From: Secundilactobacillus kimchicus JCM 15530
GTDB lineage: Bacteria; Bacillota; Bacilli; Lactobacillales; Lactobacillaceae
DNA: 64,000 bases
Direction: 5' to 3'
NCBI RefSeq assembly: GCF_001433995.1
Contig: NZ_AZCX01000001.1
Span: forward strand, 372,001-436,000
Position numbers and translations under genes: made by a program. Positions within the stretch are counted from its first letter, which is position 1. The number at the start of each line of letters is the position of its first letter. Below, in pieces: positions 1-64,000 of the stretch. The notes under the pieces were generated by a model. It had not been told where the DNA came from. It worked only from the letters and a program-made list of their open reading frames with translations, and ran no database searches.

Positions 1-257
1 TCGGTTTGGCCAAGCCAGACGCGCGAATTTTCACCTATTTCAACCGCAAATTGAATTTGCAAGCTAATGAGGTCGTCTATATCGGAGACGACTACAACAC
101 GGATATGATTGGCGCCAAGCAGGCTGGATGGCACGCTTTTTGGTTTAATCACCGCCATCTTGATACGCCTTCCGCAAATTATATTCCGGACCAAACAGTC
201 GAGTCAGCTACTGAACTTGCTGACCTTCTCAAAGCACTAACCGTTACGGCCTATTAA
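1..257 (+). CDS. HAD-family phosphatase, C-terminal fragment
   Basis: This is the 3' end of a gene that begins left of the window; the reading frame is open from base 3 and ends at TAA. The visible 80-odd residues contain KPDARIF followed by GDDYNTDMIGAKQAGW, the fourth HAD motif (GDDxxxD) that holds the magnesium ion. This matches YjjG-like hydrolases acting on small phosphorylated substrates. The catalytic Asp motif I lies outside the window, so the substrate cannot be inferred. A TTG at base 6 could be read as a start, but it lies inside the conserved domain and is not one. Confidence 0.85.
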   Translation, partial: GLAKPDARIFTYFNRKLNLQANEVVYIGDDYNTDMIGAKQAGWHAFWFNHRHLDTPSANYIPDQTVESATELADLLKALTVTAY

Positions 258-292
258 AAAATGCTTCGTTTCCTAAGAAACGAAGCATTTTT
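257..292. terminator. Bidirectional rho-independent terminator
   Basis: A perfect 16-bp stem (257-272 with 277-292) has a CTAA loop and A/T runs on both flanks. It serves the HAD gene on the plus strand and ldhD on the minus strand, which converge here. Confidence 0.9.
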
Positions 293-306
293 ATTATTCC
301 GTTAAA

Positions 307-1305
307 CTAGTTAAAGGCCACAATATCGTCGTCAGTACCAGTTTCAATCAAGTTCTTGTTTGAGTTCAAAGCAAATTGAACCATGTTCTTAACCGCCGTC
401 TTCGTGTAGAAGGCAATGTGTGGCGTAACCAAGACGTTATCGCGTTTCAACAGGTTCTTCAAACGTTCGTCTGGAATCGCATCAAAGCTACCAAAGTCAG
501 TGTTAAAGATACCAACTTCGTCTTCGTATACGTCCAAAGCTGCCCCGGCAACTTTGCCAGAATCCAAAGCCCGAATCAAAGCATCGGTATCAATCAAAGC
601 ACCACGGGCTGGGTTGACGATCCAAACACCGTCCTTCATCTTGCCAAAGGCGTCGTCGTTAAACATGTGTTCGTTTTCTTTTGTCGCTGGAGAGTGAAGT
701 GAGATAACGTCTGATTGGGCGTAAAGTTCGTCCAAGGTATCAACGTACATCCCTTCTTTTTCCAATTCTGGATTGTGGAAAATGTCATAAGCAATGACTT
801 TTGCACCAAATCCCTTGTAAATGTTAATTGCTTTACGGCCAATCCGACCGGTAGCAATAACCCCAACCGTCATTTGGTCCAATTCATCAGCAATATCCGG
901 TGCCCATTGCAAGTTTCCGGCTGCGATTTTCTTATCGAAAACAGGCGTCCGACGCAATAACCGCATCAACTGAGTTGCAGCCAGTTCAGCAATCGCATTT
1001 GGTGAGTATGCAGGAACATTGGTAACCTTGATATCATTACGCTTGATAGCATCTGCATCAATGTTGTCGACACCGACATTCCGAAGGGATAATGACTTGA
1101 TACCAAAGCTGGCCAACTTGTCTAAAACCGCAGCCGTGTATGGCTTTTGTTGGTAAACAACCGCACCATCATAACCCTTAGCTTGATCAACTGTCGATTC
1201 ATCAAGTAATTCAGAAACCGCTTTAACCTCGATACCCTGATCGTCAGACCACTGCTTTAAGTAGGCCTGTTCATCATCGCGGATACCATATGCAATAATT
1301 TTCAC
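307..1305 (-). CDS. ldhD: D-lactate dehydrogenase (GTG start)
   Basis: NAD-dependent D-2-hydroxyacid dehydrogenase that reduces pyruvate to D-lactate at the end of fermentation; cytosolic. The 332-residue protein has the dinucleotide-binding motif TGRIGR near residue 153, the substrate arginine in NPARGAL (about 234), the acid in DVYEDEVG and the catalytic histidine in TPHIAFY (296). An ATG at 1320 gives a longer frame, but its codons contain the ribosome site GGAGG. The GTG at 1305 is 7 to 8 bases after that site and gives the family N-terminus VKIIAYGIRDDE. The length equals the lactobacillus enzymes. It appears to be a single-gene unit ending at the terminator shared with the HAD gene. Confidence 0.95.
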   Translation of the reverse strand: MKIIAYGIRDDEQAYLKQWSDDQGIEVKAVSELLDESTVDQAKGYDGAVVYQQKPYTAAVLDKLASFGIKSLSLRNVGVDNIDADAIKRNDIKVTNVPAYSPNAIAELAATQLMRLLRRTPVFDKKIAAGNLQWAPDIADELDQMTVGVIATGRIGRKAINIYKGFGAKVIAYDIFHNPELEKEGMYVDTLDELYAQSDVISLHSPATKENEHMFNDDAFGKMKDGVWIVNPARGALIDTDALIRALDSGKVAGAALDVYEDEVGIFNTDFGSFDAIPDERLKNLLKRDNVLVTPHIAFYTKTAVKNMVQFALNSNKNLIETGTDDDIVAFN

Positions 1306-1411
1306 AATAAAGTCCTCCATTCACAAAACTACTTTAAGTTTATCATGAAAACAAGCCTTTGATAAGCGTTTTCAGGATAAAATGCAAAATTGTGAATGGG
1401 TAAGCACCTAC

Positions 1412-1708
1412 TTATCCCAACTTAACACCATGGGCTTCTAAATAGGCCAATTTAGCTCGCCGTGGCTGATGTTTAAAAGCATACTCTGCCTTTAGAGCCG
1501 CTGACTTTGTTTCAAACCCCTCCCAATATAAGAGTTTAAGGGGATGCCGCCGTTTTTGTTGGGTGTATTTCGCTCCGTGACCACTCTGATGGACTTTGAA
1601 TCGTCGCAACACGTTTGTGGTAAATCCACCGTACAAGGTATTATCCGCACAATACAACACGTAAAAATAATAACCATCAATCGTTTTGTCCGGCATGATG
1701 ATTGCCAT
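1412..1708 (-). CDS. GIY-YIG domain nuclease-family protein
   Basis: Small single-domain GIY-YIG protein of the YazA/UPF0213 kind. The domain starts at [17 protein letters not shown], where the second half of the signature is YGG rather than YTG, and continues through the conserved arginine in [11 protein letters not shown]. Family members are presumed endonucleases without a proven cellular role. The start chosen (MAIIMPDK) follows AGGAAG at a normal distance. It overlaps the end of the upstream methyltransferase gene by about 30 bases, so translation is probably coupled, as in the similarly ordered Bacillus yabB-yazA pair. Confidence 0.85.
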
Positions 1709-2450
1709 ACAACATCTTCCTAACTTCGTCGCTATAGTGACCGTCTGAACCATACGTCATTAATGGCGGTAACACGGTCAAGCCCGTTTGTTTTCCATCC
1801 TTAATAGCCTCGATTAAGACCATATTAGCTGGTTTCCCCGGTTTGGGATAAACAAATTTCACCCGCTTTGCTGATAAACGATGCTCGGCCAACTCCCGGG
1901 TTAATTCCAGTAGTCGGTCAGGCCGATGAACAAAGTACGCCCGACCACCCATTTTCAACAAATCACTCGTCATCATCACGATTTGTGTTAAATTGGTCGT
2001 CATTTCATGTCGGGCGATGGCTAAGTACGGGTTGGGATTCTTTTTACTACTTGGTAAATCCGCAAAATACGGCGGGTTGCAAGTGACAACGTCGACGGAA
2101 TCCTTGGCAATGGTATCAGTAATCGTTGCCAGATCACGATTTAACACATCAATTCGGTCGTCTAAATGATTCAAAATAACAGACCGTTGAGCCATGTCCG
2201 CTAACCGTTCCTGCAGTTCAACCATCAAAATGTGGCCCCTACTTTTTGACGCCATAAACAACCCGACAGCCCCGTTCCCTGCACAAAGGTCCACCATCTG
2301 GCCAGTCGGCTTAACTGGGCCTTTTGCAAAATCCGCAAGCAGAACCGCATCGAGTGAAAACGAAAAAACTTCCGGACTTTGAATAATAGAAATGTTTTGA
2401 CTATAGAGTTGATCAATTCGTTCATTTTGTCGCAACAGGTCTTGCGTCAT
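1677..2450 (-). CDS. tRNA1(Val) adenine-N6-methyltransferase family protein
   Basis: SAM-dependent methyltransferase of the TrmN6/YabB family. After a short N-terminal segment ([20 protein letters not shown]) comes the Rossmann fold, with motif I at [13 protein letters not shown] and the catalytic NPPY motif at [14 protein letters not shown] is typical of enzymes that methylate exocyclic adenine nitrogens. Family members modify A37 of tRNA-Val, but the RNA target here is inferred. A longer frame starts at 2486. The ATG at 2450 is preferred because AAGGAA lies 8 bases upstream and the product then begins [13 protein letters not shown], as in homologues. Confidence 0.85.
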
Positions 2451-2526
2451 TTTCCAGTTTCCTTTCTGTCTGCTTGGCATTTTCACGGGTGACTGATAAA
2501 AAAATCAAGACCAGTCATTTATCACC

Positions 2527-2555
2527 AAGACAAATGATCTAAAACAGATTATAAT
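2527..2555 (+). promoter_or_regulatory. Sigma-A promoter of plsC
   Basis: AAGACA (2527-2532), a 17-base spacer and a perfect TATAAT (2550-2555) precede the plsC ribosome site. Confidence 0.6.
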
Positions 2556-2594
2556 CGTTAGTGTTGTAAATTTGAAATAAAGCGAGGGTTTAAA

Positions 2595-3224
2595 ATGTTA
2601 TACGGCTTTTTGAGGGTCGTTGTCCGCTGTCTTCTCTGGCTGATCAACGGCAACGCCCACTACGAACACGGCGACCGGTTACCCGCGGGAAATTACATCC
2701 TGGTGGGGCCTCACCGAACGTGGTTTGATCCCATCTACTATGCGTTAGCCGCTAGTCCGAAAAAATTTAGTTTCATGGCTAAAATTGAACTTTTTAAAAA
2801 CCCAATTATCCGGTTTATCCTAAACCACGTCAACGCTTTTCCGGTTGACCGTCAGCATCCAGGACCATCCGTCATTAAGCGCCCTGTCAATGATCTCAAG
2901 AAAACGGATCTCTCATTAATCATGTTTCCATCGGGAACTCGTCATTCTCAAGAGCTTAAAGGCGGGGTAGCCGTCATTGCCAGAATGGCTAAAGTGCCCA
3001 TCGTACCGACTGTCTACCAAGGGCCATTGACTTTTAAGCAGCTCTTTTCGAGACACCGCGTAACAGTTTCGTTCGGCGATCCAATTCAAGTAGCGCCGAA
3101 AGGCAAGTTAGACGAAACGGCTATGGCTAAAATCGAAAATGACTTGCAAACTGCCTTTGCAAAACTCGATAAAGAAATCGACCCATCCTTTCATTACGTA
3201 GATCCAAAGGAAACGGCCCGATAA
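2595..3224 (+). CDS. plsC: 1-acyl-sn-glycerol-3-phosphate acyltransferase
   Basis: Membrane-associated acyltransferase that adds the second fatty acid to lysophosphatidate, making phosphatidic acid for phospholipid synthesis. The catalytic HX4D motif is HRTWFD (about residue 40) and the acyl-acceptor motif is FPSGTR (about 115), where most relatives have FPEGTR. The 209-residue length is normal. GAGGG precedes the ATG. It is transcribed alone and divergently from the methyltransferase gene, and ends at a shared terminator. Confidence 0.9.
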   Translation: MLYGFLRVVVRCLLWLINGNAHYEHGDRLPAGNYILVGPHRTWFDPIYYALAASPKKFSFMAKIELFKNPIIRFILNHVNAFPVDRQHPGPSVIKRPVNDLKKTDLSLIMFPSGTRHSQELKGGVAVIARMAKVPIVPTVYQGPLTFKQLFSRHRVTVSFGDPIQVAPKGKLDETAMAKIENDLQTAFAKLDKEIDPSFHYVDPKETAR

Positions 3225-3253
3225 AAAAGAAGGTGCTAAGCACCTTCTTTTTT
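3223..3253. terminator. Bidirectional terminator plsC / yneF
   Basis: A 14-bp stem (AAAAAAGAAGGTGC paired with its complement) has a TAA loop and T runs on both strands. It lies between convergent plsC and yneF, and the first bases overlap the plsC stop. Confidence 0.9.
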
Positions 3254-3476
3254 AGTCTTTGTTGGCTTGTTGTTTCATACTGTTCATCATTTGATGCAGT
3301 TTCTTTTCCGATGGGCGTTGCCCCATTTGCATCATCATCATTCGTAACTGATCTTCACTGATCGGCGGGTTTTCCTTGATATACCGTTCCATGTAGCGAC
3401 GGGCACCAAAAAATCCCCCAGCTAAACCAACGATCAGGGCGATGACGACGATCAAAATCCAAATACCGGTTGACAA
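3252..3476 (-). CDS. yneF: YneF family membrane protein (UPF0154)
   Basis: 74-residue protein with one N-terminal membrane helix ([21 protein letters not shown]), then the conserved [21 protein letters not shown] segment and a Met-rich tail. This is the UPF0154/YneF family found throughout Firmicutes. Its function is unknown. In Bacillus it is a neighbour of yneE/lexA-region genes, and here too lexA and ynzC are adjacent. Confidence 0.9.
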
Positions 3477-3564
3477 GCGGAAGGCCTCCTTTTACTAACA
3501 TCTGTCTAATAAGTTTACACAAAATTTGACCAATTGAAAAGCCATTCCGGTAGAATTGCGTAGA

Positions 3565-3810
3565 TTAATCACGCAATCCTTTCTTGCGTTGGATATCTTG
3601 GACCTTCTTGGGTGTCACTTCTTTTCCCGCCTTATCAAAAACTTGGACCATTTCAATTTGGCTCTTAAAACTCTCACGGAACTTCTTCAGGTATTTTTGT
3701 CGGAGATCCTTACGTTCTAATTCCTCAATTTCAGAAAGGCCCTCTTCTTTTGCTTTTTTTGCTAAAACGTTAATGCGTTCAATTAATGCTTTCATTTCAG
3801 TATCTGCCAT
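3565..3810 (-). CDS. ynzC: DUF896 / UPF0291 family protein
   Basis: Small charged cytosolic protein of the YnzC family. The conserved pattern LIERINVLAKKAKEEGLSEIEE then RQKYLKKFRESFKSQI forms a helical hairpin, and the tail carries the family's VTPKKVQDIQRKKGLRD. Its function is unknown; in Bacillus it belongs to the SOS-linked yneA-yneB-ynzC operon next to lexA. The start at 3810 follows AGGAGG at an ideal distance, while the in-frame upstream extension to 3864 has no ribosome site. It is divergent from lexA, so the SOS box between them could control both. Confidence 0.9.
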   Translation of the reverse strand: MADTEMKALIERINVLAKKAKEEGLSEIEELERKDLRQKYLKKFRESFKSQIEMVQVFDKAGKEVTPKKVQDIQRKKGLRD

Positions 3811-3874
3811 CTGATTGACCTCCTTATTCAAACACAGTTTAACAGCTTTTATTTTGAATCTCAACGAATTAAAC

Positions 3875-3888
3875 CGAACACTTGTTTG
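3875..3888. promoter_or_regulatory. LexA (SOS) box
   Basis: CGAACACTTGTTTG matches the Gram-positive SOS consensus CGAACRNRYGTTYG at 13 of 14 positions. It overlaps the start of the lexA -35 element TTGAAA (3886-3891), so LexA binding would block RNA polymerase: the usual autorepression. It also lies upstream of divergent ynzC. Confidence 0.85.
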
Positions 3889-3914
3889 AAATCACCCCAT
3901 TTTTATGCTAAAAT
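3886..3914 (+). promoter_or_regulatory. Sigma-A promoter of lexA
   Basis: TTGAAA (3886-3891), a 17-base spacer and TAAAAT (3909-3914); the -35 element overlaps the SOS box. Confidence 0.7.
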
Positions 3915-3947
3915 TGCTATAAAATAAGACTATGACGAGGTGCACCA

Positions 3948-4577
3948 ATGACAAAATCCTCTGATTCAAAACAGATTGCGATCTTGCAATATATTTACGA
4001 TCAAACACAAGCGCACGGCTACCCACCTACCGTTCGTGAAATCGGGGAAGCCGTTGGCCTAAGCTCAACATCCACGGTCCACGGTCACATTGCCCGACTG
4101 TCTAAGCGTGGTTTACTCATCAAAGATCCAACCAAACCGCGCGCTTTGGAAGTGACGCAAAACGGGCTCGAAACGCTTGGTATTTCAGACACGGCGACTC
4201 AGATCCCCGTTCTCGGAACGGTTACAGCCGGTCAGCCCATTTTAGCGGTTCAAGAAGCAGTCGACTACTTCCCGGTGCCACACAAATTTGAAGATGAAGT
4301 TGACGAAATCTTCATGCTTAAAATTCGGGGCGAAAGTATGATCAATATTGGCATCCTGGACGGCGATCAAGTCATCGTCCACCGCCAAAATTCCGCCGAA
4401 AATGGCGAGATTGTGATTGCAATGACTGAAGATGACGAAGCGACGTGCAAGCGATTCTTCAAAGAGGATCACTACTACCGTCTCCAACCAGAAAACGACA
4501 CCATGGATCCGATCATCTTAAACTCGGTCACGGTGCTAGGTAAAGTCGTTGGCCTCTATCGTGAAGAGGTTTCATAG
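3948..4577 (+). CDS. lexA: LexA SOS repressor
   Basis: Transcriptional repressor of DNA-damage genes, inactivated by RecA-stimulated self-cleavage. The N-terminal winged helix-turn-helix spans about residues 1-70 ([20 protein letters not shown]). The scissile Ala94-Gly95 bond is in VTAGQPI, the catalytic serine is Ser130 in RGESM, and the general-base lysine is Lys168 in TCKRF. All functional residues are intact and the 209-residue length is standard. GAGGTG precedes the ATG. An SOS box overlaps its own promoter. Confidence 0.97.
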
Positions 4578-4589
4578 CAGCTTTTTACC

Positions 4590-4637
4590 AAATAAGTGCC
4601 ACTTAATCCATCTAGGAGGGTTAAGTGGCACTTATTT
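4590..4637. terminator. Bidirectional terminator lexA / mvaS
   Basis: A perfect 17-bp stem (4590-4606 with 4621-4637) has a 14-base loop. The 3' arm reaches the last base of the mvaS stop codon, so the structure serves both convergent genes. Confidence 0.85.
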
Positions 4638-5803
4638 TATGCTTTCGTTCGGTCTTGGTACTGGCGTTGATCATGAGTAATTCCGCGTAACACAAACCGT
4701 GCCGAGTCCGCTTTCGTGTCAAGTAAGACATCATGATCCGGTAACGACTGATTAAACAATCGTTCATAGGCTGGCACCGAAACCCGCCGGCGTTGGCCAA
4801 AGAATTGGGCAAAATCAGCTTGGAGCGCTTGCGGGTCAAAATCCGGCATCAGCTGACCAGCAAAAAATTCGCCCTCGGCCCCCGAACCATAACTAAATAA
4901 TCCAATTCGAGAGCCCGCCGGTAACTCACCATTGGCTAACAATGACATCAAGCTCAAATAAAGCGAACCGGTGTACAAATTCCCGACGCGGCGATTGTAA
5001 ACCCGACTGGCTTCAAAGGCCTCAAGTAGCCGTTGCTGTTTGAGGTCATTTGCCTGAGGTAAAACGGCTCGCAACGCTTTCAATCCCATCTTAGTAAATG
5101 GTAGGTGAAAGGCCAAAGCATCGAAATCCTCAATAGTCCGACCAGTTAATTTCTGGTAATCATCAAATACGGCTGTAAAAAAATCAATATAGATGTTTTC
5201 CGATGCATGACCATCAACGAGGGCTTCCTTCCGGTACAATGGCCGCCAAAAATCCATCGCGTCTTCGGATTTGACCACCGAATCATCTTCTAGCGCTAAA
5301 ATCCGGGCGTTTTGGCTAACCAGCATCGCCACGGCACCACCGCCTTGAGTGACCTCACCAGGTGTATTGAGACCGTATCGCGCGATGTCTGAACCAATAA
5401 CTAACACCTTTTTCTCCGGGTGAAGCGTCACGTAGTCTTTTGCCATCATCAAACCGGCCGTTGCCCCGTAACAGGCGTGCTTCAGTTCAACGGTCCGGAT
5501 TGAGGCTGGTAGGTCCAATAACGAGCGTAAATAAACCGCGGCGGACTTAGAATGGTCCACCCCACTCTCTGTTCCAAATAACACCATTCCCAGAGCTTGG
5601 CGATCCGTCTCGGTTAGCAGCTTGCTGGCCGCGTTGGCCGCCATCGTAACGGCATCTTGGGTCACAGGCACAACCGTTTGCTCAGATTGACCAATTCCAA
5701 TTAAATACTTATTGGGATCAACGTCACGAGCTTGGGCTAAGTCTGTCAAATCCACATACGTATCTGGTGCAAAAAAAGCGATCTTATCAATTCCAACTGT
5801 CAT
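4637..5803 (-). CDS. mvaS: Hydroxymethylglutaryl-CoA synthase
   Basis: Condenses acetyl-CoA with acetoacetyl-CoA to HMG-CoA, the first committed step of the mevalonate route to isoprenoids in lactic acid bacteria. The 388-residue thiolase-fold enzyme carries the catalytic triad at the positions known for bacterial MvaS: Glu79 (GTESGVDHSKS), Cys111 (ELKHACYGATAG) and His233 (ALAFHLPFTKMG). The ribosome site GAGGAAA precedes the ATG. It is transcribed alone towards lexA, from a 260-base region divergent to the gene at 6066. Confidence 0.95.
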   Translation of the reverse strand: MTVGIDKIAFFAPDTYVDLTDLAQARDVDPNKYLIGIGQSEQTVVPVTQDAVTMAANAASKLLTETDRQALGMVLFGTESGVDHSKSAAVYLRSLLDLPASIRTVELKHACYGATAGLMMAKDYVTLHPEKKVLVIGSDIARYGLNTPGEVTQGGGAVAMLVSQNARILALEDDSVVKSEDAMDFWRPLYRKEALVDGHASENIYIDFFTAVFDDYQKLTGRTIEDFDALAFHLPFTKMGLKALRAVLPQANDLKQQRLLEAFEASRVYNRRVGNLYTGSLYLSLMSLLANGELPAGSRIGLFSYGSGAEGEFFAGQLMPDFDPQALQADFAQFFGQRRRVSVPAYERLFNQSLPDHDVLLDTKADSARFVLRGITHDQRQYQDRTKA

Positions 5804-6004
5804 TTATTTTTCCTCGTTCCTCAAAAGTTAAAATTATTGGTCATTTTAATTTTATAAAACTTAGGACTTGCATCGCGCTCGGCCCTCTTAATCAGCAACA
5901 CCCCTGCCACATCAGTGCTCAGTGCCAAATCCGAGTACTCGCTCATTCAACCGATTATTTCAAGTCACCGCTCCAAAGGTCATAACATGGTTCTAGACCT
6001 CGCC

Positions 6005-6033
6005 TTTTCAATCTCAAGGCAAAATGCTATGAT
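6005..6033 (+). promoter_or_regulatory. Putative promoter of the small membrane protein gene
   Basis: TTTTCA (6005-6010), 17 bases, TATGAT (6028-6033), about 30 bases before the ATG at 6066. The -35 element is weak. Confidence 0.45.
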
Positions 6034-6065
6034 AACTGGTAATTAAGCATCATTGGAGGTCACTC

Positions 6066-6281
6066 ATGAGTTTCTGGACAACCAACATTATCGGCGTGCC
6101 CATTAGCGCTGTACTCATTATAATCGGAGTTATTGTAGCACGAATCGCGGAAGTTCGACAATTTAAGCGTGGTTTAAAGGGGCTGCTGATTGCACTGAGT
6201 ATCTCACTCATCTTCATTGCCGCCTTTTGGCTCGGTATTTTAGTCGCCTATAGTACCTTTAACCCGCTAACTAACCGCTGA
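6066..6281 (+). CDS. Small two-helix membrane protein, unknown function
   Basis: 71-residue protein that I do not recognise. It has two predicted membrane helices (about residues 9-26 and 40-62) joined by a basic loop (RIAEVRQFKRGLKG), which should place the loop in the cytoplasm and both ends outside. TTGGAGG precedes the ATG at the ideal distance and a promoter is visible upstream, so it is probably expressed. It is the first of a run of small plus-strand genes ahead of the HPr-like gene, but 96 bases separate the two. Confidence 0.7.
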   Translation: MSFWTTNIIGVPISAVLIIIGVIVARIAEVRQFKRGLKGLLIALSISLIFIAAFWLGILVAYSTFNPLTNR

Positions 6282-6377
6282 AATCAGTTAAATTATTTGG
6301 CTTGTCGTCGTTAATTATGGTAAATTTGATGTAGAGCAAAGTACCGTACTCAAAATTATAAAGTTGAGGTGTTTGAT

Positions 6378-6644
6378 GTGAAAAAGACAAACGTTAAAGT
6401 CATTGCTAAGGGTGGTTTAACTGGCGAAACTGTTAACCAATTGACCAATGAACTTTCCAAGTTTGCGATGAAGATCATGCTAGACTATCAAGACACCACC
6501 ACGATTGCGAATAGCAGTCTGGGCGTTATGAGTCTTGGCGTCCCTGAGGGCGCAGAAATTGGCATCAGTGTCGATGGTAGTGACGACGACTTAAATAAAG
6601 TTGTTGCTGCGCTAGTTGAAGGTGGCTTCGTCGAACAAGTTTAA
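6378..6644 (+). CDS. HPr-like protein lacking the active-site histidine (Crh-like)
   Basis: The 88-residue product aligns without gaps, over most of its length, with the phosphocarrier HPr of the sugar phosphotransferase system. The block around Ser46 is kept (NSSLGVMSLGVPEGAE against KSIMGVMSLGVGQGAD in lactobacillus HPr as I recall it). The active-site region is not: His15 is Thr15 and Arg17 is Glu17 (GGLTGETV). It therefore should not carry phosphate between EI and EIIA, but could still be a Ser46-type regulatory protein, as Crh is in Bacillus. The GTG start at 6378 follows GTTGAGGTG and gives exactly HPr length. An in-frame GTG at 6369 lies in the ribosome site. Confidence 0.8.
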   Translation: MKKTNVKVIAKGGLTGETVNQLTNELSKFAMKIMLDYQDTTTIANSSLGVMSLGVPEGAEIGISVDGSDDDLNKVVAALVEGGFVEQV

Positions 6645-6653
6645 GGACCATGT

Positions 6654-6691
6654 AATAACCGGCTTGCCGCGACATTGGTAAGTCGGTTATT
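6654..6691 (+). terminator. Hairpin after the HPr-like gene
   Basis: AATAACCG at 6654 pairs with CGGTTATT at 6684, and inner CTTGCC/GGTAAG extends the stem. Only a weak T-rich stretch follows, so it may act as a partial terminator or attenuator before the next gene. Confidence 0.5.
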
Positions 6692-6717
6692 CAGTTTAAT
6701 GGAGTTGGAGGGCATCA

Positions 6718-7082
6718 TGAATAGTTACAAAATAAATTTCACCAATCGGGTGACCCCCGAAACGGTTTCAATTAAATATAAAGTCATCTTGAATGAACCT
6801 GAGTCCGCAAAAAGTATTACTCAATTTGGGAACAGTGCCTTTCAACGATTTGCCTCACCGCTCAGTTATTTCAAAACCGGTCAGGCCGCTATTCAGGTCA
6901 TCCGCCAAATTGTTCAGTCAATGGATAACACCAAATACCAGCTTCAAACCATTAACTTCGCATCTAGCGAAGACGAAAAAATCCTTGGAGTCCCCTCCAA
7001 GGATGAAATCCTAGCGGTCATCAGCAAGGTCACCGATAACCAAGTCGATATTACGGTTGAACACCACTTACTTCTTGGTTGA
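6718..7082 (+). CDS. Hypothetical protein, 121 residues
   Basis: Not recognised. It is a soluble protein with an N-terminal strand-rich region (SYKINFTNRVTPETVSIKYKV), a central amphipathic helix around QAAIQVIRQIVQSMDN, and no signal peptide or membrane helix. The start at 6718 has GGAGTTGGAGG upstream; the open frame reaches back to 6675 without a ribosome site. It follows the HPr-like gene after a hairpin and may be partly co-transcribed with it. Its last 15 bases overlap, tail to tail, the end of the YopX-like gene on the other strand. Confidence 0.65.
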
Positions 7083-7553
7083 GTCCTTTGCCGCACTGTG
7101 GGTTGCAAGGCGCTCCTTAACCCGTGACATTAGTTTGATCTGTGGCTTGTCAGTCCCGACAAGCTCGACGTTGTCAAAAACATTACCGACGATGCGATCA
7201 CTATGTTCAAAAGTAACAGGTGTTTGTGAGCCGGTTGTCGGTTGTAAATAAAAGGCCGTACTGTAGCCATCAGTACCGTTGTCTAACCGAGCAAAATCAA
7301 CAATGTAACGTTGCCCATTTCGGCGTTCCAAGATGTAACCTTGATAGATTTCTTTTCCATCAATATCGTTTAGGCCCGTGTACTGAAGCAATTCAAACCG
7401 AGATTCCAGTTCTCCGTTCTTAAATAAGCCATAGCCTTTTTCATAATTGTCCACGGCGATGCCCACAACGTTACCTTGATGGCCAAACTCAAGCCGGGTC
7501 ACGTCGCACATTCGATTAACTTGACGATCCCAAGCCTTAAATTTCAACTTCAT
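7068..7553 (-). CDS. YopX family protein
   Basis: 161 residues with the YopX fold signatures: N-terminal KFKAWDRQVNRM, the central LLQYTGLNDIDGKEIYQGYIL motif, and the closing DRIVGNVFDNVELV. YopX proteins are mostly encoded by phages of Firmicutes and have no established biochemical role. Here there are no other phage genes nearby, so this is a domesticated or stranded copy. The C-terminal tail after the domain (about 25 residues, rich in Lys/Thr/Ser) is longer than in most phage members I know. A standard AAGGAG site precedes the ATG. Confidence 0.8.
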   Translation of the reverse strand: MKLKFKAWDRQVNRMCDVTRLEFGHQGNVVGIAVDNYEKGYGLFKNGELESRFELLQYTGLNDIDGKEIYQGYILERRNGQRYIVDFARLDNGTDGYSTAFYLQPTTGSQTPVTFEHSDRIVGNVFDNVELVGTDKPQIKLMSRVKERLATHSAAKDSTKK

Positions 7554-7664
7554 ATTTCAATCTCCTTCGTATGACCCAAAGGCCTACAATAATCACTGTT
7601 CCTACAATAGCAAATAAAGGCTAAACTTGTCACGCACTATTCTCATTTTAAGGGAGTGATTTCT

Positions 7665-7802
7665 ATGTCAGACTCGACCAACAGCGACTTTGATTCTTTA
7701 TACAGCCAGTTTATCGATGGTTTTATTCAGCAACCGTACGCGGATCAGCAAGCCGTTCTTAAAGCCTTATCGGATCTCTCTGAAGCCCGTAAAAACCGCT
7801 AA
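7665..7802 (+). CDS. Small hypothetical protein, 45 residues
   Basis: A short ORF with a strong ribosome site (AAGGGAG, 8 bases before ATG). The predicted product starts MSDSTNSDFDSLYSQFIDGF, is acidic in its N-terminal half, and ends in an amphipathic helix (QQAVLKALSDLSEARKNR). It ends just before a long terminator hairpin, which supports it as a real transcription unit. I do not recognise the family. It lies divergently from the YopX-like gene. Confidence 0.55.
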   Translation: MSDSTNSDFDSLYSQFIDGFIQQPYADQQAVLKALSDLSEARKNR

Positions 7803-7820
7803 CTGGAATCTGACCACGCA

Positions 7821-7917
7821 AAACCGCCCTTCACCAGTGAAGCTTACCCCCAAAATTAGAGTGATTTCACTTTAACTTTAGGGGTAGGCCTCACAGCGTG
7901 TGAAGGGCGGTTTTTTT
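7821..7917. terminator. Long nested terminator hairpin
   Basis: An outer perfect 13-bp stem (AAACCGCCCTTCA, 7821-7833, with 7901-7913) is followed by seven T. Inside it, GTGAAGCTTACCCC pairs with GGGGTAGGCCTCAC, and an apical AGTGA/TCACT hairpin completes a near-continuous 93-base fold-back. It separates the 45-residue ORF from the convergent SGNH hydrolase gene, whose stop lies at its edge. Confidence 0.8.
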
Positions 7918-8914
7918 ACTTCATGTTTTTATCCAAGAAAGTTTCCATAATTTTAGCCATCTTATCATAGGTTTCTTGAGTTGGATGCAACCGGTTATCA
8001 CCAAATGATGCACATGGATAACCGTTCTTAGTATCAATGATTTCTGACTCATACTCCCGCCAATCCAAAACGGGAATTTTGTGTTTAGCATAAACCGACT
8101 TTTCCAGATCAACTAAATCTGAAAGTGTATATTCGGTGTAGTTTGTGACATTTGCTAAGCCAAATTGACCACTTTCCTTATCTTTAACGTAGGCATCAAG
8201 TGGCAAGAACGCAAAAATCTGCAGTTTAGGGTTGGCTTTTTTCATAGCCGTCAACTCGCGGTCTAAAGTTTCTTCAACCGAGTAGATGGTTTCCGTTTTA
8301 AAGTAGTCGTTAACACCATATGCAACCGTTGCGTAATCATAGCTCGCCAATTTGGTGTGGTCAACGTTATACGTTAGGTCAAGGTTGGTATCACCAACGA
8401 CTTTCCCGCTATTTTCGCCTTTGTTGACAACGTTAATTCCCATCGCAGATCCGATCAGTGCCGGATAAGGATTAGTTGCGTAATCGACACCGGTCCACCC
8501 TTTCGTGATCGAATCACCGAAGGCAGCCATATTAGATTGCTTCAGGGCGCCTTTATACACCCATCCCACAACTTTATCATTGTTTTGAATGTGGCCGTAA
8601 TAATAAACTAAACCATTATTCATTGTGGCTTGTTTAGTGGCCACAAAAGTTCGGTTCTTATAGTTTTTCATCAAATGAATTTTTTTAGCAGAGACGCTAG
8701 AGCGGTATGGCTTGCTCCACATATAAACTTTACTATCCGCCTGAGCAGCTGCTGGCTTTAAGCGAAGCCGCGCGGTTATCTTTTCTGTCGTTTTAATCTG
8801 GTAAGGGTCCGTCACCTTTGCGGCGTGACCGGTCTTTGTTTGTCCCCCAAGCAAAGCACCAAATAATAGGCCCAAGCTGGCCATCAAAGCAACCTGTTTT
8901 TTACTAACTTGCAT
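7916..8914 (-). CDS. Secreted SGNH/GDSL-family hydrolase
   Basis: 332-residue exported esterase-like enzyme. A signal peptide (about residues 1-32, ending GHAAK) is followed by an SH3/GW-like region (about 45-120, WSKPYRSS to GWVYKGAL) that could bind the cell wall. The SGNH hydrolase domain then has block I GDSIT, block II with NKGENSG, block III GVNDY and block V DNRLHPT, giving the Ser-Asp-His triad. The likely role is deacylation of a wall or envelope polymer, but the substrate is unknown. The start at 8914 (MQVSKKQ) follows GGAGGAG; the upstream in-frame GTG at 8932 is within that site. Confidence 0.85.
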   Translation of the reverse strand: MQVSKKQVALMASLGLLFGALLGGQTKTGHAAKVTDPYQIKTTEKITARLRLKPAAAQADSKVYMWSKPYRSSVSAKKIHLMKNYKNRTFVATKQATMNNGLVYYYGHIQNNDKVVGWVYKGALKQSNMAAFGDSITKGWTGVDYATNPYPALIGSAMGINVVNKGENSGKVVGDTNLDLTYNVDHTKLASYDYATVAYGVNDYFKTETIYSVEETLDRELTAMKKANPKLQIFAFLPLDAYVKDKESGQFGLANVTNYTEYTLSDLVDLEKSVYAKHKIPVLDWREYESEIIDTKNGYPCASFGDNRLHPTQETYDKMAKIMETFLDKNMK

Positions 8915-9108
8915 ACAAGAATTCTCCTCCACCTAATCAACATTACTTCAATCATACTGGTTCAACGTTACAAAAGCTTTTCAAACAGAATACTTTTTTC
9001 AAACAAATGAACTCACACGTTCCAATATACCGCATTAAGCTTGAAAAACAAGCGCTTTTCACCTTGATAACCAGTCCCCTTTAACACCAGGATGGCCACA
9101 TCCTGAAC

Positions 9109-9154
9109 AAAAAAAACGGTTATACCCACTAGTTCATACTAGCTGATATAACCG
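9109..9154 (-). terminator. Terminator of uspA
   Basis: CGGTTATA (9117-9124) pairs with TATAACCG (9147-9154), with an inner ACTAG-type pairing, followed on the minus strand by eight T. Confidence 0.85.
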
Positions 9155-9183
9155 CAACCTAAACAACAGGCGCACTATTTCAA

Positions 9184-9624
9184 TTACTTGTGCTCATCTT
9201 CATTGACAACGAGGACGCGAACCTTTGCATTCCGAACAACATACGCGGTTGTTGAGCCAATTAACAACCGATCTAATGCATCAGCCCCAGACTTGCCGAT
9301 CACAATTAAGTCAATATCGGCATCATCGGAAAAAGTGGCGATGATATTCTTAGGAATCCCCTTTAAAACAACCGTGTTCACATTAATTCCGGCAGCCTCT
9401 GCCACCCGCTTTCCTTCTGCCTCAATTTCTTCAGCTCGCCGCTTCAACTCGTCTGAATAGTTGTAGGGCACATTACCCGCCGTAATATAAAATGAACCTT
9501 CATTGATCACCGTTAGTAACGTGACCGAAGAGCCAAAAGTTTTAGCTAAAGCGATGGCTTCAGCTAATGCTTGTTTGGAATTGTCACTACCGTCTAAGGG
9601 AACTAAAATGTGTTGATACATCAT
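9184..9624 (-). CDS. uspA: Universal stress protein, UspA family
   Basis: 146-residue single Usp domain. ILVPLDGSDNSKQAL opens the alpha/beta fold, and the ATP-binding signature GX2GX9GS is intact at GKSGADALDRLLIGSTTAYV. Nucleotide-binding Usp proteins are stress-induced cytosolic dimers whose exact job varies. AAAGGAG lies 7 bases before the first of two adjacent ATG codons. It is a single-gene unit with its own terminator. Confidence 0.93.
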   Translation of the reverse strand: MMYQHILVPLDGSDNSKQALAEAIALAKTFGSSVTLLTVINEGSFYITAGNVPYNYSDELKRRAEEIEAEGKRVAEAAGINVNTVVLKGIPKNIIATFSDDADIDLIVIGKSGADALDRLLIGSTTAYVVRNAKVRVLVVNEDEHK

Positions 9625-9760
9625 GAACTCGCTCCTTTCCTAACGCGTCTTTCTAGTTTAAATTATAAACGGATGGTTCGAACTAATTCAACTAAACCGC
9701 TTACACTTTTTTGTCAGCACATTCTAGGCACTCCAAACCCAAAATAATACATCGCATGAA

Positions 9761-9789
9761 TTGCACTCGTCAAATTGGTCGCTTATAAT
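9761..9789 (+). promoter_or_regulatory. Sigma-A promoter of the baeRF-like gene
   Basis: TTGCAC (9761-9766), a 17-base spacer and a perfect TATAAT (9784-9789). Confidence 0.75.
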
Positions 9790-9801
9790 ATAAACAAGGC
9801 T

Positions 9802-9832
9802 TGAAACCGTTTTCGATATTTGGAAACGGTTC
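9802..9832 (+). promoter_or_regulatory. Inverted repeat / cre-like site in the 5' leader
   Basis: AACCGTTT at about 9806-9813 is repeated inverted as AAACGGTT at 9824-9831, and the block is followed by CTCATTTTT. The left arm, TGAAACCGTTTTCG, matches the cre pattern TGNAANCGNWNNCW at 13 of 14 positions. It lies just downstream of the promoter, where a bound CcpA or other repressor would block elongation. It could equally fold as an attenuator hairpin. Confidence 0.5.
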
Positions 9833-9875
9833 TCATTTTTAACCTACTGCGTCATACGACAAAGGAGTGTTGGAT

Positions 9876-10901
9876 ATGTTAACAGAGACGACGATTCACG
9901 ATTTAGCGACAACTCATTTAACGGCCCCAGTTGCGACCCTGACCATTAATTTAAAGGCATTGGCAACGGATGATGGGGAGCCTATTCGCTTAAAAAACGC
10001 CCTATCAGAATTAAACAATGTTAGCCTTGCTCAACAAATCAACGATTTGTTGGACACCCCACTGCCCTATGCTGGCGTGACGATTGCGATGTCCACCGCC
10101 GACAGTAATGGCGTTTATTTGCCAAGAGCAAGTCAGGTAACCACCGCGCTTTCAATTCGTGACACGCCGGACTTTGTTTCAATCTTGGGAGAACAACAAA
10201 ACCAAGAATTCACGGTTTTATCCTTGAACCAAGATACGTATGCTCTTTACAACTGGTCTAAATCTGAAATGGTCCCAATCACAATGGCCGACATGCCCGG
10301 TTCCTTAACCGAAACCCTAGGTACTGAAAAGCGCGGTGGGGCTTTGAATTTTTCAACTCAGGCAGGTCAAACTAGCTACCATGGGCACAACGAAACCAGC
10401 CAAGAAAAGGCCATTGATCAAGAACGTTACTACCGCGAGATTTTGGCTTTCTTAGGGCAATCAGAAACACTCCAGAAAACAACCTTTGTTTTAGCAGGAT
10501 TATCAAAAAATACGCAACTTTTCCGCAAATTAAACCAAAAGTTAAACCTGTATAAAGCAGAAATCGCAAAATCTGTCGCCAACCTGACACCGGCTGAATT
10601 GAAAAAGGTTGTGGATGAATTCGTCAATGAACAGGTCACCAACGAGACGGAAGCCCAACTTCAAGATGCCGCAAACCACAATACTGTGGTGACCATCGAT
10701 GATATTTCGTTAGCACTTACCCAAGGACAAGTTCGTTCATTGTACGTCAACAGTAAAAGTAAGTTGGAAGCCGAAGCAGATGATATGGTTGATTCAGTCA
10801 ACCAGTTAATCCAGCTCGCGCTCCGTGAAGGTAAAACAGTCTCAGTCCTGACCGAGGAAAACGACAGTGTCCCACTCGTTCAAGCGACGTTATACAAATA
10901 A
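9876..10901 (+). CDS. Possible bacterial release-factor-like (baeRF) family protein
   Basis: 341-residue cytosolic protein with no signal or membrane segment. The order of segments recalls the bacterial archaeo-eukaryotic release-factor-like (baeRF) proteins: an N-terminal domain, a middle region with YHGHNETSQEKAIDQERYYREI, and a C-terminal Rossmann-like part (VVTIDDISLALTQGQVRSLYV). These are proposed to act on stalled ribosomes but are poorly studied. The assignment rests on memory of the family and is moderate. An in-frame GTG at 9867 lies inside the AAAGGAG site, so the ATG at 9876 is the start. It is monocistronic with its own promoter, leader repeat and terminator. Confidence 0.6.
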   Translation: MLTETTIHDLATTHLTAPVATLTINLKALATDDGEPIRLKNALSELNNVSLAQQINDLLDTPLPYAGVTIAMSTADSNGVYLPRASQVTTALSIRDTPDFVSILGEQQNQEFTVLSLNQDTYALYNWSKSEMVPITMADMPGSLTETLGTEKRGGALNFSTQAGQTSYHGHNETSQEKAIDQERYYREILAFLGQSETLQKTTFVLAGLSKNTQLFRKLNQKLNLYKAEIAKSVANLTPAELKKVVDEFVNEQVTNETEAQLQDAANHNTVVTIDDISLALTQGQVRSLYVNSKSKLEAEADDMVDSVNQLIQLALREGKTVSVLTEENDSVPLVQATLYK

Positions 10902-10996
10902 GGCTTTTGCAGGTACCAAATAGTCTTGCCTGACACTGAACGTCCAATAAAAAGAAACCTGTATCGTACAAATTACCTCTAAATCAACTTTTTAAT

Positions 10997-11038
10997 AAAA
11001 AGCGACCAGTCCGTAACTTCTGACTGGTCGCTTTTTTT
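10997..11038 (+). terminator. Terminator of the baeRF-like gene
   Basis: A perfect 15-bp stem AAAAAGCGACCAGTC (10997-11011) / 11022-11036 ends in seven T. Confidence 0.92.
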
Positions 11039-11273
11039 GATGACGACTCATTTCTGAATTATGCTGGTTATCGCCAATTTGGTCTTGGAAAAGACTGACA
11101 TAATCGACCACTTTAGTCCGGCCAATGGGGTGACAAGTGCCCCGCCCATCTTGTCGCCTTGATGGATAGAACGATCTCCGAGATAACTTATTAAGGGTGA
11201 CTAATTACTAGCACAACATACAAAGTGATGAGATAAAACCAACGATCCCCGTTATCTCTTGCCTCCAGAAAAA

Positions 11274-11313
11274 TAAAAAGGCCCACAACAGCAACTTTCA
11301 AGTTACCATCGTG
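11274..11313 (-). terminator. Terminator of tRNA-Ser
   Basis: On the minus strand a 14-bp stem containing G-U pairs (11300-11313 with 11284-11297) is followed by GGGCCTTTTTATTTTT. Confidence 0.75.
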
Positions 11314-11333
11314 AGCGATACATAGTGCACTAA

Positions 11334-11420
11334 GGAGAGTACAGGATTTGAACCTGCGCGCCGGTATTAGCCGGTTCGCCGGATTTCGAGTCCGGTGCAT
11401 TACCACTCTGCCAACTCTCC
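11334..11420 (-). tRNA. tRNA-Ser (CGA)
   Basis: The 87-base cloverleaf has acceptor stem GGAGAGT/ACTCTCC, D-stem GCA/TGC, anticodon stem CCGGA/TCCGG with loop CTCGAAA (anticodon CGA, reading UCG codons), a long class II variable arm with CCGG/CCGG, and T-arm GCAGG-TTCAAAT-CCTGT. CCA is not encoded. The base after the acceptor stem, the discriminator, reads T, whereas serine tRNAs in bacteria normally have G. It is followed by a terminator, so it is expressed as a single tRNA. Confidence 0.95.
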
Positions 11421-11560
11421 ATAACAATTTCGGTACTAAATAATTATACCAAAATTGTGCTTTGATGCAAGTGAAACCTCGACAAAATCACGGTTTCTTC
11501 GGTTGTTTGCTTCGAAGGATTGGCTAAAAAACACTCAATCCGGACACCGTGATCAATGCT

Positions 11561-12082
11561 TTAATATTCCATCAAGCTAAACGTATCGTAGCCTTTAATT
11601 TTGTCTCGACCATGAAGATCCTTCAATTCAATGATAAAGGCCGTTCCAACGACAATGCCACCAAGGTCTTCAACCAACTTGATGGTGGCGCCAATCGTCC
11701 CACCAGTTGCCAGCAAATCATCCATCACTAGGACCCGCTGGCCTGGTTTAATCGCATCTTTGTGCAAGTATAGGGCAGATTCCTTGCCATATTCGAGGTC
11801 ATAGGTTGCCTTAACTGTTGCCCGCGGTAACTTCCCCTGTTTTCTTGCTGGTGCAAAGCCAACGCCCAGTTCATAAGCGACCGGACAACCCACGATAAAA
11901 CCACGGGCTTCAGGGCCAGCAATCATTTCAACATTCTTGCTCTTAGCATAGTCAACGAGTTGGTCAGTCGCATAGCGATAGGCCTCGCCATCTGCCATTA
12001 GTGGTGAGATGTCTCGAAACATCACCCCTGGTTCCGGGTAATCGGGAACCGTTGCGATGTATTGCTTCAAATCCATAGCCAT
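11561..12082 (-). CDS. apt: Adenine phosphoribosyltransferase
   Basis: Salvages adenine with PRPP to AMP. The 173-residue type I phosphoribosyltransferase carries the PRPP-binding loop [16 protein letters not shown] (about 120-135) and the N-terminal [17 protein letters not shown] of Apt. AAAGGAG precedes the ATG, and the gene begins 15 bases after recJ. The order yrvD/lapA-recJ-apt is conserved in Firmicutes; in Bacillus relA follows, but here the tRNA-Ser gene does. Confidence 0.95.
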
Positions 12083-12097
12083 ATTGTCATAGCTCCT

Positions 12098-14425
12098 TTA
12101 TTCTTCTGCCACATAGGATAAAACCAACTCTCGCAACGCTGGCGTTTCACTATACAGCAATTGTTTTTCCGTTTTAATTTGTTGTTGACGAGTCACGTAA
12201 CTTGGCGCGCTTTCGATTGGTTGATTATCGGGCGCAACCGTTGCGTTCATCAATCCATTTGTGACGTTGACAAAGTGCAACTCGATAAAGTTTTGAATCA
12301 TAAACACTAACTGGTCCTGGTCCAGTTGCAAGTACTTAGCTAATTCAGCTAGCCGGTGGCTAACATCAACATCATGGTGCGCTTTAACGAACCTAAATAG
12401 TTTAGCATACTGTTGCCGATCTGGCACCCCTAAAAGGTAATGACTTTGTTTTGTGTAAAAATACGCCACGATTTTTTGAGCTCTGATATGGGTTAATGCG
12501 GATTCAAGGTCCACTAACGTCGTTGGACAGTCAACCAAATACAGGACAGGCGTTTTGATTAGGGGCACCCGATCAGCATCGGCCAATAGCCAACTCGTAG
12601 CCCCCGCCGGTAATTGCGGCTGCAATTGGTCGTATAGTTTAGGATTAAAGAAAGCATAGACGCCGGTTTGAGTGAACATGGATTGCCGCAACGTTTGTGT
12701 CCGTTGGTCTTCAAAGACTAACCCGGTCAGCGCAATGTCTTTAACCATCAGCTGCATTGTTGTTCGGCCCTGCCAAACGTTCACGCTTAGTTGAGCAACC
12801 AACGAAACCTGCGTAGGAGCTGCAGCCAGTTCAGTCGCAAATGCGCCATCACCAAAATCAATCGCGTCAACCGAATGTGCGCCATCAACCACTTTAAATT
12901 TCAAGTGATTGCCAGCTGCCCCAATTGCTTTAACGTCATTAACGGAAGCTGGCGAAAAAGCAAATAACGGTACGGGATTGTCCGTTCCAAACGGGGCCAA
13001 CTCGTGCAATTGCTGATACAGCTTTTGCGTGACCTCCCCAGCCGATAACCGCGCCGCAATAGGCAAGGTTGGCTTGGGCTGATCAGCCAGCTGCTGCTTA
13101 GCCGCTGCCGCATCAAAAGCCCTCTGCAACGCGTCCAACTCGGTAGCTTTCGCCGTCATGCCGACCGCTGCTGCATGCCCCCCAAAAGCCACCAGTAAAT
13201 CTCGTTGATCATCAAAAGCTTCAAAAAGATTAAACCCGGCAACGCTTCGGCCCGAACCTTTTGCGGTCATCCCATCCTTGCTTCGACTTAAAACAACCGC
13301 TGGTTTACCCGTTGCCTCGACGACTTTACTGGCCACAATTCCAAGGACTCCTTCATGCCAATTTTCACCAACAATCAACGCAGTCGGATGCCCACTATGT
13401 GCCTCGTCTTCAGCTTGTTGAAGGGCTTCCTTTGAGATGTCAGCTACTAATTTTTGCCGATACTTGTTTTGACTTTCTGTCAAATCAGCTAACGACTGCG
13501 CTTGGTCGGGGTCAAGCGTCGTTAGCAACTCCACTGCCGGAGCTGCATCGTCCAGTCGGCCCAAGGCATTTAACCGCGGTGCAATACCAAAACCAATGGA
13601 CTGCTCATCCAGAGTTTCTGGCTTAATACCAGCCCCAGCCATTAAGGCTTGCAACCCTGGACGTTCCGTTGCGGCTAAAAGTTTTAAACCAGTTGTCACC
13701 AATACTCGGTTTTCACCAACTATTGGCACCAAATCGGCAACGGTCCCGATTGCCGCCAAATCAAGCAATTCTTGAGGAATTTCTTCTAACAGCGCAGTTG
13801 CCACTTTAAAGGCCACACCAGCCCCCGAAAGACCGCCAAATTGATACTGTCCTTGGGGATGACGCGGGTGAATAATGGCAGCTGCATCTGGTAAAATTTC
13901 TGGGAGTTCATGGTGATCGGTCACCACAACTTCAACACCTAATTCGTTCGCCCTAGCAATTGCATCATGACCGGAGACCCCGTTATCCACGGTTACAATA
14001 AGTTGCGTTCCAGCCTTAATCAAGCGTTCAAACGCTGCCGCATTTGGCCCGTAGCCATCAACGAACCGGTTGGGAATAAAATAGTCCACCTCGGCGCCAA
14101 GTTGTAGTAAAGTATCGTACATAATGGCGGTACTGGTCACCCCGTCTGCATCATAGTCGCCGTAGATTGTAATTTTTTCGCCAGCCATAATCGCCGCTTG
14201 AATGCGTTCCGTCCCAACTTGCATGTCATGCATGAGAAATGGATCAACCAATTGACTTAAATCTGGGTGTAAAAAGGCCGTGGCTGACGCAACCGATTGA
14301 TAGCCCCGATTAATCAAAATCTGCGCAATCAACGGCTCAACCGACAATGCACTTGCTAATTCTTCCGCTTCTGAACTTGCGTCGTTCGCATTTTTAAACT
14401 GCCAATCATAATGGGAATTAATCAC
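12098..14425 (-). CDS. recJ: Single-stranded-DNA-specific exonuclease RecJ
   Basis: 5'-3' exonuclease on single-stranded DNA used in recombination and mismatch repair. The DHH phosphoesterase core has GDYDADGVTSTAI and TDHHELP near the N-terminus, followed by the DHHA1 domain (GRSVAGFNLFEAF, FGGHAAAVGM), an OB-fold segment and the Firmicutes C-terminal extension (RecJ_C type, roughly the last 200 residues). Its length of about 775 residues fits Bacillus-type RecJ. GTG at 14425 is preferred (VINSHYDWQF), with AAGGA 8 bases upstream; the ATG at 14434 is too close to that site. It overlaps the lapA gene by 8 bases. Confidence 0.93.
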   Translation of the reverse strand: MINSHYDWQFKNANDASSEAEELASALSVEPLIAQILINRGYQSVASATAFLHPDLSQLVDPFLMHDMQVGTERIQAAIMAGEKITIYGDYDADGVTSTAIMYDTLLQLGAEVDYFIPNRFVDGYGPNAAAFERLIKAGTQLIVTVDNGVSGHDAIARANELGVEVVVTDHHELPEILPDAAAIIHPRHPQGQYQFGGLSGAGVAFKVATALLEEIPQELLDLAAIGTVADLVPIVGENRVLVTTGLKLLAATERPGLQALMAGAGIKPETLDEQSIGFGIAPRLNALGRLDDAAPAVELLTTLDPDQAQSLADLTESQNKYRQKLVADISKEALQQAEDEAHSGHPTALIVGENWHEGVLGIVASKVVEATGKPAVVLSRSKDGMTAKGSGRSVAGFNLFEAFDDQRDLLVAFGGHAAAVGMTAKATELDALQRAFDAAAAKQQLADQPKPTLPIAARLSAGEVTQKLYQQLHELAPFGTDNPVPLFAFSPASVNDVKAIGAAGNHLKFKVVDGAHSVDAIDFGDGAFATELAAAPTQVSLVAQLSVNVWQGRTTMQLMVKDIALTGLVFEDQRTQTLRQSMFTQTGVYAFFNPKLYDQLQPQLPAGATSWLLADADRVPLIKTPVLYLVDCPTTLVDLESALTHIRAQKIVAYFYTKQSHYLLGVPDRQQYAKLFRFVKAHHDVDVSHRLAELAKYLQLDQDQLVFMIQNFIELHFVNVTNGLMNATVAPDNQPIESAPSYVTRQQQIKTEKQLLYSETPALRELVLSYVAEE

Positions 14426-14777
14426 GGGCGTCATCCTTTTCTAACTTGGTTTTTTCTACTTTTGCCTCAGAGGTGATAGCCGGTTGACCAGCCTGCCGCT
14501 TCAATGCTTTATTCTCAGCTGTTAAGACCGAAAGTTCCTTAAGTTGGGCATCAGACTGAGCCCGCAATTCACGGCGTGATTTGAAGCTGGTGAGCGTCCC
14601 AATCAAAAACATCAAAACGGCTCCTGCTAAAACCGCGACCAAAATAATCAGAACCAATGGCCACGTAAACACGGCCACACCAAAATTAACGGGGACAACC
14701 GTTGTGTTGAGGAGTGCAAAAAGCGCAATTAAAATAATTAACAGGATTGCCCCAATTACCTTTCCTTGTTGCTTCAT
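14418..14777 (-). CDS. LapA domain membrane protein (YrvD-like)
   Basis: 119-residue DUF1049/LapA family protein with two membrane helices (about 7-28 and 38-62), followed by a charged coiled-coil tail (SRRELRAQSDAQLKELSVLTAENKALKRQ). The family is linked to envelope or lipopolysaccharide assembly in Gram-negatives and has no defined role in Gram-positives. It sits directly before recJ with an overlap, as yrvD does in Bacillus. The GGGGGTGAGAG ribosome site precedes the ATG. Confidence 0.85.
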   Translation of the reverse strand: MKQQGKVIGAILLIILIALFALLNTTVVPVNFGVAVFTWPLVLIILVAVLAGAVLMFLIGTLTSFKSRRELRAQSDAQLKELSVLTAENKALKRQAGQPAITSEAKVEKTKLEKDDARD

Positions 14778-14804
14778 AGACTCTCACCCCCAGACGTATC
14801 CTAA

Positions 14805-15746
14805 CTACGATTCTCGTTCTTTATCAAATGGAACATCAATTAAGTCAAAATCCTTGACGACCTTTGTATTAGCAAAAACCGTTTGCGCTTCACGTTCAAG
14901 TTCGTGAGCCATTTTGCCTGTGTATCGCGCAGAAATATGATTGAGTAGCAAACGACCCACGTGGGCCTTTTTGGCAATCTCAGCTGCTTGCACATTTGTT
15001 GAGTGATAATAGTTTCGGGCAAGGGTCGCTTCGTCTTTTGAAAAAGTACTCTCATGGACCAAAACATCGGCATTTTTGGCTAGTTTTTCACTATTCAACG
15101 TTTTTCTTGTATCACCCAAAATGGTGACAATACGGCCTTTCTGCGCGTGACCGATATACTCTTGTCCGTGTAAAACCCGACCATCTGGTAGGGTCACCGT
15201 TTCGCCTTTTTTGAGTTTTCCATAAACGGGACCAGAGGGTACCTGGTCAGCTTGTAGTTTTTCAACTAGTAACTCACCATCGTGATCATGTTCTTCAACC
15301 CGATAACCAAACGACTCAATTTTATGATCAAGGTGCGCTGCGTAGACCGTAAACTTACTGTCTTCAAAAACTTTGCCACCATCCGTTAATTCAACAAAAT
15401 CAATATAATACGATAATTTCGTTTCGGAAACTCGCATACTGGTCAGGACAAAGTTTCGAATGCCCTTGGGACCATAAATCGTCAGCTTATCGTCACCGCC
15501 TTGAAAGGATCGACTGCTTAACAGACCAGGCAAGCCAAAAATGTGGTCGCCATGCAAGTGAGTGACAAATATCTTATCAATTTTTCTTGGTTTTAAAGTC
15601 GTCCGTAAAATCTGATGTTGGGTGCCTTCACCGGCATCAAACAACCAAACAGAATTGCGTTCGTCTAGTAACCGCAGTGCTAAGCTGCTGACGTTACGAA
15701 ACTTGCCGGGAGCTCCGGCTCCGGTCCCTAAAAATTCAATTTGCAT
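14805..15746 (-). CDS. rnz: Ribonuclease Z
   Basis: tRNA 3'-end endonuclease that trims precursors lacking an encoded CCA; the tRNA-Ser in this window is such a substrate. The metallo-beta-lactamase fold has zinc motif HLHGDH (about residues 63-68), GDTRKT for the bridging Asp, and the later HESTFSKDE and LLNHISARY histidine motifs. The 313-residue length is that of the short form. It appears to be first in a unit with lapA, recJ and apt, with 27 bases between rnz and lapA. Confidence 0.95.
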
Positions 15747-15896
15747 GGTTCATTCCTCTTCTATCTATCTATTCCGTTCATCAACAGCCCCAAACTTTTC
15801 GCTTAAAAGGCTTATCATAACCGTTCAATTGTAGCATACTTAAGAGAGCTATTTGATAATGAATTCGTCAGAATTTAGTGAAATGGAGAATTTCAA

Positions 15897-16169
15897 ATGC
15901 GCCTTCACGAACTCACTAGTTTAATAGAACGGCTCGATGGTCGTTTAAAATTAGGACTTGAAGCCACGCCCCCAATTCCGATTATCAGTACCGGAACAAG
16001 TGCCGACCACTTTGTCCTAATTACTGGATCAACAGACCACACACCGTTAACCGTTGCTGCGTTCAAACCGCAATTAATTGCCCAAAGCACCGACCTACTA
16101 ATTGTCTCCCCTCCGGCTCACCGGATCTTCGGTATCCGTCAAAGTGACGGTTGGTTACTATTCAAATAA
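15897..16169 (+). CDS. Hypothetical protein, 90 residues
   Basis: Not recognised. It is a small soluble protein with mostly beta-type segments (DHFVLITGSTDHTPLTVAAF, DLLIVSPPAHRIFGIRQ). ATGGAGA lies about 8 bases before the start. It is divergent from rnz and 15 bases upstream of the lipoprotein gene, so the two are probably one operon and may share a process. Confidence 0.6.
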   Translation: MRLHELTSLIERLDGRLKLGLEATPPIPIISTGTSADHFVLITGSTDHTPLTVAAFKPQLIAQSTDLLIVSPPAHRIFGIRQSDGWLLFK

Positions 16170-16184
16170 TAAAGGAGCCTTATT

Positions 16185-16910
16185 ATGCGTCTTAATCGTC
16201 TTACGGTGGCCCTCTTAACCCTGTTTACCGGTTTCGTCCTAGCCGCCTGTCAACAGCCCCATCACCCCAAATCCAGCTCAACTGCCAGCTCTGAGCCAAG
16301 TAGTAGCAGTGACAACCCAAACCGGCCCGAAAAAAAGGCAACCATGAAAAATTACACGGTTCCTGCCACCGACAAGCGCAATCCCCACTATCAAAAGTCG
16401 GGACTCTTACAGCTTCCGGGCGAGTTTTCATACGATAAAGTCGGCACAAAACTCACCCTTAAAACAACTCAAAAGGGACGGTATCAAGTACACAGTAAGG
16501 GGCTTCGGATTACCTTTACCCAAGTCAAAGTGATCAGCAACCAGGCTAAAACTGATCAGGCCCTTGCAATGGCCAAACAAGCACTAAGTATGCCTGAGTT
16601 ACCGAACCCCTACCAAACGATTCAGCTAAAGTTCACGGTCAAAAACTACCGTCACCGAGCTGTTCTGACCGATGGAATTAAGGGCATAAAGCTAACCAGC
16701 GGTGCAAGTGTCACAACCGCTAGTGGCCTCAGCGACCCGAGCGCTGGTCAACTGATCCCCGCCAATGGTCAACGGACCTTCTCCGCTATGGCTTTTGCTG
16801 GCCCCAAGGGAACTACGACAACGGCCTTAACTATTCAATTTTCCGGTAGTTTTACAACAGCAGGTCAGCCGCTCTCACCCCAACCCGATTCACTCGAATT
16901 CCGTTTATAG
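16185..16910 (+). CDS. Lipoprotein with DUF4352-like domain
   Basis: 241 residues. The signal sequence ends in lipobox LAAC (Cys21), followed by a Ser-rich linker (SSSTASSEPSSSSD) that lets the domain reach across the wall. The C-terminal part (about 85-240) has the immunoglobulin-like strand pattern of DUF4352 proteins (LRITFTQVKVI, TIQLKFTVKNY, IPANGQRTFSAMAF, LTIQFSGSF), which are extracellular and of unknown function. AAAGGAG precedes the ATG. It is co-directional with the 90-residue gene. Confidence 0.75.
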   Translation: MRLNRLTVALLTLFTGFVLAACQQPHHPKSSSTASSEPSSSSDNPNRPEKKATMKNYTVPATDKRNPHYQKSGLLQLPGEFSYDKVGTKLTLKTTQKGRYQVHSKGLRITFTQVKVISNQAKTDQALAMAKQALSMPELPNPYQTIQLKFTVKNYRHRAVLTDGIKGIKLTSGASVTTASGLSDPSAGQLIPANGQRTFSAMAFAGPKGTTTTALTIQFSGSFTTAGQPLSPQPDSLEFRL

Positions 16911-16914
16911 CCAC

Positions 16915-16947
16915 AAAAAAACCGGTGAAATTTTTCATCGGTTTTTT
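16915..16947. terminator. Terminator lipoprotein gene / obg
   Basis: A stem AAAAAACCGGTGAAA with its complement, one G-U pair and a short T loop, followed by six T; A and T runs on both sides suit both convergent genes. Confidence 0.88.
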
Positions 16948-16979
16948 GAATTGCCCAACAGTTATAACAATGCCTGTGG

Positions 16980-18278
16980 CTATTCAACAAATTCAAATGT
17001 GAAGTCGTCAATTGCGACTAGATCGCCGTTCTTTGCACCACGCTCACGCAAAGCATCGTCCACACCCATCCCGCGTAACTGTCGCGAGAATCTTAAAATA
17101 CTGTCTTCATGATCTAAATCGGCCATCATGTACAACCGTTCTAGTTTTCGTCCTGATAACACCCAAGTGCCGTCTTCAGCTTGATCGATTGTAAATGCGG
17201 GTTCATCCTCAAGATTTGTTTGAATCTTCATCTCAAGATCATCAATTCCCTTAATTGGGAAGACCGGCGTTTCGTCCAGAAGCGTGGCCGTTTTTTCGAT
17301 CAAGGGGGTCAGCCCCTCATGCGTGACACTAGAAATCGCCATGAGAATTGGCGCCGTTTTTAAGGTCGTATCCGTCGCAAGCTTGGCTTTTAACTTCTCA
17401 AAGTGGTCAGCCGAATCTGGTAAATCCATCTTAGTAGCCACCACAATCTGCGGTCGGTTCAATAATTCTGGATCATATTTGGCCAATTCCGCATTAATCT
17501 TCAAAAAGTCATCATACGGATCGCGCGCTTCGAAACCACTGACATCAATCAGATGCAATAAGACCCGCGTTCGTTCAATGTGCCGTAGAAATTCAATCCC
17601 TAATCCAACACCATCAGCGGCGCCCTCAATTAACCCAGGTAAATCTGCAACTGCAAAGTCACGGCCATCGGCCAACTTAACCATTCCAAGGTTCGGTGTC
17701 AAAGTTGTAAAATGGTAGTCTGCAATTTTAGGCTTTGCACTGGTAATGGCCGCCAATAACGTCGACTTTCCAACCGATGGGAAGCCAATCAATCCAACAT
17801 CGGCCAGGAGTTTTAATTCCAAACGAACGCGACGTTCCTCGCCCGGTTCACCGTTTTCAGCAATTTCAGGGGCCGGATGGGTTGGACTCGCAAAATGAAT
17901 ATTACCACGACCACCACGACCGCCAGCCGCCGCAACAATTTCATCGCCGGGATTGGTGAGATCGGCAATGACCGTATTCGTCTCATCGTCAATCAAAGTC
18001 GTTCCTTGCGGGACAAAAATGACTTTATCTGTTGCACTGCGGCCAGTCATGCTCTTGATACCGCCATTTTGGCCGGCAGGCGCTTTAAACTTTTGGTTAT
18101 ACCGAAAATCCATCAGCGTTCGTAGGCCTTCATCGACTTTAAAAATAACGCTTCCGCCGCGACCACCGTCGCCACCAGCCGGGCCGCCATTGGGCTCGTA
18201 CTTTTCGCGTCTGAAGGCCACCATTCCGTTACCACCGGTTCCGGCTTTAATATTAATCGTCACGTGATCTACAAACAT
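16980..18278 (-). CDS. obg: GTPase Obg
   Basis: Essential GTPase involved in 50S ribosome assembly and stress control. The 432-residue protein has three domains: the glycine-rich Obg fold (1 to about 158, rich in GG repeats), the G domain with P-loop GFPSVGKST, switch [11 protein letters not shown] and specificity motif TKMD, and the Gram-positive C-terminal OCT/TGS-like domain (last 80 residues). The ATG at 18278 gives [13 protein letters not shown] and is preceded by GGAGA. A frame opening at 18290 runs through that site and is rejected. Confidence 0.97.
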
Positions 18279-18386
18279 TTTAGTCTCCATTTTCTTTAAA
18301 TCCGAATTGTTTCCAACTGTCCTATTATCTTATGAAACCCTTGAAATTACTAGAGCTTTTCTTAAATTCAAGCGGATTTTGAACAG

Positions 18387-20174
18387 TTAATGACTTTGCA
18401 CCCCACTTAAAGTGAGATGAATTGTTGTAGCAACGGTCTCAGAGATTCCTAGACCGTGCAATTCTTCAACTGATGCCTCAGCAATTTTTTTCAGCGATCC
18501 GTACTTCTTTAACAATTTAGTTCGCGTCTTTGGCCCAACGCCTTCAATACTATCCAGTCGAGAACTCAACGCGTTTTTAGCGTGCGTTTTGCGATGGAAT
18601 GTAATCGCAAAACGGTGAACTTCATCTTGTATTCGCTGTAACAGGTAAAATCCTTGTGACTTGGGGTCTAGGTGCAGTGGTGCATCGTTAACACCTGCCA
18701 ACAAATCCGATGTTTTGTGCTTGTCATTTTTAACCATGGCAGCTACCGGGACCGTCAGACCTAATTCGTTTTCTAGTACATCCTTAGCAGCTTCCAATTG
18801 GATGGGACCACCATCCATCAAAATTAAATCAGGTAGCTCGGCATGTTCCTTCAGCAACCGGGTGTAGCGGCGCCGAATTACCTCGCGTGTACTTCCCGCT
18901 TCATCCGCATGGTCAACGGTCCGCAACTTGTACTTTCGATACAGGTTTTTGTTAGGCTGACCGTCTTCATACACAACCATGGCCGACACTAAATCAGCGC
19001 CTTGAATATGAGAGTGGTCAAAGGCTTCAATCCGATGACCAGGACGAATCCCAAGCGCATCCGTAATCTCGCGCATTGCCCCCGTTGTCTTTTGTTCGTC
19101 TAACGCCAACAACCGGAACTTTTCTTCTAGGACCAACCGCGCGTTTTTAGCGGCCATATCAAGCAACGCACGTTTCTCCCCACGCTGCGGCGTTCTGATG
19201 GGAACGGATATCACGGTTTCTAAGACGTCCTTAGGCAGTGACTCAGGTACCAAGATTTCCTTTGGCAAGACGTTATTTTTCTGACTGTAAAACTGCATAA
19301 TAAACGTCGTCATTTCTTCAACGGCATCACTCACAATTGGAAAGAGTCGCTTTTCCCGCTTTAACAGACGGGCCTGCCGAATGAAGAAAATTTGAACCGA
19401 AAGCCAACCTTTGTCCAAATAGAAATTAAAGATATCCCGTGGCGTTTGGTCCGTCGAAATGATCTTTTGCTTCTCAACTGTCACTTCAATATAGTGCATC
19501 TGATCCCGTAATTCAGCGGCCCGTTCGTATTCTAACTTATCAGCCGCTTGATTCATTTGGGTGGTGAGATGCTTTTTAATTGCTGTCACATTTCCGTTCA
19601 AAAACGACTTAATACGCTCAATTTGTTTTCGGTACGTCGCCTCTGGCACTTCCTGAAAACAAGCACCTAAGCATTGACCCATATGGTAATACAAACATGG
19701 ACGACCTTGGTAGCCGTTACACCGCCGAAGTGGATAAACCTTTTGCAGAAAATGCATCGTTTCTTCGGCTGCATACACGTTAGGATACGGGCCAAAATAA
19801 TAGGCCCCATCTTTTCGCACCGTGCTGACAATTGCCATTTTGGGATCGCGTTCATTCGTAATTTTAATGTACGGGTACCCAGTACCCTGTTTAAGCTTAA
19901 TGTTGTAATGGGGTTGGTGCTTTTGAATCATCGTAATTTCTAACAAAAACGCTTCTTTGTCAGTGGAAGTCACAATCGTTTCAAAGTCCGCAATTTCCGA
20001 AACGAGTCGAGCCGTCTTACCCTCATGACTGCTTTTGAAGTATGAGCGCACCCGATTTTTTAAATTTTTGGCTTTTCCAACGTAGATGATGTGCCCATTA
20101 ATGTTTTTCATCATATAAATGCCAGGCATGCCGGGCAACAAGGCTAATTTATGTTCTAGATATTCTGACGCCAA
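18387..20174 (-). CDS. uvrC: Excinuclease ABC subunit C (TTG start)
   Basis: Makes the dual incisions in nucleotide excision repair. The N-terminal GIY-YIG nuclease (GIYMMKNINGHIIYVGKAKNL) makes the 3' cut. It is followed by the UVR motif that contacts UvrB (KLEYERAAELRDQM), the RNase H-like 5' nuclease (EAFDHSHIQGADLVSAM) and two helix-hairpin-helix motifs (IEGVGPKTRTKLL, LHGLGISETVA). The TTG at 20174 lies 8 bases after GGAGG and yields the conserved LASEYLEHKLALLPG start. The longer frame from a GTG at 20207 reads through the ribosome site. No SOS box was found directly upstream. Confidence 0.95.
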   Translation of the reverse strand: MASEYLEHKLALLPGMPGIYMMKNINGHIIYVGKAKNLKNRVRSYFKSSHEGKTARLVSEIADFETIVTSTDKEAFLLEITMIQKHQPHYNIKLKQGTGYPYIKITNERDPKMAIVSTVRKDGAYYFGPYPNVYAAEETMHFLQKVYPLRRCNGYQGRPCLYYHMGQCLGACFQEVPEATYRKQIERIKSFLNGNVTAIKKHLTTQMNQAADKLEYERAAELRDQMHYIEVTVEKQKIISTDQTPRDIFNFYLDKGWLSVQIFFIRQARLLKREKRLFPIVSDAVEEMTTFIMQFYSQKNNVLPKEILVPESLPKDVLETVISVPIRTPQRGEKRALLDMAAKNARLVLEEKFRLLALDEQKTTGAMREITDALGIRPGHRIEAFDHSHIQGADLVSAMVVYEDGQPNKNLYRKYKLRTVDHADEAGSTREVIRRRYTRLLKEHAELPDLILMDGGPIQLEAAKDVLENELGLTVPVAAMVKNDKHKTSDLLAGVNDAPLHLDPKSQGFYLLQRIQDEVHRFAITFHRKTHAKNALSSRLDSIEGVGPKTRTKLLKKYGSLKKIAEASVEELHGLGISETVATTIHLTLSGVQSH

Positions 20175-20277
20175 GGGCGATGCCTCCGTTTCCTTTTTGT
20201 TAACCACTTATTATAACCCGAATGCACGTTTGCTTCAATCAACCCGCCTGACCATTCCAAAACAGTTTTTAAAACTA

Positions 20278-20316
20278 AAATGGTGGTCAACTCGTCTGCC
20301 GAGTTGACCACCATTT
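20278..20316 (-). terminator. Terminator of the amino-acid ABC transporter operon
   Basis: A perfect 17-bp stem (20278-20294 with 20300-20316) with loop TCTGC, followed on the minus strand by TTTTAGTTTTAAAAA. Confidence 0.85.
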
Positions 20317-20339
20317 ACTTATTACACCTTAACCCACTA

Positions 20340-21086
20340 CTAGGCACCAATGATTTTACTAATAAAATCTTGGGCCCGTTGCGTTTGCGGGTCCGCAAAA
20401 AATGCATTTGGCTCGTTTCGTTCTTGGATATAGCCGTCCGCCATAAACCACACTTCATCGGCGACCTCTTTAGCAAAGCCCATTTCATGGGTGACCACAA
20501 CCATTGTCATGCCCTCATTTGCTAGCTCTTGCATGACTTGCAGCACTTCGCCCACCATCTCCGGATCCAAGGCACTAGTTGGCTCGTCAAATAGCATGAC
20601 TTCCGGATCCATTGCCAGGGCTCGGGCAATGGCGACCCGTTGCTGTTGCCCGCCAGAAAGACTAGCAGGGTACGCGTCAGCTTTTTCACCCAATCCTACT
20701 CGGTCTAATAGTTCCTGGGCCTTTTTAACGGCCTCGCCATCACTTAAATGTTTAACCCGCACAGGCGCGAGTTTTAAGTTTTCCAGCACGGTCATATTGG
20801 GGAATAGATTGAAGTTTTGGAAAACCATTCCCATCCGCTCCCGCAAGTTCATCACAGCGGATTCCTTCAACGAAACAAGATCGGTTCCTTCAAATAACAC
20901 CTGGCCACTTGTTGGGCGCTCTAACAAATTTAAACAACGCAAGAACGTGCTTTTCCCCGCTCCAGATGGGCCAATGACACAGATGACCTGACCACTTTTA
21001 ACCGTGCCGTCAATTTCTTTAAGGACTTCGGTATCGCCATATTTCTTTTCAAGGTGTTCAACTTGAATGATTGTTTTATCTTGCAT
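20340..21086 (-). CDS. Polar amino-acid ABC transporter, ATP-binding protein
   Basis: 248-residue ATPase of the GlnQ/HisP family. Walker A is GPSGAGKST, the signature is [15 protein letters not shown], Walker B is [12 protein letters not shown], and the switch histidine is in [10 protein letters not shown]. It energises the fused binding-protein/permease encoded immediately upstream, whose stop it overlaps by 11 bases. The substrate is a polar amino acid. Glutamine is the best-known one for this architecture, but arginine is a serious alternative because the operon promoter resembles that of argG. Confidence 0.93.
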
Positions 21087-22545
21087 GTTTCATCTTCCCT
21101 TCATAGTGGTTCAAGACCCGGGTTAACAGGAATGTGATGACGAAGTATATCAACATCGTGATAAAGATCGGCATAACACCACGGTAGGTATCTGCCCGGA
21201 CAATGTTGGTCTGGTAAATCAAATCCGTCACACCAATAATGGAAACAATCGAACTTTCCTTAATTAGTGAAATAAACTCGTTACCAAGCGCTGGCCAAAT
21301 GTTTCGAATGGCCTGAGGCAAAATGACAAACCGCATGGTATCACCCTTCGACAAGCCCAAACTCGAAGCAGCCTCCGTTTGGCCCTTAGCCACTGAATCA
21401 ATCCCACTACGGATAATTTCGGCCACATACGCCCCACTGTTCAACGAAACCGCAATAATCCCGGATAGCAGTGCTGGAATGTTAACAATAATTCCAATTC
21501 CAAAATAAACAAACATCACTTGAACCATCAACGGTGTCCCACGAACAAATTCAATATAGGCCACTGCGAGACCATGCAATAATTTGTTTTTACTAAACCG
21601 CATCAGTGCTAGCAGCGTTCCTAATAGGACCCCAATCACGACTGAAACGGCAGAAATCAGTAACGTATATTCTACCCCGGTGACAAAGTAATTTGAATAA
21701 TGCCACATCGTTGTGTTTTGGGTGTTGACCTTCATATACTTACCAGCATCAGCTAGGTATTGATCGGTCAAGTTATCTTTGTTGATTGTGGCAACTGACT
21801 TATTCATTGCGTTGATTAACGCATCAGAGCCTTTTTTGGCAGCAATAGCAGCGCCAACTTCATTCTTATCCAGCTTGTAACCTGAATTAATCATTGCCAA
21901 ACTCTTATCATTTTTCACATAAGCTTCAGCTGAAGGCGTTTCAATTCCTAACGCGTCAATTTTGTGTGTTTTCAACGCGAGCACAAGGTCGGTAGATTTA
22001 TCCATTCCCTTGACTTGAGCACCTGGAATTTTTTGCTTGGCTAAGTTGTACTGTAAGGTTCCCGTCTGAGCACCAATCTTGAGACCCTTTAAGTCTGACC
22101 GATTCTTATACTTGCCAGCATCTGTTTTGTTAATCAGAAAGCTTTGACCACCAAGATAGTAGATATCCGAAAAATCCACACTCTGCCGACGTTCAGCAGT
22201 TGGGTTGATCCCCCCAACTGCAACATCTGCTTTACCAGTTTGAATCGCCACCAGTAATGAATCAAAGTTCATACTCTTGATTTCCAACTTGACGCCAAGA
22301 TCTTTCGCGACTTTCTTCATCACGTCCATATCCATCCCAATAACCTTGGATTTTCCATGAACGGTCGCTTGAAATTCATATGGCGGATAATCGGGCGACG
22401 TAGCCACGACCAACGTTCCTTTGTCCTCAACCGTTTTTAATGAATCATCTGCGGCATGGCCAGTTGTCGCCAAGCCACCCAAGAATAATAGCGTCACAGC
22501 AGCAATCAAAACTGATTGTGCTATTTTATTAAATAACCCCTTCAC
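21076..22545 (-). CDS. Amino-acid ABC transporter, fused substrate-binding protein and permease
   Basis: 489-residue GlnP-type fusion. A signal/anchor helix (to about 32, ending GHAAD) is followed by one SBP_bac_3 binding domain (about 38-270; [38 protein letters not shown]). The MetI-type permease domain follows, with the EAA loop [21 protein letters not shown] that docks on the ATPase. One binding domain is present, whereas lactococcal GlnP has two. GTG at 22545 is preferred because GAGGGAG is 7 bases upstream; the ATG two codons earlier is too close. Confidence 0.92.
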
Positions 22546-22582
22546 ACGCATGACTCCCTCTCGTTAATTTTTAATAAAATCA

Positions 22583-22611
22583 ACAATACACCTTTTTTAT
22601 TCTTTATGCAA
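22583..22611 (-). promoter_or_regulatory. Promoter of the amino-acid ABC operon, ArgR-box-like surroundings
   Basis: On the minus strand TTGCAT (22611-22606), 17 bases, TATTGT (22588-22583). TTGCATAAAGAATA overlapping the -35, and upstream TGTATAAA copies (rc of about 22635-22642 and 22665-22672), resemble elements before argG. Confidence 0.5.
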
Positions 22612-22716
22612 TAAAATTTCTACAAAAGTTCTTTTTATACATTTAATTAGCTTATATCCACTGTTTTATACAATTCACTATTGCAATTCCGCCTTTGTCA
22701 TGACTTTTAGAACAAA

Positions 22717-22728
22717 TTCTGCTAAGAT
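22717..22728 (+). promoter_or_regulatory. Extended -10 promoter of the 56-residue ORF
   Basis: TGCTAAGAT is an extended -10 element (TGN before TAAGAT, 22723-22728), about 12 bases before GGAGATGAG; no clear -35 element is visible. Confidence 0.4.
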
Positions 22729-22752
22729 ATGGGGTGATAAGGAGATGAGCCC

Positions 22753-22923
22753 ATGGGATTAAAATTTAAGCGAGAAGATGACTTAAACGCCGAATTTGGT
22801 AAATTTGCCGAACTCGATTTAACGGACGATAAGCGAGACAAGTTCTTAAAAAAGGCCGATCACCAAGACGAAACCAAGAAAGCAAAAGAGCTAATTAAAG
22901 AACACCGCGACTACCACAAGTAA
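22753..22923 (+). CDS. Small charged protein, 56 residues
   Basis: A short intact ORF with ribosome site AAGGAGATGAG and a strong terminator directly after it. The product begins MGLKFKREDDLNAEFGKFAE and is almost entirely charged and helical, ending in KEHRDYHK. No family is recognised. It lies alone between the ABC operon and argH, transcribed against argH. Confidence 0.65.
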   Translation: MGLKFKREDDLNAEFGKFAELDLTDDKRDKFLKKADHQDETKKAKELIKEHRDYHK

Positions 22924-22938
22924 GATGGCGTCGTCATA

Positions 22939-22990
22939 AAAAAAGTAGAACCACATCTTGAGTCCTTTCAAGATGTGGTTCTACTTTTTT
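22939..22990. terminator. Bidirectional terminator small ORF / argH
   Basis: A perfect 22-bp stem (22939-22960 with 22969-22990) with A and T runs at both ends, between convergent genes. Confidence 0.93.
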
Positions 22991-23008
22991 GTGTCGGTCA
23001 ATTAATTG

Positions 23009-24388
23009 TTAGCTTAAGGCTTCTTTCGCAGCGGCAATTTGAGCCTTCACCTGATCAAAGCCAGTGCCACCCTCTGAATGACGGCGTTCGACAGCTACAT
23101 CAGATTGTAGGTCGTGATAGACGTCAGCCTCGATTTGAGGGGCAGCCTGTTGAAGGGTCTCTAACGACATATCTTGTAAATTCTGATGCGTTTGGATCCC
23201 TTTTAAAACAAGTTGACCCACGATCCCATGGGCTTCCCGGAACGGAACGCCCTTCGCCGCCAAATAATCGGCAAGTTCCGTGGCGTTTGAAAAGTCGTTT
23301 TCCGTAGCCTGTTGCATCCGCTCCTTGTTCACATGGACCGTTTGTAACATTCCATTAAACACTTTAAGGGCAGGCAACACGGTTTTAACCGTATCAAATA
23401 CCCCTTCTTTGTCCTCTTGGAGATCCTTATTATAGGCGAGCGGGAGCGACTTCATCGTGGCTAGTAAGCCCATTAAATGCCCGTAGACGCGACCACTCTT
23501 TCCTCGAATCAGTTCCGCCATATCCGGGTTTTTTTTCTGCGGCATAATTGAGCTTCCAGTTGTATAGGCATCACTAAGTTCTAAGTACTGGAATTCATGA
23601 CTGACCCACATACTCAATTCCTCGCAGAACCGGGACAGATGCATCATCAAAATGGCACTATTGCTTAAAAACTCCAGTGCAAAGTCACGATCGGATACAG
23701 CGTCTAACGAGTTAGCATAAACCGAGGCAAATCCCAGTTCATTTGCCGTAAACTGGCGATCAATTGGAAAGGTCGTGCCGGCCAAGGCCGCAGCTCCCAA
23801 CGGCGAAACATCGGTGTGTACCTGATTAAACTCGAAGCGCTCCTTATCGCGCTTAAGCATCTGATAGTACGCCATTAAATAGTGACCGTAAGAGATGGGC
23901 TGGGCATGTTGTAGATGCGTGTAGCCAGGCATAATCGTCGTCACATTTTGTTCAGCTAACGAGACCAGCGTTTTTTGGATTGTGGTAATTTCATCGATGA
24001 CTTGAGGTAACCGATTTTTAACGTACAAATGAAAATCAGTGGCAACCTGATCGTTTCGGGACCTTGCCGTGTGAAGCTTACCCGCAACAGCGCCGATTCG
24101 ACTGGTGAGTAAACTTTCGATATTCATATGAATGTCTTCATTTTCAACAGTAAAGGTGAGCTTGCCGGCAGCTAAATCCGTTCGCAAGCCTTCCAAACCA
24201 GCAATGATTTCATCACTATCAGTTGCCGATAAAATCCCGGTGTGTTTCAGCATTTTAACATGCGCCAGGGATCCCTCAATATCTTCTTCAGCCATTAACT
24301 GGTCAAATGAAATTGAGGCGCCAAACTGATCAACCCAGGCTGCCGCTTGTTCTTGAAACCGGCCACCCCAAAGTTTTTTGGTACTCAT
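23009..24388 (-). CDS. argH: Argininosuccinate lyase
   Basis: Splits argininosuccinate into arginine and fumarate, the last step of arginine synthesis. The 459-residue fumarase-superfamily enzyme has the family signature [12 protein letters not shown] (about 278-289), with the catalytic serine loop, and [12 protein letters not shown] (about 108-119). It overlaps argG by 4 bases (ATGA), which points to coupled translation from one arginine-controlled message. Confidence 0.97.
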
Positions 24389-25680
24389 TTTGAACCTCCC
24401 GCATGTTCTTTTTCGTTCGTTTTAACAGCCACTTTGACCTGGCTTTTCCCTTCAGTTACCGCTTTAACAAACGCCGATTGCTGGTTTTTCATCTTAACTT
24501 GTGAGTAAACGGTTGTTGGCAAGCCCCAGAGTTTAATAAACCCAACGGCTGCTTCTTGATCGAAGGAATCGGAGGCTGTGTAGGTCGCTAAATCCTTGTC
24601 ATACAGTGAGTAATCAGACTTCCGACCGAGTACGGCAACGTTGCCCTTAAACAACTTGACCCGAACAACGCCGTTAACCAACGTTTGCGTAGACGCAATA
24701 AACGCCTTCATTGCATCCATCAGTGGTGAGAACCACAGCGCATTATAGATCATTTCACTGACTTGTTTTTCAATCACCGGCTTAAAATGAGCTAAATCCC
24801 GCTCAAAAGTTAAGTCTTCCATCGCTTTGTGGGCCTTCAATAAAACGGTGGCCGCTGGTGCTTCATAAACCTCCCGCGACTTAATACCGACTAACCGGTT
24901 TTCGATATGGTCAATTCGGCCGATACCATGTTCGCCAGCCAGTGTATTCAAGGCTTGAATCAAGTCCGCAAAACCCATTGATTGACCATCTAACGCAACC
25001 GGCTTACCAGCCTCAAATGTAATCTCAACCGTCGCTGGCGTGTCCGGCGTTTTTTCAATTGGGTTTGTAATGGCAAACGCATCTTCTGGCGCCTCGACCC
25101 ACGGATCCTCAAGAACACCCGCTTCGTTAGCCCGGCCCCAAATATTTGCATCAATAGAGTAAGGAGAGTCTAAATCAATCGGGATCGGAATATTATGTTC
25201 TTTAGCGTATTCGATTTCTTCTTCCCGTGACCAGTGCCAGTCCCGAACTGGACTTAATACCTCTAAGTTCGGGTTCAACGCGTGGATTGCCACTTCAAAC
25301 CGGACTTGATCGTTCCCCTTACCCGTGCAACCATGGGCAACAGCCACTGCGTTTTCCTGTTGCGCAACCTCCACTAGTTTTTTACTGATTAGCGGCCGCG
25401 ATAAGGCGGAAATCAATGGGTATTCACCTTCATAAAATGCGTTGGCTTGAAGCGCGACCAAAGCATAATCGTCAGCGAATTCATCTAATCCATCAACCAC
25501 ATACGCTTTAATAGCCCCAACATTGAGCGCTTTTTGCTTGATAAAATCGAGGTCTTTTCCTTCTCCAACGTTAATGCAAAGCGCCACCACGTCGTAGCCC
25601 TTATCCTTTAACCATGCAATCGCAACTGATGTATCTAAGCCCCCTGAATAAGCAAGAACAACTTTTTTATTTTCTGTCAT
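24385..25680 (-). CDS. argG: Argininosuccinate synthase
   Basis: Joins citrulline and aspartate at the cost of ATP to argininosuccinate. The PP-loop ATP site is [15 protein letters not shown] at residues 9-23, and the citrulline/aspartate region has [13 protein letters not shown]. The 431 residues make it about 25 longer than the usual 400-410, with extra Lys/Glu-rich sequence at the C-terminus ([12 protein letters not shown]). It has AGAGGGA before the ATG and leads the argGH operon. No argCJBDF genes are in this window. Confidence 0.96.
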
Positions 25681-25721
25681 AATAATTCCCTCTCATTTCT
25701 AATTCAAACTTAATGGTACAA

Positions 25722-25750
25722 AGATTAACACTAGTATTCATATAATGCAA
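25722..25750 (-). promoter_or_regulatory. argG promoter with ArgR-box-like elements
   Basis: On the minus strand TTGCAT (25750-25745), a 17-base spacer, TAATCT (25727-25722). The -35 sits in TTGCATTATATGAATA, and TGTATAAAGAA lies about 20 bases further upstream. Both resemble arginine-repressor boxes; the ArgR gene is present at 61.4 kb. Confidence 0.55.
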
Positions 25751-25825
25751 CAGTTTTTTGTTCTTTATACACTATTTAGTGTTTTATTAGGTTTAATATA
25801 CATTAAGATTGAAAATAACCCCAAA

Positions 25826-25860
25826 ATAAAAACTGACGATTGCTAAATAATCGTCAGTTT
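25826..25860 (-). terminator. Terminator of the mazG-like / engB unit
   Basis: A 12-bp stem (25830-25841 with 25849-25860), followed on the minus strand by TTTTTATTTTG. Confidence 0.88.
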
Positions 25861-25871
25861 CAAGTTGGGCT

Positions 25872-26159
25872 TTAATTTTTAGTTGGATACCGTTTACTTA
25901 ATCGTTCAATATTATCTTTCGCAACATCATCAAACGAAATATCTGCCCATTGCGCGACTTGGGAGAGATACCAGAGCACATCTCCCATTTCTTTCGTTAA
26001 CTCATCACGGTTTAACTCATGATTTTGAAACGTATATTTTTTAACAAGATCAATCACTTGACCGGTTTCGCTAGAAAGGCCAAGAGCACAATTGGTTAAA
26101 ACTTGCTCAGTTCCCAATAGCGTGCGGTTTGCGGCTTGTTGATAGTCATTAAATTCCAT
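25872..26159 (-). CDS. MazG-like nucleotide pyrophosphohydrolase domain protein
   Basis: 95-residue single-domain MazG-like protein. Such enzymes hydrolyse nucleoside triphosphates or damaged nucleotides to monophosphates with magnesium held by EXXE and EXXD helices. The second motif is intact (KEMGDVLWYL). The first reads GLSSETGQVIDLVKK, where the usual second glutamate (GEV) is glutamine, so one metal ligand is changed. It is 2 bases downstream of engB and co-transcribed with it. Confidence 0.85.
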   Translation of the reverse strand: MEFNDYQQAANRTLLGTEQVLTNCALGLSSETGQVIDLVKKYTFQNHELNRDELTKEMGDVLWYLSQVAQWADISFDDVAKDNIERLSKRYPTKN

Positions 26160-26161
26160 GA

Positions 26162-26758
26162 TTACTGATCCTCTCTAATCGTGTGAGCTTCTATCCAATC
26201 CCACACCTCGTCCTTACCCGTTTTTGTTTGGGCTGAAAAGGCCACCAACGTGTCGCGTGGCAAAATATTCAAGGTTTTCTTGACCATGCTCAGTTGTTTA
26301 TTCCACTTACCTCGAGCAATTTTATCCATTTTTGTGGCCACCACCAGCACTGGGATTTCGTAATAACTCAACCAAGTATACATCTGTTGGTCATCTGCCG
26401 TGGGCTCATGGCGCCCGTCAACGAGCGAAATCACCCCTTTTAAGGTGTCGCGTTGGGTCAAATAAGTTTCAATCATCTGCCCCCATTTTTCGCGTTCCTT
26501 TTTGGATACCTTGGCGTACCCGTAACCTGGAACGTCAACAAAATATAGTTGATCTTCCACGTGATAAAAATTCAACGTTTGCGTTTTACCAGGTTGACTG
26601 GATGTTCGCGCGTAACTCTTCCGATTGATCAAAACGTTCGTCAGTGAGGATTTTCCCACGTTAGAACGGCCCACAAAGGCAATTTCTGGGTCGCCCGTTG
26701 TCGGATACTGCTCCGGCGCGACCGCACTCATGACAAGTTCAACGTTATGGACTTCCAT
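26162..26758 (-). CDS. engB: Ribosome biogenesis GTP-binding protein EngB (YsxC)
   Basis: 198-residue GTPase needed for late 50S subunit assembly. G1 GRSNVGKSS (about 31-39), G3 DVPGYG, G4 TKMD and G5 SAQT are all present. The start at 26758 ([13 protein letters not shown]) follows AAAGGAGGG at ideal distance; the longer frame from 26782 has none. It lies downstream of clpX, as in most Firmicutes (tig-clpX-engB). Confidence 0.96.
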
Positions 26759-26837
26759 CGTGACCCTCCTTTTATTTCGCACTTTCTATCTTATCATGGA
26801 ACGAGGCACACGCCTACACTCCCAGCTTTGATTGCAC

Positions 26838-26866
26838 AAAAAAACTGGCCAGCAATGCTGACCAGT
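26838..26866 (-). terminator. Terminator of clpX
   Basis: On the minus strand ACTGGTCAGC / GCTGGCCAGT pairs around ATT, followed by seven T. Confidence 0.88.
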
Positions 26867-26872
26867 GTGGAA

Positions 26873-28123
26873 CTAAGACGCTTTTTGATCCTTTAAAATT
26901 AACGCTGGTTCTTGATGATCGCGAACCGTTTCCCCGGTCACAACAACCTTTTTAACATCGTCGCGGCTTGGTAAATCAAACATGATATCACGCATCACGT
27001 CTTCAATAATTGACCGAAGACCACGAGCCCCGGTGTTACGAGCTAACGCTAATTTAGCCATCTCACGCAGTGCATCGTCTTCAAACTCAAGCTCAACGCC
27101 GTCAAGCGAAATCAATTTTTGATATTGTTTCACTAAAGCGTTCTTAGGTTCAGTCAAAATTCGAACAAGGTCATCTTCAGACAACTTTTCAAGAGCTGTC
27201 AAAATTGGTAACCGACCAATGAATTCTGGAATTAAGCCAAATTCGAGCATGTCTTCAGGAATAACCCGTTGCATCAAACTTTCGTTATCGTTAATTGGCT
27301 GGTGATCAGAGTCTGCTCCAAAACCGATTGTTTTATCGCCTAAACGATTCTTGACGATTGTTTCGATGCCGTCAAAAGCCCCACCAACGATAAATAAAAT
27401 ATTGGTGGTATCAATCTGAATAAACTCTTGTTGGGGATGCTTTCGACCACCCTGAGGTGGGACGTTAGCCGTGGTCCCTTCAAGAATCTTCAAGAGGGCT
27501 TGTTGAACCCCTTCACCGGAAACGTCTCGTGTAATCGACACGTTCTCAGATTTCTTCGCAATTTTATCGATTTCGTCGATATAAATAATGCCTTTTTCAG
27601 CACGCTCAACATCGTAATCGGCATTTTGCAATAACTTAAGCAAAATGTTTTCAACGTCTTCACCCACGTAACCAGCCTCTGTCAAGGTGGTGGCGTCAGC
27701 AATGGCGAACGGAACATTCAAAATACGCGCCAACGACTGTGCCAGGTAGGTCTTACCTGAACCAGTCGGTCCAATCATGGTAATGTTACTCTTTTGGAGT
27801 TCTGGACCCTCACTGTTCGCATTAGCCATTTCGTTAACTCGCTTGTAATGGTTATAAACAGCGACTGACAGCGTTCGCTTAGCCTCTTCTTGGCCAATCA
27901 CGTAGTCGTTTAAAGTATCAACAATTTGTTGTGGGGTGGGCACATCAAAAGTAGTTTGCGCATTCTCTTCGCTAAACTCTTCATCAATGATTTCCTTACA
28001 TAAATCAATACATTCGTTGCAGATGTAGACACCTGGTCCGGCCACGATTTTCTTAACTTGATCCTGGGACTTGCCACAGAACGAGCAATTTACGGGGCCG
28101 TTAATGTCAGTGTTTTCAAACAA
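26873..28123 (-). CDS. clpX: ATP-dependent Clp protease, ATP-binding subunit ClpX
   Basis: AAA+ unfoldase that feeds proteins to ClpP. The N-terminal C4 zinc finger is CSFCGKSQ...CNECIDLC (about 14-39). Walker A is [12 protein letters not shown], Walker [10 protein letters not shown], the ClpP-binding IGF-type loop is KTIGFGAD, and sensor 2 is [11 protein letters not shown]. Length is 416. It is preceded by tig after about 175 bases and followed by its own terminator and engB. Confidence 0.97.
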
Positions 28124-28212
28124 ATAGAGTCACCCCTTCATAGTGAGTGCGTTAAGTTATTGGATCTTAACTTCAAGATACTATACCACAGACTAATGGA
28201 ATACAAAAGAAA

Positions 28213-28275
28213 TTAGCCCAAGGGACGATAAGGGCCCAAGCGGAACCGGTGATGAGACCGATTCTTCTTGGACCC
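28213..28275 (-). terminator. Branched hairpin after tig
   Basis: On the minus strand GGGTCCAAG pairs with CTTGGGCCC, enclosing AATCGGT / ACCGGTT. The downstream T tract is weak, so termination may be partial, with read-through into clpX. Confidence 0.5.
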
Positions 28276-28299
28276 TCTTCATCTCAACGCCAGAATTGC

Positions 28300-29625
28300 T
28301 TACTTGCTTTCCTTGTCGTCTTTATCGTCTTTTTTAGCTTTTGCATCTTGCTTAGCTGAATCGGTAATGACAGCTACGGCGTTTTTAACCGCAATATCGT
28401 GCTTGAGCATGTCATCCGTTAAAGCAGAACGAACAGCACTTTCTTCCATGCCGTATTGACCAGCTAAATCTTTAACTTCAGCCTGAATTTCGTCTTCAGT
28501 AGGTTCAATCTTTTCAGCTTCAACAACGGCTTCAAGAACTAAGTTAGTCTTTACCCGACGTTCTGCATCGGCAGCGAACTGCTTGTGCAAGTCGTCTTCA
28601 GTTGTTCCAGTCAACTGGAAGTACATCTTAGGGTCAATTCCTTGTTGTTGCATGTTGGCCAAGTATTGATCCATTTGACGGTGAATGTCATCTTCCATCA
28701 TAGCTTCTGGAATGTCCTTAATCTCTGCATTGTCAACGGCTTGGCCAATGGCATCGTCTTCAATGGCATCGTGGGCTTCCTTAGTCTTTTGTTCCTTCAA
28801 CTCGTCTTTAATCTTAGCCTTTAATTCTTCAAGGCTGTCGACTTCTTCATCAACGTCCTTAGCAAATTCATCATCCAACTTTGGTAATTCCTTTGCTTTC
28901 ACTTCATGAATCGTCGTCTTAAAGGTTGCTTCTTTGCCTTGCAATTCTTCAGCTTGGTAGTCTTTAGGGAAGGTAACCTTCACTTCGACATCCTCGCCTG
29001 CTTTGTGACCAACTAATTGATCTTCAAAACCCGGAATAAATGAGCCTGAACCCAACTCAAGTGAGTAGTTATCAGCCTTACCACCGTCAAATTGCTTGCC
29101 ATCAACGTAACCATCAAAGTCAATCACAACAGTGTCGCCCTCAGCAGCAGCTTGGTCTTCTTTCAAGACAAGTTCAGCTTGTTGCTCTTGCATTGATTCA
29201 AGGCGAGCATCGACGTCCTTAGCGTAAACTCGAGTGTTTTGCTTAGGAACTGAAAGGCCTTTGTAATCGCCCAATTTAACATCAGGTTTAACGGTCACAA
29301 CCGCCTTTAAAACCCAAGGCTTGTCCTTGTCCATTGATTCAACGTTAATTTCTGGTTGATCTACTGGTTCAATGCCGGCCTCTTCGATTGCCTTAGCATA
29401 TTCATCTGGTAAAACGATGTTTAAAGCATCTTGGTACAATGCTTCTTCACCATACATCTGGTTGAAGATTTGACGCGGAACTTTACCCTTCCGGAAACCT
29501 GGAACTTGTAAGTTTTTTTTGGTCCGGTCGAATGCTTTATCCAAACCGTCTTTGATTTGATCATAAGCAATTTCAAAAGTCAGTTCGCCTTTATTAGCGT
29601 CCTTCTTTTCCCATTTTGCAGCCAT
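28300..29625 (-). CDS. tig: Trigger factor
   Basis: Ribosome-bound chaperone and prolyl isomerase for nascent chains. The order is the N-terminal ribosome-binding domain with the [16 protein letters not shown] signature (about 44-59), a central FKBP-type isomerase domain ([20 protein letters not shown], about 162-245), and the C-terminal helical arms. The tail is unusually rich in Asp/Lys ([12 protein letters not shown]). Length of 441 is normal. GGAGGG precedes the ATG. A 195-base gap with a terminator separates it from tuf. Confidence 0.97.
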
Positions 29626-29767
29626 TATTTTCCCTCCGAATTAAATATCTATTCGAATACGTTCATATTCAAATTGCGTACAGACTTTAGTTTACCGTAT
29701 CAGTCATAAAAAGTAAAACAATTTCGGCAAAAATCGCGGTCCCTCGCGTATTTCACTGTCTCAAAAT

Positions 29768-29797
29768 AAAAAGCCCGCGGGTTTCCCCTCGGACTTT
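29768..29797 (-). terminator. Terminator of tuf
   Basis: On the minus strand AGTCCG-GGG pairs with CCC-CGGGCT around GAAA, followed by TTTTTATTTT. Confidence 0.85.
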
Positions 29798-29820
29798 CTA
29801 CCGGATATTAATCGTGTGTG

Positions 29821-31008
<1,188 letters not shown>

Positions 31009-31075
31009 TAATGAAACCTCCTGTATTTTTCACAAAGATTATGCCGACGGAAACCGTCGACACCCTTTAGTGACA

Positions 31076-31104
31076 ATTATACTACTTCTCCTCGAAAAGG
31101 TAAA
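31076..31104 (-). promoter_or_regulatory. Proximal sigma-A promoter of tuf (P2)
   Basis: On the minus strand TTTACC (31104-31099), a 17-base spacer, TATAAT (31081-31076). Confidence 0.7.
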
Positions 31105-31134
31105 TCGAGAATCCCTCAAGAAGAATCCTTAAAC

Positions 31135-31163
31135 ATTATATAGATTGAACGAATGTTTGTAAA
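31135..31163 (-). promoter_or_regulatory. Distal sigma-A promoter of tuf (P1)
   Basis: On the minus strand TTTACA (31163-31158), a 17-base spacer, TATAAT (31140-31135). It is exactly 59 bases upstream of the second promoter. Confidence 0.7.
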
Positions 31164-31196
31164 CTATAAAATACCGATTTCTGAAAAAGAATTCGA

Positions 31197-32111
31197 CTAA
31201 CTTTGCATTGCTTGTGTCAAAGCCGCTAGTTTTTGTCGCCATGCCGTCATTGACTCGTCTTCCGCTTTCGGCCGACCCGGTGTTTTCGATGGGCCATCTA
31301 AACTCTGACTAGCCGCGGCCACCCACCTTTCAGGGCTGGTGACAACGTCATCAATAAACGGATACAGCAACGTCAAATTAACCATTTCGCCTTCTAATAA
31401 GGCCACTAATAATCCCGGATCAGTTCCCCGGCGCGATAAGGTTTCCAGCAATCGCTCTTGAACTTGCCTAACGGTCGGCTGTTCATCAAAATCTGTCAGT
31501 TGGCTGGGCACAATTTCCCGCGGTTCACCAATCAGCCACTGAAACCTAACCGGCTTATCAAATCGGAGCTTTTGCAAATCTTGAAGTAGCGTTACCCGAA
31601 TGATGGGCGTCACAAATGGATCTACCAACAAGTGTTGGGTGGCTGTGAGCCACTCCTTGAGAGGTAGTTGTTTCCCCCGCTCATACCGTTCACGCTGTCC
31701 AGCAATGGATTCCGTGGCCAACTGATAAAACGCTTGATAGGCAGCTTGGAATCCCACCTGTTGTCGGTGGTGCTGTTCCGCCATATTAATTTGTTGATTG
31801 GCGGCTTGCTTCATAGCTGAATTCGTTACCGTCGCCGCTATCTGGTTTGCCATTAGTAACTGGTCATTTTCCAACACAACCGTCATCAAGAACTGAAAGT
31901 GATCCGCATCTGATAAGTAACTATCCGGTGCTTGCAAAACGACTTCAAACGCATACGCTGCATCTCCTAACGACATTAAGCTACGGGCTAATAAGTGGTT
32001 GATTTTAGCGCTGGGACGGGTCTGATAAATCGCTTCATAACGTTGGACAGCGGTTTGCCAGTCCCCGTCTTTAAACGCCTGATTTGCTTGGGCTAATGGT
32101 CGGTCATCCAT
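31197..32111 (-). CDS. TPR-repeat protein, unknown function
   Basis: 304-residue cytosolic protein with tetratricopeptide-like helices at the N-terminus (QANQAFKDGDWQTAVQRYEAIYQ, INHLLARSLMSLGDAAYAFEV) and a less conserved helical C-terminal half. It resembles lactobacillus TPR proteins encoded after rnjB; no biochemical role is known. The start at 32111 follows GGGGAGGAAAACG. The in-frame extension up to 32168 would be encoded within the rnjB terminator and is rejected. Confidence 0.75.
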   Translation of the reverse strand: MDDRPLAQANQAFKDGDWQTAVQRYEAIYQTRPSAKINHLLARSLMSLGDAAYAFEVVLQAPDSYLSDADHFQFLMTVVLENDQLLMANQIAATVTNSAMKQAANQQINMAEQHHRQQVGFQAAYQAFYQLATESIAGQRERYERGKQLPLKEWLTATQHLLVDPFVTPIIRVTLLQDLQKLRFDKPVRFQWLIGEPREIVPSQLTDFDEQPTVRQVQERLLETLSRRGTDPGLLVALLEGEMVNLTLLYPFIDDVVTSPERWVAAASQSLDGPSKTPGRPKAEDESMTAWRQKLAALTQAMQS

Positions 32112-32126
32112 CGTTTTCCTCCCCAC

Positions 32127-32161
32127 GAAAAAGCCGTTCCTCAGCGACAGCTCGGAACGAC
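32127..32161 (-). terminator. Terminator between rnjB and the TPR gene
   Basis: On the minus strand GTCGTTCC pairs with GGAACGGC, followed by TTTTTC. It lies 16 bases before the TPR gene start and may only reduce read-through. Confidence 0.7.
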
Positions 32162-32169
32162 CCTTCAAC

Positions 32170-33906
32170 TTATTTTTCCACTTTCGGTGCGGCCTCCGAC
32201 TGACTCTTTTTCTTTTTGCCCTTAGGCTTTTTACGTCGTGGGTCGACTTCCATAATCACCGGTAAGATAACTGGATGCCGCCTTGTTTGTTCAAATAGGT
32301 ACCGGTTCAGCTTTTCGCGGACGTCCTGTTTCAAATGAGTCCAGTCAAACTCTTTGTTATCCAAGTTGTCTTGGACCGTTTTAGTCACAATATCCGCACT
32401 TTCCCGCATCAAGTCCTTATTTGCTTTAACGTAAACAAAGCCACGGGACGTAATCTTAGGTTCCGAAATAATCTGTTTCTTCTTGTGGTCAATTGTGACA
32501 ACGGCCACAAAAATCCCGTCTTCTGATAACACTTTACGATCCCGTAACACGATGTTTCCGATATCGCCAACACCAATACCATCAATCATCGTGTTGCCAA
32601 CCTCAATACTGCCACTCAAGACCATATCGTGACCATCATAGACTAATTGATCACCCTTAGCCGTTAAGAAGATGTGGTCATCATCCATCCCCACTTCCAA
32701 GGCAGCTTCACGGTGTGCCTCTAACAAGCGGTATTCACCTTGAACTGGAATGAGGTAGGTCGGATGGAGCAAGTTCAACATCAATTGAAGGTCCGTTTTG
32801 CTGGCGTGTCCCGAGGAATTTAATTCATCCGAAATGGCCTTAACCTCAGCGCCGGCGCGATAAATCATGTCCCGGGTTTTGGCAACCGTCGTTTCCATCG
32901 CGTGCGACGGTGTCGTGGTGATAAACACCAAATCACCAGGCTCGATGGACGGGCCCTTTTCTTGCTTGTTAGCCATCCGTTGAAGGGCCTTAATTGGTTC
33001 GCCCATCTTCCCGGTTTGCACAATGACAATTTGTTCTGGCGCCAATTTTTCTAACTGTTCAGCATTAATCAACAAATCGTCTTCAGGTAAGACCAATTTG
33101 TTTAAGCGCATTGCCGTATCCACGATTTTTTCAATATCACGGCCGGTCAATAACACCTTTCGGTTTGTCTTGGCAGCTGCATTAAAGACCTGTTGCATTC
33201 GCAAAATGTTCGACCCAACGCTAGCCACAATGATTCGCCCATTCTGATAGTTGAACGTTTCGGACACGTAGTCGTAAATATCACGCTCGGTGGCCGTCTC
33301 ATTTGGATTCTCCGCATTAGCTGAATCGCTTAACAATGCTAATACACCATCTTTGCCAATTTCCGCAAGCCGGGCATAATCCGTTTGAAAACCGTGGACT
33401 GCCGTCTGGTCAAATTTAAAATCACCAGTATAAACAATGCTACCCGCGGCCGTCTTCAAAACAACCCCAAAGGATTCTGGAATCGAGTGCGTCGTCTTGA
33501 AGAACGAAGCAGTCACGTCTCCAAAATCAATTTCAGTGTTGGCATCGACCACGTGAAAATCATCAAAATCCTTCACATTAGCATCGTTTTGGACGTTTAA
33601 CTTGGCTAACTCGATTGTTAACTCAGAACCAAAAACCGGGACTTTGAACTCCTCAAGAAAATACGGTAAAGCGCCAATCGCATCGGCATGCCCGTGAGTC
33701 AAGAAGACCCCCACGATTCGGTCTGCGTTTTCCTTTAAGTACGTGTAATCAGGGATGACAATATCGATCCCTAATAGCTCATTTTCTGGATACTGTAACC
33801 CACAATCCATCACGTAAATGCCATCATTCACATCAACTAAATACATGTTCTTACCGTTTTCACGGACACCGCCAAGCGGCATTATTTTTATGCTAGTCTG
33901 TTCCAT
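32170..33906 (-). CDS. rnjB: Ribonuclease J2 (degenerate active site)
   Basis: 578-residue metallo-beta-lactamase/beta-CASP nuclease of the RNase J family, part of the mRNA decay machinery as partner of RNase J1 (53.6 kb). The first zinc motif, HxHxDH in active enzymes, reads HGHADA (71-76). The late C-terminal histidine motif PxHGEYR reads PVQGEYR (Gln389). THSIPES and TGDFKFD are kept. Two metal ligands are therefore missing, which suggests a mainly structural role in the J1/J2 complex. The tail is Lys-rich (RRKKPKGKKKK). GAGGTG precedes the ATG. It lies downstream of rpsO, as is usual in lactobacilli. Confidence 0.93.
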   Translation of the reverse strand: MEQTSIKIMPLGGVRENGKNMYLVDVNDGIYVMDCGLQYPENELLGIDIVIPDYTYLKENADRIVGVFLTHGHADAIGALPYFLEEFKVPVFGSELTIELAKLNVQNDANVKDFDDFHVVDANTEIDFGDVTASFFKTTHSIPESFGVVLKTAAGSIVYTGDFKFDQTAVHGFQTDYARLAEIGKDGVLALLSDSANAENPNETATERDIYDYVSETFNYQNGRIIVASVGSNILRMQQVFNAAAKTNRKVLLTGRDIEKIVDTAMRLNKLVLPEDDLLINAEQLEKLAPEQIVIVQTGKMGEPIKALQRMANKQEKGPSIEPGDLVFITTTPSHAMETTVAKTRDMIYRAGAEVKAISDELNSSGHASKTDLQLMLNLLHPTYLIPVQGEYRLLEAHREAALEVGMDDDHIFLTAKGDQLVYDGHDMVLSGSIEVGNTMIDGIGVGDIGNIVLRDRKVLSEDGIFVAVVTIDHKKKQIISEPKITSRGFVYVKANKDLMRESADIVTKTVQDNLDNKEFDWTHLKQDVREKLNRYLFEQTRRHPVILPVIMEVDPRRKKPKGKKKKSQSEAAPKVEK

Positions 33907-34209
33907 AATTCACCTCAAACAAATTTACTCAATCTCCCCGTAAAAACGCCGTTACATCAAACGGGTCGCTTTTGCCAGGTCATTGTTATCCCCATCGTTT
34001 CTGGGGGCCGACTACAAACTGGTTACAGTTTATCATACTTTTATTGAAACTCCTACTTTCAGCCAATAAATTATACTAACTCGCTTGGCATCGTGATTCG
34101 CTAGTTTTGCCCGGCTTGAATCACAATGAAAAAAGCCCCCGCAAAATTGCAGGGACCCTCTGAGAAAATAAAAAAAGCGCCCAGTAGCTGAGCGCTTTGA
34201 TTGCTTGAA
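33907..34209. other. Gene-free stretch between rpsO and rnjB
   Basis: It holds two rpsO terminator hairpins at the right end and the rnjB ribosome site at the left end. A GC-rich segment near 33990-34020 (CCCCATCGTTTCTGGGGG) can fold into a short hairpin in the rnjB leader. No gene is seen. Confidence 0.5.
34125..34199 (-). terminator. Tandem terminators of rpsO
   Basis: On the minus strand a first hairpin AAAGCGCTCAG...TGGGCGCTTTTTTT (34171-34199) is followed by a second, TCCCTGCAATTTTGCGGGGGCTTTTTT (about 34125-34160). Confidence 0.8.
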
Positions 34210-34479
34210 TTAACGACGCAGACCCAAGCTTTGGATCAAGTCACGGTAACGTTGAATGTCAGTCTTACGAAGGTAAGCTAACAAGTTACGACGGTGACCG
34301 ATCTTCTTCATCAACCCACGTTGTGAGTGGAAGTCTTTTTTGTGTTCTTTCATATGCGTGTTCAATTCGTTAATGTCGGCAGTCAATACCGCGATTTGAA
34401 CTTCAGCAGAACCAGTGTCGCCATCATGACGAGCATACTGCTTCATAATTTCGTTTTTCTTTTCTTGACTAATAGCCAT
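34210..34479 (-). CDS. rpsO: 30S ribosomal protein S15
   Basis: 89-residue primary rRNA-binding protein of the 30S platform. Helices carry the conserved [29 protein letters not shown] and the RNA-contacting [21 protein letters not shown] at 34479 is the standard start; the frame's earlier GTG at 34491 overlaps the ribosome site GGTGGGA. It lies upstream of rnjB, with two terminators between. Confidence 0.97.
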
Positions 34480-34653
34480 GAGAAATCCCACCTTAAAAAA
34501 TATTTTGTCCGCCTGTCACCGGGTAACCGTGAGATGAGATCGCGAATCACTAAGTGAAGGCAATTAAGAACGTTTTTAATTGTACCTGAATCCTTTCTAA
34601 ATAACAAGCACTGCTTATCAAGTAATTTTACTTGTCATTTGTCATTCCAACGG

Positions 34654-34682
34654 TTGCAATCACCTGCTTTGTTTTGTATAAT
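34654..34682 (+). promoter_or_regulatory. Sigma-A promoter of rpsT
   Basis: TTGCAA (34654-34659), a 17-base spacer, TATAAT (34677-34682). Confidence 0.8.
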
Positions 34683-34740
34683 AACATTCGTTGAAAAAAA
34701 TTACGATAGCCATCTGGCTTCTCGCATGGAGGTGAACCAA

Positions 34741-35004
34741 ATGCCAATTATCAAATCTGCAATCGAACGTGCCAAGACCAACGTTAAGTCAAACAAACGT
34801 AACGCTGCTCAATTAAGCACGATGCGGACAACTGTTAAAAAGTTTGAAAAAGCAGTGACCAACCACGATAACAACGCCGCTGAATTATACAAGGCTGCTT
34901 CTAGTGCCGTTGATCGCGCCGCTTCAAAAGGTTTAATCAAAACCAACAAAGCTTCCCGCGACAAGTCACGGATGGCTGCTCGGTTAGCAAAAGCTAACGC
35001 CTAA
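34741..35004 (+). CDS. rpsT: 30S ribosomal protein S20
   Basis: 87-residue basic helical-bundle protein that binds 16S rRNA. It begins [21 protein letters not shown] and ends with the conserved [16 protein letters not shown]. The ATG at 34741 follows GGAGGTG; the longer open frame from 34639 spans the promoter and is rejected. It is transcribed alone, convergent with holA, as in many Firmicutes. Confidence 0.97.
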
Positions 35005-35022
35005 CACTTAATTGAAACAATC

Positions 35023-35058
35023 AAAAAGGACCGATTCGATCGAATCGGTCCTTTTTGT
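35023..35058. terminator. Bidirectional terminator rpsT / holA
   Basis: A 16-bp stem AAAAAGGACCGATTCG (35023-35038) / 35041-35056 with a two-base apex, making an almost perfect palindrome, with five A and five T on the flanks. Confidence 0.93.
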
Positions 35059-35060
35059 GT

Positions 35061-36080
35061 CTAAGCTGCTTGACTAGCATACTTTAACATAAACAATTCA
35101 AATAGTGTCATGGGATCTTGACTAGTGGATTTTAGGTCCTTCTCAATCTCAATCAGCCCTAGGTAAGCCCGCTTCAGGTTTACCTGTTGCAAGTGCCGCA
35201 AGCTCTGAAGCGCTAATTTCACACGGTACGGGTGAACCTTAAGTGTCGATGCAATGGTGCCTTGGCTATAGCCATTTCTAGCAAGGATCTGACACTGAAT
35301 TAATAATCGGAATTGGCTCACCAACACTGCGTTAATTCTTAGCGGTTCCTCCTTAGTTAGAATCAGCCCCCGATACAGGGTTAACGCCGCGTTAATTTTT
35401 TTGGCCATCACCGCATTGACCAAATCAAAGACGTTTTGATCCAATGTTTTGGTCACTAATTCCCCAACTACCGAACTTGTAATGATCTTGGTGTCATAAC
35501 AAGCTAATTCCAACTTGGGGAGTTCGTTCATCATTAGGGTTAAATCACCACCAGTTCGTTGCTGCAACTGTTCGAAAGCCGGATCGTCGATCGTATAGCC
35601 ATCAACCGCTAATCGATCCGCCAACAAAGTTTGGATTTGACGCTCCCCAAGTGCCTCAAGCGCCACAACCTCAGCTTGTTTTTTGAGGGTTTTGACCAAT
35701 TTTTTTCGACTATCTAGTTTTCCAGTGACAAAAATGACCACAACACTGGTCGGCTCGGGATGTTCAATATACTGCAACAGCCCATCAATATCATGATCGA
35801 CTTTACCGCCCTTCTCAGTGGTTAAAAACGTCGCACGGTCGATAAAAACCAACCGACGTTCGCCAAAAAACGGGGCTGACATGGCATCATCTAGCGCCTG
35901 AGCAACTGGCGTTGTTTCCATATCGTAAGTCACGAAATTCATAGTTTGTTCACTTTCTGGAACCAGCGCGCGAAACGCCTGTCGCAATTGGTTAGCCAGA
36001 TAAGGTTGATTGCCCGTCACTAAATAAAGTGGGCGCGGCGTTTGTTTTTTTAGTTCAGAAAGAACGGAAACGTAAGTCAC
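35061..36080 (-). CDS. holA: DNA polymerase III subunit delta
   Basis: Clamp-loader wrench subunit that opens the sliding clamp. 339 residues with the delta fold: N-terminal PRPLYLVTGNQPYLANQLRQAF, DDAMSAPFFGERRLVFIDRATF (the clamp-contacting region) and a C-terminal helical collar. No functional P-loop is expected in delta. The GTG start at 36080 lies 9 bases after GGAGG and overlaps the comEC end by 26 bases. The order comEC-holA-(rpsT) is conserved. Confidence 0.94.
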   Translation of the reverse strand: MTYVSVLSELKKQTPRPLYLVTGNQPYLANQLRQAFRALVPESEQTMNFVTYDMETTPVAQALDDAMSAPFFGERRLVFIDRATFLTTEKGGKVDHDIDGLLQYIEHPEPTSVVVIFVTGKLDSRKKLVKTLKKQAEVVALEALGERQIQTLLADRLAVDGYTIDDPAFEQLQQRTGGDLTLMMNELPKLELACYDTKIITSSVVGELVTKTLDQNVFDLVNAVMAKKINAALTLYRGLILTKEEPLRINAVLVSQFRLLIQCQILARNGYSQGTIASTLKVHPYRVKLALQSLRHLQQVNLKRAYLGLIEIEKDLKSTSQDPMTLFELFMLKYASQAA

Positions 36081-38247
36081 TTCCGGGTGCCTCCTTTAAA
36101 TACGATTGCCATTTTCCTGAATGACCACTCGTGTATTGATAACGTATCATTCCGTTCACTTGAGTATTATAATATGGAATCTGTTGCTGGGAAAGCATCG
36201 TTAAGGTTTCTTGATTTGGATGCCCATACCGATTCTTCCGGCCAGCTGAAATAACGCTAAGACTCGGATGTAGTTGGGCAACCACAGCTGGGTCTGAGGA
36301 AGTTTTACTCCCGTGATGACCCAGCTTCAATACATCCGTCTGCAGTCCGGGATAGTGCGTCATAATTTCACGCTCGCCTTCCCGGCCTAGGTCACCGGTA
36401 AATAAAAACCGAAGTTGCCCAAATTGACCGTGCAGAACCATTGAATCCTGATTTTCACCCAACCCGGCTTTGAATGGGTGGACCACCTTAAATCCAGTCG
36501 TGCCAATGGCATCACCCGCTTTAACCGGGATGATCCGTAGCCGCGTTTTAAATGCCGCTAGTCGCCGCATAAACTGAGGGTTCTGATCCATGCCAAGCGG
36601 AATATACAACGTCTTAACGCGTAATGTTGACAAAACGGGGACAATATCCCCAACATGGTCGGCATCTTGATGTGACAAGCACAAGGCATCCAAGTGGCCA
36701 ATGCCCAAGCTTTTTAAGTAGTTAAGACTAACTTTTTCAGCTCGAGTCCGACCATGACTAATTCGACCCCCAAACTGTGGTTTGCCGCCAGTGTCGATCA
36801 TAATAATTTGACGGTTGAAGGGCGTACGAACCAGAAAACTGTCACCCTGTCCAATATCAAAAAACGTGACTTCACCCGTTTTAGGAAAGTGAATCAGCAT
36901 AAACATGACGACGTAACACCCCACCAAGCTAGTGACCAACCACCGCCTTTTTTTAGCTGCCAGGGTCACAAAAGTCAAAATGAGTGTCCCCGTTAACAAC
37001 CAAATTGAGGGTTTCCCAAATAACACCATTCCTGGCAGTGCAGCCAGTTGGTCTAGTCCCCAGTTAAAGCCCGCCAAGGCCCTATCCGTCACCATCGCAA
37101 TACTTGGAACCATTAGTCCCAAGATTCCGGCAAGAAGCGTCAGTGGGAAAACCACCCACGAAAAAATCGGCAAAATCAATAAATTAGCTAACAGTGTCAA
37201 GGCGTGCCACTGATAAACATGAAAGATAATAACGGGCAGGCTGACCAGATTCAAAAATAGCGTCCTCACCATCAACGACTGTTTGGCCGTGAAGATTAGG
37301 GTTAACGCTAAAAGATAACTTAACTGCCCCCCCATCTGGACCAGGAGGGCAGGATGACAACCAAGGCCTACCAATAAACTAATCCCAAAAACGGTCAGTG
37401 GTGTCCAGGACCGATGCCCAGCCTCCGCTATTAATCCGAGAAAGGCTACCAAAATGGCCCTCAACAAACTCGGGGCAGCCCCTGCCATTAGGTAATAATG
37501 GGGCAACGCCAGCATCAATAGCCAAATTGCAACTCGACGAGGTACCCGGCAGCCATTTAAAATTGCAGAAAATAAACCAATGACCCAGTAAACGTGAAAT
37601 CCAGAGATACTGAATAAGTGAATGAGGCCCAAATCTGTGACTGATTTTAATTCATCATAAAAGTTGTCAGCTCGATATCCCAGAAACAACCCTTGAACGT
37701 ACAGCCTTAGGGTCTTCGGTAACTGATTACTCAATCGAATCATCCAAGCACGCACGCCGTGGCAAGCGTTTTGCCACCACTGAACAGGCGTTGTTGCCTG
37801 AGCATTAGCAATCACTGTAAATCGAGTAATTTTTAGATCATTCATTATCCCGTTTTGGGCTTGATAGCGCTGATAATCAAATTCATTCACATTTGTCGCT
37901 TTCGGGATATCTGCAACGTCTGCGATCACCGAAATAACCATCGTCTGGTGACGATTTTCAAGAGGCGACTGTAAACTGTCTTCTGGCAAAAAATAAACCG
38001 CATCTACGGGTTGGCCATTAGGTAGGTGGGCTTTAAGTTGCAGACGCCCATCGCGCTTAGTCAGCTCGTCTGGTTGAACCGTTAAATTAAGTGCTTGGTT
38101 GGCAGCGCTGGGTAACGCACGACTCAAAACTTGCTGCTGTCGAAATGAAAACCAACCCGCAAACCCAACGCCCACCAATAAACAAATGATTAAAATTTGC
38201 CGGTTTCTTAAACAAATGATTCGAATGCTCCACAGTATCAATAACAC
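36055..38247 (-). CDS. comEC: Competence protein ComEC/Rec2 (start uncertain)
   Basis: Membrane channel for uptake of transforming single-stranded DNA. N-terminal helices are followed by the Competence domain (FSISGFHVYWVIGLF, about 210-225) with many helices, and a C-terminal metallo-beta-lactamase domain with HQDADHVGDI (about 528-537), the likely strand-degrading nuclease. GTG at 38247 is the first standard start codon. The frame stays open to a TAG at 38337 and encodes another hydrophobic helix (KTIIWVAILVALISGCF). The real start may thus be CTG at 38334 or ATT at 38328, overlapping the comEB stop; no clear ribosome site is seen for any of these. Confidence 0.9.
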   Translation of the reverse strand: MLLILWSIRIICLRNRQILIICLLVGVGFAGWFSFRQQQVLSRALPSAANQALNLTVQPDELTKRDGRLQLKAHLPNGQPVDAVYFLPEDSLQSPLENRHQTMVISVIADVADIPKATNVNEFDYQRYQAQNGIMNDLKITRFTVIANAQATTPVQWWQNACHGVRAWMIRLSNQLPKTLRLYVQGLFLGYRADNFYDELKSVTDLGLIHLFSISGFHVYWVIGLFSAILNGCRVPRRVAIWLLMLALPHYYLMAGAAPSLLRAILVAFLGLIAEAGHRSWTPLTVFGISLLVGLGCHPALLVQMGGQLSYLLALTLIFTAKQSLMVRTLFLNLVSLPVIIFHVYQWHALTLLANLLILPIFSWVVFPLTLLAGILGLMVPSIAMVTDRALAGFNWGLDQLAALPGMVLFGKPSIWLLTGTLILTFVTLAAKKRRWLVTSLVGCYVVMFMLIHFPKTGEVTFFDIGQGDSFLVRTPFNRQIIMIDTGGKPQFGGRISHGRTRAEKVSLNYLKSLGIGHLDALCLSHQDADHVGDIVPVLSTLRVKTLYIPLGMDQNPQFMRRLAAFKTRLRIIPVKAGDAIGTTGFKVVHPFKAGLGENQDSMVLHGQFGQLRFLFTGDLGREGEREIMTHYPGLQTDVLKLGHHGSKTSSDPAVVAQLHPSLSVISAGRKNRYGHPNQETLTMLSQQQIPYYNTQVNGMIRYQYTSGHSGKWQSYLKEAPGSDLRFRSF

Positions 38248-38323
38248 TACACAAACCAGTGAATGGCCATAGAAGCACCCACTGATTAAGGCAACGAGAA
38301 TCGCTACCCAAATAATCGTTTTA

Positions 38324-38806
38324 TTAATGGTCAGCTAGGAAGGAATCAAAGGAAGCCTGTTCAATCATCTCGGTATCCATTTCGACATGATTAACCGTAA
38401 CGTTTTTGAGTTTAATCAATGATAACGCGTAAGGATCATTGTTGTAGTTACGAAGATATGAAATCTTTTTGATACCGGCTTGTAGCAACATCTTCGTACA
38501 CTGTAAGCACGGAAAGTCAGTCACATATATCTCGGCACCGTCCGTGGATTCACCAAATTTAGCGCACTGTAAAATTGCGTTCATCTCAGCATGGATCGTT
38601 CGCACGCAATGACCATCGACCATGTAACATCCCTCGTCTAAACAGTGAACATCACCCGAAACGGAACCGTTATAGCCACCAGCAATGATGCGCTTATCGC
38701 GAACAATTGTGGCGCCTACGGATAAGCGATTACACGTACTTCGACTCGCTAACAACACCGACTGCATCATAAAGTACTGATCCCATGGAATTCTCTTTTT
38801 TGGCAT
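38324..38806 (-). CDS. comEB: ComE operon protein 2, dCMP deaminase family
   Basis: 160-residue zinc-dependent deaminase. The zinc ligands and catalytic glutamate are in the HAEMNAIL motif (about residues 90-97) and FPCLQCTKML (about 118-127). The GGYNGSVSGDVHCLDEGCYMVDGHCVRT insert is typical of ComEB/dCMP deaminases, which make dUMP for thymidylate. It sits in the com operon without being needed for DNA uptake in Bacillus. Confidence 0.93.
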   Translation of the reverse strand: MPKKRIPWDQYFMMQSVLLASRSTCNRLSVGATIVRDKRIIAGGYNGSVSGDVHCLDEGCYMVDGHCVRTIHAEMNAILQCAKFGESTDGAEIYVTDFPCLQCTKMLLQAGIKKISYLRNYNNDPYALSLIKLKNVTVNHVEMDTEMIEQASFDSFLADH

Positions 38807-38868
38807 GCGCCCATCTCCTATTTTTTGTTTCAGTATATCAAATCCAAGGAGCGCTGACTAATATCGAT

Positions 38869-39546
38869 TTAGACTCGAAGTTGCGGTTTAAGTCGTTCTA
38901 GTGTTTTATCACCAAATCCTGACACGTTCTTCAAATCATCAACCGACTTAAATTGACCGTTTTGTTCCCGGTACTGAATGATTTTTTCCGCTTTTTTCTC
39001 ACCAACGCCATCTAATTGCTGAAGTTGCGTCACATCGGCATTGTTAAGGTCCACTTCAGGCGCTTGCTGCCCTCCTTGACCAGTAGTTGCTTGTCCGGTT
39101 CCCATAGTACCAGTTGTGCCCTGAGGGGCCTTCTCGCCACGCTGCGGGATAAAGACGACTTGTTGATCTGTCACTCGTTGCGCTAAATTCACTTGCCGTT
39201 GATCCGCTTGTTTTGTAAAGCCACCCGCTTCTTGGACAACGTCCACAATGCGCATGTCTCCGGTCATCTTTTTAAGACCAGGATCGTGGACCGCGCCTTT
39301 AACGTCGACATAAATAGCACTTGGCGCTGAGGAATCACTAGCGGCGCTTGAAGCCACAGCACTAGCAGAAGTGGCACTAAACATTTGTTCACTCGTCTCT
39401 CCATCGCCCATTTCTGACGAGGTCGCGTCACTCGTTGATTGGGTCGCCATAAAAACCACCATTGCCATCAAAACCAAGATTGTTGCAATCCCGCCAATGA
39501 TAACCTCACGAACGTGATCAGCCAAAATTTCCTTCATCTTTTCCAA
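38869..39546 (-). CDS. comEA: ComEA DNA receptor (TTG start)
   Basis: Membrane-anchored receptor that binds incoming DNA outside the cell. 225 residues: one N-terminal helix (VIIGGIATILVLMAMVVFM, about 16-34), a Ser/Ala-rich spacer, an SLBB-like domain (IYVDVKGAVHDPGLKKM, about 78-135), a Gly/Thr/Gln linker and a C-terminal double helix-hairpin-helix (VDLNNADVTQLQQLDGVGEKKAE ... LKNVSGFGDKTLERL) that holds the DNA backbone. TTG at 39546 is 7 bases after AAGGAGG, whereas the ATG three codons later is 16 bases away. Confidence 0.94.
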   Translation of the reverse strand: MEKMKEILADHVREVIIGGIATILVLMAMVVFMATQSTSDATSSEMGDGETSEQMFSATSASAVASSAASDSSAPSAIYVDVKGAVHDPGLKKMTGDMRIVDVVQEAGGFTKQADQRQVNLAQRVTDQQVVFIPQRGEKAPQGTTGTMGTGQATTGQGGQQAPEVDLNNADVTQLQQLDGVGEKKAEKIIQYREQNGQFKSVDDLKNVSGFGDKTLERLKPQLRV

Positions 39547-39591
39547 CCTAATTCCTCCTTTCAGATACTTTCAACTACTCAACCAATTGAA

Positions 39592-39631
39592 AAAAACGCC
39601 TCAAAAGGATAAAAATCCCTTTGAGGCGTTC
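39592..39631 (-). terminator. Terminator of the ylbL/sepM unit
   Basis: On the minus strand ACGCCTCAAAGGGAT pairs with ATCCTTTTGAGGCGT, followed by six or seven T. It separates sepM from comEA. Confidence 0.9.
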
Positions 39632-39635
39632 ATCA

Positions 39636-40685
39636 TTAATGGGTTTTAAGATACTGTAAAGCTTCTTTAAAGGTTTTAACTGGGACAACCTTCATCTTAG
39701 GTGCAACTTTTTTAGCTGTTTCTTTCGCTAATTGATAATTCGTCTGGTGCTCTTCTTCCAAAGCTAAGAGTGCTTTAGTGGGTTTAACATAGGGCGCAAA
39801 GAAAATGGTTGCGCCTGCTTTGTTAGCGGCCACAATTTTTTTATCAATACCACCAATTTCACCGACGCTACCATCTGGATTGATAGTCCCCGTCCCAGCA
39901 ATTTTACGCCCATGACGAATATCTTGACCCGTCAACTGGCTATATATCTGAAGGCTAAACATTAGGCCCCCCGACGGGCCACCAATCTGACCTGGGTCTA
40001 CTGAAATTTGAGGTTGCGTGGTCACTTTAACGTTATCCGTTAAGCTGATCCCAATTCCGGCTTTTTTCGTGGCTGATAGTCTGATGAGCGGCGCAGCGAC
40101 CTGACCTGATTTTGTTCCACGTTGATAATTGACCCGGAGCTTATCGCCCACTTTTTTAGCCCGAATATAACGTTGAAACCCAAAAGCATTCTTAAAGTGG
40201 TGACCGTCAACTTTAGTGATCGTGTCACCAACCTTTAACCGGCCGTTAAATTTCGACTGCTTTTGCATCGCCATGACATAAATGCCCAAGTATTTTTTAT
40301 CGACCTTTGCCCCAGCAGCCTTAGCCGCGACAGCTTTGGCTTCATTGATAGCGCTTTGCATGTAAAACGTCTGCATCCGCATATAAGTCGCGCCGCTCTG
40401 ACCACCGGTCACACTTTGCTCATCTTCAATGGTATGGTATGGCAATACCTTGGCTAATAGGTAACTGACCGGTCGCGCCTGGGCGAGCCGGACCGAAGTT
40501 ATCATAAACGCGCCCTTTTTGCGGTCGGGATGATTCTTAATTTTAACGAACGCACTGAGGTTATCGGCCGATCCAGGCGACTCTATATAATCAGATAACG
40601 GCCATAAAAAAGCCCACAGCACGAAACTAACCGCAAGAATACTGACGCCAATCCGGACACTTTTACGCTTAAAAAACGACCGCAT
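39636..40685 (-). CDS. PDZ / Lon-type serine protease, YlbL/SepM family
   Basis: 349-residue membrane-anchored protease facing outwards. It has an N-terminal helix (VRIGVSILAVSFVLWAFLW), a PDZ domain (GRLKVGDTITKVDGHHFKNAF, about 140-200) and a C-terminal Lon-like domain with the catalytic serine in GGPSGGLMFSLQIY and lysine in GGIDKKIVAANKAGA. In streptococci SepM trims the competence peptide. In other Firmicutes the family is linked to division stress, so the substrate here is open. It lies 3 bases after coaD. Confidence 0.9.
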   Translation of the reverse strand: MRSFFKRKSVRIGVSILAVSFVLWAFLWPLSDYIESPGSADNLSAFVKIKNHPDRKKGAFMITSVRLAQARPVSYLLAKVLPYHTIEDEQSVTGGQSGATYMRMQTFYMQSAINEAKAVAAKAAGAKVDKKYLGIYVMAMQKQSKFNGRLKVGDTITKVDGHHFKNAFGFQRYIRAKKVGDKLRVNYQRGTKSGQVAAPLIRLSATKKAGIGISLTDNVKVTTQPQISVDPGQIGGPSGGLMFSLQIYSQLTGQDIRHGRKIAGTGTINPDGSVGEIGGIDKKIVAANKAGATIFFAPYVKPTKALLALEEEHQTNYQLAKETAKKVAPKMKVVPVKTFKEALQYLKTH

Positions 40686-40688
40686 AGG

Positions 40689-41171
40689 TTATTGGTCACC
40701 CCGCTTCGCTAACAGTGCTCTGTGAACTGCCGGTGGTACTAATCCAGAAATGTCGCCACCAAAAAACAGAACTTCTTTTAACACTGACGACGAGATAAAG
40801 GTATCTTTGGGGTCTGCCAATAAGAAAACTGTTTCTATGTGGTGCTCTAAGTAGCGGTTCATATTCGCAATCCCCGCTTCATACTCATAGTCCTTACTAT
40901 TTCGAATGCCCCGAACAATTACGGTTGCTTGCACCTCTTTGACGAAGTTAACAGTCAGCCCGTTCTCGGCTCTCACCGTGACATTTGGCAAATCAGCAAC
41001 GCTTGCTTCAATCATCGCAACCTTCTCATCACTTGTGAAGAGCGCTTTTTTGGCGGTGTTAGTCCCCACCGTCACAATCAACTTGTCAAATAACCGACTC
41101 GCGCGCTGAATCAAGTCAAGGTGCCCAACTGTTAACGGGTCAAAACTCCCTGGAAATACGGCAACTGTCAT
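40689..41171 (-). CDS. coaD: Phosphopantetheine adenylyltransferase
   Basis: Adds AMP to 4'-phosphopantetheine, the fourth step of coenzyme A synthesis. The 160-residue nucleotidyltransferase has the GSFDPLTVGHLDLI motif at the N-terminus and FISSSVLKEV (the ISSTxxR-type motif) near residue 128. The ATG at 41171 follows AAAAGGAG; the open frame to 41237 lies inside rsmD. It starts one base after the rsmD stop. Confidence 0.96.
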   Translation of the reverse strand: MTVAVFPGSFDPLTVGHLDLIQRASRLFDKLIVTVGTNTAKKALFTSDEKVAMIEASVADLPNVTVRAENGLTVNFVKEVQATVIVRGIRNSKDYEYEAGIANMNRYLEHHIETVFLLADPKDTFISSSVLKEVLFFGGDISGLVPPAVHRALLAKRGDQ

Positions 41172-41172
41172 A

Positions 41173-41733
41173 TTACGACTCCTTTTCAACATGGAAAATA
41201 CTGATTCTGGTAATCCCATACTCTTTTTGTTCAACAAGGTGGGCAGCCCCTACCCAATTCTCAAATGTGGCTTCAAGATTGGTTTCACAGACAATAATAC
41301 AGTCTTGGTTTAACAGATTTAGTGCCTGTAGTTGGCGGATTTCACTAGCGATTTTTTGAGCCTTATAGGGTGGATCAAAATAAACCAGATCAAAAGTCAA
41401 ACCTTGCTCACTAAGTCGTTGAATCACCTTATCTGCGTCACCCTTAATGAGGCTGAATTTATCCGGCTCCTTAGTGACGTCAATGTTTTGTTCAATCGTT
41501 TTAATTGCGGCAGCTTGCCGATCAATTAAAACGGCGGCGGAAATGCCTCGGGACACTCCTTCGATACTGAGACCGCCAGAGCCCGCAAAAAGGTCAAGGC
41601 TTCGCCCACCGTTAAAGTACGGCCCAATAATGTTAAAAATGGCTTCCTTTACTTTATCGGTCGTCGGGCGGGTTTTCATTCCAGGAACAGCCCGTAACCG
41701 GCGGCCACCATATTCACCAGCAACAACACGCAT
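41173..41733 (-). CDS. rsmD: 16S rRNA m2G966 methyltransferase RsmD
   Basis: Methylates the N2 of G966 in 16S rRNA. The 186-residue Rossmann enzyme begins MRVVAGEYGGRRLRAVPG (RNA-contacting), with SAM motif I LDLFAGSGGLSIE and catalytic FDPPYKA. It shares one base with the ylbG stop (TAATG), and coaD follows: the standard ylbG-rsmD(ylbH)-coaD(ylbI) order. Confidence 0.95.
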   Translation of the reverse strand: MRVVAGEYGGRRLRAVPGMKTRPTTDKVKEAIFNIIGPYFNGGRSLDLFAGSGGLSIEGVSRGISAAVLIDRQAAAIKTIEQNIDVTKEPDKFSLIKGDADKVIQRLSEQGLTFDLVYFDPPYKAQKIASEIRQLQALNLLNQDCIIVCETNLEATFENWVGAAHLVEQKEYGITRISIFHVEKES

Positions 41734-42023
41734 TAAACTTCATCCTCCTCTTGCGACTGGCCACCCTGAGCTGGGGTCACTTGGTCTAGGTTCAAGAGTT
41801 CAGCTAATCGTCGTCTCGGTGACCGAACAATTCGCCGAACGAATTTTAATTGTTTTAAGCGACTAACCGTTTCCTCAACAAGCTCATCATTCATATAAAT
41901 AACGGCATACCGCATGCGCTTCGACACATAATCAACATGCCCGTAGCGCTTCAACTGACGAACTTGTCTTAAACTAGAAACGTAGACGACTAAACTGGTT
42001 CGAGCCTGAAGTTCAAACATCAT
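41733..42023 (-). CDS. ylbG: YlbG family protein (UPF0298/DUF2129)
   Basis: 96-residue cytosolic protein of the YlbG family, with conserved TSLVVYVSSLRQVRQLKRYGHVDYVSKRMRYAVIYMN. Its function is unknown. Start at 42023 (MMFELQ) follows GGAAGGAG by 7 bases and overlaps the ftsW end by 11 bases. Confidence 0.9.
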   Translation of the reverse strand: MMFELQARTSLVVYVSSLRQVRQLKRYGHVDYVSKRMRYAVIYMNDELVEETVSRLKQLKFVRRIVRSPRRRLAELLNLDQVTPAQGGQSQEEDEV

Positions 42024-43176
42024 GATTTCGCTCCTTCCGTTCACGGGTACTGATATTTAGTAACGTTCCTAGCGCTAGGGTCAGGGAAAACATACTTGAC
42101 CCCCCATAACTAATAAACGGGAAAGTCACTCCGGTAATGGGTAAAACTCCAGCCACACCGCCAACGTTAATCACCGCTTGAACTGTAAAGTAAGTCGCGA
42201 TGCCATAACAAAGCAATGCGTAGTACCCATTGGTAGAACGAATGCCAAGCTGGACAGCGCGACCAATAATAATCGCAAGTAAAATTAAAATAACAACAAT
42301 GCCTACTAACCCCAATTCCTCACCAACAATCGCCATAATAAAGTCAGTATTGGGTTCCGGTAAGTAGCCGCGTTTTTGAATAGAGTTCCCTAAGCCGACT
42401 CCAAAAAGACCACCATTACTCAGTGCATAATAGGAATTAACTAATTGGGCACCCGCTGAGCTAGCATGACCAAACGGATCAACGAAAGCTAACACTCGTG
42501 CCAGTTTGTAAGACTTAATAGCACCACTTTCTGACAATTTAACGGCGATAGGAAATAAAATGCAAACAATAAAGGCGACGGTGACGACGAGAATCCGAAA
42601 ACTTCGCCGCCACGGGATACCGCTGGCCAGCCACATCATAAAACAAATGGCTGCGATGATTGTAGCCCCTCCCATGTCGGGTTGAAAAAACACTAACAAT
42701 ATGATTAAAGCACTCATGATAAGGGGTTGGCGCATCGTACGCCACCACTCCCCATTCAATAACCGAGTCTCCCGATTTGAACGAGTGATAAAAAAGGCGT
42801 TAATAATAATCAATATAAACTTTGCAATTTCAGCCGGTTGAATGTTAATGGGTCCTATCCGAATCCAGCCAGCCGCCCCATTGACCGTTTGGCCGAAAAA
42901 TAGCAAACCAAACAGCAGGACCATGACCCCCAAATACCCCAGCCCCATTACTACCGGACTCTTTAAGATTGTAATGTTGATTGAGGTCATGAAGTAAGTA
43001 ATCCCAAAACCAATCACAACAAAAAGGGCTTGCCGAATAAGGTAGGAAATCGGGGTCGTTCCATTCTGAGCCGCAACATTGGAGCTTGCCGAAAATACCA
43101 TAATAATTCCAATAGCACATAATAACAGGTACGGAATTAAGATGTAATAGTCAATTTGTTTTATCCTTGAACTCAT
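42013..43176 (-). CDS. ftsW: Septal peptidoglycan polymerase FtsW
   Basis: SEDS-family glycosyltransferase that polymerises lipid II at the division septum with a class B PBP. 387 residues and about ten helices. Characteristic segments are PAEIAKFILII, the catalytic-loop region and NTDFIMAIVGEELGLVG, and the closing FPFISYGGSSMFSLTLALGTLLNIS. FtsW is favoured over RodA by position before ylbG-rsmD-coaD (as in Bacillus, ftsW-pycA-ylbG region), though RodA cannot be excluded from sequence alone. The ATG at 43176 follows GGTGGGG. Confidence 0.88.
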   Translation of the reverse strand: MSSRIKQIDYYILIPYLLLCAIGIIMVFSASSNVAAQNGTTPISYLIRQALFVVIGFGITYFMTSINITILKSPVVMGLGYLGVMVLLFGLLFFGQTVNGAAGWIRIGPINIQPAEIAKFILIIINAFFITRSNRETRLLNGEWWRTMRQPLIMSALIILLVFFQPDMGGATIIAAICFMMWLASGIPWRRSFRILVVTVAFIVCILFPIAVKLSESGAIKSYKLARVLAFVDPFGHASSAGAQLVNSYYALSNGGLFGVGLGNSIQKRGYLPEPNTDFIMAIVGEELGLVGIVVILILLAIIIGRAVQLGIRSTNGYYALLCYGIATYFTVQAVINVGGVAGVLPITGVTFPFISYGGSSMFSLTLALGTLLNISTRERKERNHDV

Positions 43177-43281
43177 GTTTTCAGACCCCACCAATTTCAA
43201 TCTACTGTTTTGTCACTCCTACGATTATATCATAGGTTGCAATTTTCGATACGGCGCTTTTAAAAACCTTTGAAAACCAAA

Positions 43282-43305
43282 AAACCCTCTCAAATGAGAG
43301 GGTTT
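43282..43305 (-). terminator. Terminator of typA
   Basis: On the minus strand AAACCCTCTC ATTT GAGAGGGTTT, followed by further T. Confidence 0.9.
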
Positions 43306-43313
43306 AATACTAG

Positions 43314-45155
43314 CTACTTTGCGTTTGACCGCTTTTTCTTAGCTGCTTTTTCTCGAGAGTTGGTGTCCAGAATCTGCTTTCTCAACCGAACGTGATCCGG
43401 CGTTACTTCACAGTATTCATCATCGTTCAAGAATTCGAGTGATTCTTCCAATGAGAAATGAGTTGGCGTCTTAATCCGTGCCATATCATCAGAACCAGCT
43501 GCCCGGACGTTAGTCAGGTTTTTACCCTTAGTGATGTTAACTGAAATGTCGTTTTCACGACTGTTTTCACCAACAATCATTCCTTCATAAACATCAGTAC
43601 CTGGATCAATTAACAACCGACCACGACTTTCGATTCCCATCATAGCATAAGTCGTTGCTTTGCCAGCGTTCATGGAAACTAAAGTTCCCTTCTTCCGGCC
43701 TGGGTTCCAGTTCTTAATAACTGGCATGTACTTTTCAAAGGTATGGTTCATGATTCCGTATCCACGCGTCATTGACATGAATTCGGTTGAGTAACCAATC
43801 AAGCCACGACTAGGTGCCAAGAACGTCAAACGAGTCTGACCGTTATCGGTACTTTCCATGTTTTGCATTTCACCCTTACGTTGAGACAGAGAATCGATCA
43901 CGCTACCGGTGTATTCTTCTGGCGTATCGATTTGAACCTCTTCAAATGGTTCGCTTAGCACACCTTCAACGTCGCGGTAAATAACTTCTGGCCGTGAAAC
44001 TTGTAATTCAAAGCCTTCACGTCGAAGTGTTTCAATCAGAATAGACAAATGCAGTTCCCCACGACCGGAAACAATCCAGGCCGCTGGTTCATCAGTATCG
44101 TCAACTCGTAATGAAACATCGGTTTCCAATTCAGTCCGAAGACGGTCTTCCAATTGACGGCTTGTCACAAACTTCCCATCCTGACCCGCAAACGGTGAGT
44201 CATTGGTCCGGAAAGTCATCTGCAAGGTTGGTTCATCAATCCGAAGAATTGGTAAGGCTTCTTGGTTAGAAGAGTCTGCTACCGTTTCACCAACGTTAAT
44301 GTCTTCCATACCAGAAACGGCAATTAAGTCACCAGCTTTGGCCTCTTCGATCTCAAGACGCTTCAACCCAAAGTAACCAAACAGCTTAGTCACACGGAAG
44401 TTCTTCGTTGAACCATCCAACTTCATCACCGTCACATTATCGCCAACTTTGATAGTGCCACGGAAAACCCGGCCAATTCCGACCCGGCCGACGAAATCGT
44501 TGTAATCAAGCATCGCCACTTGGAATTGAAGCGGTTCGTCTGAGTTGTCGATTGGGGCTGGAATGTGTTCAACAATAGTGTCGAAAATTGGCTTCATTGT
44601 GTGTTCTTGAGTAGCTAAATCAGAATCATAACTTGAAGTTCCGTTCATAGCACTCGCATAAACCACAGGGAAGTCAAGCTGATCTTCATCGGCACCAAGT
44701 TCAATAAACAAGTCAAGAACTTCGTCCACAACTTCTTCAGGACGGGCACCTGGACGGTCCACCTTGTTGATGACAACAATTGGTGTCAGGTGTTGTTCAA
44801 GGGCCTTTTTCAGCACAAATCGCGTTTGTGGCATCGTTCCTTCGAACGCATCAACAACCAGCAAAACACCGTCAACCATTCGCATGATCCGCTCAACTTC
44901 ACCACCGAAGTCAGCGTGTCCTGGGGTGTCCAAAATATTAATTTGCTTATCACCGTAACGAACGGCGGTGTTTTTAGAAAGGATCGTGATCCCACGTTCC
45001 TTTTCAATATCGTTCGAATCCAACGCCCGGTCGGCAATTTGAACGTGTTCGTCTAAAGTGTCGGATTGCTTCAACAGTTCGTTAACCAAGGTTGTTTTAC
45101 CGTGGTCAACGTGGGCGATAATTGCAATGTTACGAATATCATCTCTAGTTTTCAA
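43314..45155 (-). CDS. typA: Translational GTPase TypA/BipA
   Basis: 613-residue ribosome-associated GTPase related to EF-G, involved in 50S assembly at low temperature and stress responses. G1 [11 protein letters not shown]3 DTPGHADF and G4 NKVD are present, followed by EF-G-like domains III and V and the TypA-specific C-terminal domain. It lies about 85 bases downstream of the inositol-phosphatase gene terminator and is a separate unit. Confidence 0.97.
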
Positions 45156-45241
45156 AAATGTATCTTCCTTTCACTTAGCAACTCGATTTCAACAAACGAA
45201 GATTCGGAAGTTGTTCAAAGGGCTGCCGAACCTGACGCCAT

Positions 45242-45269
45242 AAAAAAACTGTGACAGAGCCGTCACAGT
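45242..45269 (-). terminator. Terminator of the suhB-like gene
   Basis: On the minus strand ACTGTGAC GGCTCT GTCACAGT followed by seven T; the stem starts within the stop codon. Confidence 0.9.
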
Positions 45270-46054
45270 CAGCCGTTTTGACCGATGATTGGTAGAATGT
45301 CGCGTTGTGCATTCTCCGTTGCTACCATTACAAAACCTGATGATAGCATATCAAGCGGTTGCCCGTCAATAGTTGAAGTGACAAGGCCAAGAGTTTCTCC
45401 CAAAATTTTGCCAGCTGCAAAATCCCACGGCTTTAAGTACGACACATAGGTAATAATTTTTCCCGTTAATAAATGAATCATCTCAATTCCGGCCGAACCA
45501 TAGACCCTGACTCCTGAACTTTCATCGGCAGCCTGCAATAGGTTAAATCGGTCATGAATCAGCAGCGGTGCACTCAAGCTGACGAGGCCATCAGCAAGAG
45601 CAGTATTGGCGGGTTGATCTAATTGCACATCGTTTTTAAACACGCCTAGGTTTGGTCCCCCAGAATAGAGTTCATCATTCATGACGTCGTAGATGTAGCC
45701 TAAAACACCTTGGCCATCAATGTATAACGCAACCATGATGGCAAAATGATCCTGCTGCTTGACAAAATTCATTGTGCCATCAATTGGGTCAACAATCCAA
45801 ATCCAACCCTTTTCACGGTTAATTTGATCGCCAAATCCTTCTTCCCCTAAAACATGACTGTCAGGGGCGTAATTTTTGATTTTTGTAATCAGAAACTTTT
45901 CATTTTCCTTATCAACGTTCGTCACCAAATCCTTGCGACTGCTTTTTTCATTGACCGTTAGTCGCTCAGTCATCTTTGTCAAAACAAGCGTCCGCGCCTG
46001 ACGGAGCCATTGTTTCACATTTCGATCAATCTGAATTAATGTTAAATCGTCCAT
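45269..46054 (-). CDS. Inositol monophosphatase family protein
   Basis: 261-residue magnesium/lithium-type phosphatase. Metal sites are VTNVDKENE, the GEEGFGD region and WIVDPIDGTMNFV (about 83-95), with the C-terminal motif PWDFAAGKIL. Family members hydrolyse inositol phosphates, NADP or 3'-phosphoadenosine-type substrates, and the actual one cannot be told here. It follows yktA by 12 bases, a pairing also seen in Bacillus (yktA region-yktC). Confidence 0.9.
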   Translation of the reverse strand: MDDLTLIQIDRNVKQWLRQARTLVLTKMTERLTVNEKSSRKDLVTNVDKENEKFLITKIKNYAPDSHVLGEEGFGDQINREKGWIWIVDPIDGTMNFVKQQDHFAIMVALYIDGQGVLGYIYDVMNDELYSGGPNLGVFKNDVQLDQPANTALADGLVSLSAPLLIHDRFNLLQAADESSGVRVYGSAGIEMIHLLTGKIITYVSYLKPWDFAAGKILGETLGLVTSTIDGQPLDMLSSGFVMVATENAQRDILPIIGQNG

Positions 46055-46066
46055 TTTCCACCTCCG

Positions 46067-46348
46067 TTACGACATTTTGATCATTTTTTTCTCACTATTT
46101 TTTGCGGCCTGAACCGTTTTGTAAATACTATAATTACTAACCTGTTCAAACTGGCGGCCTAAATTTTTCTCTAGCGCCTTGCTATCGACAACTGTTTTAA
46201 ATTGTAAATAACTCGCTAATAATTGCGCCCGGTTGACCCCTTGCGGTAACTCGTACGCATCTTCTACGTGACGGTATAGCGTTGTGACCGTCTCGATATC
46301 CTTCGCCGACCAATCTGGCTCCAGTGGGTACTGATAGTTTGTTTTCAC
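46067..46348 (-). CDS. UPF0223 family protein (YktA)
   Basis: 93-residue cytosolic helical protein of the UPF0223 family (YQYPLEPDWSAKDIETVTTLYRHVEDAYE). Its function is unknown. GTG at 46348 lies 6 bases after GAGGAGG. An ATG at 46369 opens the same frame but would run through that site. Confidence 0.88.
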   Translation of the reverse strand: MKTNYQYPLEPDWSAKDIETVTTLYRHVEDAYELPQGVNRAQLLASYLQFKTVVDSKALEKNLGRQFEQVSNYSIYKTVQAAKNSEKKMIKMS

Positions 46349-46515
46349 CGTTACCCTCCTCGTTATCAACCTAACAGGTGGCTTACACCACGTTTCTTCT
46401 TTTCATTATAAAGAAAACCTCACGAAGCGCAACATTTAACCCTACGCCACGTGTTTTTCCAACATGTTCAACAACTTTCTTTGCCTCAACAGTTCATAAA
46501 ACCCGTTTAATCACG

Positions 46516-46553
46516 AAAAGAGGAGGTAAGCTAGCCTGCTTACCTCCTCTTTA
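46516..46553 (-). terminator. Terminator of pdhABCD
   Basis: AAAAGAGGAGGTAAGC (46516-46531) pairs with its complement (46538-46552). On the minus strand the stem ends in TTTTCG, after the pdhD stop. Confidence 0.85.
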
Positions 46554-46572
46554 TAAAACGTCAACCAATCAA

Positions 46573-47997
46573 TTAAATATGGGTTGGGAATCCAATCGCA
46601 ATATCAGCCGCTTCTTGAATCGGTTCTGATAGCGTTGGGTGTGGGTGAATGGTCAATGCAATATCTTCAACATTCATCCCACCATTAACAGCCAGACTCA
46701 ATTCAGCAATTAAGTCCGATGCGCCAGGTCCGACCACTTGAGCGCCTAAGACGTTTTTTTCGTCCTTCGTGTAAACCAGCCGAACAAATCCATCAGGCTG
46801 ATCAAGAGAGACAGCTCGAGCATTACCAGCAAATGGGAACTTGGCCGTTGAAACCTCGATTCCCTTATCCTTAGCGTCTTGCTGGGTTAACCCAACCGTT
46901 GCTAATTCTGGGTCAGCAAAGCAGACTGCTGGTACTCCGACCCAATCATTGGCCGTCTTATTGCCAGCAATGGCACCGGCAGCAGTTTTAGCTTCAAAAA
47001 AGGCTTTGTGAGCCAGCGCCGGACCCGGAACAATATCACCGATTGCCCAAATGTTCGAAACACTGGTACGACCCTGCTCGTCTACTTCAATTAAACCACG
47101 GTCAGTCGTCTTAACATCGGTCATTTCGAGCCCGATATCGTCAGTATTTGGTCGCCGACCAACAGTGACCATGCAGTAATCTGCTTTAATGTCTTGGGCT
47201 TTCCCGTCAACTTCATAAGTAACGGTCACACCGTTAGCATCCTGAGCTGATTTCTTAGCCATGGCACCGGTGACGACATCGATGCCCTTCTTCTTCATTT
47301 CCTTCAAAACAACGGCAACCATATCTTTGTCAAAGTTTGGCAAAATAGAGTCCGTTCCTTCAAGAATGGTCACATGAGAGCCGAGGTTTGCATAAGCACC
47401 AGCTAATTCAGTGCCGACGTACCCGCCACCAATCACAACAAATTCTTTTGGAATTTCTGGCAAGTTCAAACCACCCGTCGAGTCAATGACCCGGCCTTCA
47501 AATTTGAAACCAGGAATTTCAACTGGTCGACTTCCAGTTGCAATGATCAGGTTTTTAAACTCAATTGTTAGTCCGTCATCGGCACTCATAAACTGCTTTG
47601 GTCCCGTTGAAACAACCCGGAGCCGCGAATTTGAGTCCAGAACGGCTTCTCCTTGTAAGACATCAACTTTGTGTTTCTTAAGCAACATCTTAACGCCGCT
47701 GGTCATCCGATCAACCACAGAGTGTTGCTTCCAATCTTGCGTCTTTGAAAAATCAATACTTGGTTGTTGTGTCGTGATTCCAAAAACAGCAGCATCAGCA
47801 GCTTCTTGGAAACGGTGACCCGCGTTAATTAATGCTTTGGATGGCACACATCCGACATTTAAGCACACGCCGCCTAAAGTATCAGATTTTTCAATAACCG
47901 TCACACTTTGCCCGAGCTCAGCGGCTCGAATTGCGGCTACATAGCCCCCAGGTCCTGCTCCGATAATGACGGTATCGCGCTTTTCAACATCTGCCAT
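46573..47997 (-). CDS. pdhD: Dihydrolipoyl dehydrogenase (E3)
   Basis: Flavoprotein that reoxidises the lipoyl groups of the pyruvate dehydrogenase complex with NAD. 474 residues: FAD motif IGAGPGGYVAAIRAAELG, redox-active disulphide GGVCLNVGCVPSKALI (cysteines about 45 and 50), NAD motif IGGGYVGTELAGAYA and the C-terminal active-site His-Glu pair in LTIHPHPTLSE. Last gene of the pdh operon, 7 bases after pdhC. Confidence 0.97.
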   Translation of the reverse strand: MADVEKRDTVIIGAGPGGYVAAIRAAELGQSVTVIEKSDTLGGVCLNVGCVPSKALINAGHRFQEAADAAVFGITTQQPSIDFSKTQDWKQHSVVDRMTSGVKMLLKKHKVDVLQGEAVLDSNSRLRVVSTGPKQFMSADDGLTIEFKNLIIATGSRPVEIPGFKFEGRVIDSTGGLNLPEIPKEFVVIGGGYVGTELAGAYANLGSHVTILEGTDSILPNFDKDMVAVVLKEMKKKGIDVVTGAMAKKSAQDANGVTVTYEVDGKAQDIKADYCMVTVGRRPNTDDIGLEMTDVKTTDRGLIEVDEQGRTSVSNIWAIGDIVPGPALAHKAFFEAKTAAGAIAGNKTANDWVGVPAVCFADPELATVGLTQQDAKDKGIEVSTAKFPFAGNARAVSLDQPDGFVRLVYTKDEKNVLGAQVVGPGASDLIAELSLAVNGGMNVEDIALTIHPHPTLSEPIQEAADIAIGFPTHI

Positions 47998-48004
47998 ATT
48001 ATGG

Positions 48005-49303
48005 TCATCCTTCCATTAATAACAATTCCGGTTCATGGAGCAATTCGTTCATTAGGTTCAATGCTCGTTGAGCTAATGCGCCATCAATCAAACGGTGATC
48101 GTAGCTTAACGATAGTTTCAGCATGTTGCCAACTTCGATTTCCCCATCTTCATTGACGTACGGTTCCTTAGCAATCTTACCGACCCCTAAAATTGCGACT
48201 TCAGGTTGGTTAATTACTGGTGTGAAGAAACCGCCACCAATTGAGCCAACATTACTGATCGTAATGGATCCGCCTGACATTGCGTCGGCACTAAGTTTGT
48301 TATCCTTAGCAGCTTGCGTGTTTTCAGTGATTTCTTTGGCAATCTCAAACATGCCTTTGGAATCAGCGTTCTTCACGTTTGGCACATACAGACCGTGGTC
48401 CGTATCCGTCGCAATCCCGATGTTGTAGTAGTGCTTATAAACGATTTCTTCACTTGCCATATCCAATGAAGCGTTAAATTCAGGGTATGCCTTCAAAACA
48501 GCGACTAACGCTTTAACAATGTATGGTAAGAAAGTTAAATGGATGTCTTGATCAGCAGCCCGTTGTTTATACTTCTTCCGGTTAGCCATCAGTGCTGAAA
48601 CTTCGACGTCTTGGAATGAAGTAACGTGAGGTGAAATATCCTTTGATTCACGCATTGCTTTAGCGATTACTTTACGAACCATTGACATCGGTTCGCGGGT
48701 TTCCAAATCAGGTTCGGCTGACTTGTAAGGCTTAATTGGTGCAGCAGCCGGAGCAGGTCCAGAAGCAGCTGGGGCAGCTGGGGCAGCTGGAGCAGCGGCA
48801 CCGTTAAAGTTATCAATATCAGCTTTTAAAATCTGGCCGTGATTCCCACTTGGCGTAACGGTGCTAATATCGATCCCCTTGTCGCGGGCGTACTGCCGTA
48901 CAGACGGCATTGCTAATACAATCTTATTCGGATCAGAAATCGCTGGAACACCAGTAGCGGGTGCAGCTGCAGCAGGTGCTGGCGCAGCTGGTTCTGGCGT
49001 TGCTGCTGGTTCTGGTGCCGGTTCAGCCGTGTCCGCACTACCACTGTCCTCCGGCGTATCAGCAGAACCGTCGTCGATTTCAACAAGCGTGTCACCAATC
49101 TCTGCTGTTTCGCCTTCCTGTTTAACAATCTTCTTAATCGTTCCATTTACAGGTGAAGGGAGTTCAGAAACAGACTTATCGTTTTGGATTTCAACTAACG
49201 GGTCATCTTCCTTAACGGTGTCTCCTTCTTTAACTAGCCATGAAGCGATTTCGCCTTCGGCCATACCTTCACCAAGCTCTGGGAGTTTGAATGCAAAAGC
49301 CAT
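48005..49303 (-). CDS. pdhC: Dihydrolipoamide acetyltransferase (E2)
   Basis: Core of the pyruvate dehydrogenase complex; transfers acetyl groups to CoA. 432 residues: one lipoyl domain with the modified lysine in QNDKSVSEL (about 43), an Ala/Pro-rich swinging arm (about 85-120), the E1/E3-binding domain ([25 protein letters not shown], about 130-160), a second Ala/Pro linker and the catalytic domain ending with [11 protein letters not shown] (active-site His). It has a single lipoyl domain, where some lactic acid bacteria carry two. Confidence 0.97.
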
Positions 49304-49348
49304 GGAAAAACTTCCTTTCTATTATCACAAAGTATTGCTAGGTACGAC

Positions 49349-50326
49349 CTAGTAATTCAGGATCTCGCGCGCCTTTTCTTCAATATCGTCGGCGTTTGGT
49401 AACCAGTCATTTTCAACCTGAGCCCAAGGATAAACTGAGTCTGGTGCTGCAACCCGGCCAATTGGGGCGTCAAGGTTCATGATTGCATGTTCTGCAATTT
49501 CTGAAGCGACTTGAGCGCCAACACCGGCCATCTTTTGAGCTTCTTGAACAACAACTACTTTGTGGGTCTTTTCAACTGACTTAAAGATTGTATCGGTGTC
49601 AATTGGTGATAATGACCGCAAATCAATGACTTCAACGGAAATGTTTTCCTTTTCCAGCTTTTCAGCCGTCTTCAATGCTTCGTTGACTTCGGCACTGTAA
49701 GCCACAATTGTGAGGTCGGTCCCTTCTTTGACGACCTTAGCCGTATCTAGTGGCACCGTGTACTTGCCTTCTGGAATTTCATCCTTCATTGACCGGTAAA
49801 GCTTTAAGTTTTCCATGAACAAAACCGGATCGTTATTTTCAACTGCTGAAATAATCATTCCTTTGGCATCGTATGGGTTAGATGGGGTCACAACCCGCAA
49901 CCCTGGCGTCCCGACAAAGTAGTTTTCCAGGTTGTCGGCATGCATTTCAGCGGTATGAGTCCCACCACCAAACGGCGTCCGAATTGTAATCGGCATCGCC
50001 CGCTTGCCGCTAAACCGGAACCGGTTTCGGGCCATTTGGCCTCCGATTGAGTCAACGGCTTCAAAGGTAAAGCCCATGAATTGAATTTCAGGGATTGGGC
50101 GCCAACCAGTTGCTGCTAGCCCGATTGATAACCCTAAAATCCCAGATTCCGCAAGGGGTGTATCGAAAACTCGGTCTTCACCATACTTATCTTGAAGGCC
50201 TTCCGTTGTCCGGAACACACCGCCGTTTTTACCAACGTCTTCACCGAAGATCAAAGTTTTTGGATCTTCGCCCAAGACAACGTCTAAACCATCTGTAATT
50301 GCTTTGATATAAGTTAATTTAGCCAT
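49349..50326 (-). CDS. pdhB: Pyruvate dehydrogenase E1 beta subunit
   Basis: 325-residue transketolase-like subunit that forms the E1 heterotetramer with PdhA and completes the thiamine diphosphate site. It has [22 protein letters not shown] near the N-terminus and [19 protein letters not shown] in the middle. It starts 2 bases after the pdhA stop, so translation is coupled and subunit amounts matched. Confidence 0.97.
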
Positions 50327-50328
50327 GG

Positions 50329-51444
50329 TTACTTCGACTCCTTTGCTTCAAATCTTGCAATGTCAGCTTTGACTTGAGGTGTCGGTTCTTCAAACGTCGT
50401 CTTCAACATGTCAACAACTGATTGCGTTGGTGTGTTTTCGGCCTCTTTCATTGAAGCCTTGAAGTCATTCTTGTATTCTTCAACAAGCTTGTCTTCTTGT
50501 TCTTGTGACCATAATCCTTTATCCGTTAATACTTTTCTCATCCGAATCAATGGATCAGCATCGAACCAAGGTTTTTCTTCTTCCTTAGTCCGGTAACGTG
50601 ATGGATCGTCACCAGCTGATGAGTGAGCCCCAAACCGGTAAGTTAAGGTTTCAACTAATGCTGGACCGTTACCGGCTGCTGCAAATTCGCGGGCCTCTTT
50701 AGTGGCAATGTAAACGGCCAAAACATCCATCCCGTCAACCTGAACACCAGGAACACCTGAAGCAACACCCTTTTGAGCCAACGTTTCAGCGGCTGTTTGC
50801 GTCTTTCGTGGTACGGAAATGGCCCAACCGTTGTTTTGAACCATAAAGACTGCAGGGGCTTGGAACGATGAAGCAAAGTTGATTCCTTCGTAGAAGTCAC
50901 CCTGAGACGTCCCACCATCACCGGTATAGGTGAAGGCCACAGCATCTTTTTCACCGTTTTTCTTTAACCCTAAAGCGGCTCCGGCTGCTTCGACGTATTG
51001 AGCACCAATAATTATTTGTGGGAACCAAGCACGAGTATCGCCATAATCGTCGCCGACGGCATTTCCTTTTGACCAGAGGAAGCCTTGGGTGACACTTGCC
51101 CCGTGTTGAATAAGTTGTGGTAAGTCACGGTAAGCTGGGAACAGCCAGTCCTTGTCGGTAAAAGCAGAAACTGACCCCATTTCTGATGCTTCTTCACCAA
51201 AAGTTGGAGCATAGAACCCTAACCGGCCTTGGCGGGAGAAGTTCATGGTCTGTTCGTGCAAGGCGCGCTCCCAAACCATTTTTTTCATGAAATCTACCAG
51301 CTCTTCGTCTGAGAAACTATCGAAAAGTTCTTGATTCACAATCTTACCTGTTTCATCCACTACTTGGAGTGGCTTTTTGTAAGGATCGCTCATCTTGGCT
51401 TTAATTGATGCAAAATCAATTGTCTGCCCAGTCTTTTTCGCCAT
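50329..51444 (-). CDS. pdhA: Pyruvate dehydrogenase E1 alpha subunit
   Basis: 371-residue subunit that decarboxylates pyruvate with thiamine diphosphate. The cofactor motif GDG...NN is seen at [35 protein letters not shown] (about 170-205). The phosphorylation-loop equivalent is [15 protein letters not shown] at 51444 is preceded by GGAAAG; the in-frame GTG at 51453 lies within that site. First gene of the operon, under a promoter with a cre site downstream of it. Confidence 0.97.
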
Positions 51445-51494
51445 AACTAACACTTTCCTTTCCGTGTATATGCAAACGCAGTCCGCTCATTTTT

Positions 51495-51508
51495 TGAAAG
51501 CGTTTGCT
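51495..51508. promoter_or_regulatory. cre site (CcpA operator) in the pdhA leader
   Basis: TGAAAGCGTTTGCT matches TGNAANCGNWNNCW at all 14 positions and is itself a palindrome, GAAAGC-GTTT-GCTTTC. It lies about 11-25 bases downstream of the expected pdhA transcription start, a position where CcpA normally blocks transcription. Confidence 0.75.
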
Positions 51509-51525
51509 TTCTCAACTACGACTCT

Positions 51526-51554
51526 AAATTAACACGCTTTCACAAATCGTGCAA
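51526..51554 (-). promoter_or_regulatory. Promoter of pdhABCD
   Basis: On the minus strand TTGCAC (51554-51549), a 17-base spacer, TAATTT (51531-51526). A second, imperfect cre-like sequence, TGAAAGCGTGTTAA, overlaps the spacer and -10 element. Confidence 0.6.
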
Positions 51555-51651
51555 GCCCTTTCATTACTTTTATATCGCAAAATGCTCCGATTCCGCGCTA
51601 CGTCAATAAAAAGAATTTTCTGAAAAAAGATAGTGATTTTTATCACATATT

Positions 51652-51682
51652 TTGCAGTTTCATTTTTATTTGAAAATATGAT
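51652..51682 (+). promoter_or_regulatory. Putative promoter of def
   Basis: TTGCAG (51652-51657), a long 19-base spacer, TATGAT (51677-51682), followed by the ribosome site 30 bases on. Confidence 0.4.
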
Positions 51683-51716
51683 AAAATTAATTGATTTTAG
51701 TTCGGAGGTCGTTCAA

Positions 51717-52277
51717 ATGATTTTAATGAAAAATATTGTTCGCGACGGTGATCCGGTTCTTCGCCAAGAAGCCGAAAACGTCACTTTCCCACTCTCAGAG
51801 TCGGATCGTAAACTAGCCAACGATATGATGGAATACCTCGTCACTAGTCAAGACGAGACACTGGCTAAAAAGTATGGGCTTCGTGCTGGCGTTGGCCTAG
51901 CAGCACCACAGGTTGGCGTTTCTAAAATGATGGCCGCGGTCTTGGTACCAGCAGAAACCGAAGGTGGTCAGTCGCCTTTCACCGACGTCATCATTAACCC
52001 TGTGATCGTTAGTCACTCCGTTCAAGACGGCGCTTTAACCGAAGGTGAGGGCTGTCTATCAGTTGATGAGGATGTGCCTGGCTTTGTACCACGCCACGAT
52101 CGGATTACCCTTCGCTATCAAGACGTTGAGGGCGAAACCCACAAAGTGCGCCTAAGGGATTATCCCGCCATCGTCTGCCAACACGAAATTGATCATCTTC
52201 ACGGCATTTTATTTTACGACCATATCGACCGGGACCATCCTTTTGAAATTAGTGAAGACACCGTCATGTTTGACTAA
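51717..52277 (+). CDS. def: Peptide deformylase
   Basis: Removes the formyl group from the initiator methionine of new proteins. The 186-residue type II enzyme has motif 1 GVGLAAPQVG, motif 2 EGCLSV (metal-binding Cys) and motif 3 QHEIDHLHG (metal-binding histidines and catalytic Glu). The start at 51717 follows CGGAGG; the open frame to 51633 has no ribosome site. It is divergent from pdhA and ends in a strong terminator. Confidence 0.97.
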   Translation: MILMKNIVRDGDPVLRQEAENVTFPLSESDRKLANDMMEYLVTSQDETLAKKYGLRAGVGLAAPQVGVSKMMAAVLVPAETEGGQSPFTDVIINPVIVSHSVQDGALTEGEGCLSVDEDVPGFVPRHDRITLRYQDVEGETHKVRLRDYPAIVCQHEIDHLHGILFYDHIDRDHPFEISEDTVMFD

Positions 52278-52303
52278 TATGACCCGTCCCTAGAAACGGT
52301 CAC

Positions 52304-52348
52304 AAAAAGCCTCCGCAGATTTATCACCTAAATCTGCGGAGGCTTTTT
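52304..52348. terminator. Bidirectional terminator of def
   Basis: A perfect 20-bp stem AAAAAGCCTCCGCAGATTTA (52304-52323) / 52329-52348 with loop TCACC, between def and the convergent gene. Confidence 0.93.
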
Positions 52349-52842
52349 TAGTCCCTTTGATCCACCTTATGTAGATCTTTTAAGTATTCAATCGTCGCTT
52401 CATTGACAAGGTAGGCAACACTCATGTGCACCCGGTCACCGTGTTGCCAAATATCGGTAACCAAGAAGGCCGAGCCCCCCGCCGGACTGGCAGTCTTGAT
52501 GTCGTGATCACTCGCATAATCACTCAACATCCGATTAAGCTGCTGCCGAAAAATCTGGAGTTGCTCACCGCTATTAGTGGGCAATTTGACCACAAATTCA
52601 AACGCCATCACCCCGCGGCCCCACCCGTCCGCGACCGTTGTCCGTGATAACAAAACAGTCTGGTCGGAAACAAAGTGGTCGTCCACCAGGCGTTGAAGGG
52701 CTGCTCGCATGGCACTTTCAGTTTGTAAAAGAGCCTGTTCATGGGCTCGCCGGGTGGCCCGATTGACGATTCCCCGATGAATGAGGATGTAGATAACAAT
52801 GGCCACAACAACGGCGATTATAATGGTTAGTTCACGACTCAT
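52348..52842 (-). CDS. Membrane-anchored hypothetical protein, 164 residues
   Basis: Not recognised. It has one N-terminal helix (LTIIIAVVVAIVIYILIHRGIV, about 4-25), then an amphipathic helical stretch (RATRRAHEQALLQTESAMRAALQRLVDD) and a soluble domain (MAFEFVVKLPTNSGEQLQIFRQQLNRML, AFLVTDIWQHGDRVHMSVAYLVN). The start at 52842 follows AAAGGAGG; the frame open to 52929 lacks a site. It is a single-gene unit facing def. Confidence 0.7.
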   Translation of the reverse strand: MSRELTIIIAVVVAIVIYILIHRGIVNRATRRAHEQALLQTESAMRAALQRLVDDHFVSDQTVLLSRTTVADGWGRGVMAFEFVVKLPTNSGEQLQIFRQQLNRMLSDYASDHDIKTASPAGGSAFLVTDIWQHGDRVHMSVAYLVNEATIEYLKDLHKVDQRD

Positions 52843-53339
52843 GATCAGTCCTCCTTTAAAATAATCATACCATGGACTGTGAAAATTAGGTAATGCGATG
52901 CGATTGTACCCGGATTCCACAAAACCCACGGTACCGGCAAATCTGAGAAATCAAGTTTAAAAATACCAACGTTGCTGGCAACTGGCTGCGAGTTGCCAAC
53001 TAAACCGAAACAGGGCCCAATCATTTGAATTCAGAGCGACTTGACGGCCTTTTTGCCCACTTATTACCAACAACTCAGAACTGCACAAAAGACACCTTTG
53101 ATTGAGTGGGTCAGTAGCGAATGGTTTTGAAAACCTTAAAGCTTGTCGGACCAGGATTTTCAAACCAACCAAGATTATGTCAGCACCGGTTAAACTTATA
53201 TACAATTTTTAAGCGATATGATAGTATGTAAATAACTGTTGTTGCTTACAACAAGACGTTCGGTTGCAAAAATAGATGATTCATTCTACATGAACTCGAA
53301 ACGTATTTTTAACTCAGAAAGGATGCTGACTATTTCATC
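52843..53339. other. Gene-free stretch upstream of rpoY
   Basis: About 500 bases with no supported gene. It contains an inverted repeat around 52974-53000 (GCTGGCAACTGG...GAGTTGCCAAC) and an AT-rich part from 53195 with a possible -10 (GATATGATAG near 53215) for rpoY-rnjA. An 82-codon minus-strand open frame (52957-53205) has no ribosome site and is not proposed as a gene. Confidence 0.5.
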
Positions 53340-53558
53340 ATGATTTTTAAAGTCTACTATCAAGAAGACCAAGTTCGCAACCCCAAACGGGAAACGACTA
53401 AGTCCCTTTTTATTAATGCTGACACGGAAGTTCAGGCACGAGCACTCGTGACCGAAAACACCGGTCATAACATTGAATTCATCGAACCGCTTGAGGGGAA
53501 GTTCCTTGAATACGAACAACAAAACCCGGACTATAAGTTGACGGAGTTTAATCAATGA
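53340..53558 (+). CDS. rpoY: DNA-directed RNA polymerase subunit epsilon
   Basis: Small accessory subunit of Firmicutes RNA polymerase (YkzG). The 72-residue product begins [11 protein letters not shown] and contains the diagnostic [24 protein letters not shown], which fits the Bacillus protein well. Its stop overlaps the rnjA start by 4 bases (ATGA), the usual rpoY-rnjA pair. The nearest ribosome-site-like sequence, AAAGGATG, is 14 or more bases before the ATG, further than normal. Confidence 0.93.
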
Positions 53559-55231
53559 AAAAATTGAACGTCAAAAATAATGAGACTGCAATTTTTGGCG
53601 TTGGTGGATTAGGCGAAATTGGGAAAAACACTTACGGTATTCAATTCCAAGATGAAATTATTTTAATTGATGCCGGGATTAAATTTCCCGAAGATGACTT
53701 ACTAGGAATTGATTATGTCATTCCTGATTATCACTATCTTGTAGCGAATAAGGACAAGATCAAGTGTTTGGTTATCACCCATGGACACGAAGATCATATT
53801 GGTGGGGTTCCCTACCTATTAAAAGATCTCAACGTCCCCATTTATGCTGGACCACTAGCGTTAGCACTCATTAAAAACAAACTTGACGAACACGGGTTAC
53901 TTCGGACAGCCGAGCTTCACGAAATTAACGAAGACACGGTGTTGAAGTTCCGGAAAACCAGCGTTGAGTTTTTCCGAACCACCCACTCAATTCCTGATAC
54001 ACTTGGAATTGCTGTTCACACCCCTGCTGGGGTCATCGTCCAAACTGGGGACTTCAAGTTCGATCTGACCCCAGTTACCAATCAGCCGCCTAACCTGCAA
54101 AAAATGGCTCGGCTTGGCGAAGAAGGCGTGCTATGCCTCATGGCTGACAGCACCAACGCCGAACGACCCATTTGGACAAAGTCCGAAAAATGGGTCGGTA
54201 AGTCAATCCGGAAAATTTTTGATCAAGTAGAAGGCCGAATTATTTTCGCCACTTTCGCCTCAAACATTTCGCGGATTGAAACAGCTTGCGAAACAGCGCT
54301 TGCACATGGTCGCAAGATTGCGGTGTTTGGTCGAAGCATGGAAGCTGCCATTGTTAATGGCCGCGAACTTGGCTACTTAAACATTCCGGACGAAGCCTTG
54401 ATTGACGCCAATGATTTACGTTCACTTCCAGCCGACAAGGTCATGATTTTATGTACCGGTTCTCAAGGTGAACCAATGGCTGCCCTTTCACGGATTGCTA
54501 ACGGAACTCACCGTCAGATTTCAATTCAACCGAACGATACCGTTGTTTTTTCAAGTAACCCAATCCCTGGTAACACCACCAGTGTTAACCACGTCATTAA
54601 CGAACTTGAAGAAGCCGGTGCCAAAGTGATCCACGGTAAGGTTAACAATATCCATACGTCTGGTCATGGTGGCCAAGAAGAGCAAAAGTTGATGTTACGG
54701 CTAATGAAGCCGAAGTTCTTTATGCCAATTCATGGTGAATACCGGATGTTAAAGATCCATACCGAATTGGCTGAACAATGTGGCGTACCGCTTGACCATT
54801 CGTTTATCATGGAAAACGGTGATGTCTTAGCCTTAACCAAAGATACGGCGCGAATTGCTGGGCATTTTACAGCAGGCGATGTTTATATCGATGGTAGTGG
54901 AATTGGCGACATTGGAAATGTCGTTTTACGTGACCGCCAACTTCTTTCCGAAGAAGGGTTAGTCGTCGTTGTCGCGACGATCAACCTAAAAGATAAAAAC
55001 ATTCAAGCTGGTCCAGACCTGTTATCCCGCGGATTTGTGTACATGCGCGAGTCTGGCGAACTCCTTAATGAAGGGCGCCGCCTCGTCTTTTCAACAATCC
55101 GGCGGGCCATGCGATCGAAAAAGGCGAATGAAGCTTCAATTCGCAATGCCATCATCGATGACTTGCAGAATTTCTTATTTGAAAAAACAGAACGTCATCC
55201 CATGATTTTACCAATGTTGATCATGGACTAG
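53555..55231 (+). CDS. rnjA: Ribonuclease J1
   Basis: Main 5'-3' exonuclease and endonuclease for mRNA decay and rRNA maturation. 558 residues of metallo-beta-lactamase/beta-CASP fold with a complete metal site: HGHEDH (76-81), THSIPDT, GDFKFD, and the late SGHGG and PIHGEYR histidines. The C-terminal domain mediates dimerisation with J1 or J2. It is translated together with rpoY through the 4-base overlap and ends at its own terminator. Confidence 0.96.
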
Positions 55232-55238
55232 ACGACAA

Positions 55239-55277
55239 AAACGGTCTCAAAATTTCTATATTTGAGGTCGTTTTTTT
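55239..55277 (+). terminator. Terminator of rpoY-rnjA
   Basis: ACGGTCTCAAA (55241-55251) pairs with TTTGAGGTCGT (55261-55271) with two G-U pairs, then seven T. Confidence 0.88.
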
Positions 55278-55358
55278 ATTTTTGCGCAAAGCATGTAGCC
55301 CGCACCAAAAAAATTCGCTATAATGATTAGGTATGATTTTTAGGAAAGGAGCCATTGG

Positions 55359-56315
55359 GTGGCTGTGAAATACTATGTTATTTTAAATGACCACGCGGGT
55401 GCGGGCCGTGCTAAAGCAGTGTGGCCGGCTATTGAAGAACAGTTAAACCAGCGAAACGTTACTTTTGAGCTCGGTCGGTCCCAATACGCTGGGCACAGCA
55501 TCCTACTCGCTCATCAATTTGCTAAGAACCACGCCAGTGATCCGGCTAATTGGGTCGTTTTGGCTGTAGGTGGCGATGGCACGCTCCATCAAGTATTAAA
55601 TGGCTTGAATGATGCCCATTTAACCACCCCCATCCCCGTTGCCTATTTACCCGTCGGTTCTGGTAATGACTTTGCACGAGGCCTAAAAATGGCTAATAGT
55701 TGGCGACCGGCCTTAAACCAGATTCTGGACTGCACTGCCGCCAATTGGTTAACCATTGGCCAGTATCGCGACACAATCAAACAGTCTAGCTCGGTCTTTA
55801 CTAATAACGTTGGGATCGGGCTCGATGCGGCCATCGTAGCGGCCGCTAATAGCTCTCGCTTGAAAGTCTTTTTAAACCGGATTCACATGGGGAAATTAGC
55901 CTACCTCTTCTCTTTTATCAACGTTGTTTATAATCAACAAGGCTTCCCGCTTACGGTCCACGTCAATGGCCACCGGGATATTTATTCAAAAGCGTTTCTC
56001 GTTACGGTGTCAAACCACCCTTATTTTGGCGGTGGTATCAATATTCTTCCCCCCGCCTCGGTGAGCGACGCTAACCTTGATTTGATTGTGGTCGAAAAAC
56101 CAAACCTATTTAAAATGATTGGAATCGCCCTGATGATTGCGTTGGGGCGCCATCTTAAAATGAAATCAGTTCACCACTATCATGCTGCTAAAATTCACCT
56201 CATTGCCCCTAGCATCGAGTACGGTCAAATTGACGGCGAAGAACTGGGCGGTAAGTACTGGGATGCTTACTTTGAAATCACACAATATCCATTCTGGATT
56301 GATCCCACCATTTAA
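55359..56315 (+). CDS. Diacylglycerol kinase family lipid kinase
   Basis: 318-residue soluble lipid kinase of the DagK/YegS family. The nucleotide-binding motif is VGGDGTLHQVLNGL (about 70-83), the glycine loop LPVGSGNDFARGL (about 97-109), and the closing acidic motif is EYGQIDGEEL. In Gram-positives such enzymes return diacylglycerol from lipoteichoic acid synthesis to phospholipid, though several paralogues exist. GTG at 55359 follows GGAAAGGAG; a second GTG two codons on is possible. Confidence 0.9.
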   Translation: MAVKYYVILNDHAGAGRAKAVWPAIEEQLNQRNVTFELGRSQYAGHSILLAHQFAKNHASDPANWVVLAVGGDGTLHQVLNGLNDAHLTTPIPVAYLPVGSGNDFARGLKMANSWRPALNQILDCTAANWLTIGQYRDTIKQSSSVFTNNVGIGLDAAIVAAANSSRLKVFLNRIHMGKLAYLFSFINVVYNQQGFPLTVHVNGHRDIYSKAFLVTVSNHPYFGGGINILPPASVSDANLDLIVVEKPNLFKMIGIALMIALGRHLKMKSVHHYHAAKIHLIAPSIEYGQIDGEELGGKYWDAYFEITQYPFWIDPTI

Positions 56316-56330
56316 TATAATCACCACCAC

Positions 56331-56364
56331 AAAAAAGCGATCAGCTAAACTGATCGCTTTTTTT
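56331..56364 (+). terminator. Terminator of the lipid kinase gene
   Basis: AAAAAAGCGATCAG (56331-56344) pairs with 56349-56362 around CTAAA or similar, with seven T following. Confidence 0.92.
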
Positions 56365-56416
56365 AGTCGTATTGTCTTTAGACCGAGTTGAGCTCGCAAA
56401 GCGTGCGAAACAAAAA

Positions 56417-57109
56417 CCCACCCGCTATGCGGGCGGATGGCAAATTTGTTAGACAAAAAATCCCCCAATCGGCATAGAATGTAGGTGTCGAAGCCAACAT
56501 AAAATTCGAAGGGGGAAACTTTCATGGCGAATAAGCTCAATAGTCTCGCGCACACTAAATGGTTGTGCAAGTACCATATCGTATTTACTCCAAAGTATAG
56601 GAGAAAAGTAATTTACAATCAATACCGCAAAGATTTACAGGCGGTGATAAAACTCCTTTGTAAGTATAAAGGAGTTCAAATAATTTAAGGTCACATGATG
56701 CCAGATCACGTGCATCTGTAAACATTCCGCCGAAGTTAAGCGTCTCAAGCTTCATGGGATATCTAAAAGACAAGAGTGCCCTGATGATGTTTGAAAGACA
56801 TGCGAATTTGAAGTATCGATTTGGCAATAGACACTTTTGGGCTGAGGGGGACTATGTGAGCACTGTCGGACCTAATGAAGCAACCATCACAAAATATATT
56901 CGCGACCAAGAAAAGCATGACATGGCTGTTGATAAGTTAAGCGTCAAAGAGTACGAAGACCCCTTTAGGGTCCAAGCAAGTAATACGATAAAGCGGTGGG
57001 CAACAGTGGTAAGTGCAGTTGGCTTTGACACACAAAAACCAGCGCCTTGAGACGCTGGCAAGTACATAGGGCTTATAGCCCTAGAGCAAACCACCCGTTT
57101 TACGGGTGG
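56417..57109 (+). mobile_element. Decayed IS200/IS605-type insertion sequence
   Basis: A subterminal hairpin at the left (CCCGC-TAT-GCGGG at 56417-56440) and another at the right (CCACCCGTTTTACGGGTGG at 57091-57109) flank a broken transposase gene. A third hairpin (AGGGCTTATAGCCCT, about 57067-57082) lies inside the right end. IS200-type elements have no terminal inverted repeats and end in such hairpins, so the exact borders are uncertain by some tens of bases. Insertion followed the lipid kinase terminator and disrupted no visible gene. Confidence 0.8.
56524..57050 (+). pseudogene. IS200-family transposase, inactivated
   Basis: Single-strand HUH transposase of the IS200 type (MANKLNSLAHTKWLCKYHIVFTPKYRRK). 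The gene is broken twice. At 56686 a TAA replaces the expected Glu codon after GVQII. At about 56718 a base, probably one G, is missing in CTG(G)TAAAC, and the rest continues in another frame (IPPKLSVSSFMGYLKDKS to EYEDPF). The HUH histidines (PDHVHL) and catalytic tyrosine region (EATITKYIRDQEKHD) are still recognisable. After EYEDPF the frame runs on 25 residues beyond the normal end. No product should be active. Confidence 0.88.
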
Positions 57110-57143
57110 TTATGATTCCATCCAAAATTAATAAAACCAACCG

Positions 57144-57350
57144 CTAATCTTCGGAAGCCTCCATGGCTTCCAAGATCATTTGTAACTGATCGCATTTCCG
57201 ACTCAGTAACTGCATTTGAAACCCAAATTCTGGTTGGATAACCACGGTGTCCGCAGTTTTCTTGATTCGTTTACATTCGGTCGTTTTTAAAGCATCTAGC
57301 GCTGTGGAAGCATCTTGCAATTCCGCAACAATCTCTGAGCGATTACTCAT
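57144..57350 (-). CDS. Small hypothetical protein, 68 residues
   Basis: Not recognised. It is a helical, probably coiled-coil protein (SEIVAELQDASTALDALKTTECKRIKK, then FQMQLLSRKCDQLQMILEAMEASED), resembling antitoxin- or regulator-sized helical hairpins without a DNA-binding motif I can name. Ribosome site GGGGTGTTGAA precedes the ATG. It sits between the IS200 remnant and the exported NlpC gene. Confidence 0.6.
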   Translation of the reverse strand: MSNRSEIVAELQDASTALDALKTTECKRIKKTADTVVIQPEFGFQMQLLSRKCDQLQMILEAMEASED

Positions 57351-57451
57351 TTCAACACCCCGTCTAGCATCATAATTGTGACTCTCATTATGAGAACAAA
57401 ACGTATTCTACAACCTTTTGGGCCGTTTGTTAACCCTTTTGATAAACTTTT

Positions 57452-58414
57452 TTACGCGTCAGTAACCGTCCCAGCGAAACTAGGCATAAAGTACTGACTA
57501 ATCGTTTCAATTTCAACGTTTTGACCCGGTTGAGGCGCCGCGACATACTGGTTATTGCCAATGTAAATCGCATCATGATACGTGGCCCCTTCTTGACCCC
57601 AGAATAAAATATCACCGGGTTGGGCATCTGCTACACTGTGCGTTGAAACCGCCTTTTCCTGGGACACTGTGCTGTGTGCCAGACTAATACCAGCCGCATG
57701 ACCATATACGTACGACACCAACCCAGAACAGTCCATGCCACTTAATGAAGCGCCACCCCAAACGTACGGAATCTTCATCCCCGCTAATTTGACAGCCAAT
57801 CCTGTCACTGATGTGGTCGAGTTCGCAATGACCGCATCGGCCTTTGTCGTCGTTGCCTTCTTCTTAGAAACCGACTGCTTCAGAGGCTTAACGACCGATC
57901 CCGACTTCTGAGCCGCGCTAGCGCGAACCGCTAATTTTTCACCCGGGTAAATGAAATTAGACTTTAATCCATTCCAGCTCTTCAACTGATTAATGGTTAC
58001 ACCATATTTAGAACTGATCCGAGAAAGCGAGTCGCCCGATCGGACCGTATATGTAGTGCCTGTTGTGCGGGTTGTTGCGGTCGTCGCTTTAACCGACCGA
58101 ACGACCTGCTTAGTAGTACCCGCTGCCTTAGCCTTAGCTGACTTGGTGCCAAGCGGCGCCGTCGTTCGCCCTGGTAAAACGATCTTTTGACCAGCAAAGA
58201 TCTGGTCAACGCCCGCTTTAGTTTGCTTAATATGATTTAACTGTTCCAATGTTTTGATGGTCACACCATACTTGTTGGCGATTCCCCACATTGAATCTCC
58301 AGATTTAACGGTTATGGTCTTGGCACTGGCAGATAGACCACCTGCTACCATTAGACCGGCTGCCCCGATAAGCCCAGCCGTTGCAGCTTTAACAGCTGTC
58401 TGTCGTTTTCCCAA
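57452..58414 (-). CDS. Exported LysM-NlpC/P60 peptidoglycan hydrolase (TTG start)
   Basis: 320-residue wall hydrolase: signal peptide (about 1-31, AAGLMVAGGLSASA), LysM 1 (ITVKSGDSMWGIANKYGVT), LysM 2 (YTVRSGDSLSRISSKYGVT) and an NlpC/P60 domain with catalytic Cys in MDCSGLVSYVYG and His in ATYHDAIYIG. It should cleave the D-Glu-diamino-acid bond in stem peptides during growth or separation. A frame opens at 58579, but only the TTG at 58414 has a ribosome site (AAGGAG) and gives a proper signal peptide. The upstream residues lie in a terminator and AT-rich leader. Confidence 0.9.
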   Translation of the reverse strand: MGKRQTAVKAATAGLIGAAGLMVAGGLSASAKTITVKSGDSMWGIANKYGVTIKTLEQLNHIKQTKAGVDQIFAGQKIVLPGRTTAPLGTKSAKAKAAGTTKQVVRSVKATTATTRTTGTTYTVRSGDSLSRISSKYGVTINQLKSWNGLKSNFIYPGEKLAVRASAAQKSGSVVKPLKQSVSKKKATTTKADAVIANSTTSVTGLAVKLAGMKIPYVWGGASLSGMDCSGLVSYVYGHAAGISLAHSTVSQEKAVSTHSVADAQPGDILFWGQEGATYHDAIYIGNNQYVAAPQPGQNVEIETISQYFMPSFAGTVTDA

Positions 58415-58554
58415 ATCAAACCACTCCTTCGTATGTCTCCATATCAAATATCGCGTTTTAAAATGATACAAGTTCATATTAACACATTTTCCAAAAATGG
58501 CCCCACAAAACGTTAAGTTTTTCTTGCGAATACAGCAAAAAACTAAAAATAACC

Positions 58555-58587
58555 ATAAAAAAAAGTAGCCGGTTTTCACCGACTACT
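58555..58587 (-). terminator. Terminator of the muropeptide-recycling operon
   Basis: On the minus strand AGTAGTCGGTGAAAACCGGCTACT followed by eight T. The stem includes the stop codon of the beta-lactamase-like gene and separates it from the exported NlpC gene. Confidence 0.9.
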
Positions 58588-59326
58588 GCGTCATTTCTTG
58601 CCAAATTAACTGACCAATTGATTGGATAAACGCTAATGCTTGCTGACGTCCCGGGATTCCAGCAGTTAGGACGGCCACGGTTACCACCTGACTGTCCGTC
58701 TCAAACCAGGCAACATCGTGATCGATGTTTGGACCTTCACCCGTTTTATTGGCAACCTTAACGGCCGTATCAAGCTCATCGAAGACCCCGGGCAACTTAT
58801 AGCGAAATTGTTGGTTAAAAAACCATGATCGGACAACTGGATAACGCGTCAATAAATGAACTAACAGCCGTTCTGACTCCGCCGCACTAACCGTGTTCTC
58901 GCGGCCCTGTTTTAAGGCGCCCACATCCATTAACCGGCGATTCAAACCCGTTTCATGATAACCATTCCGGCCTAGCCAGTCGTTAATGGTCGCCATTCCA
59001 AGGTAGTCAATCAATAGATTTGCTGCGGTATTATCCGAAACACTAATCATTAACGCTGCAACATCCCGCAATGAATAGGTACCTGACCCCAATTCTTGTA
59101 AGACACCCGCACCACCCACGACTCCCTGGGACGCTAACCGAATCGGTTTCGCCATGTCTTCTTCTTGATCCATGAGCGTTGCCAATATAGCAAGCTTAAT
59201 AATCGAAGCTGCTGGGAATAATTGACGAGCACGGTGAGCAAAAATGGTTTGATCAGCGACTTTGACAATTAATCCCACATGATCACTCATCGGGGCCACT
59301 AAGGTTTCAAACGCCGTTGTCTTCAT
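58583..59326 (-). CDS. Class A beta-lactamase-like serine hydrolase, no signal peptide
   Basis: 247-residue penicillin-recognising-fold enzyme with all class A motifs: S41-IIK44 (nucleophile and Lys), S97DN99, E125TGLN129 (ExxLN, the deacylating Glu) and K194TG196. There is no signal peptide or membrane helix, so it should stay in the cytoplasm. It overlaps the NlpC/P60 gene by 4 bases and follows the L-Ala-D/L-Glu epimerase gene, which suggests a role on muropeptides (for example a D-Ala-releasing carboxypeptidase) rather than antibiotic resistance. The function is inferred from context. Confidence 0.85.
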   Translation of the reverse strand: MKTTAFETLVAPMSDHVGLIVKVADQTIFAHRARQLFPAASIIKLAILATLMDQEEDMAKPIRLASQGVVGGAGVLQELGSGTYSLRDVAALMISVSDNTAANLLIDYLGMATINDWLGRNGYHETGLNRRLMDVGALKQGRENTVSAAESERLLVHLLTRYPVVRSWFFNQQFRYKLPGVFDELDTAVKVANKTGEGPNIDHDVAWFETDSQVVTVAVLTAGIPGRQQALAFIQSIGQLIWQEMTQ

Positions 59327-60213
59327 GCCCGCCAGTACCTCCGAGCGCCGACGTATTCTGGTGCATACCGTAGCTCAGTCAAGGTCGCAATGTCCACTTG
59401 TTTCCCTAATGTCCGGGATTGAATCATCTGACCATGACCAATATACATGCCAACGTGGTGAATCCGACCGTGCCCATGTTCGTATGCAAAAAATAGTAGA
59501 TCCCCGGGCTGGAGATTTTCAGCCGCAACGGGTTGACCATTATAGTACTGATCATCCGCATCACGTGGTAATTCGAATCCCAAAACGCGGTGAAGGGTGT
59601 AAACAAAGCCAGAGCAATCAAAACCGTACGCGCTAATTCCGCCCCACAAATAGCGAAGGCCCAAGAATTGACGCCCCATTGCTACCAACCGTTCATTCAT
59701 TGCTAGATCAGCAAACGGCATGGCAATGCTTTCTTTATCGATATAGCCCGGCCCAAGCGGCGTGGCCACTTTAACCGCGTCCGCCGTTATATCAAGCTGG
59801 CTAAATCGCGTTCCCATTGAGACCGTTAGTAACGGATCGTGATGGTCATCAAATAACGTTGTTAATGGGCTCGCCACCGTGACCTGAGTTGTCGTCACAG
59901 CATCTGGTGCAATTTCGGTCAAAAGCGCCGTTTTAACCCAGCCAGGATAACCGCGAACATCTGAGTCATCAGCCTGCGACGGCACCACAATTTCAGACCA
60001 GTCGCCAGCCTCCGAAAGCACCAACACCTCATCATTAAACAGGACTTGCGTGGCAATCCGGTTGCCATCTCCCAATGTAATGCTGTCCGCATCAGACATA
60101 TCCGCAACCCATTGTTGCACATCGCCCTTCAAAGCGGGCGCATCTATTTCTCGGGGCGCCGTCGAACTAGTCCAGACCGTTGCGACTGGCACCACCACCC
60201 GTTTCAATTTCAT
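59323..60213 (-). CDS. NlpC/P60 dipeptidyl peptidase, YkfC-like
   Basis: 296-residue cysteine peptidase: two SH3b-like regions (about 1-85 and 95-165, WVKTALLTEI) and a C-terminal NlpC/P60 domain with catalytic Cys200 (FDCSGFVYTL), His253 (HHVGMYIG) and PGDLLFF. Like Bacillus YkfC it lacks a signal peptide. The YkfC group frees L-Ala-D-Glu from wall peptides in the cytoplasm, which is the substrate of the epimerase encoded 8 bases upstream. GTGAGGTGAG precedes the ATG. Confidence 0.88.
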   Translation of the reverse strand: MKLKRVVVPVATVWTSSTAPREIDAPALKGDVQQWVADMSDADSITLGDGNRIATQVLFNDEVLVLSEAGDWSEIVVPSQADDSDVRGYPGWVKTALLTEIAPDAVTTTQVTVASPLTTLFDDHHDPLLTVSMGTRFSQLDITADAVKVATPLGPGYIDKESIAMPFADLAMNERLVAMGRQFLGLRYLWGGISAYGFDCSGFVYTLHRVLGFELPRDADDQYYNGQPVAAENLQPGDLLFFAYEHGHGRIHHVGMYIGHGQMIQSRTLGKQVDIATLTELRYAPEYVGARRYWRA

Positions 60214-60221
60214 TTAATCAC

Positions 60222-61316
60222 TCACCTCACTTGATTTGGTTCATATTTAAGACCCAGCCCAGCGGCATCAGGAACCGTAATGACGTTGCCTTCGTTCACG
60301 ATTCCACCTTGAGCTGGCTGTGATTGAAACATCATCGCGGCATCCAAATCGACGTAGGCGACATTTTGCTTAGCCGCTACTAAATGGGCTGCTGCTGTCA
60401 CTGACACTTGAGATTCAATCATCGATCCCACCATGCACGGAGTGCCAAAGGATTCTGCAATTGTGTTAATCGTTAAAGCATTGTCTAATCCGCCAGCCTT
60501 CATTAGTTTAAGGTTGATAATATCACATCCGCCCATATTTAGCAGGCGCAACGCATCCGCTGGTGAAAAGATGCTCTCGTCCGCCATAATTGGGACCTCG
60601 GTGTGTTGTGTCACGTACGCCATTCCAGAGAAATCAGCGGCTGGCACCGGTTGTTCAACCAACTCGAGATTAAGACCTGCGTCAGTCATTTCATTGATTG
60701 CCCGCGCAGCAGCTTTTGGATGCCATCCTTGGTTGGCATCCAGTCGTAATCCGATCGCTGGTCCAACTGCCGATCGAATAGCCGCTACGTGTTGCCGGTC
60801 GGCCTCTGGCGCCAACGTGCCCACCTTAATTTTCAACGTTTTGAACCCCTGCTTTACTAATCGTGCCGCGTGATTAACCATCTCCGCTTCAGAGCCAACG
60901 CTGATGGTATAGTCGGTTTCAAAAGCCGATCGAAACCCACCCAAATAACGCGCAACGGAGACACCATAGTGCTTGGCTAATAAGTCATTAACCGCAATAT
61001 TAACGCCTGCCTTGGGACTATGATTGCCCACAATGGCCGTTTCAATCGCGCGTTTTACCCGCTCTGGGGCTGTCAATGGCAACCCCACAATCTTCGGGGC
61101 AATTGCGGTTTCAATGGCCGTCTTGATGCTTCCCTGAGTATCACCGGTAATTGCAGCCGTCGGTGCAGCCTCACCTAACCCCGTCATACCATCGGAATCA
61201 GTCAACACGATGAGGGTCGTTTCAGCGGTTGTCACCGTGCGCAATGCAGTTTTGAACGGTTCCTTCAAAGGAACGGATACGGGGAACAGAGCAACGGATT
61301 TAATCGTCAGGGTCAC
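60222..61316 (-). CDS. L-Ala-D/L-Glu dipeptide epimerase
   Basis: 364-residue enolase-superfamily enzyme of the muconate lactonising type (YkfB). The catalytic lysine motif is TLKIKVG (KxK, about 160), metal ligands are in RLDANQGW, VEQP and ADESIFS, and the second lysine is in NLKLMKAGG. It converts L-Ala-D-Glu from peptidoglycan to L-Ala-L-Glu so ordinary peptidases can finish the job. GTG at 61316 follows AGAAGAG; the ATG at 61334 lacks a site. First gene of a three-gene recycling operon. Confidence 0.88.
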   Translation of the reverse strand: MTLTIKSVALFPVSVPLKEPFKTALRTVTTAETTLIVLTDSDGMTGLGEAAPTAAITGDTQGSIKTAIETAIAPKIVGLPLTAPERVKRAIETAIVGNHSPKAGVNIAVNDLLAKHYGVSVARYLGGFRSAFETDYTISVGSEAEMVNHAARLVKQGFKTLKIKVGTLAPEADRQHVAAIRSAVGPAIGLRLDANQGWHPKAAARAINEMTDAGLNLELVEQPVPAADFSGMAYVTQHTEVPIMADESIFSPADALRLLNMGGCDIINLKLMKAGGLDNALTINTIAESFGTPCMVGSMIESQVSVTAAAHLVAAKQNVAYVDLDAAMMFQSQPAQGGIVNEGNVITVPDAAGLGLKYEPNQVR

Positions 61317-61370
61317 AATCATCTCTTCTTTCATTTTGATGAAATTTTTATGAAAATCGTCTCATTTATT

Positions 61371-61423
61371 GTAACTCAAAAGACCAGCCACAACAATACG
61401 CTGTGACTGGCCTTTTGAGTTAC
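61371..61423 (-). terminator. Terminator of argR
   Basis: On the minus strand a 22-bp stem with two G-U pairs starts at the argR stop codon region and ends in TTTTGAGTTAC. The inner AAAAGGCCAGTCACA / TGTGGCTGGTCTTTT part with its T run is the active terminator. Confidence 0.85.
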
Positions 61424-61890
61424 TCCTCTGACAAATCAGGATTTGCATACCTTGCAAAAACTGCCAAAACGGATTCTGCATCAGGCTCGCTTGGACTGAT
61501 TAAGACAATGGTATCATGCCCAGCTAGCGTGCCAGCGACCGCATCTAAATCTAAGTCGTCAATGATGGCCGCCAACATGTTAGCGTAGCTCGGTAGCGTG
61601 TGCACGATCGTAATAAATCTCACGCGCTGATAGTTCGTCACCGTTTCGCTAATGGAGCGATACAGGCGCTGCCGCTCGTTTTGGTTGCCTGCTTTATAAA
61701 CCATGTAGTGTGACGCCCCAGTAGCGTCTTGTTGCTTCACAATTTGCATCTCCCGAATATCGCGCGAAATAGTGGCTTGCGTGGCCACAATTCCAGCGCT
61801 TTTTAACCGGGCCATTAGTTCCTCTTGCGTCGCAATTGAATACTGGTTAATGAGTTGTTCAATTTTGGATTGCCGAACCTCTTTTTTCAT
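61420..61890 (-). CDS. argR: Arginine repressor/activator ArgR
   Basis: 156-residue arginine-sensing regulator. The N-terminal winged helix has ATQEELMARLKSAGIVATQATISRDIREM (about 16-45, with the family's SRDI), and the C-terminal oligomerisation/arginine-binding domain contains GTLAGHDTIVLISPSE with the ligand Asp region DDLDLDAVAGT. ATG at 61890 follows GTGAGG; the GTG at 61902 is inside the site. It probably controls argGH, the arc genes and perhaps the ABC transporter. It is downstream of the arcR-like gene. Confidence 0.94.
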   Translation of the reverse strand: MKKEVRQSKIEQLINQYSIATQEELMARLKSAGIVATQATISRDIREMQIVKQQDATGASHYMVYKAGNQNERQRLYRSISETVTNYQRVRFITIVHTLPSYANMLAAIIDDLDLDAVAGTLAGHDTIVLISPSEPDAESVLAVFARYANPDLSEE

Positions 61891-61918
61891 GGTGAGCCTC
61901 ACTTTTCCAACCCGTTCG

Positions 61919-62620
61919 CTATTGACCGTGCGACATCAAATCATTGGGATCAAACGTGAACATCTTCCGGTGGTACATAATTTTACCTGATTCGACCAGT
62001 TGAGCCACAATCTGACCAGCCGTTTCCCTAGTCGTCCCGCTAACACGAGCAAGCTCAATTAGCGTGATTGGGTACGGAATTTTAATGTTGGTCGCCACTG
62101 AAGGGACCCCCAATTCCTTGCCAAATATAATCAGCGCTTGCATCACTCTATTGCGGGCACTCGACGTCACCATTCGTTGAAGTCGATCCTCAGTCACGTC
62201 AATAATTTGTCCCAGTAGCTTCACCAATCGCGCCATCGTTGCTGGGCAATGACGAACCGCGTCCTCATAGTCGCTCATCGGAAATGAGGCAATAATCAAG
62301 GGCGTCATTGCAACCGCATCGTACGGGTACTCCGTCGCTGAAAAAATCCCTCGGTAGGGAAATCCCTTGTCCGGCTTGACATAATTGAGGTAGCCAAAAT
62401 CGCCCGTTTCGTCGATCCGCTCAAGGCGAACCACCCCATCAATCACATAGTAAAACCGGTCGCGGCCGTCTCCTTGACTAAACAGGACTTGGCCTTTCGG
62501 ATACTTTCGGACTTGCAAATCAGCCGTTAAATTAGCAAAAGCCGAATCGCTTAGCGTATTGAAGTCATCTTTTTCGCGCAGCAGTGGTCTGTATTGATCA
62601 AGCGTTCCTCTGTTGTCCAT
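61919..62620 (-). CDS. Crp/Fnr family regulator, ArcR-like
   Basis: 233-residue transcription factor: an N-terminal cyclic-nucleotide-binding fold (LQVRKYPKGQVLFSQGDGRDRFYYVIDGVVRLE, about 37-70) and a C-terminal Crp-type helix-turn-helix (ITLIELARVSGTTRETAGQIVAQL, about 183-206). No Fnr-type cysteine cluster is present, so it is not an oxygen sensor of that kind. The position next to arcC and argR identifies it as the ArcR-type activator of the arginine deiminase operon. Confidence 0.88.
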   Translation of the reverse strand: MDNRGTLDQYRPLLREKDDFNTLSDSAFANLTADLQVRKYPKGQVLFSQGDGRDRFYYVIDGVVRLERIDETGDFGYLNYVKPDKGFPYRGIFSATEYPYDAVAMTPLIIASFPMSDYEDAVRHCPATMARLVKLLGQIIDVTEDRLQRMVTSSARNRVMQALIIFGKELGVPSVATNIKIPYPITLIELARVSGTTRETAGQIVAQLVESGKIMYHRKMFTFDPNDLMSHGQ

Positions 62621-62672
62621 CAGTCAATGCGAACCCTTCCGTATCATTCTGGTTCCATTATACCGTGTTCAA

Positions 62673-63638
62673 CTAGGACTGGCTAGGGACGGGAGACATT
62701 GAAATAATCGTGCCGTCGCCCTTTTCGAGAAACCGGCCAACATTTTCTAATGACGTAATGACCGCCGAACTTTCTGGCCGACTCTCCACAAAGTCAATGG
62801 CGGCTTGAACCTTCGGCAACATGCTACCTTTAGCAAACTGATCTTGCGCAATATAGTCCTTCATTTCAGCCACCGAAACAGCCTCTAACCGTTTTTGATC
62901 GGGCTGATTGAAATTCACAAAAACATTGTCGACCGCAGTCAGAATAATTAAGAGGTCAGCCCCCACCAACTCGGCTAATTTTTCGGATGCAAAGTCCTTA
63001 TCAATCACGGCTTCACGCCCAACAAAACGCTGGTTATCGCGAACAACTGGGACGCCACCGCCGCCCACCGTAATTGGGACAATGCCAGCACTCACCAACT
63101 GGTTAACAACACTTGCTTCAATCACACCAATTGGTCGCGGAGAAGGAACCACACGCCGATAGCCACGGCCTGCGTCTTCAACAAAAGTTTGCTCGGGATG
63201 AGCTGCTTTGATAAGGTCACACTCAGCCTTTGAATAAAACGGCCCAATGGGTTTTGTTGGGGTTATAAACGCCGGATCATCAGGGCTCACTTCAACCTGA
63301 GTCACAATTGTGGCCACCTCTGTCTCTAACCCATTTTCGACCAAAACCTCGTTCATTGCGTTTTGGAGCCAGTAGCCAATGCTCCCTTGAGTCATGGCAA
63401 CTGCTGTATCCAGTGGCATTGGCGGGTTCTTTTCAGTGCTGCCGGCCGCTTGCTGGAGTAGTAAGTTCCCGACTTGCGGTCCGTTTCCGTGAGAGATAAT
63501 GAGTTGATCGCCTTGTTTGATAAAGGCAACGAGGGTTTTCGCGGTGTCTCGTAGTGCTTGCTGTTGTGCTTGGGCACTCGCATCTTTGGATAGAATCGCG
63601 TTGCCGCCAAGTGCGACCACAATCTTTCGGTTTGCCAT
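62673..63638 (-). CDS. arcC: Carbamate kinase
   Basis: Makes ATP from carbamoyl phosphate and ADP, the energy-yielding last step of the arginine deiminase pathway. The 321-residue amino-acid-kinase-fold protein starts [16 protein letters not shown], has [14 protein letters not shown] (about 43-56) and [10 protein letters not shown] near the middle, with the [27 protein letters not shown] nucleotide region. ATG at 63638 follows AGGAAGG; a longer frame to 63692 runs through the upstream hairpin. Confidence 0.95.
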
Positions 63639-63655
63639 CCTAATCACCTTCCTAT

Positions 63656-63689
63656 TAAAAACGGGCACATAGTCATCACTATCTGCCCG
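63656..63689 (-). terminator. Hairpin between arcB and arcC
   Basis: On the minus strand CGGGCA...TGCCCG with inner AGT/ACT pairs is followed by TTTTTAAT, just before the arcC ribosome site. It looks like an intercistronic partial terminator or RNA stabiliser. Confidence 0.65.
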
Positions 63690-63698
63690 CAATTGTTG

Positions 63699-64000
63699 TT
63701 AAACCCGTGGAATGAAGAGGTTTCCAAGGGTTGCAGCCATCATCGCTTTGATTGAATGCATCCGGTTTTCAGCTTCTTCAAACTGACGTGCATACTTACT
63801 CCGGAAAACTTCATCCGTAACTTCCATTTCGGTTATGCCATATTTTTCTTCAATTTCTTTCCCATATTCAGTTGTTGTATCGTGGAACGCTGGTAGACAA
63901 TGCATGAAAATTAACTGATCATCAGGCGTACCCGTCTTTTTCATGGCGGCCATATTCACCTGGTAAGGCGTTAATAGCTTAACGCGTTCCTCCCAGTTAC
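63699..64000 (-). CDS. arcB: Ornithine carbamoyltransferase, C-terminal part
   Basis: The gene continues beyond the right edge; about 100 C-terminal residues are seen. HCLPAFHD is the carbamoyltransferase motif with the active-site cysteine, preceded by [19 protein letters not shown] and followed by [28 protein letters not shown]. The catabolic form phosphorolyses citrulline to ornithine and carbamoyl phosphate for ArcC, and the order with arcC supports this over the anabolic ArgF. The N-terminal STRT site is not in the window. Confidence 0.94.

Follow-up and report, generated by a model that had tools for sequence, protein, structure and literature searches.

The window, a stretch of 64,000 nucleotides from Secundilactobacillus kimchicus JCM 15530, carries a compact unit of three genes on its minus strand. 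The first gene (60222..61316, −) encodes an L-Ala-D/L-Glu epimerase of the YkfB type, whose closest solved relative was the B. subtilis-type L-Ala-D/L-Glu epimerase 1jpm (E 6e-98). Its open reading frame extends from 61334 to 60222 and offers alternative ATG starts at 61322 and 61334; GTG at 61316, the start to which the coordinates of the sequence-only reading point, is the likelier one, since AAGAAGAG lies just upstream of it and homologues align from residue 6–11 onwards. After a spacing of 8 bases follows a gene for a YkfC-type γ-D-Glu-L-diamino acid endopeptidase (59323..60213, −) composed of SH3 and NlpC/P60 domains (PF00877, PF23795). Here the closest solved relative was B. cereus YkfC (3h41, E 2.5e-53), and the YxW, DCSG and HH residues were retained. 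A 4-base ATGA overlap joins this frame to the third gene (58583..59326, −), which encodes a class-A-like serine peptidase of 247 amino acids (PF13354, E 3.3e-44). An intrinsic terminator with a 10-pair stem and T8 is located directly 3′ of the class-A-like gene (58564..58587, −; −15.6 kcal/mol, z −4.35), while a 24-pair hairpin without a T-run lies between an upstream argR-like gene and the epimerase gene (61370..61424, −; −40.3 kcal/mol, z −11.4). On account of these two elements the three genes appear to be transcribed together, as a unit which the strong upstream hairpin would set apart from the arc/arg genes. The operon proposed in the sequence-only reading, including the 4-base overlap, was thus confirmed as a set of minus-strand reading frames between two hairpins, and on inspection none of the three proteins had an evident signal peptide. 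The genes further upstream (61420–63959, −) resemble an arc operon: the end of a putative ornithine carbamoyltransferase gene and a carbamate kinase-like frame were assigned by resemblance, and the Crp-family and ArgR-type regulators were checked. The next gene downstream (57452–58579, −) encodes a LysM and NlpC/P60 protein; its listed GTG start overlaps the terminator, and an internal start near 58415 appeared likelier.

The class-A-like protein combines S41-x-x-K44 (catalytic serine and lysine; codons at 59195..59206, −), S97-D98-N99, E125-x-x-L-N129 and K194-T-G with a glutamate, E197, after the last motif (codons at 58736..58747, −) and a lysine at position 177. S41 and K44 were invariant in all three of our alignments (A1, A2, A3). 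The AlphaFold model (pLDDT 95.9) adopts the class A fold, and PF13354 was the only domain found in the protein, with no match to the S66 families PF02016/PF17676. When the model was compared with solved structures by VIA-align, the best matches were 4hes from Veillonella parvula (Z 33.2) and 4ewf from Sphaerobacter thermophilus (Z 31.9), both of which have KTGS and lack K177; we know of no function assigned to either. LRA-5, 6v4w and PBP-A (2j7v, Z 30.0) came next, differing among themselves by no more than one Z unit, and TEM and PSE-4 scored near 29.

The protein thus shares with the class A β-lactamases (TEM, SHV, PSE-4) the fold and the three motifs SxxK, SDN and KTG, and the window copy even has a glutamate, E125, at the place of the general base Glu166. 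An ordinary class A β-lactamase nevertheless appeared extremely improbable. The N-terminus (MKTTAFETLVAPMSDHVGL) showed no export signal of the kind found in these enzymes, the gene is part of a recycling operon, and with the curated NCBIfam model for class A the score was 65.9 bits, well short of the cut-off at 200. Moreover, at least 11 different residues (E, Q, K, A, S, G, D, N, T, R, H) occupied the Glu166 position across the epimerase-linked members, so that the ExxLN motif is present in the window copy as had been claimed but its glutamate is not conserved in the family. By contrast, SxxK, SDN, Q172, K177 and K[TS]G[E/D] were kept in 58 epimerase-linked members (K[TS]G[E/D] in 58/58); one truncated copy lacked the N-terminus. 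E197 may therefore be regarded as part of a subfamily signature. In a quick tree computed with the signature columns removed, in which many inner forks were weak, the epimerase-linked members fell into one clade of 62 rows (SH-aLRT 91). Unlinked Bacillales paralogues mostly had KTG[SWMT] and lacked K177, while nearly all lactobacillus paralogues that are secreted lipoproteins or membrane-anchored carried KTGE and K177.

Several paralogues were observed along the way. A separate clade of extracellular class-A-like lactobacillus proteins (L197–L209), nearly all with KTGE and K177, comprises lipoproteins (e.g., L199, L200, L207) and membrane-anchored forms that have zinc-ribbon motifs at the N-terminus (e.g., L197, L206, L209). 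Second paralogues in genus g37 (L070:5929–6690, L132:5909–6679, L210, L211) show SxxD for SxxK and KLG[RQ] for KTGE; they always stand beside an RpiR/MurR-type regulator and are possibly ligand-binding pseudoenzymes in MurNAc regulation. In genus g5 (L071:5906–6736, L075:5312–6112), paralogues have lost both the catalytic serine (G for S) and the lysine of KTG ([YL]TGE) but keep the remaining fold, and no epimerase is encoded nearby.

The best-characterized protein with which these features can be compared is PBP-A of Thermosynechococcus, a class-A-fold enzyme with measured DD-carboxypeptidase and DD-endopeptidase activity (PMC11189452). The sequence-only reading had held that removal of D-amino acids was not established for class-A-like proteins; this was wrong, because PBP-A is a DD-peptidase of that very fold and D-Ala trimming is hence already known for it (PMC11189452). 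PBP-A (TLL2115; 2j7v, 2j8y) resembled the window protein in its overall structure (Z 30.0, rmsd 2.3 over 239 residues), in the absence of a conserved Glu166 counterpart (Asn or Leu near that place) and in an acidic residue after KTG (KTGD). The family profile likewise matched PBP-A at E 4.6e-33, compared with 8e-20 or weaker for true class A β-lactamases. The two proteins differ in that they share only about 24% identity and PBP-A is not known from a recycling operon. Furthermore, Glu96 of PBP-A, which selects D-iGln, aligns with G72 of the window protein, and K177 corresponds to Leu in PBP-A.

The gene context was surveyed in 201 Lactobacillaceae genomes, the family to which the window belongs. 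A contig scan with the single class-A-like protein as query found no relative, while a contig search with alignment A2 yielded 64 loci. A class-A-like gene stood beside the epimerase gene in 27 of the 201 genomes, where such a pairing within 5 kb would be expected to arise by chance at about 0.6% per genome. YkfC was encoded between the two in all eight genomes of Secundilactobacillus, the window's genus, and in all six carriers of g14 (Lentilactobacillus). The other 13 carriers, from other genera, combined epimerase and class-A-like gene without YkfC. In these other genera the neighbours were largely recycling genes, namely those for MurQ, MupG, a NagK-like kinase, an RpiR/MurR regulator and PTS components, as well as PBP4B-like PF00144, VanY-like, S11-like and PepV-like genes. 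The muropeptide-related role originally suggested is thereby strengthened, as the context ties the class-A-like gene to recycling well beyond this genome, in lactobacilli as well as in Bacillales. At two loci (L054:1033–2145, L055:6732–7818) the epimerase gene is in pieces next to an intact class-A-like gene, reflecting either recent decay or assembly errors. At L047, L072, L073 and L080 two families of penicillin-recognising fold, PF00144 (PBP4B-like) and PF13354, are encoded close together in MurQ operons; at L080 only PF00144 accompanies the epimerase.

The occurrence in MurQ/MupG operons could also be explained if the protein were a MurNAc-L-Ala amidase, like the AmiE-type enzymes of the wider superfamily. 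We consider this very improbable: most of these operons already encode the PBP4B-like PF00144 protein, which is the better candidate for such a step, and in many carriers MurNAc genes are missing from the neighbourhood.

Of the components of a ykf-type operon, the unit in the window has the YkfB epimerase and YkfC but lacks the S66 enzyme YkfA, and neither S66 (PF02016) nor VanY was matched anywhere in the S. kimchicus genome. The search for an S66 carboxypeptidase elsewhere in the genome, suggested by the sequence-only reading, thus came out in line with its idea that the class-A-like enzyme acts in place of an LD-carboxypeptidase, converting tetra- to tripeptides. Among lactobacilli with a full-length YkfC, S66 was indeed found in only 1 of 14 genomes with the class-A-like gene versus 10 of 15 without it (Fisher p 0.002), a pattern confounded by kinship because it stems from five genera only. 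Over all 201 Lactobacillaceae the trend was weak (5/27 with versus 64/174 without the gene, p 0.08). As a rule, the proposed replacement failed in Bacillales, where epimerase-adjacent relatives were present in many genomes, within ykf-like clusters containing OppA, S66 and a DppD-like ATPase. Five loci (L116, L117, L121, L123, L216) showed the order OppA, S66, epimerase, YkfC, DppD-like ATPase and, in last position, the class-A-like gene. Sporolactobacillus mangiferae (L161) encodes S66, epimerase, YkfC and the class-A-like protein in one operon, and L113 and L162 likewise have S66 and class-A-like gene in the same cluster. A more distant lineage (L220, L223, L225) combines DppD, DppF, S66, class-A-like and NlpC/P60 genes, the last three of which overlap or abut, so that S66 and the class-A-like gene are translationally coupled there. 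Since both genes occur together in several Bacillales operons, the class-A-like gene cannot be a simple stand-in for S66, and a general replacement was ruled out; in several lineages the protein accompanies the usual LD-carboxypeptidase and does not displace it. We are also aware of no SxxK enzyme with LD-carboxypeptidase activity. Tripeptide products of such an activity were sought with PBP-A and not seen (PMC11189452). YkfC, moreover, cleaves tri-, tetra- and pentapeptides, so that an LD-carboxypeptidase is not strictly needed for the route (PMC2954226). Although the absence of S66 and VanY from this genome speaks in its favour, an LD-carboxypeptidase is therefore unlikely. Compared with B. 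subtilis ykfABCD, which shares the epimerase and YkfC and whose order is similar to that of the Bacillales relatives with their additional S66 and ABC ATPase genes, the window genome lacks S66, no ABC ATPase gene adjoins the unit, and the published B. subtilis operon has no class-A-like gene. VanY/VanXY and S66 carboxypeptidases would share stem-peptide substrates with the class-A-like protein, but their folds are unrelated. Relatives with KTGS or KTGT (L128, L129, L222, L226, L235) have no epimerase gene beside them and lie close to genes for OppA, a C26 peptidase or YkfC; they perhaps belong to another peptide-recycling branch.

L-Ala-D/L-Glu epimerase requires a free α-carboxylate. A deamidase acting on L-Ala-D-isoglutamine might therefore be needed wherever peptidoglycan is amidated, and MurT was present in all Lactobacillaceae carriers tested. 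However, MurT was absent from most Bacillales carriers of epimerase, YkfC and class-A-like gene (G329, G393, G383, G402, G253, G454, G296), a distribution that contradicts this function and makes it highly improbable. Two candidate markers of amidated substrates were also discarded. The site of B. cereus YkfC Ser257, in the aligned PRD-A position, was Ala in nearly every YkfC compared and Val in three, and is uninformative because Ala occurs alike in carriers with and without MurT; the place of PBP-A Glu96 is Gly in the class-A-like family.

Taken together, the class-A-like protein most likely trims recycled wall peptides rather than destroying antibiotics. From the lack of a signal peptide and from the gene context we infer a cytoplasmic location and membership of the recycling pathway, respectively, while the DD-carboxypeptidase reaction is a guess by homology with PBP-A. 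The reading we favour, at somewhat less than an even chance, is that of a PBP-A-like carboxypeptidase which acts in the cytoplasm on imported stem peptides. Stem peptides freed in wall turnover would be imported into the cell, and the enzyme would take off the D-residue at their C-terminus, which would be D-Ala5 or, in this organism, D-Lac. In this reaction S41 would be acylated, K44 and S97 would relay protons, and K194-T-G-E197 together with K177 would shape the substrate site. YkfC would next cut γ-D-Glu from L-Lys/DAP, and the epimerase would convert L-Ala-D-Glu to L-Ala-L-Glu for ordinary dipeptidases. Where present, S66 would take D-Ala4, and the two carboxypeptidases would therefore be complementary. 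Only one clear D-Ala ligase is encoded in this genome, of the form YDFEHKF, and F at that place is a mark of D-Ala-D-Lac ligases; on this basis D-Lac may be the leaving group here.

An alternative assignment places the enzyme one step later, on small products, as an L-Ala-L-Glu dipeptidase or as a peptidase splitting the L-Lys/DAP-D-Ala(-D-Ala) left by YkfC, with E197 holding the free amino group. No partner of the gene is more constant than the epimerase, which suits a step next to the epimerase equally well, and invariant acidic and basic residues lie in or near the KTG strand. The acceptance of tetra- and pentapeptides by YkfC (PMC2954226) would supply such products. The chief doubt about the PBP-A-like carboxypeptidase bears on the same choice: UDP-MurNAc-pentapeptide would be open to attack by a DD-carboxypeptidase that is free in the cytoplasm, so that the enzyme would need to discriminate, whereas a requirement for a free amine, imposed by E197, would spare the UDP-precursors and would thus favour action on small products. 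In addition, the operons at L049–L055 also have a VanY-like gene and may already cover the DD step there, PBP-A stands outside recycling operons, and its specificity residue Glu96 is Gly here. Nonetheless, we rate a small-product enzyme as rather unlikely, as PepV-like or M20 dipeptidase genes occur in some of the same operons, many clusters lack YkfC, and PBP-A with its KTGD is a DD-carboxypeptidase. The same signature is also found outside the cell: extracellular relatives with K177 and KTGE fit better with a substrate that occurs there too, a stem peptide, than with an internal dipeptide. More doubtful than the PBP-A-like carboxypeptidase, yet conceivable, is a broader proposition, that these proteins form an undescribed cytoplasmic class-A-fold peptidase subfamily which is a regular component of stem-peptide recycling in Bacilli and has a specificity new to the fold, read out by the K177/E197 pair: small stem peptides in free form or products of YkfC, and not wall D-Ala-D-Ala.

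A literature search, outside whose reach most subscription journals lay, returned no description of class-A-like proteins in operons of the ykf or the MurNAc kind and no measured activity for any member of the family. If the proposed role is true, class-A-fold enzymes would have a cytoplasmic housekeeping function, handling the very peptides that β-lactams mimic, and a gap in Gram-positive wall recycling would be filled. The finding would also bear on the origin of class A β-lactamases. Their closest relative outside resistance has so far been seen in PBP-A, described as confined to cyanobacteria; a group that is widespread in Firmicutes and does not conserve Glu166 would provide a second reference point. 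Finally, annotations as "class A beta-lactamase-related" in food-culture and probiotic lactobacilli need not then mean resistance genes.
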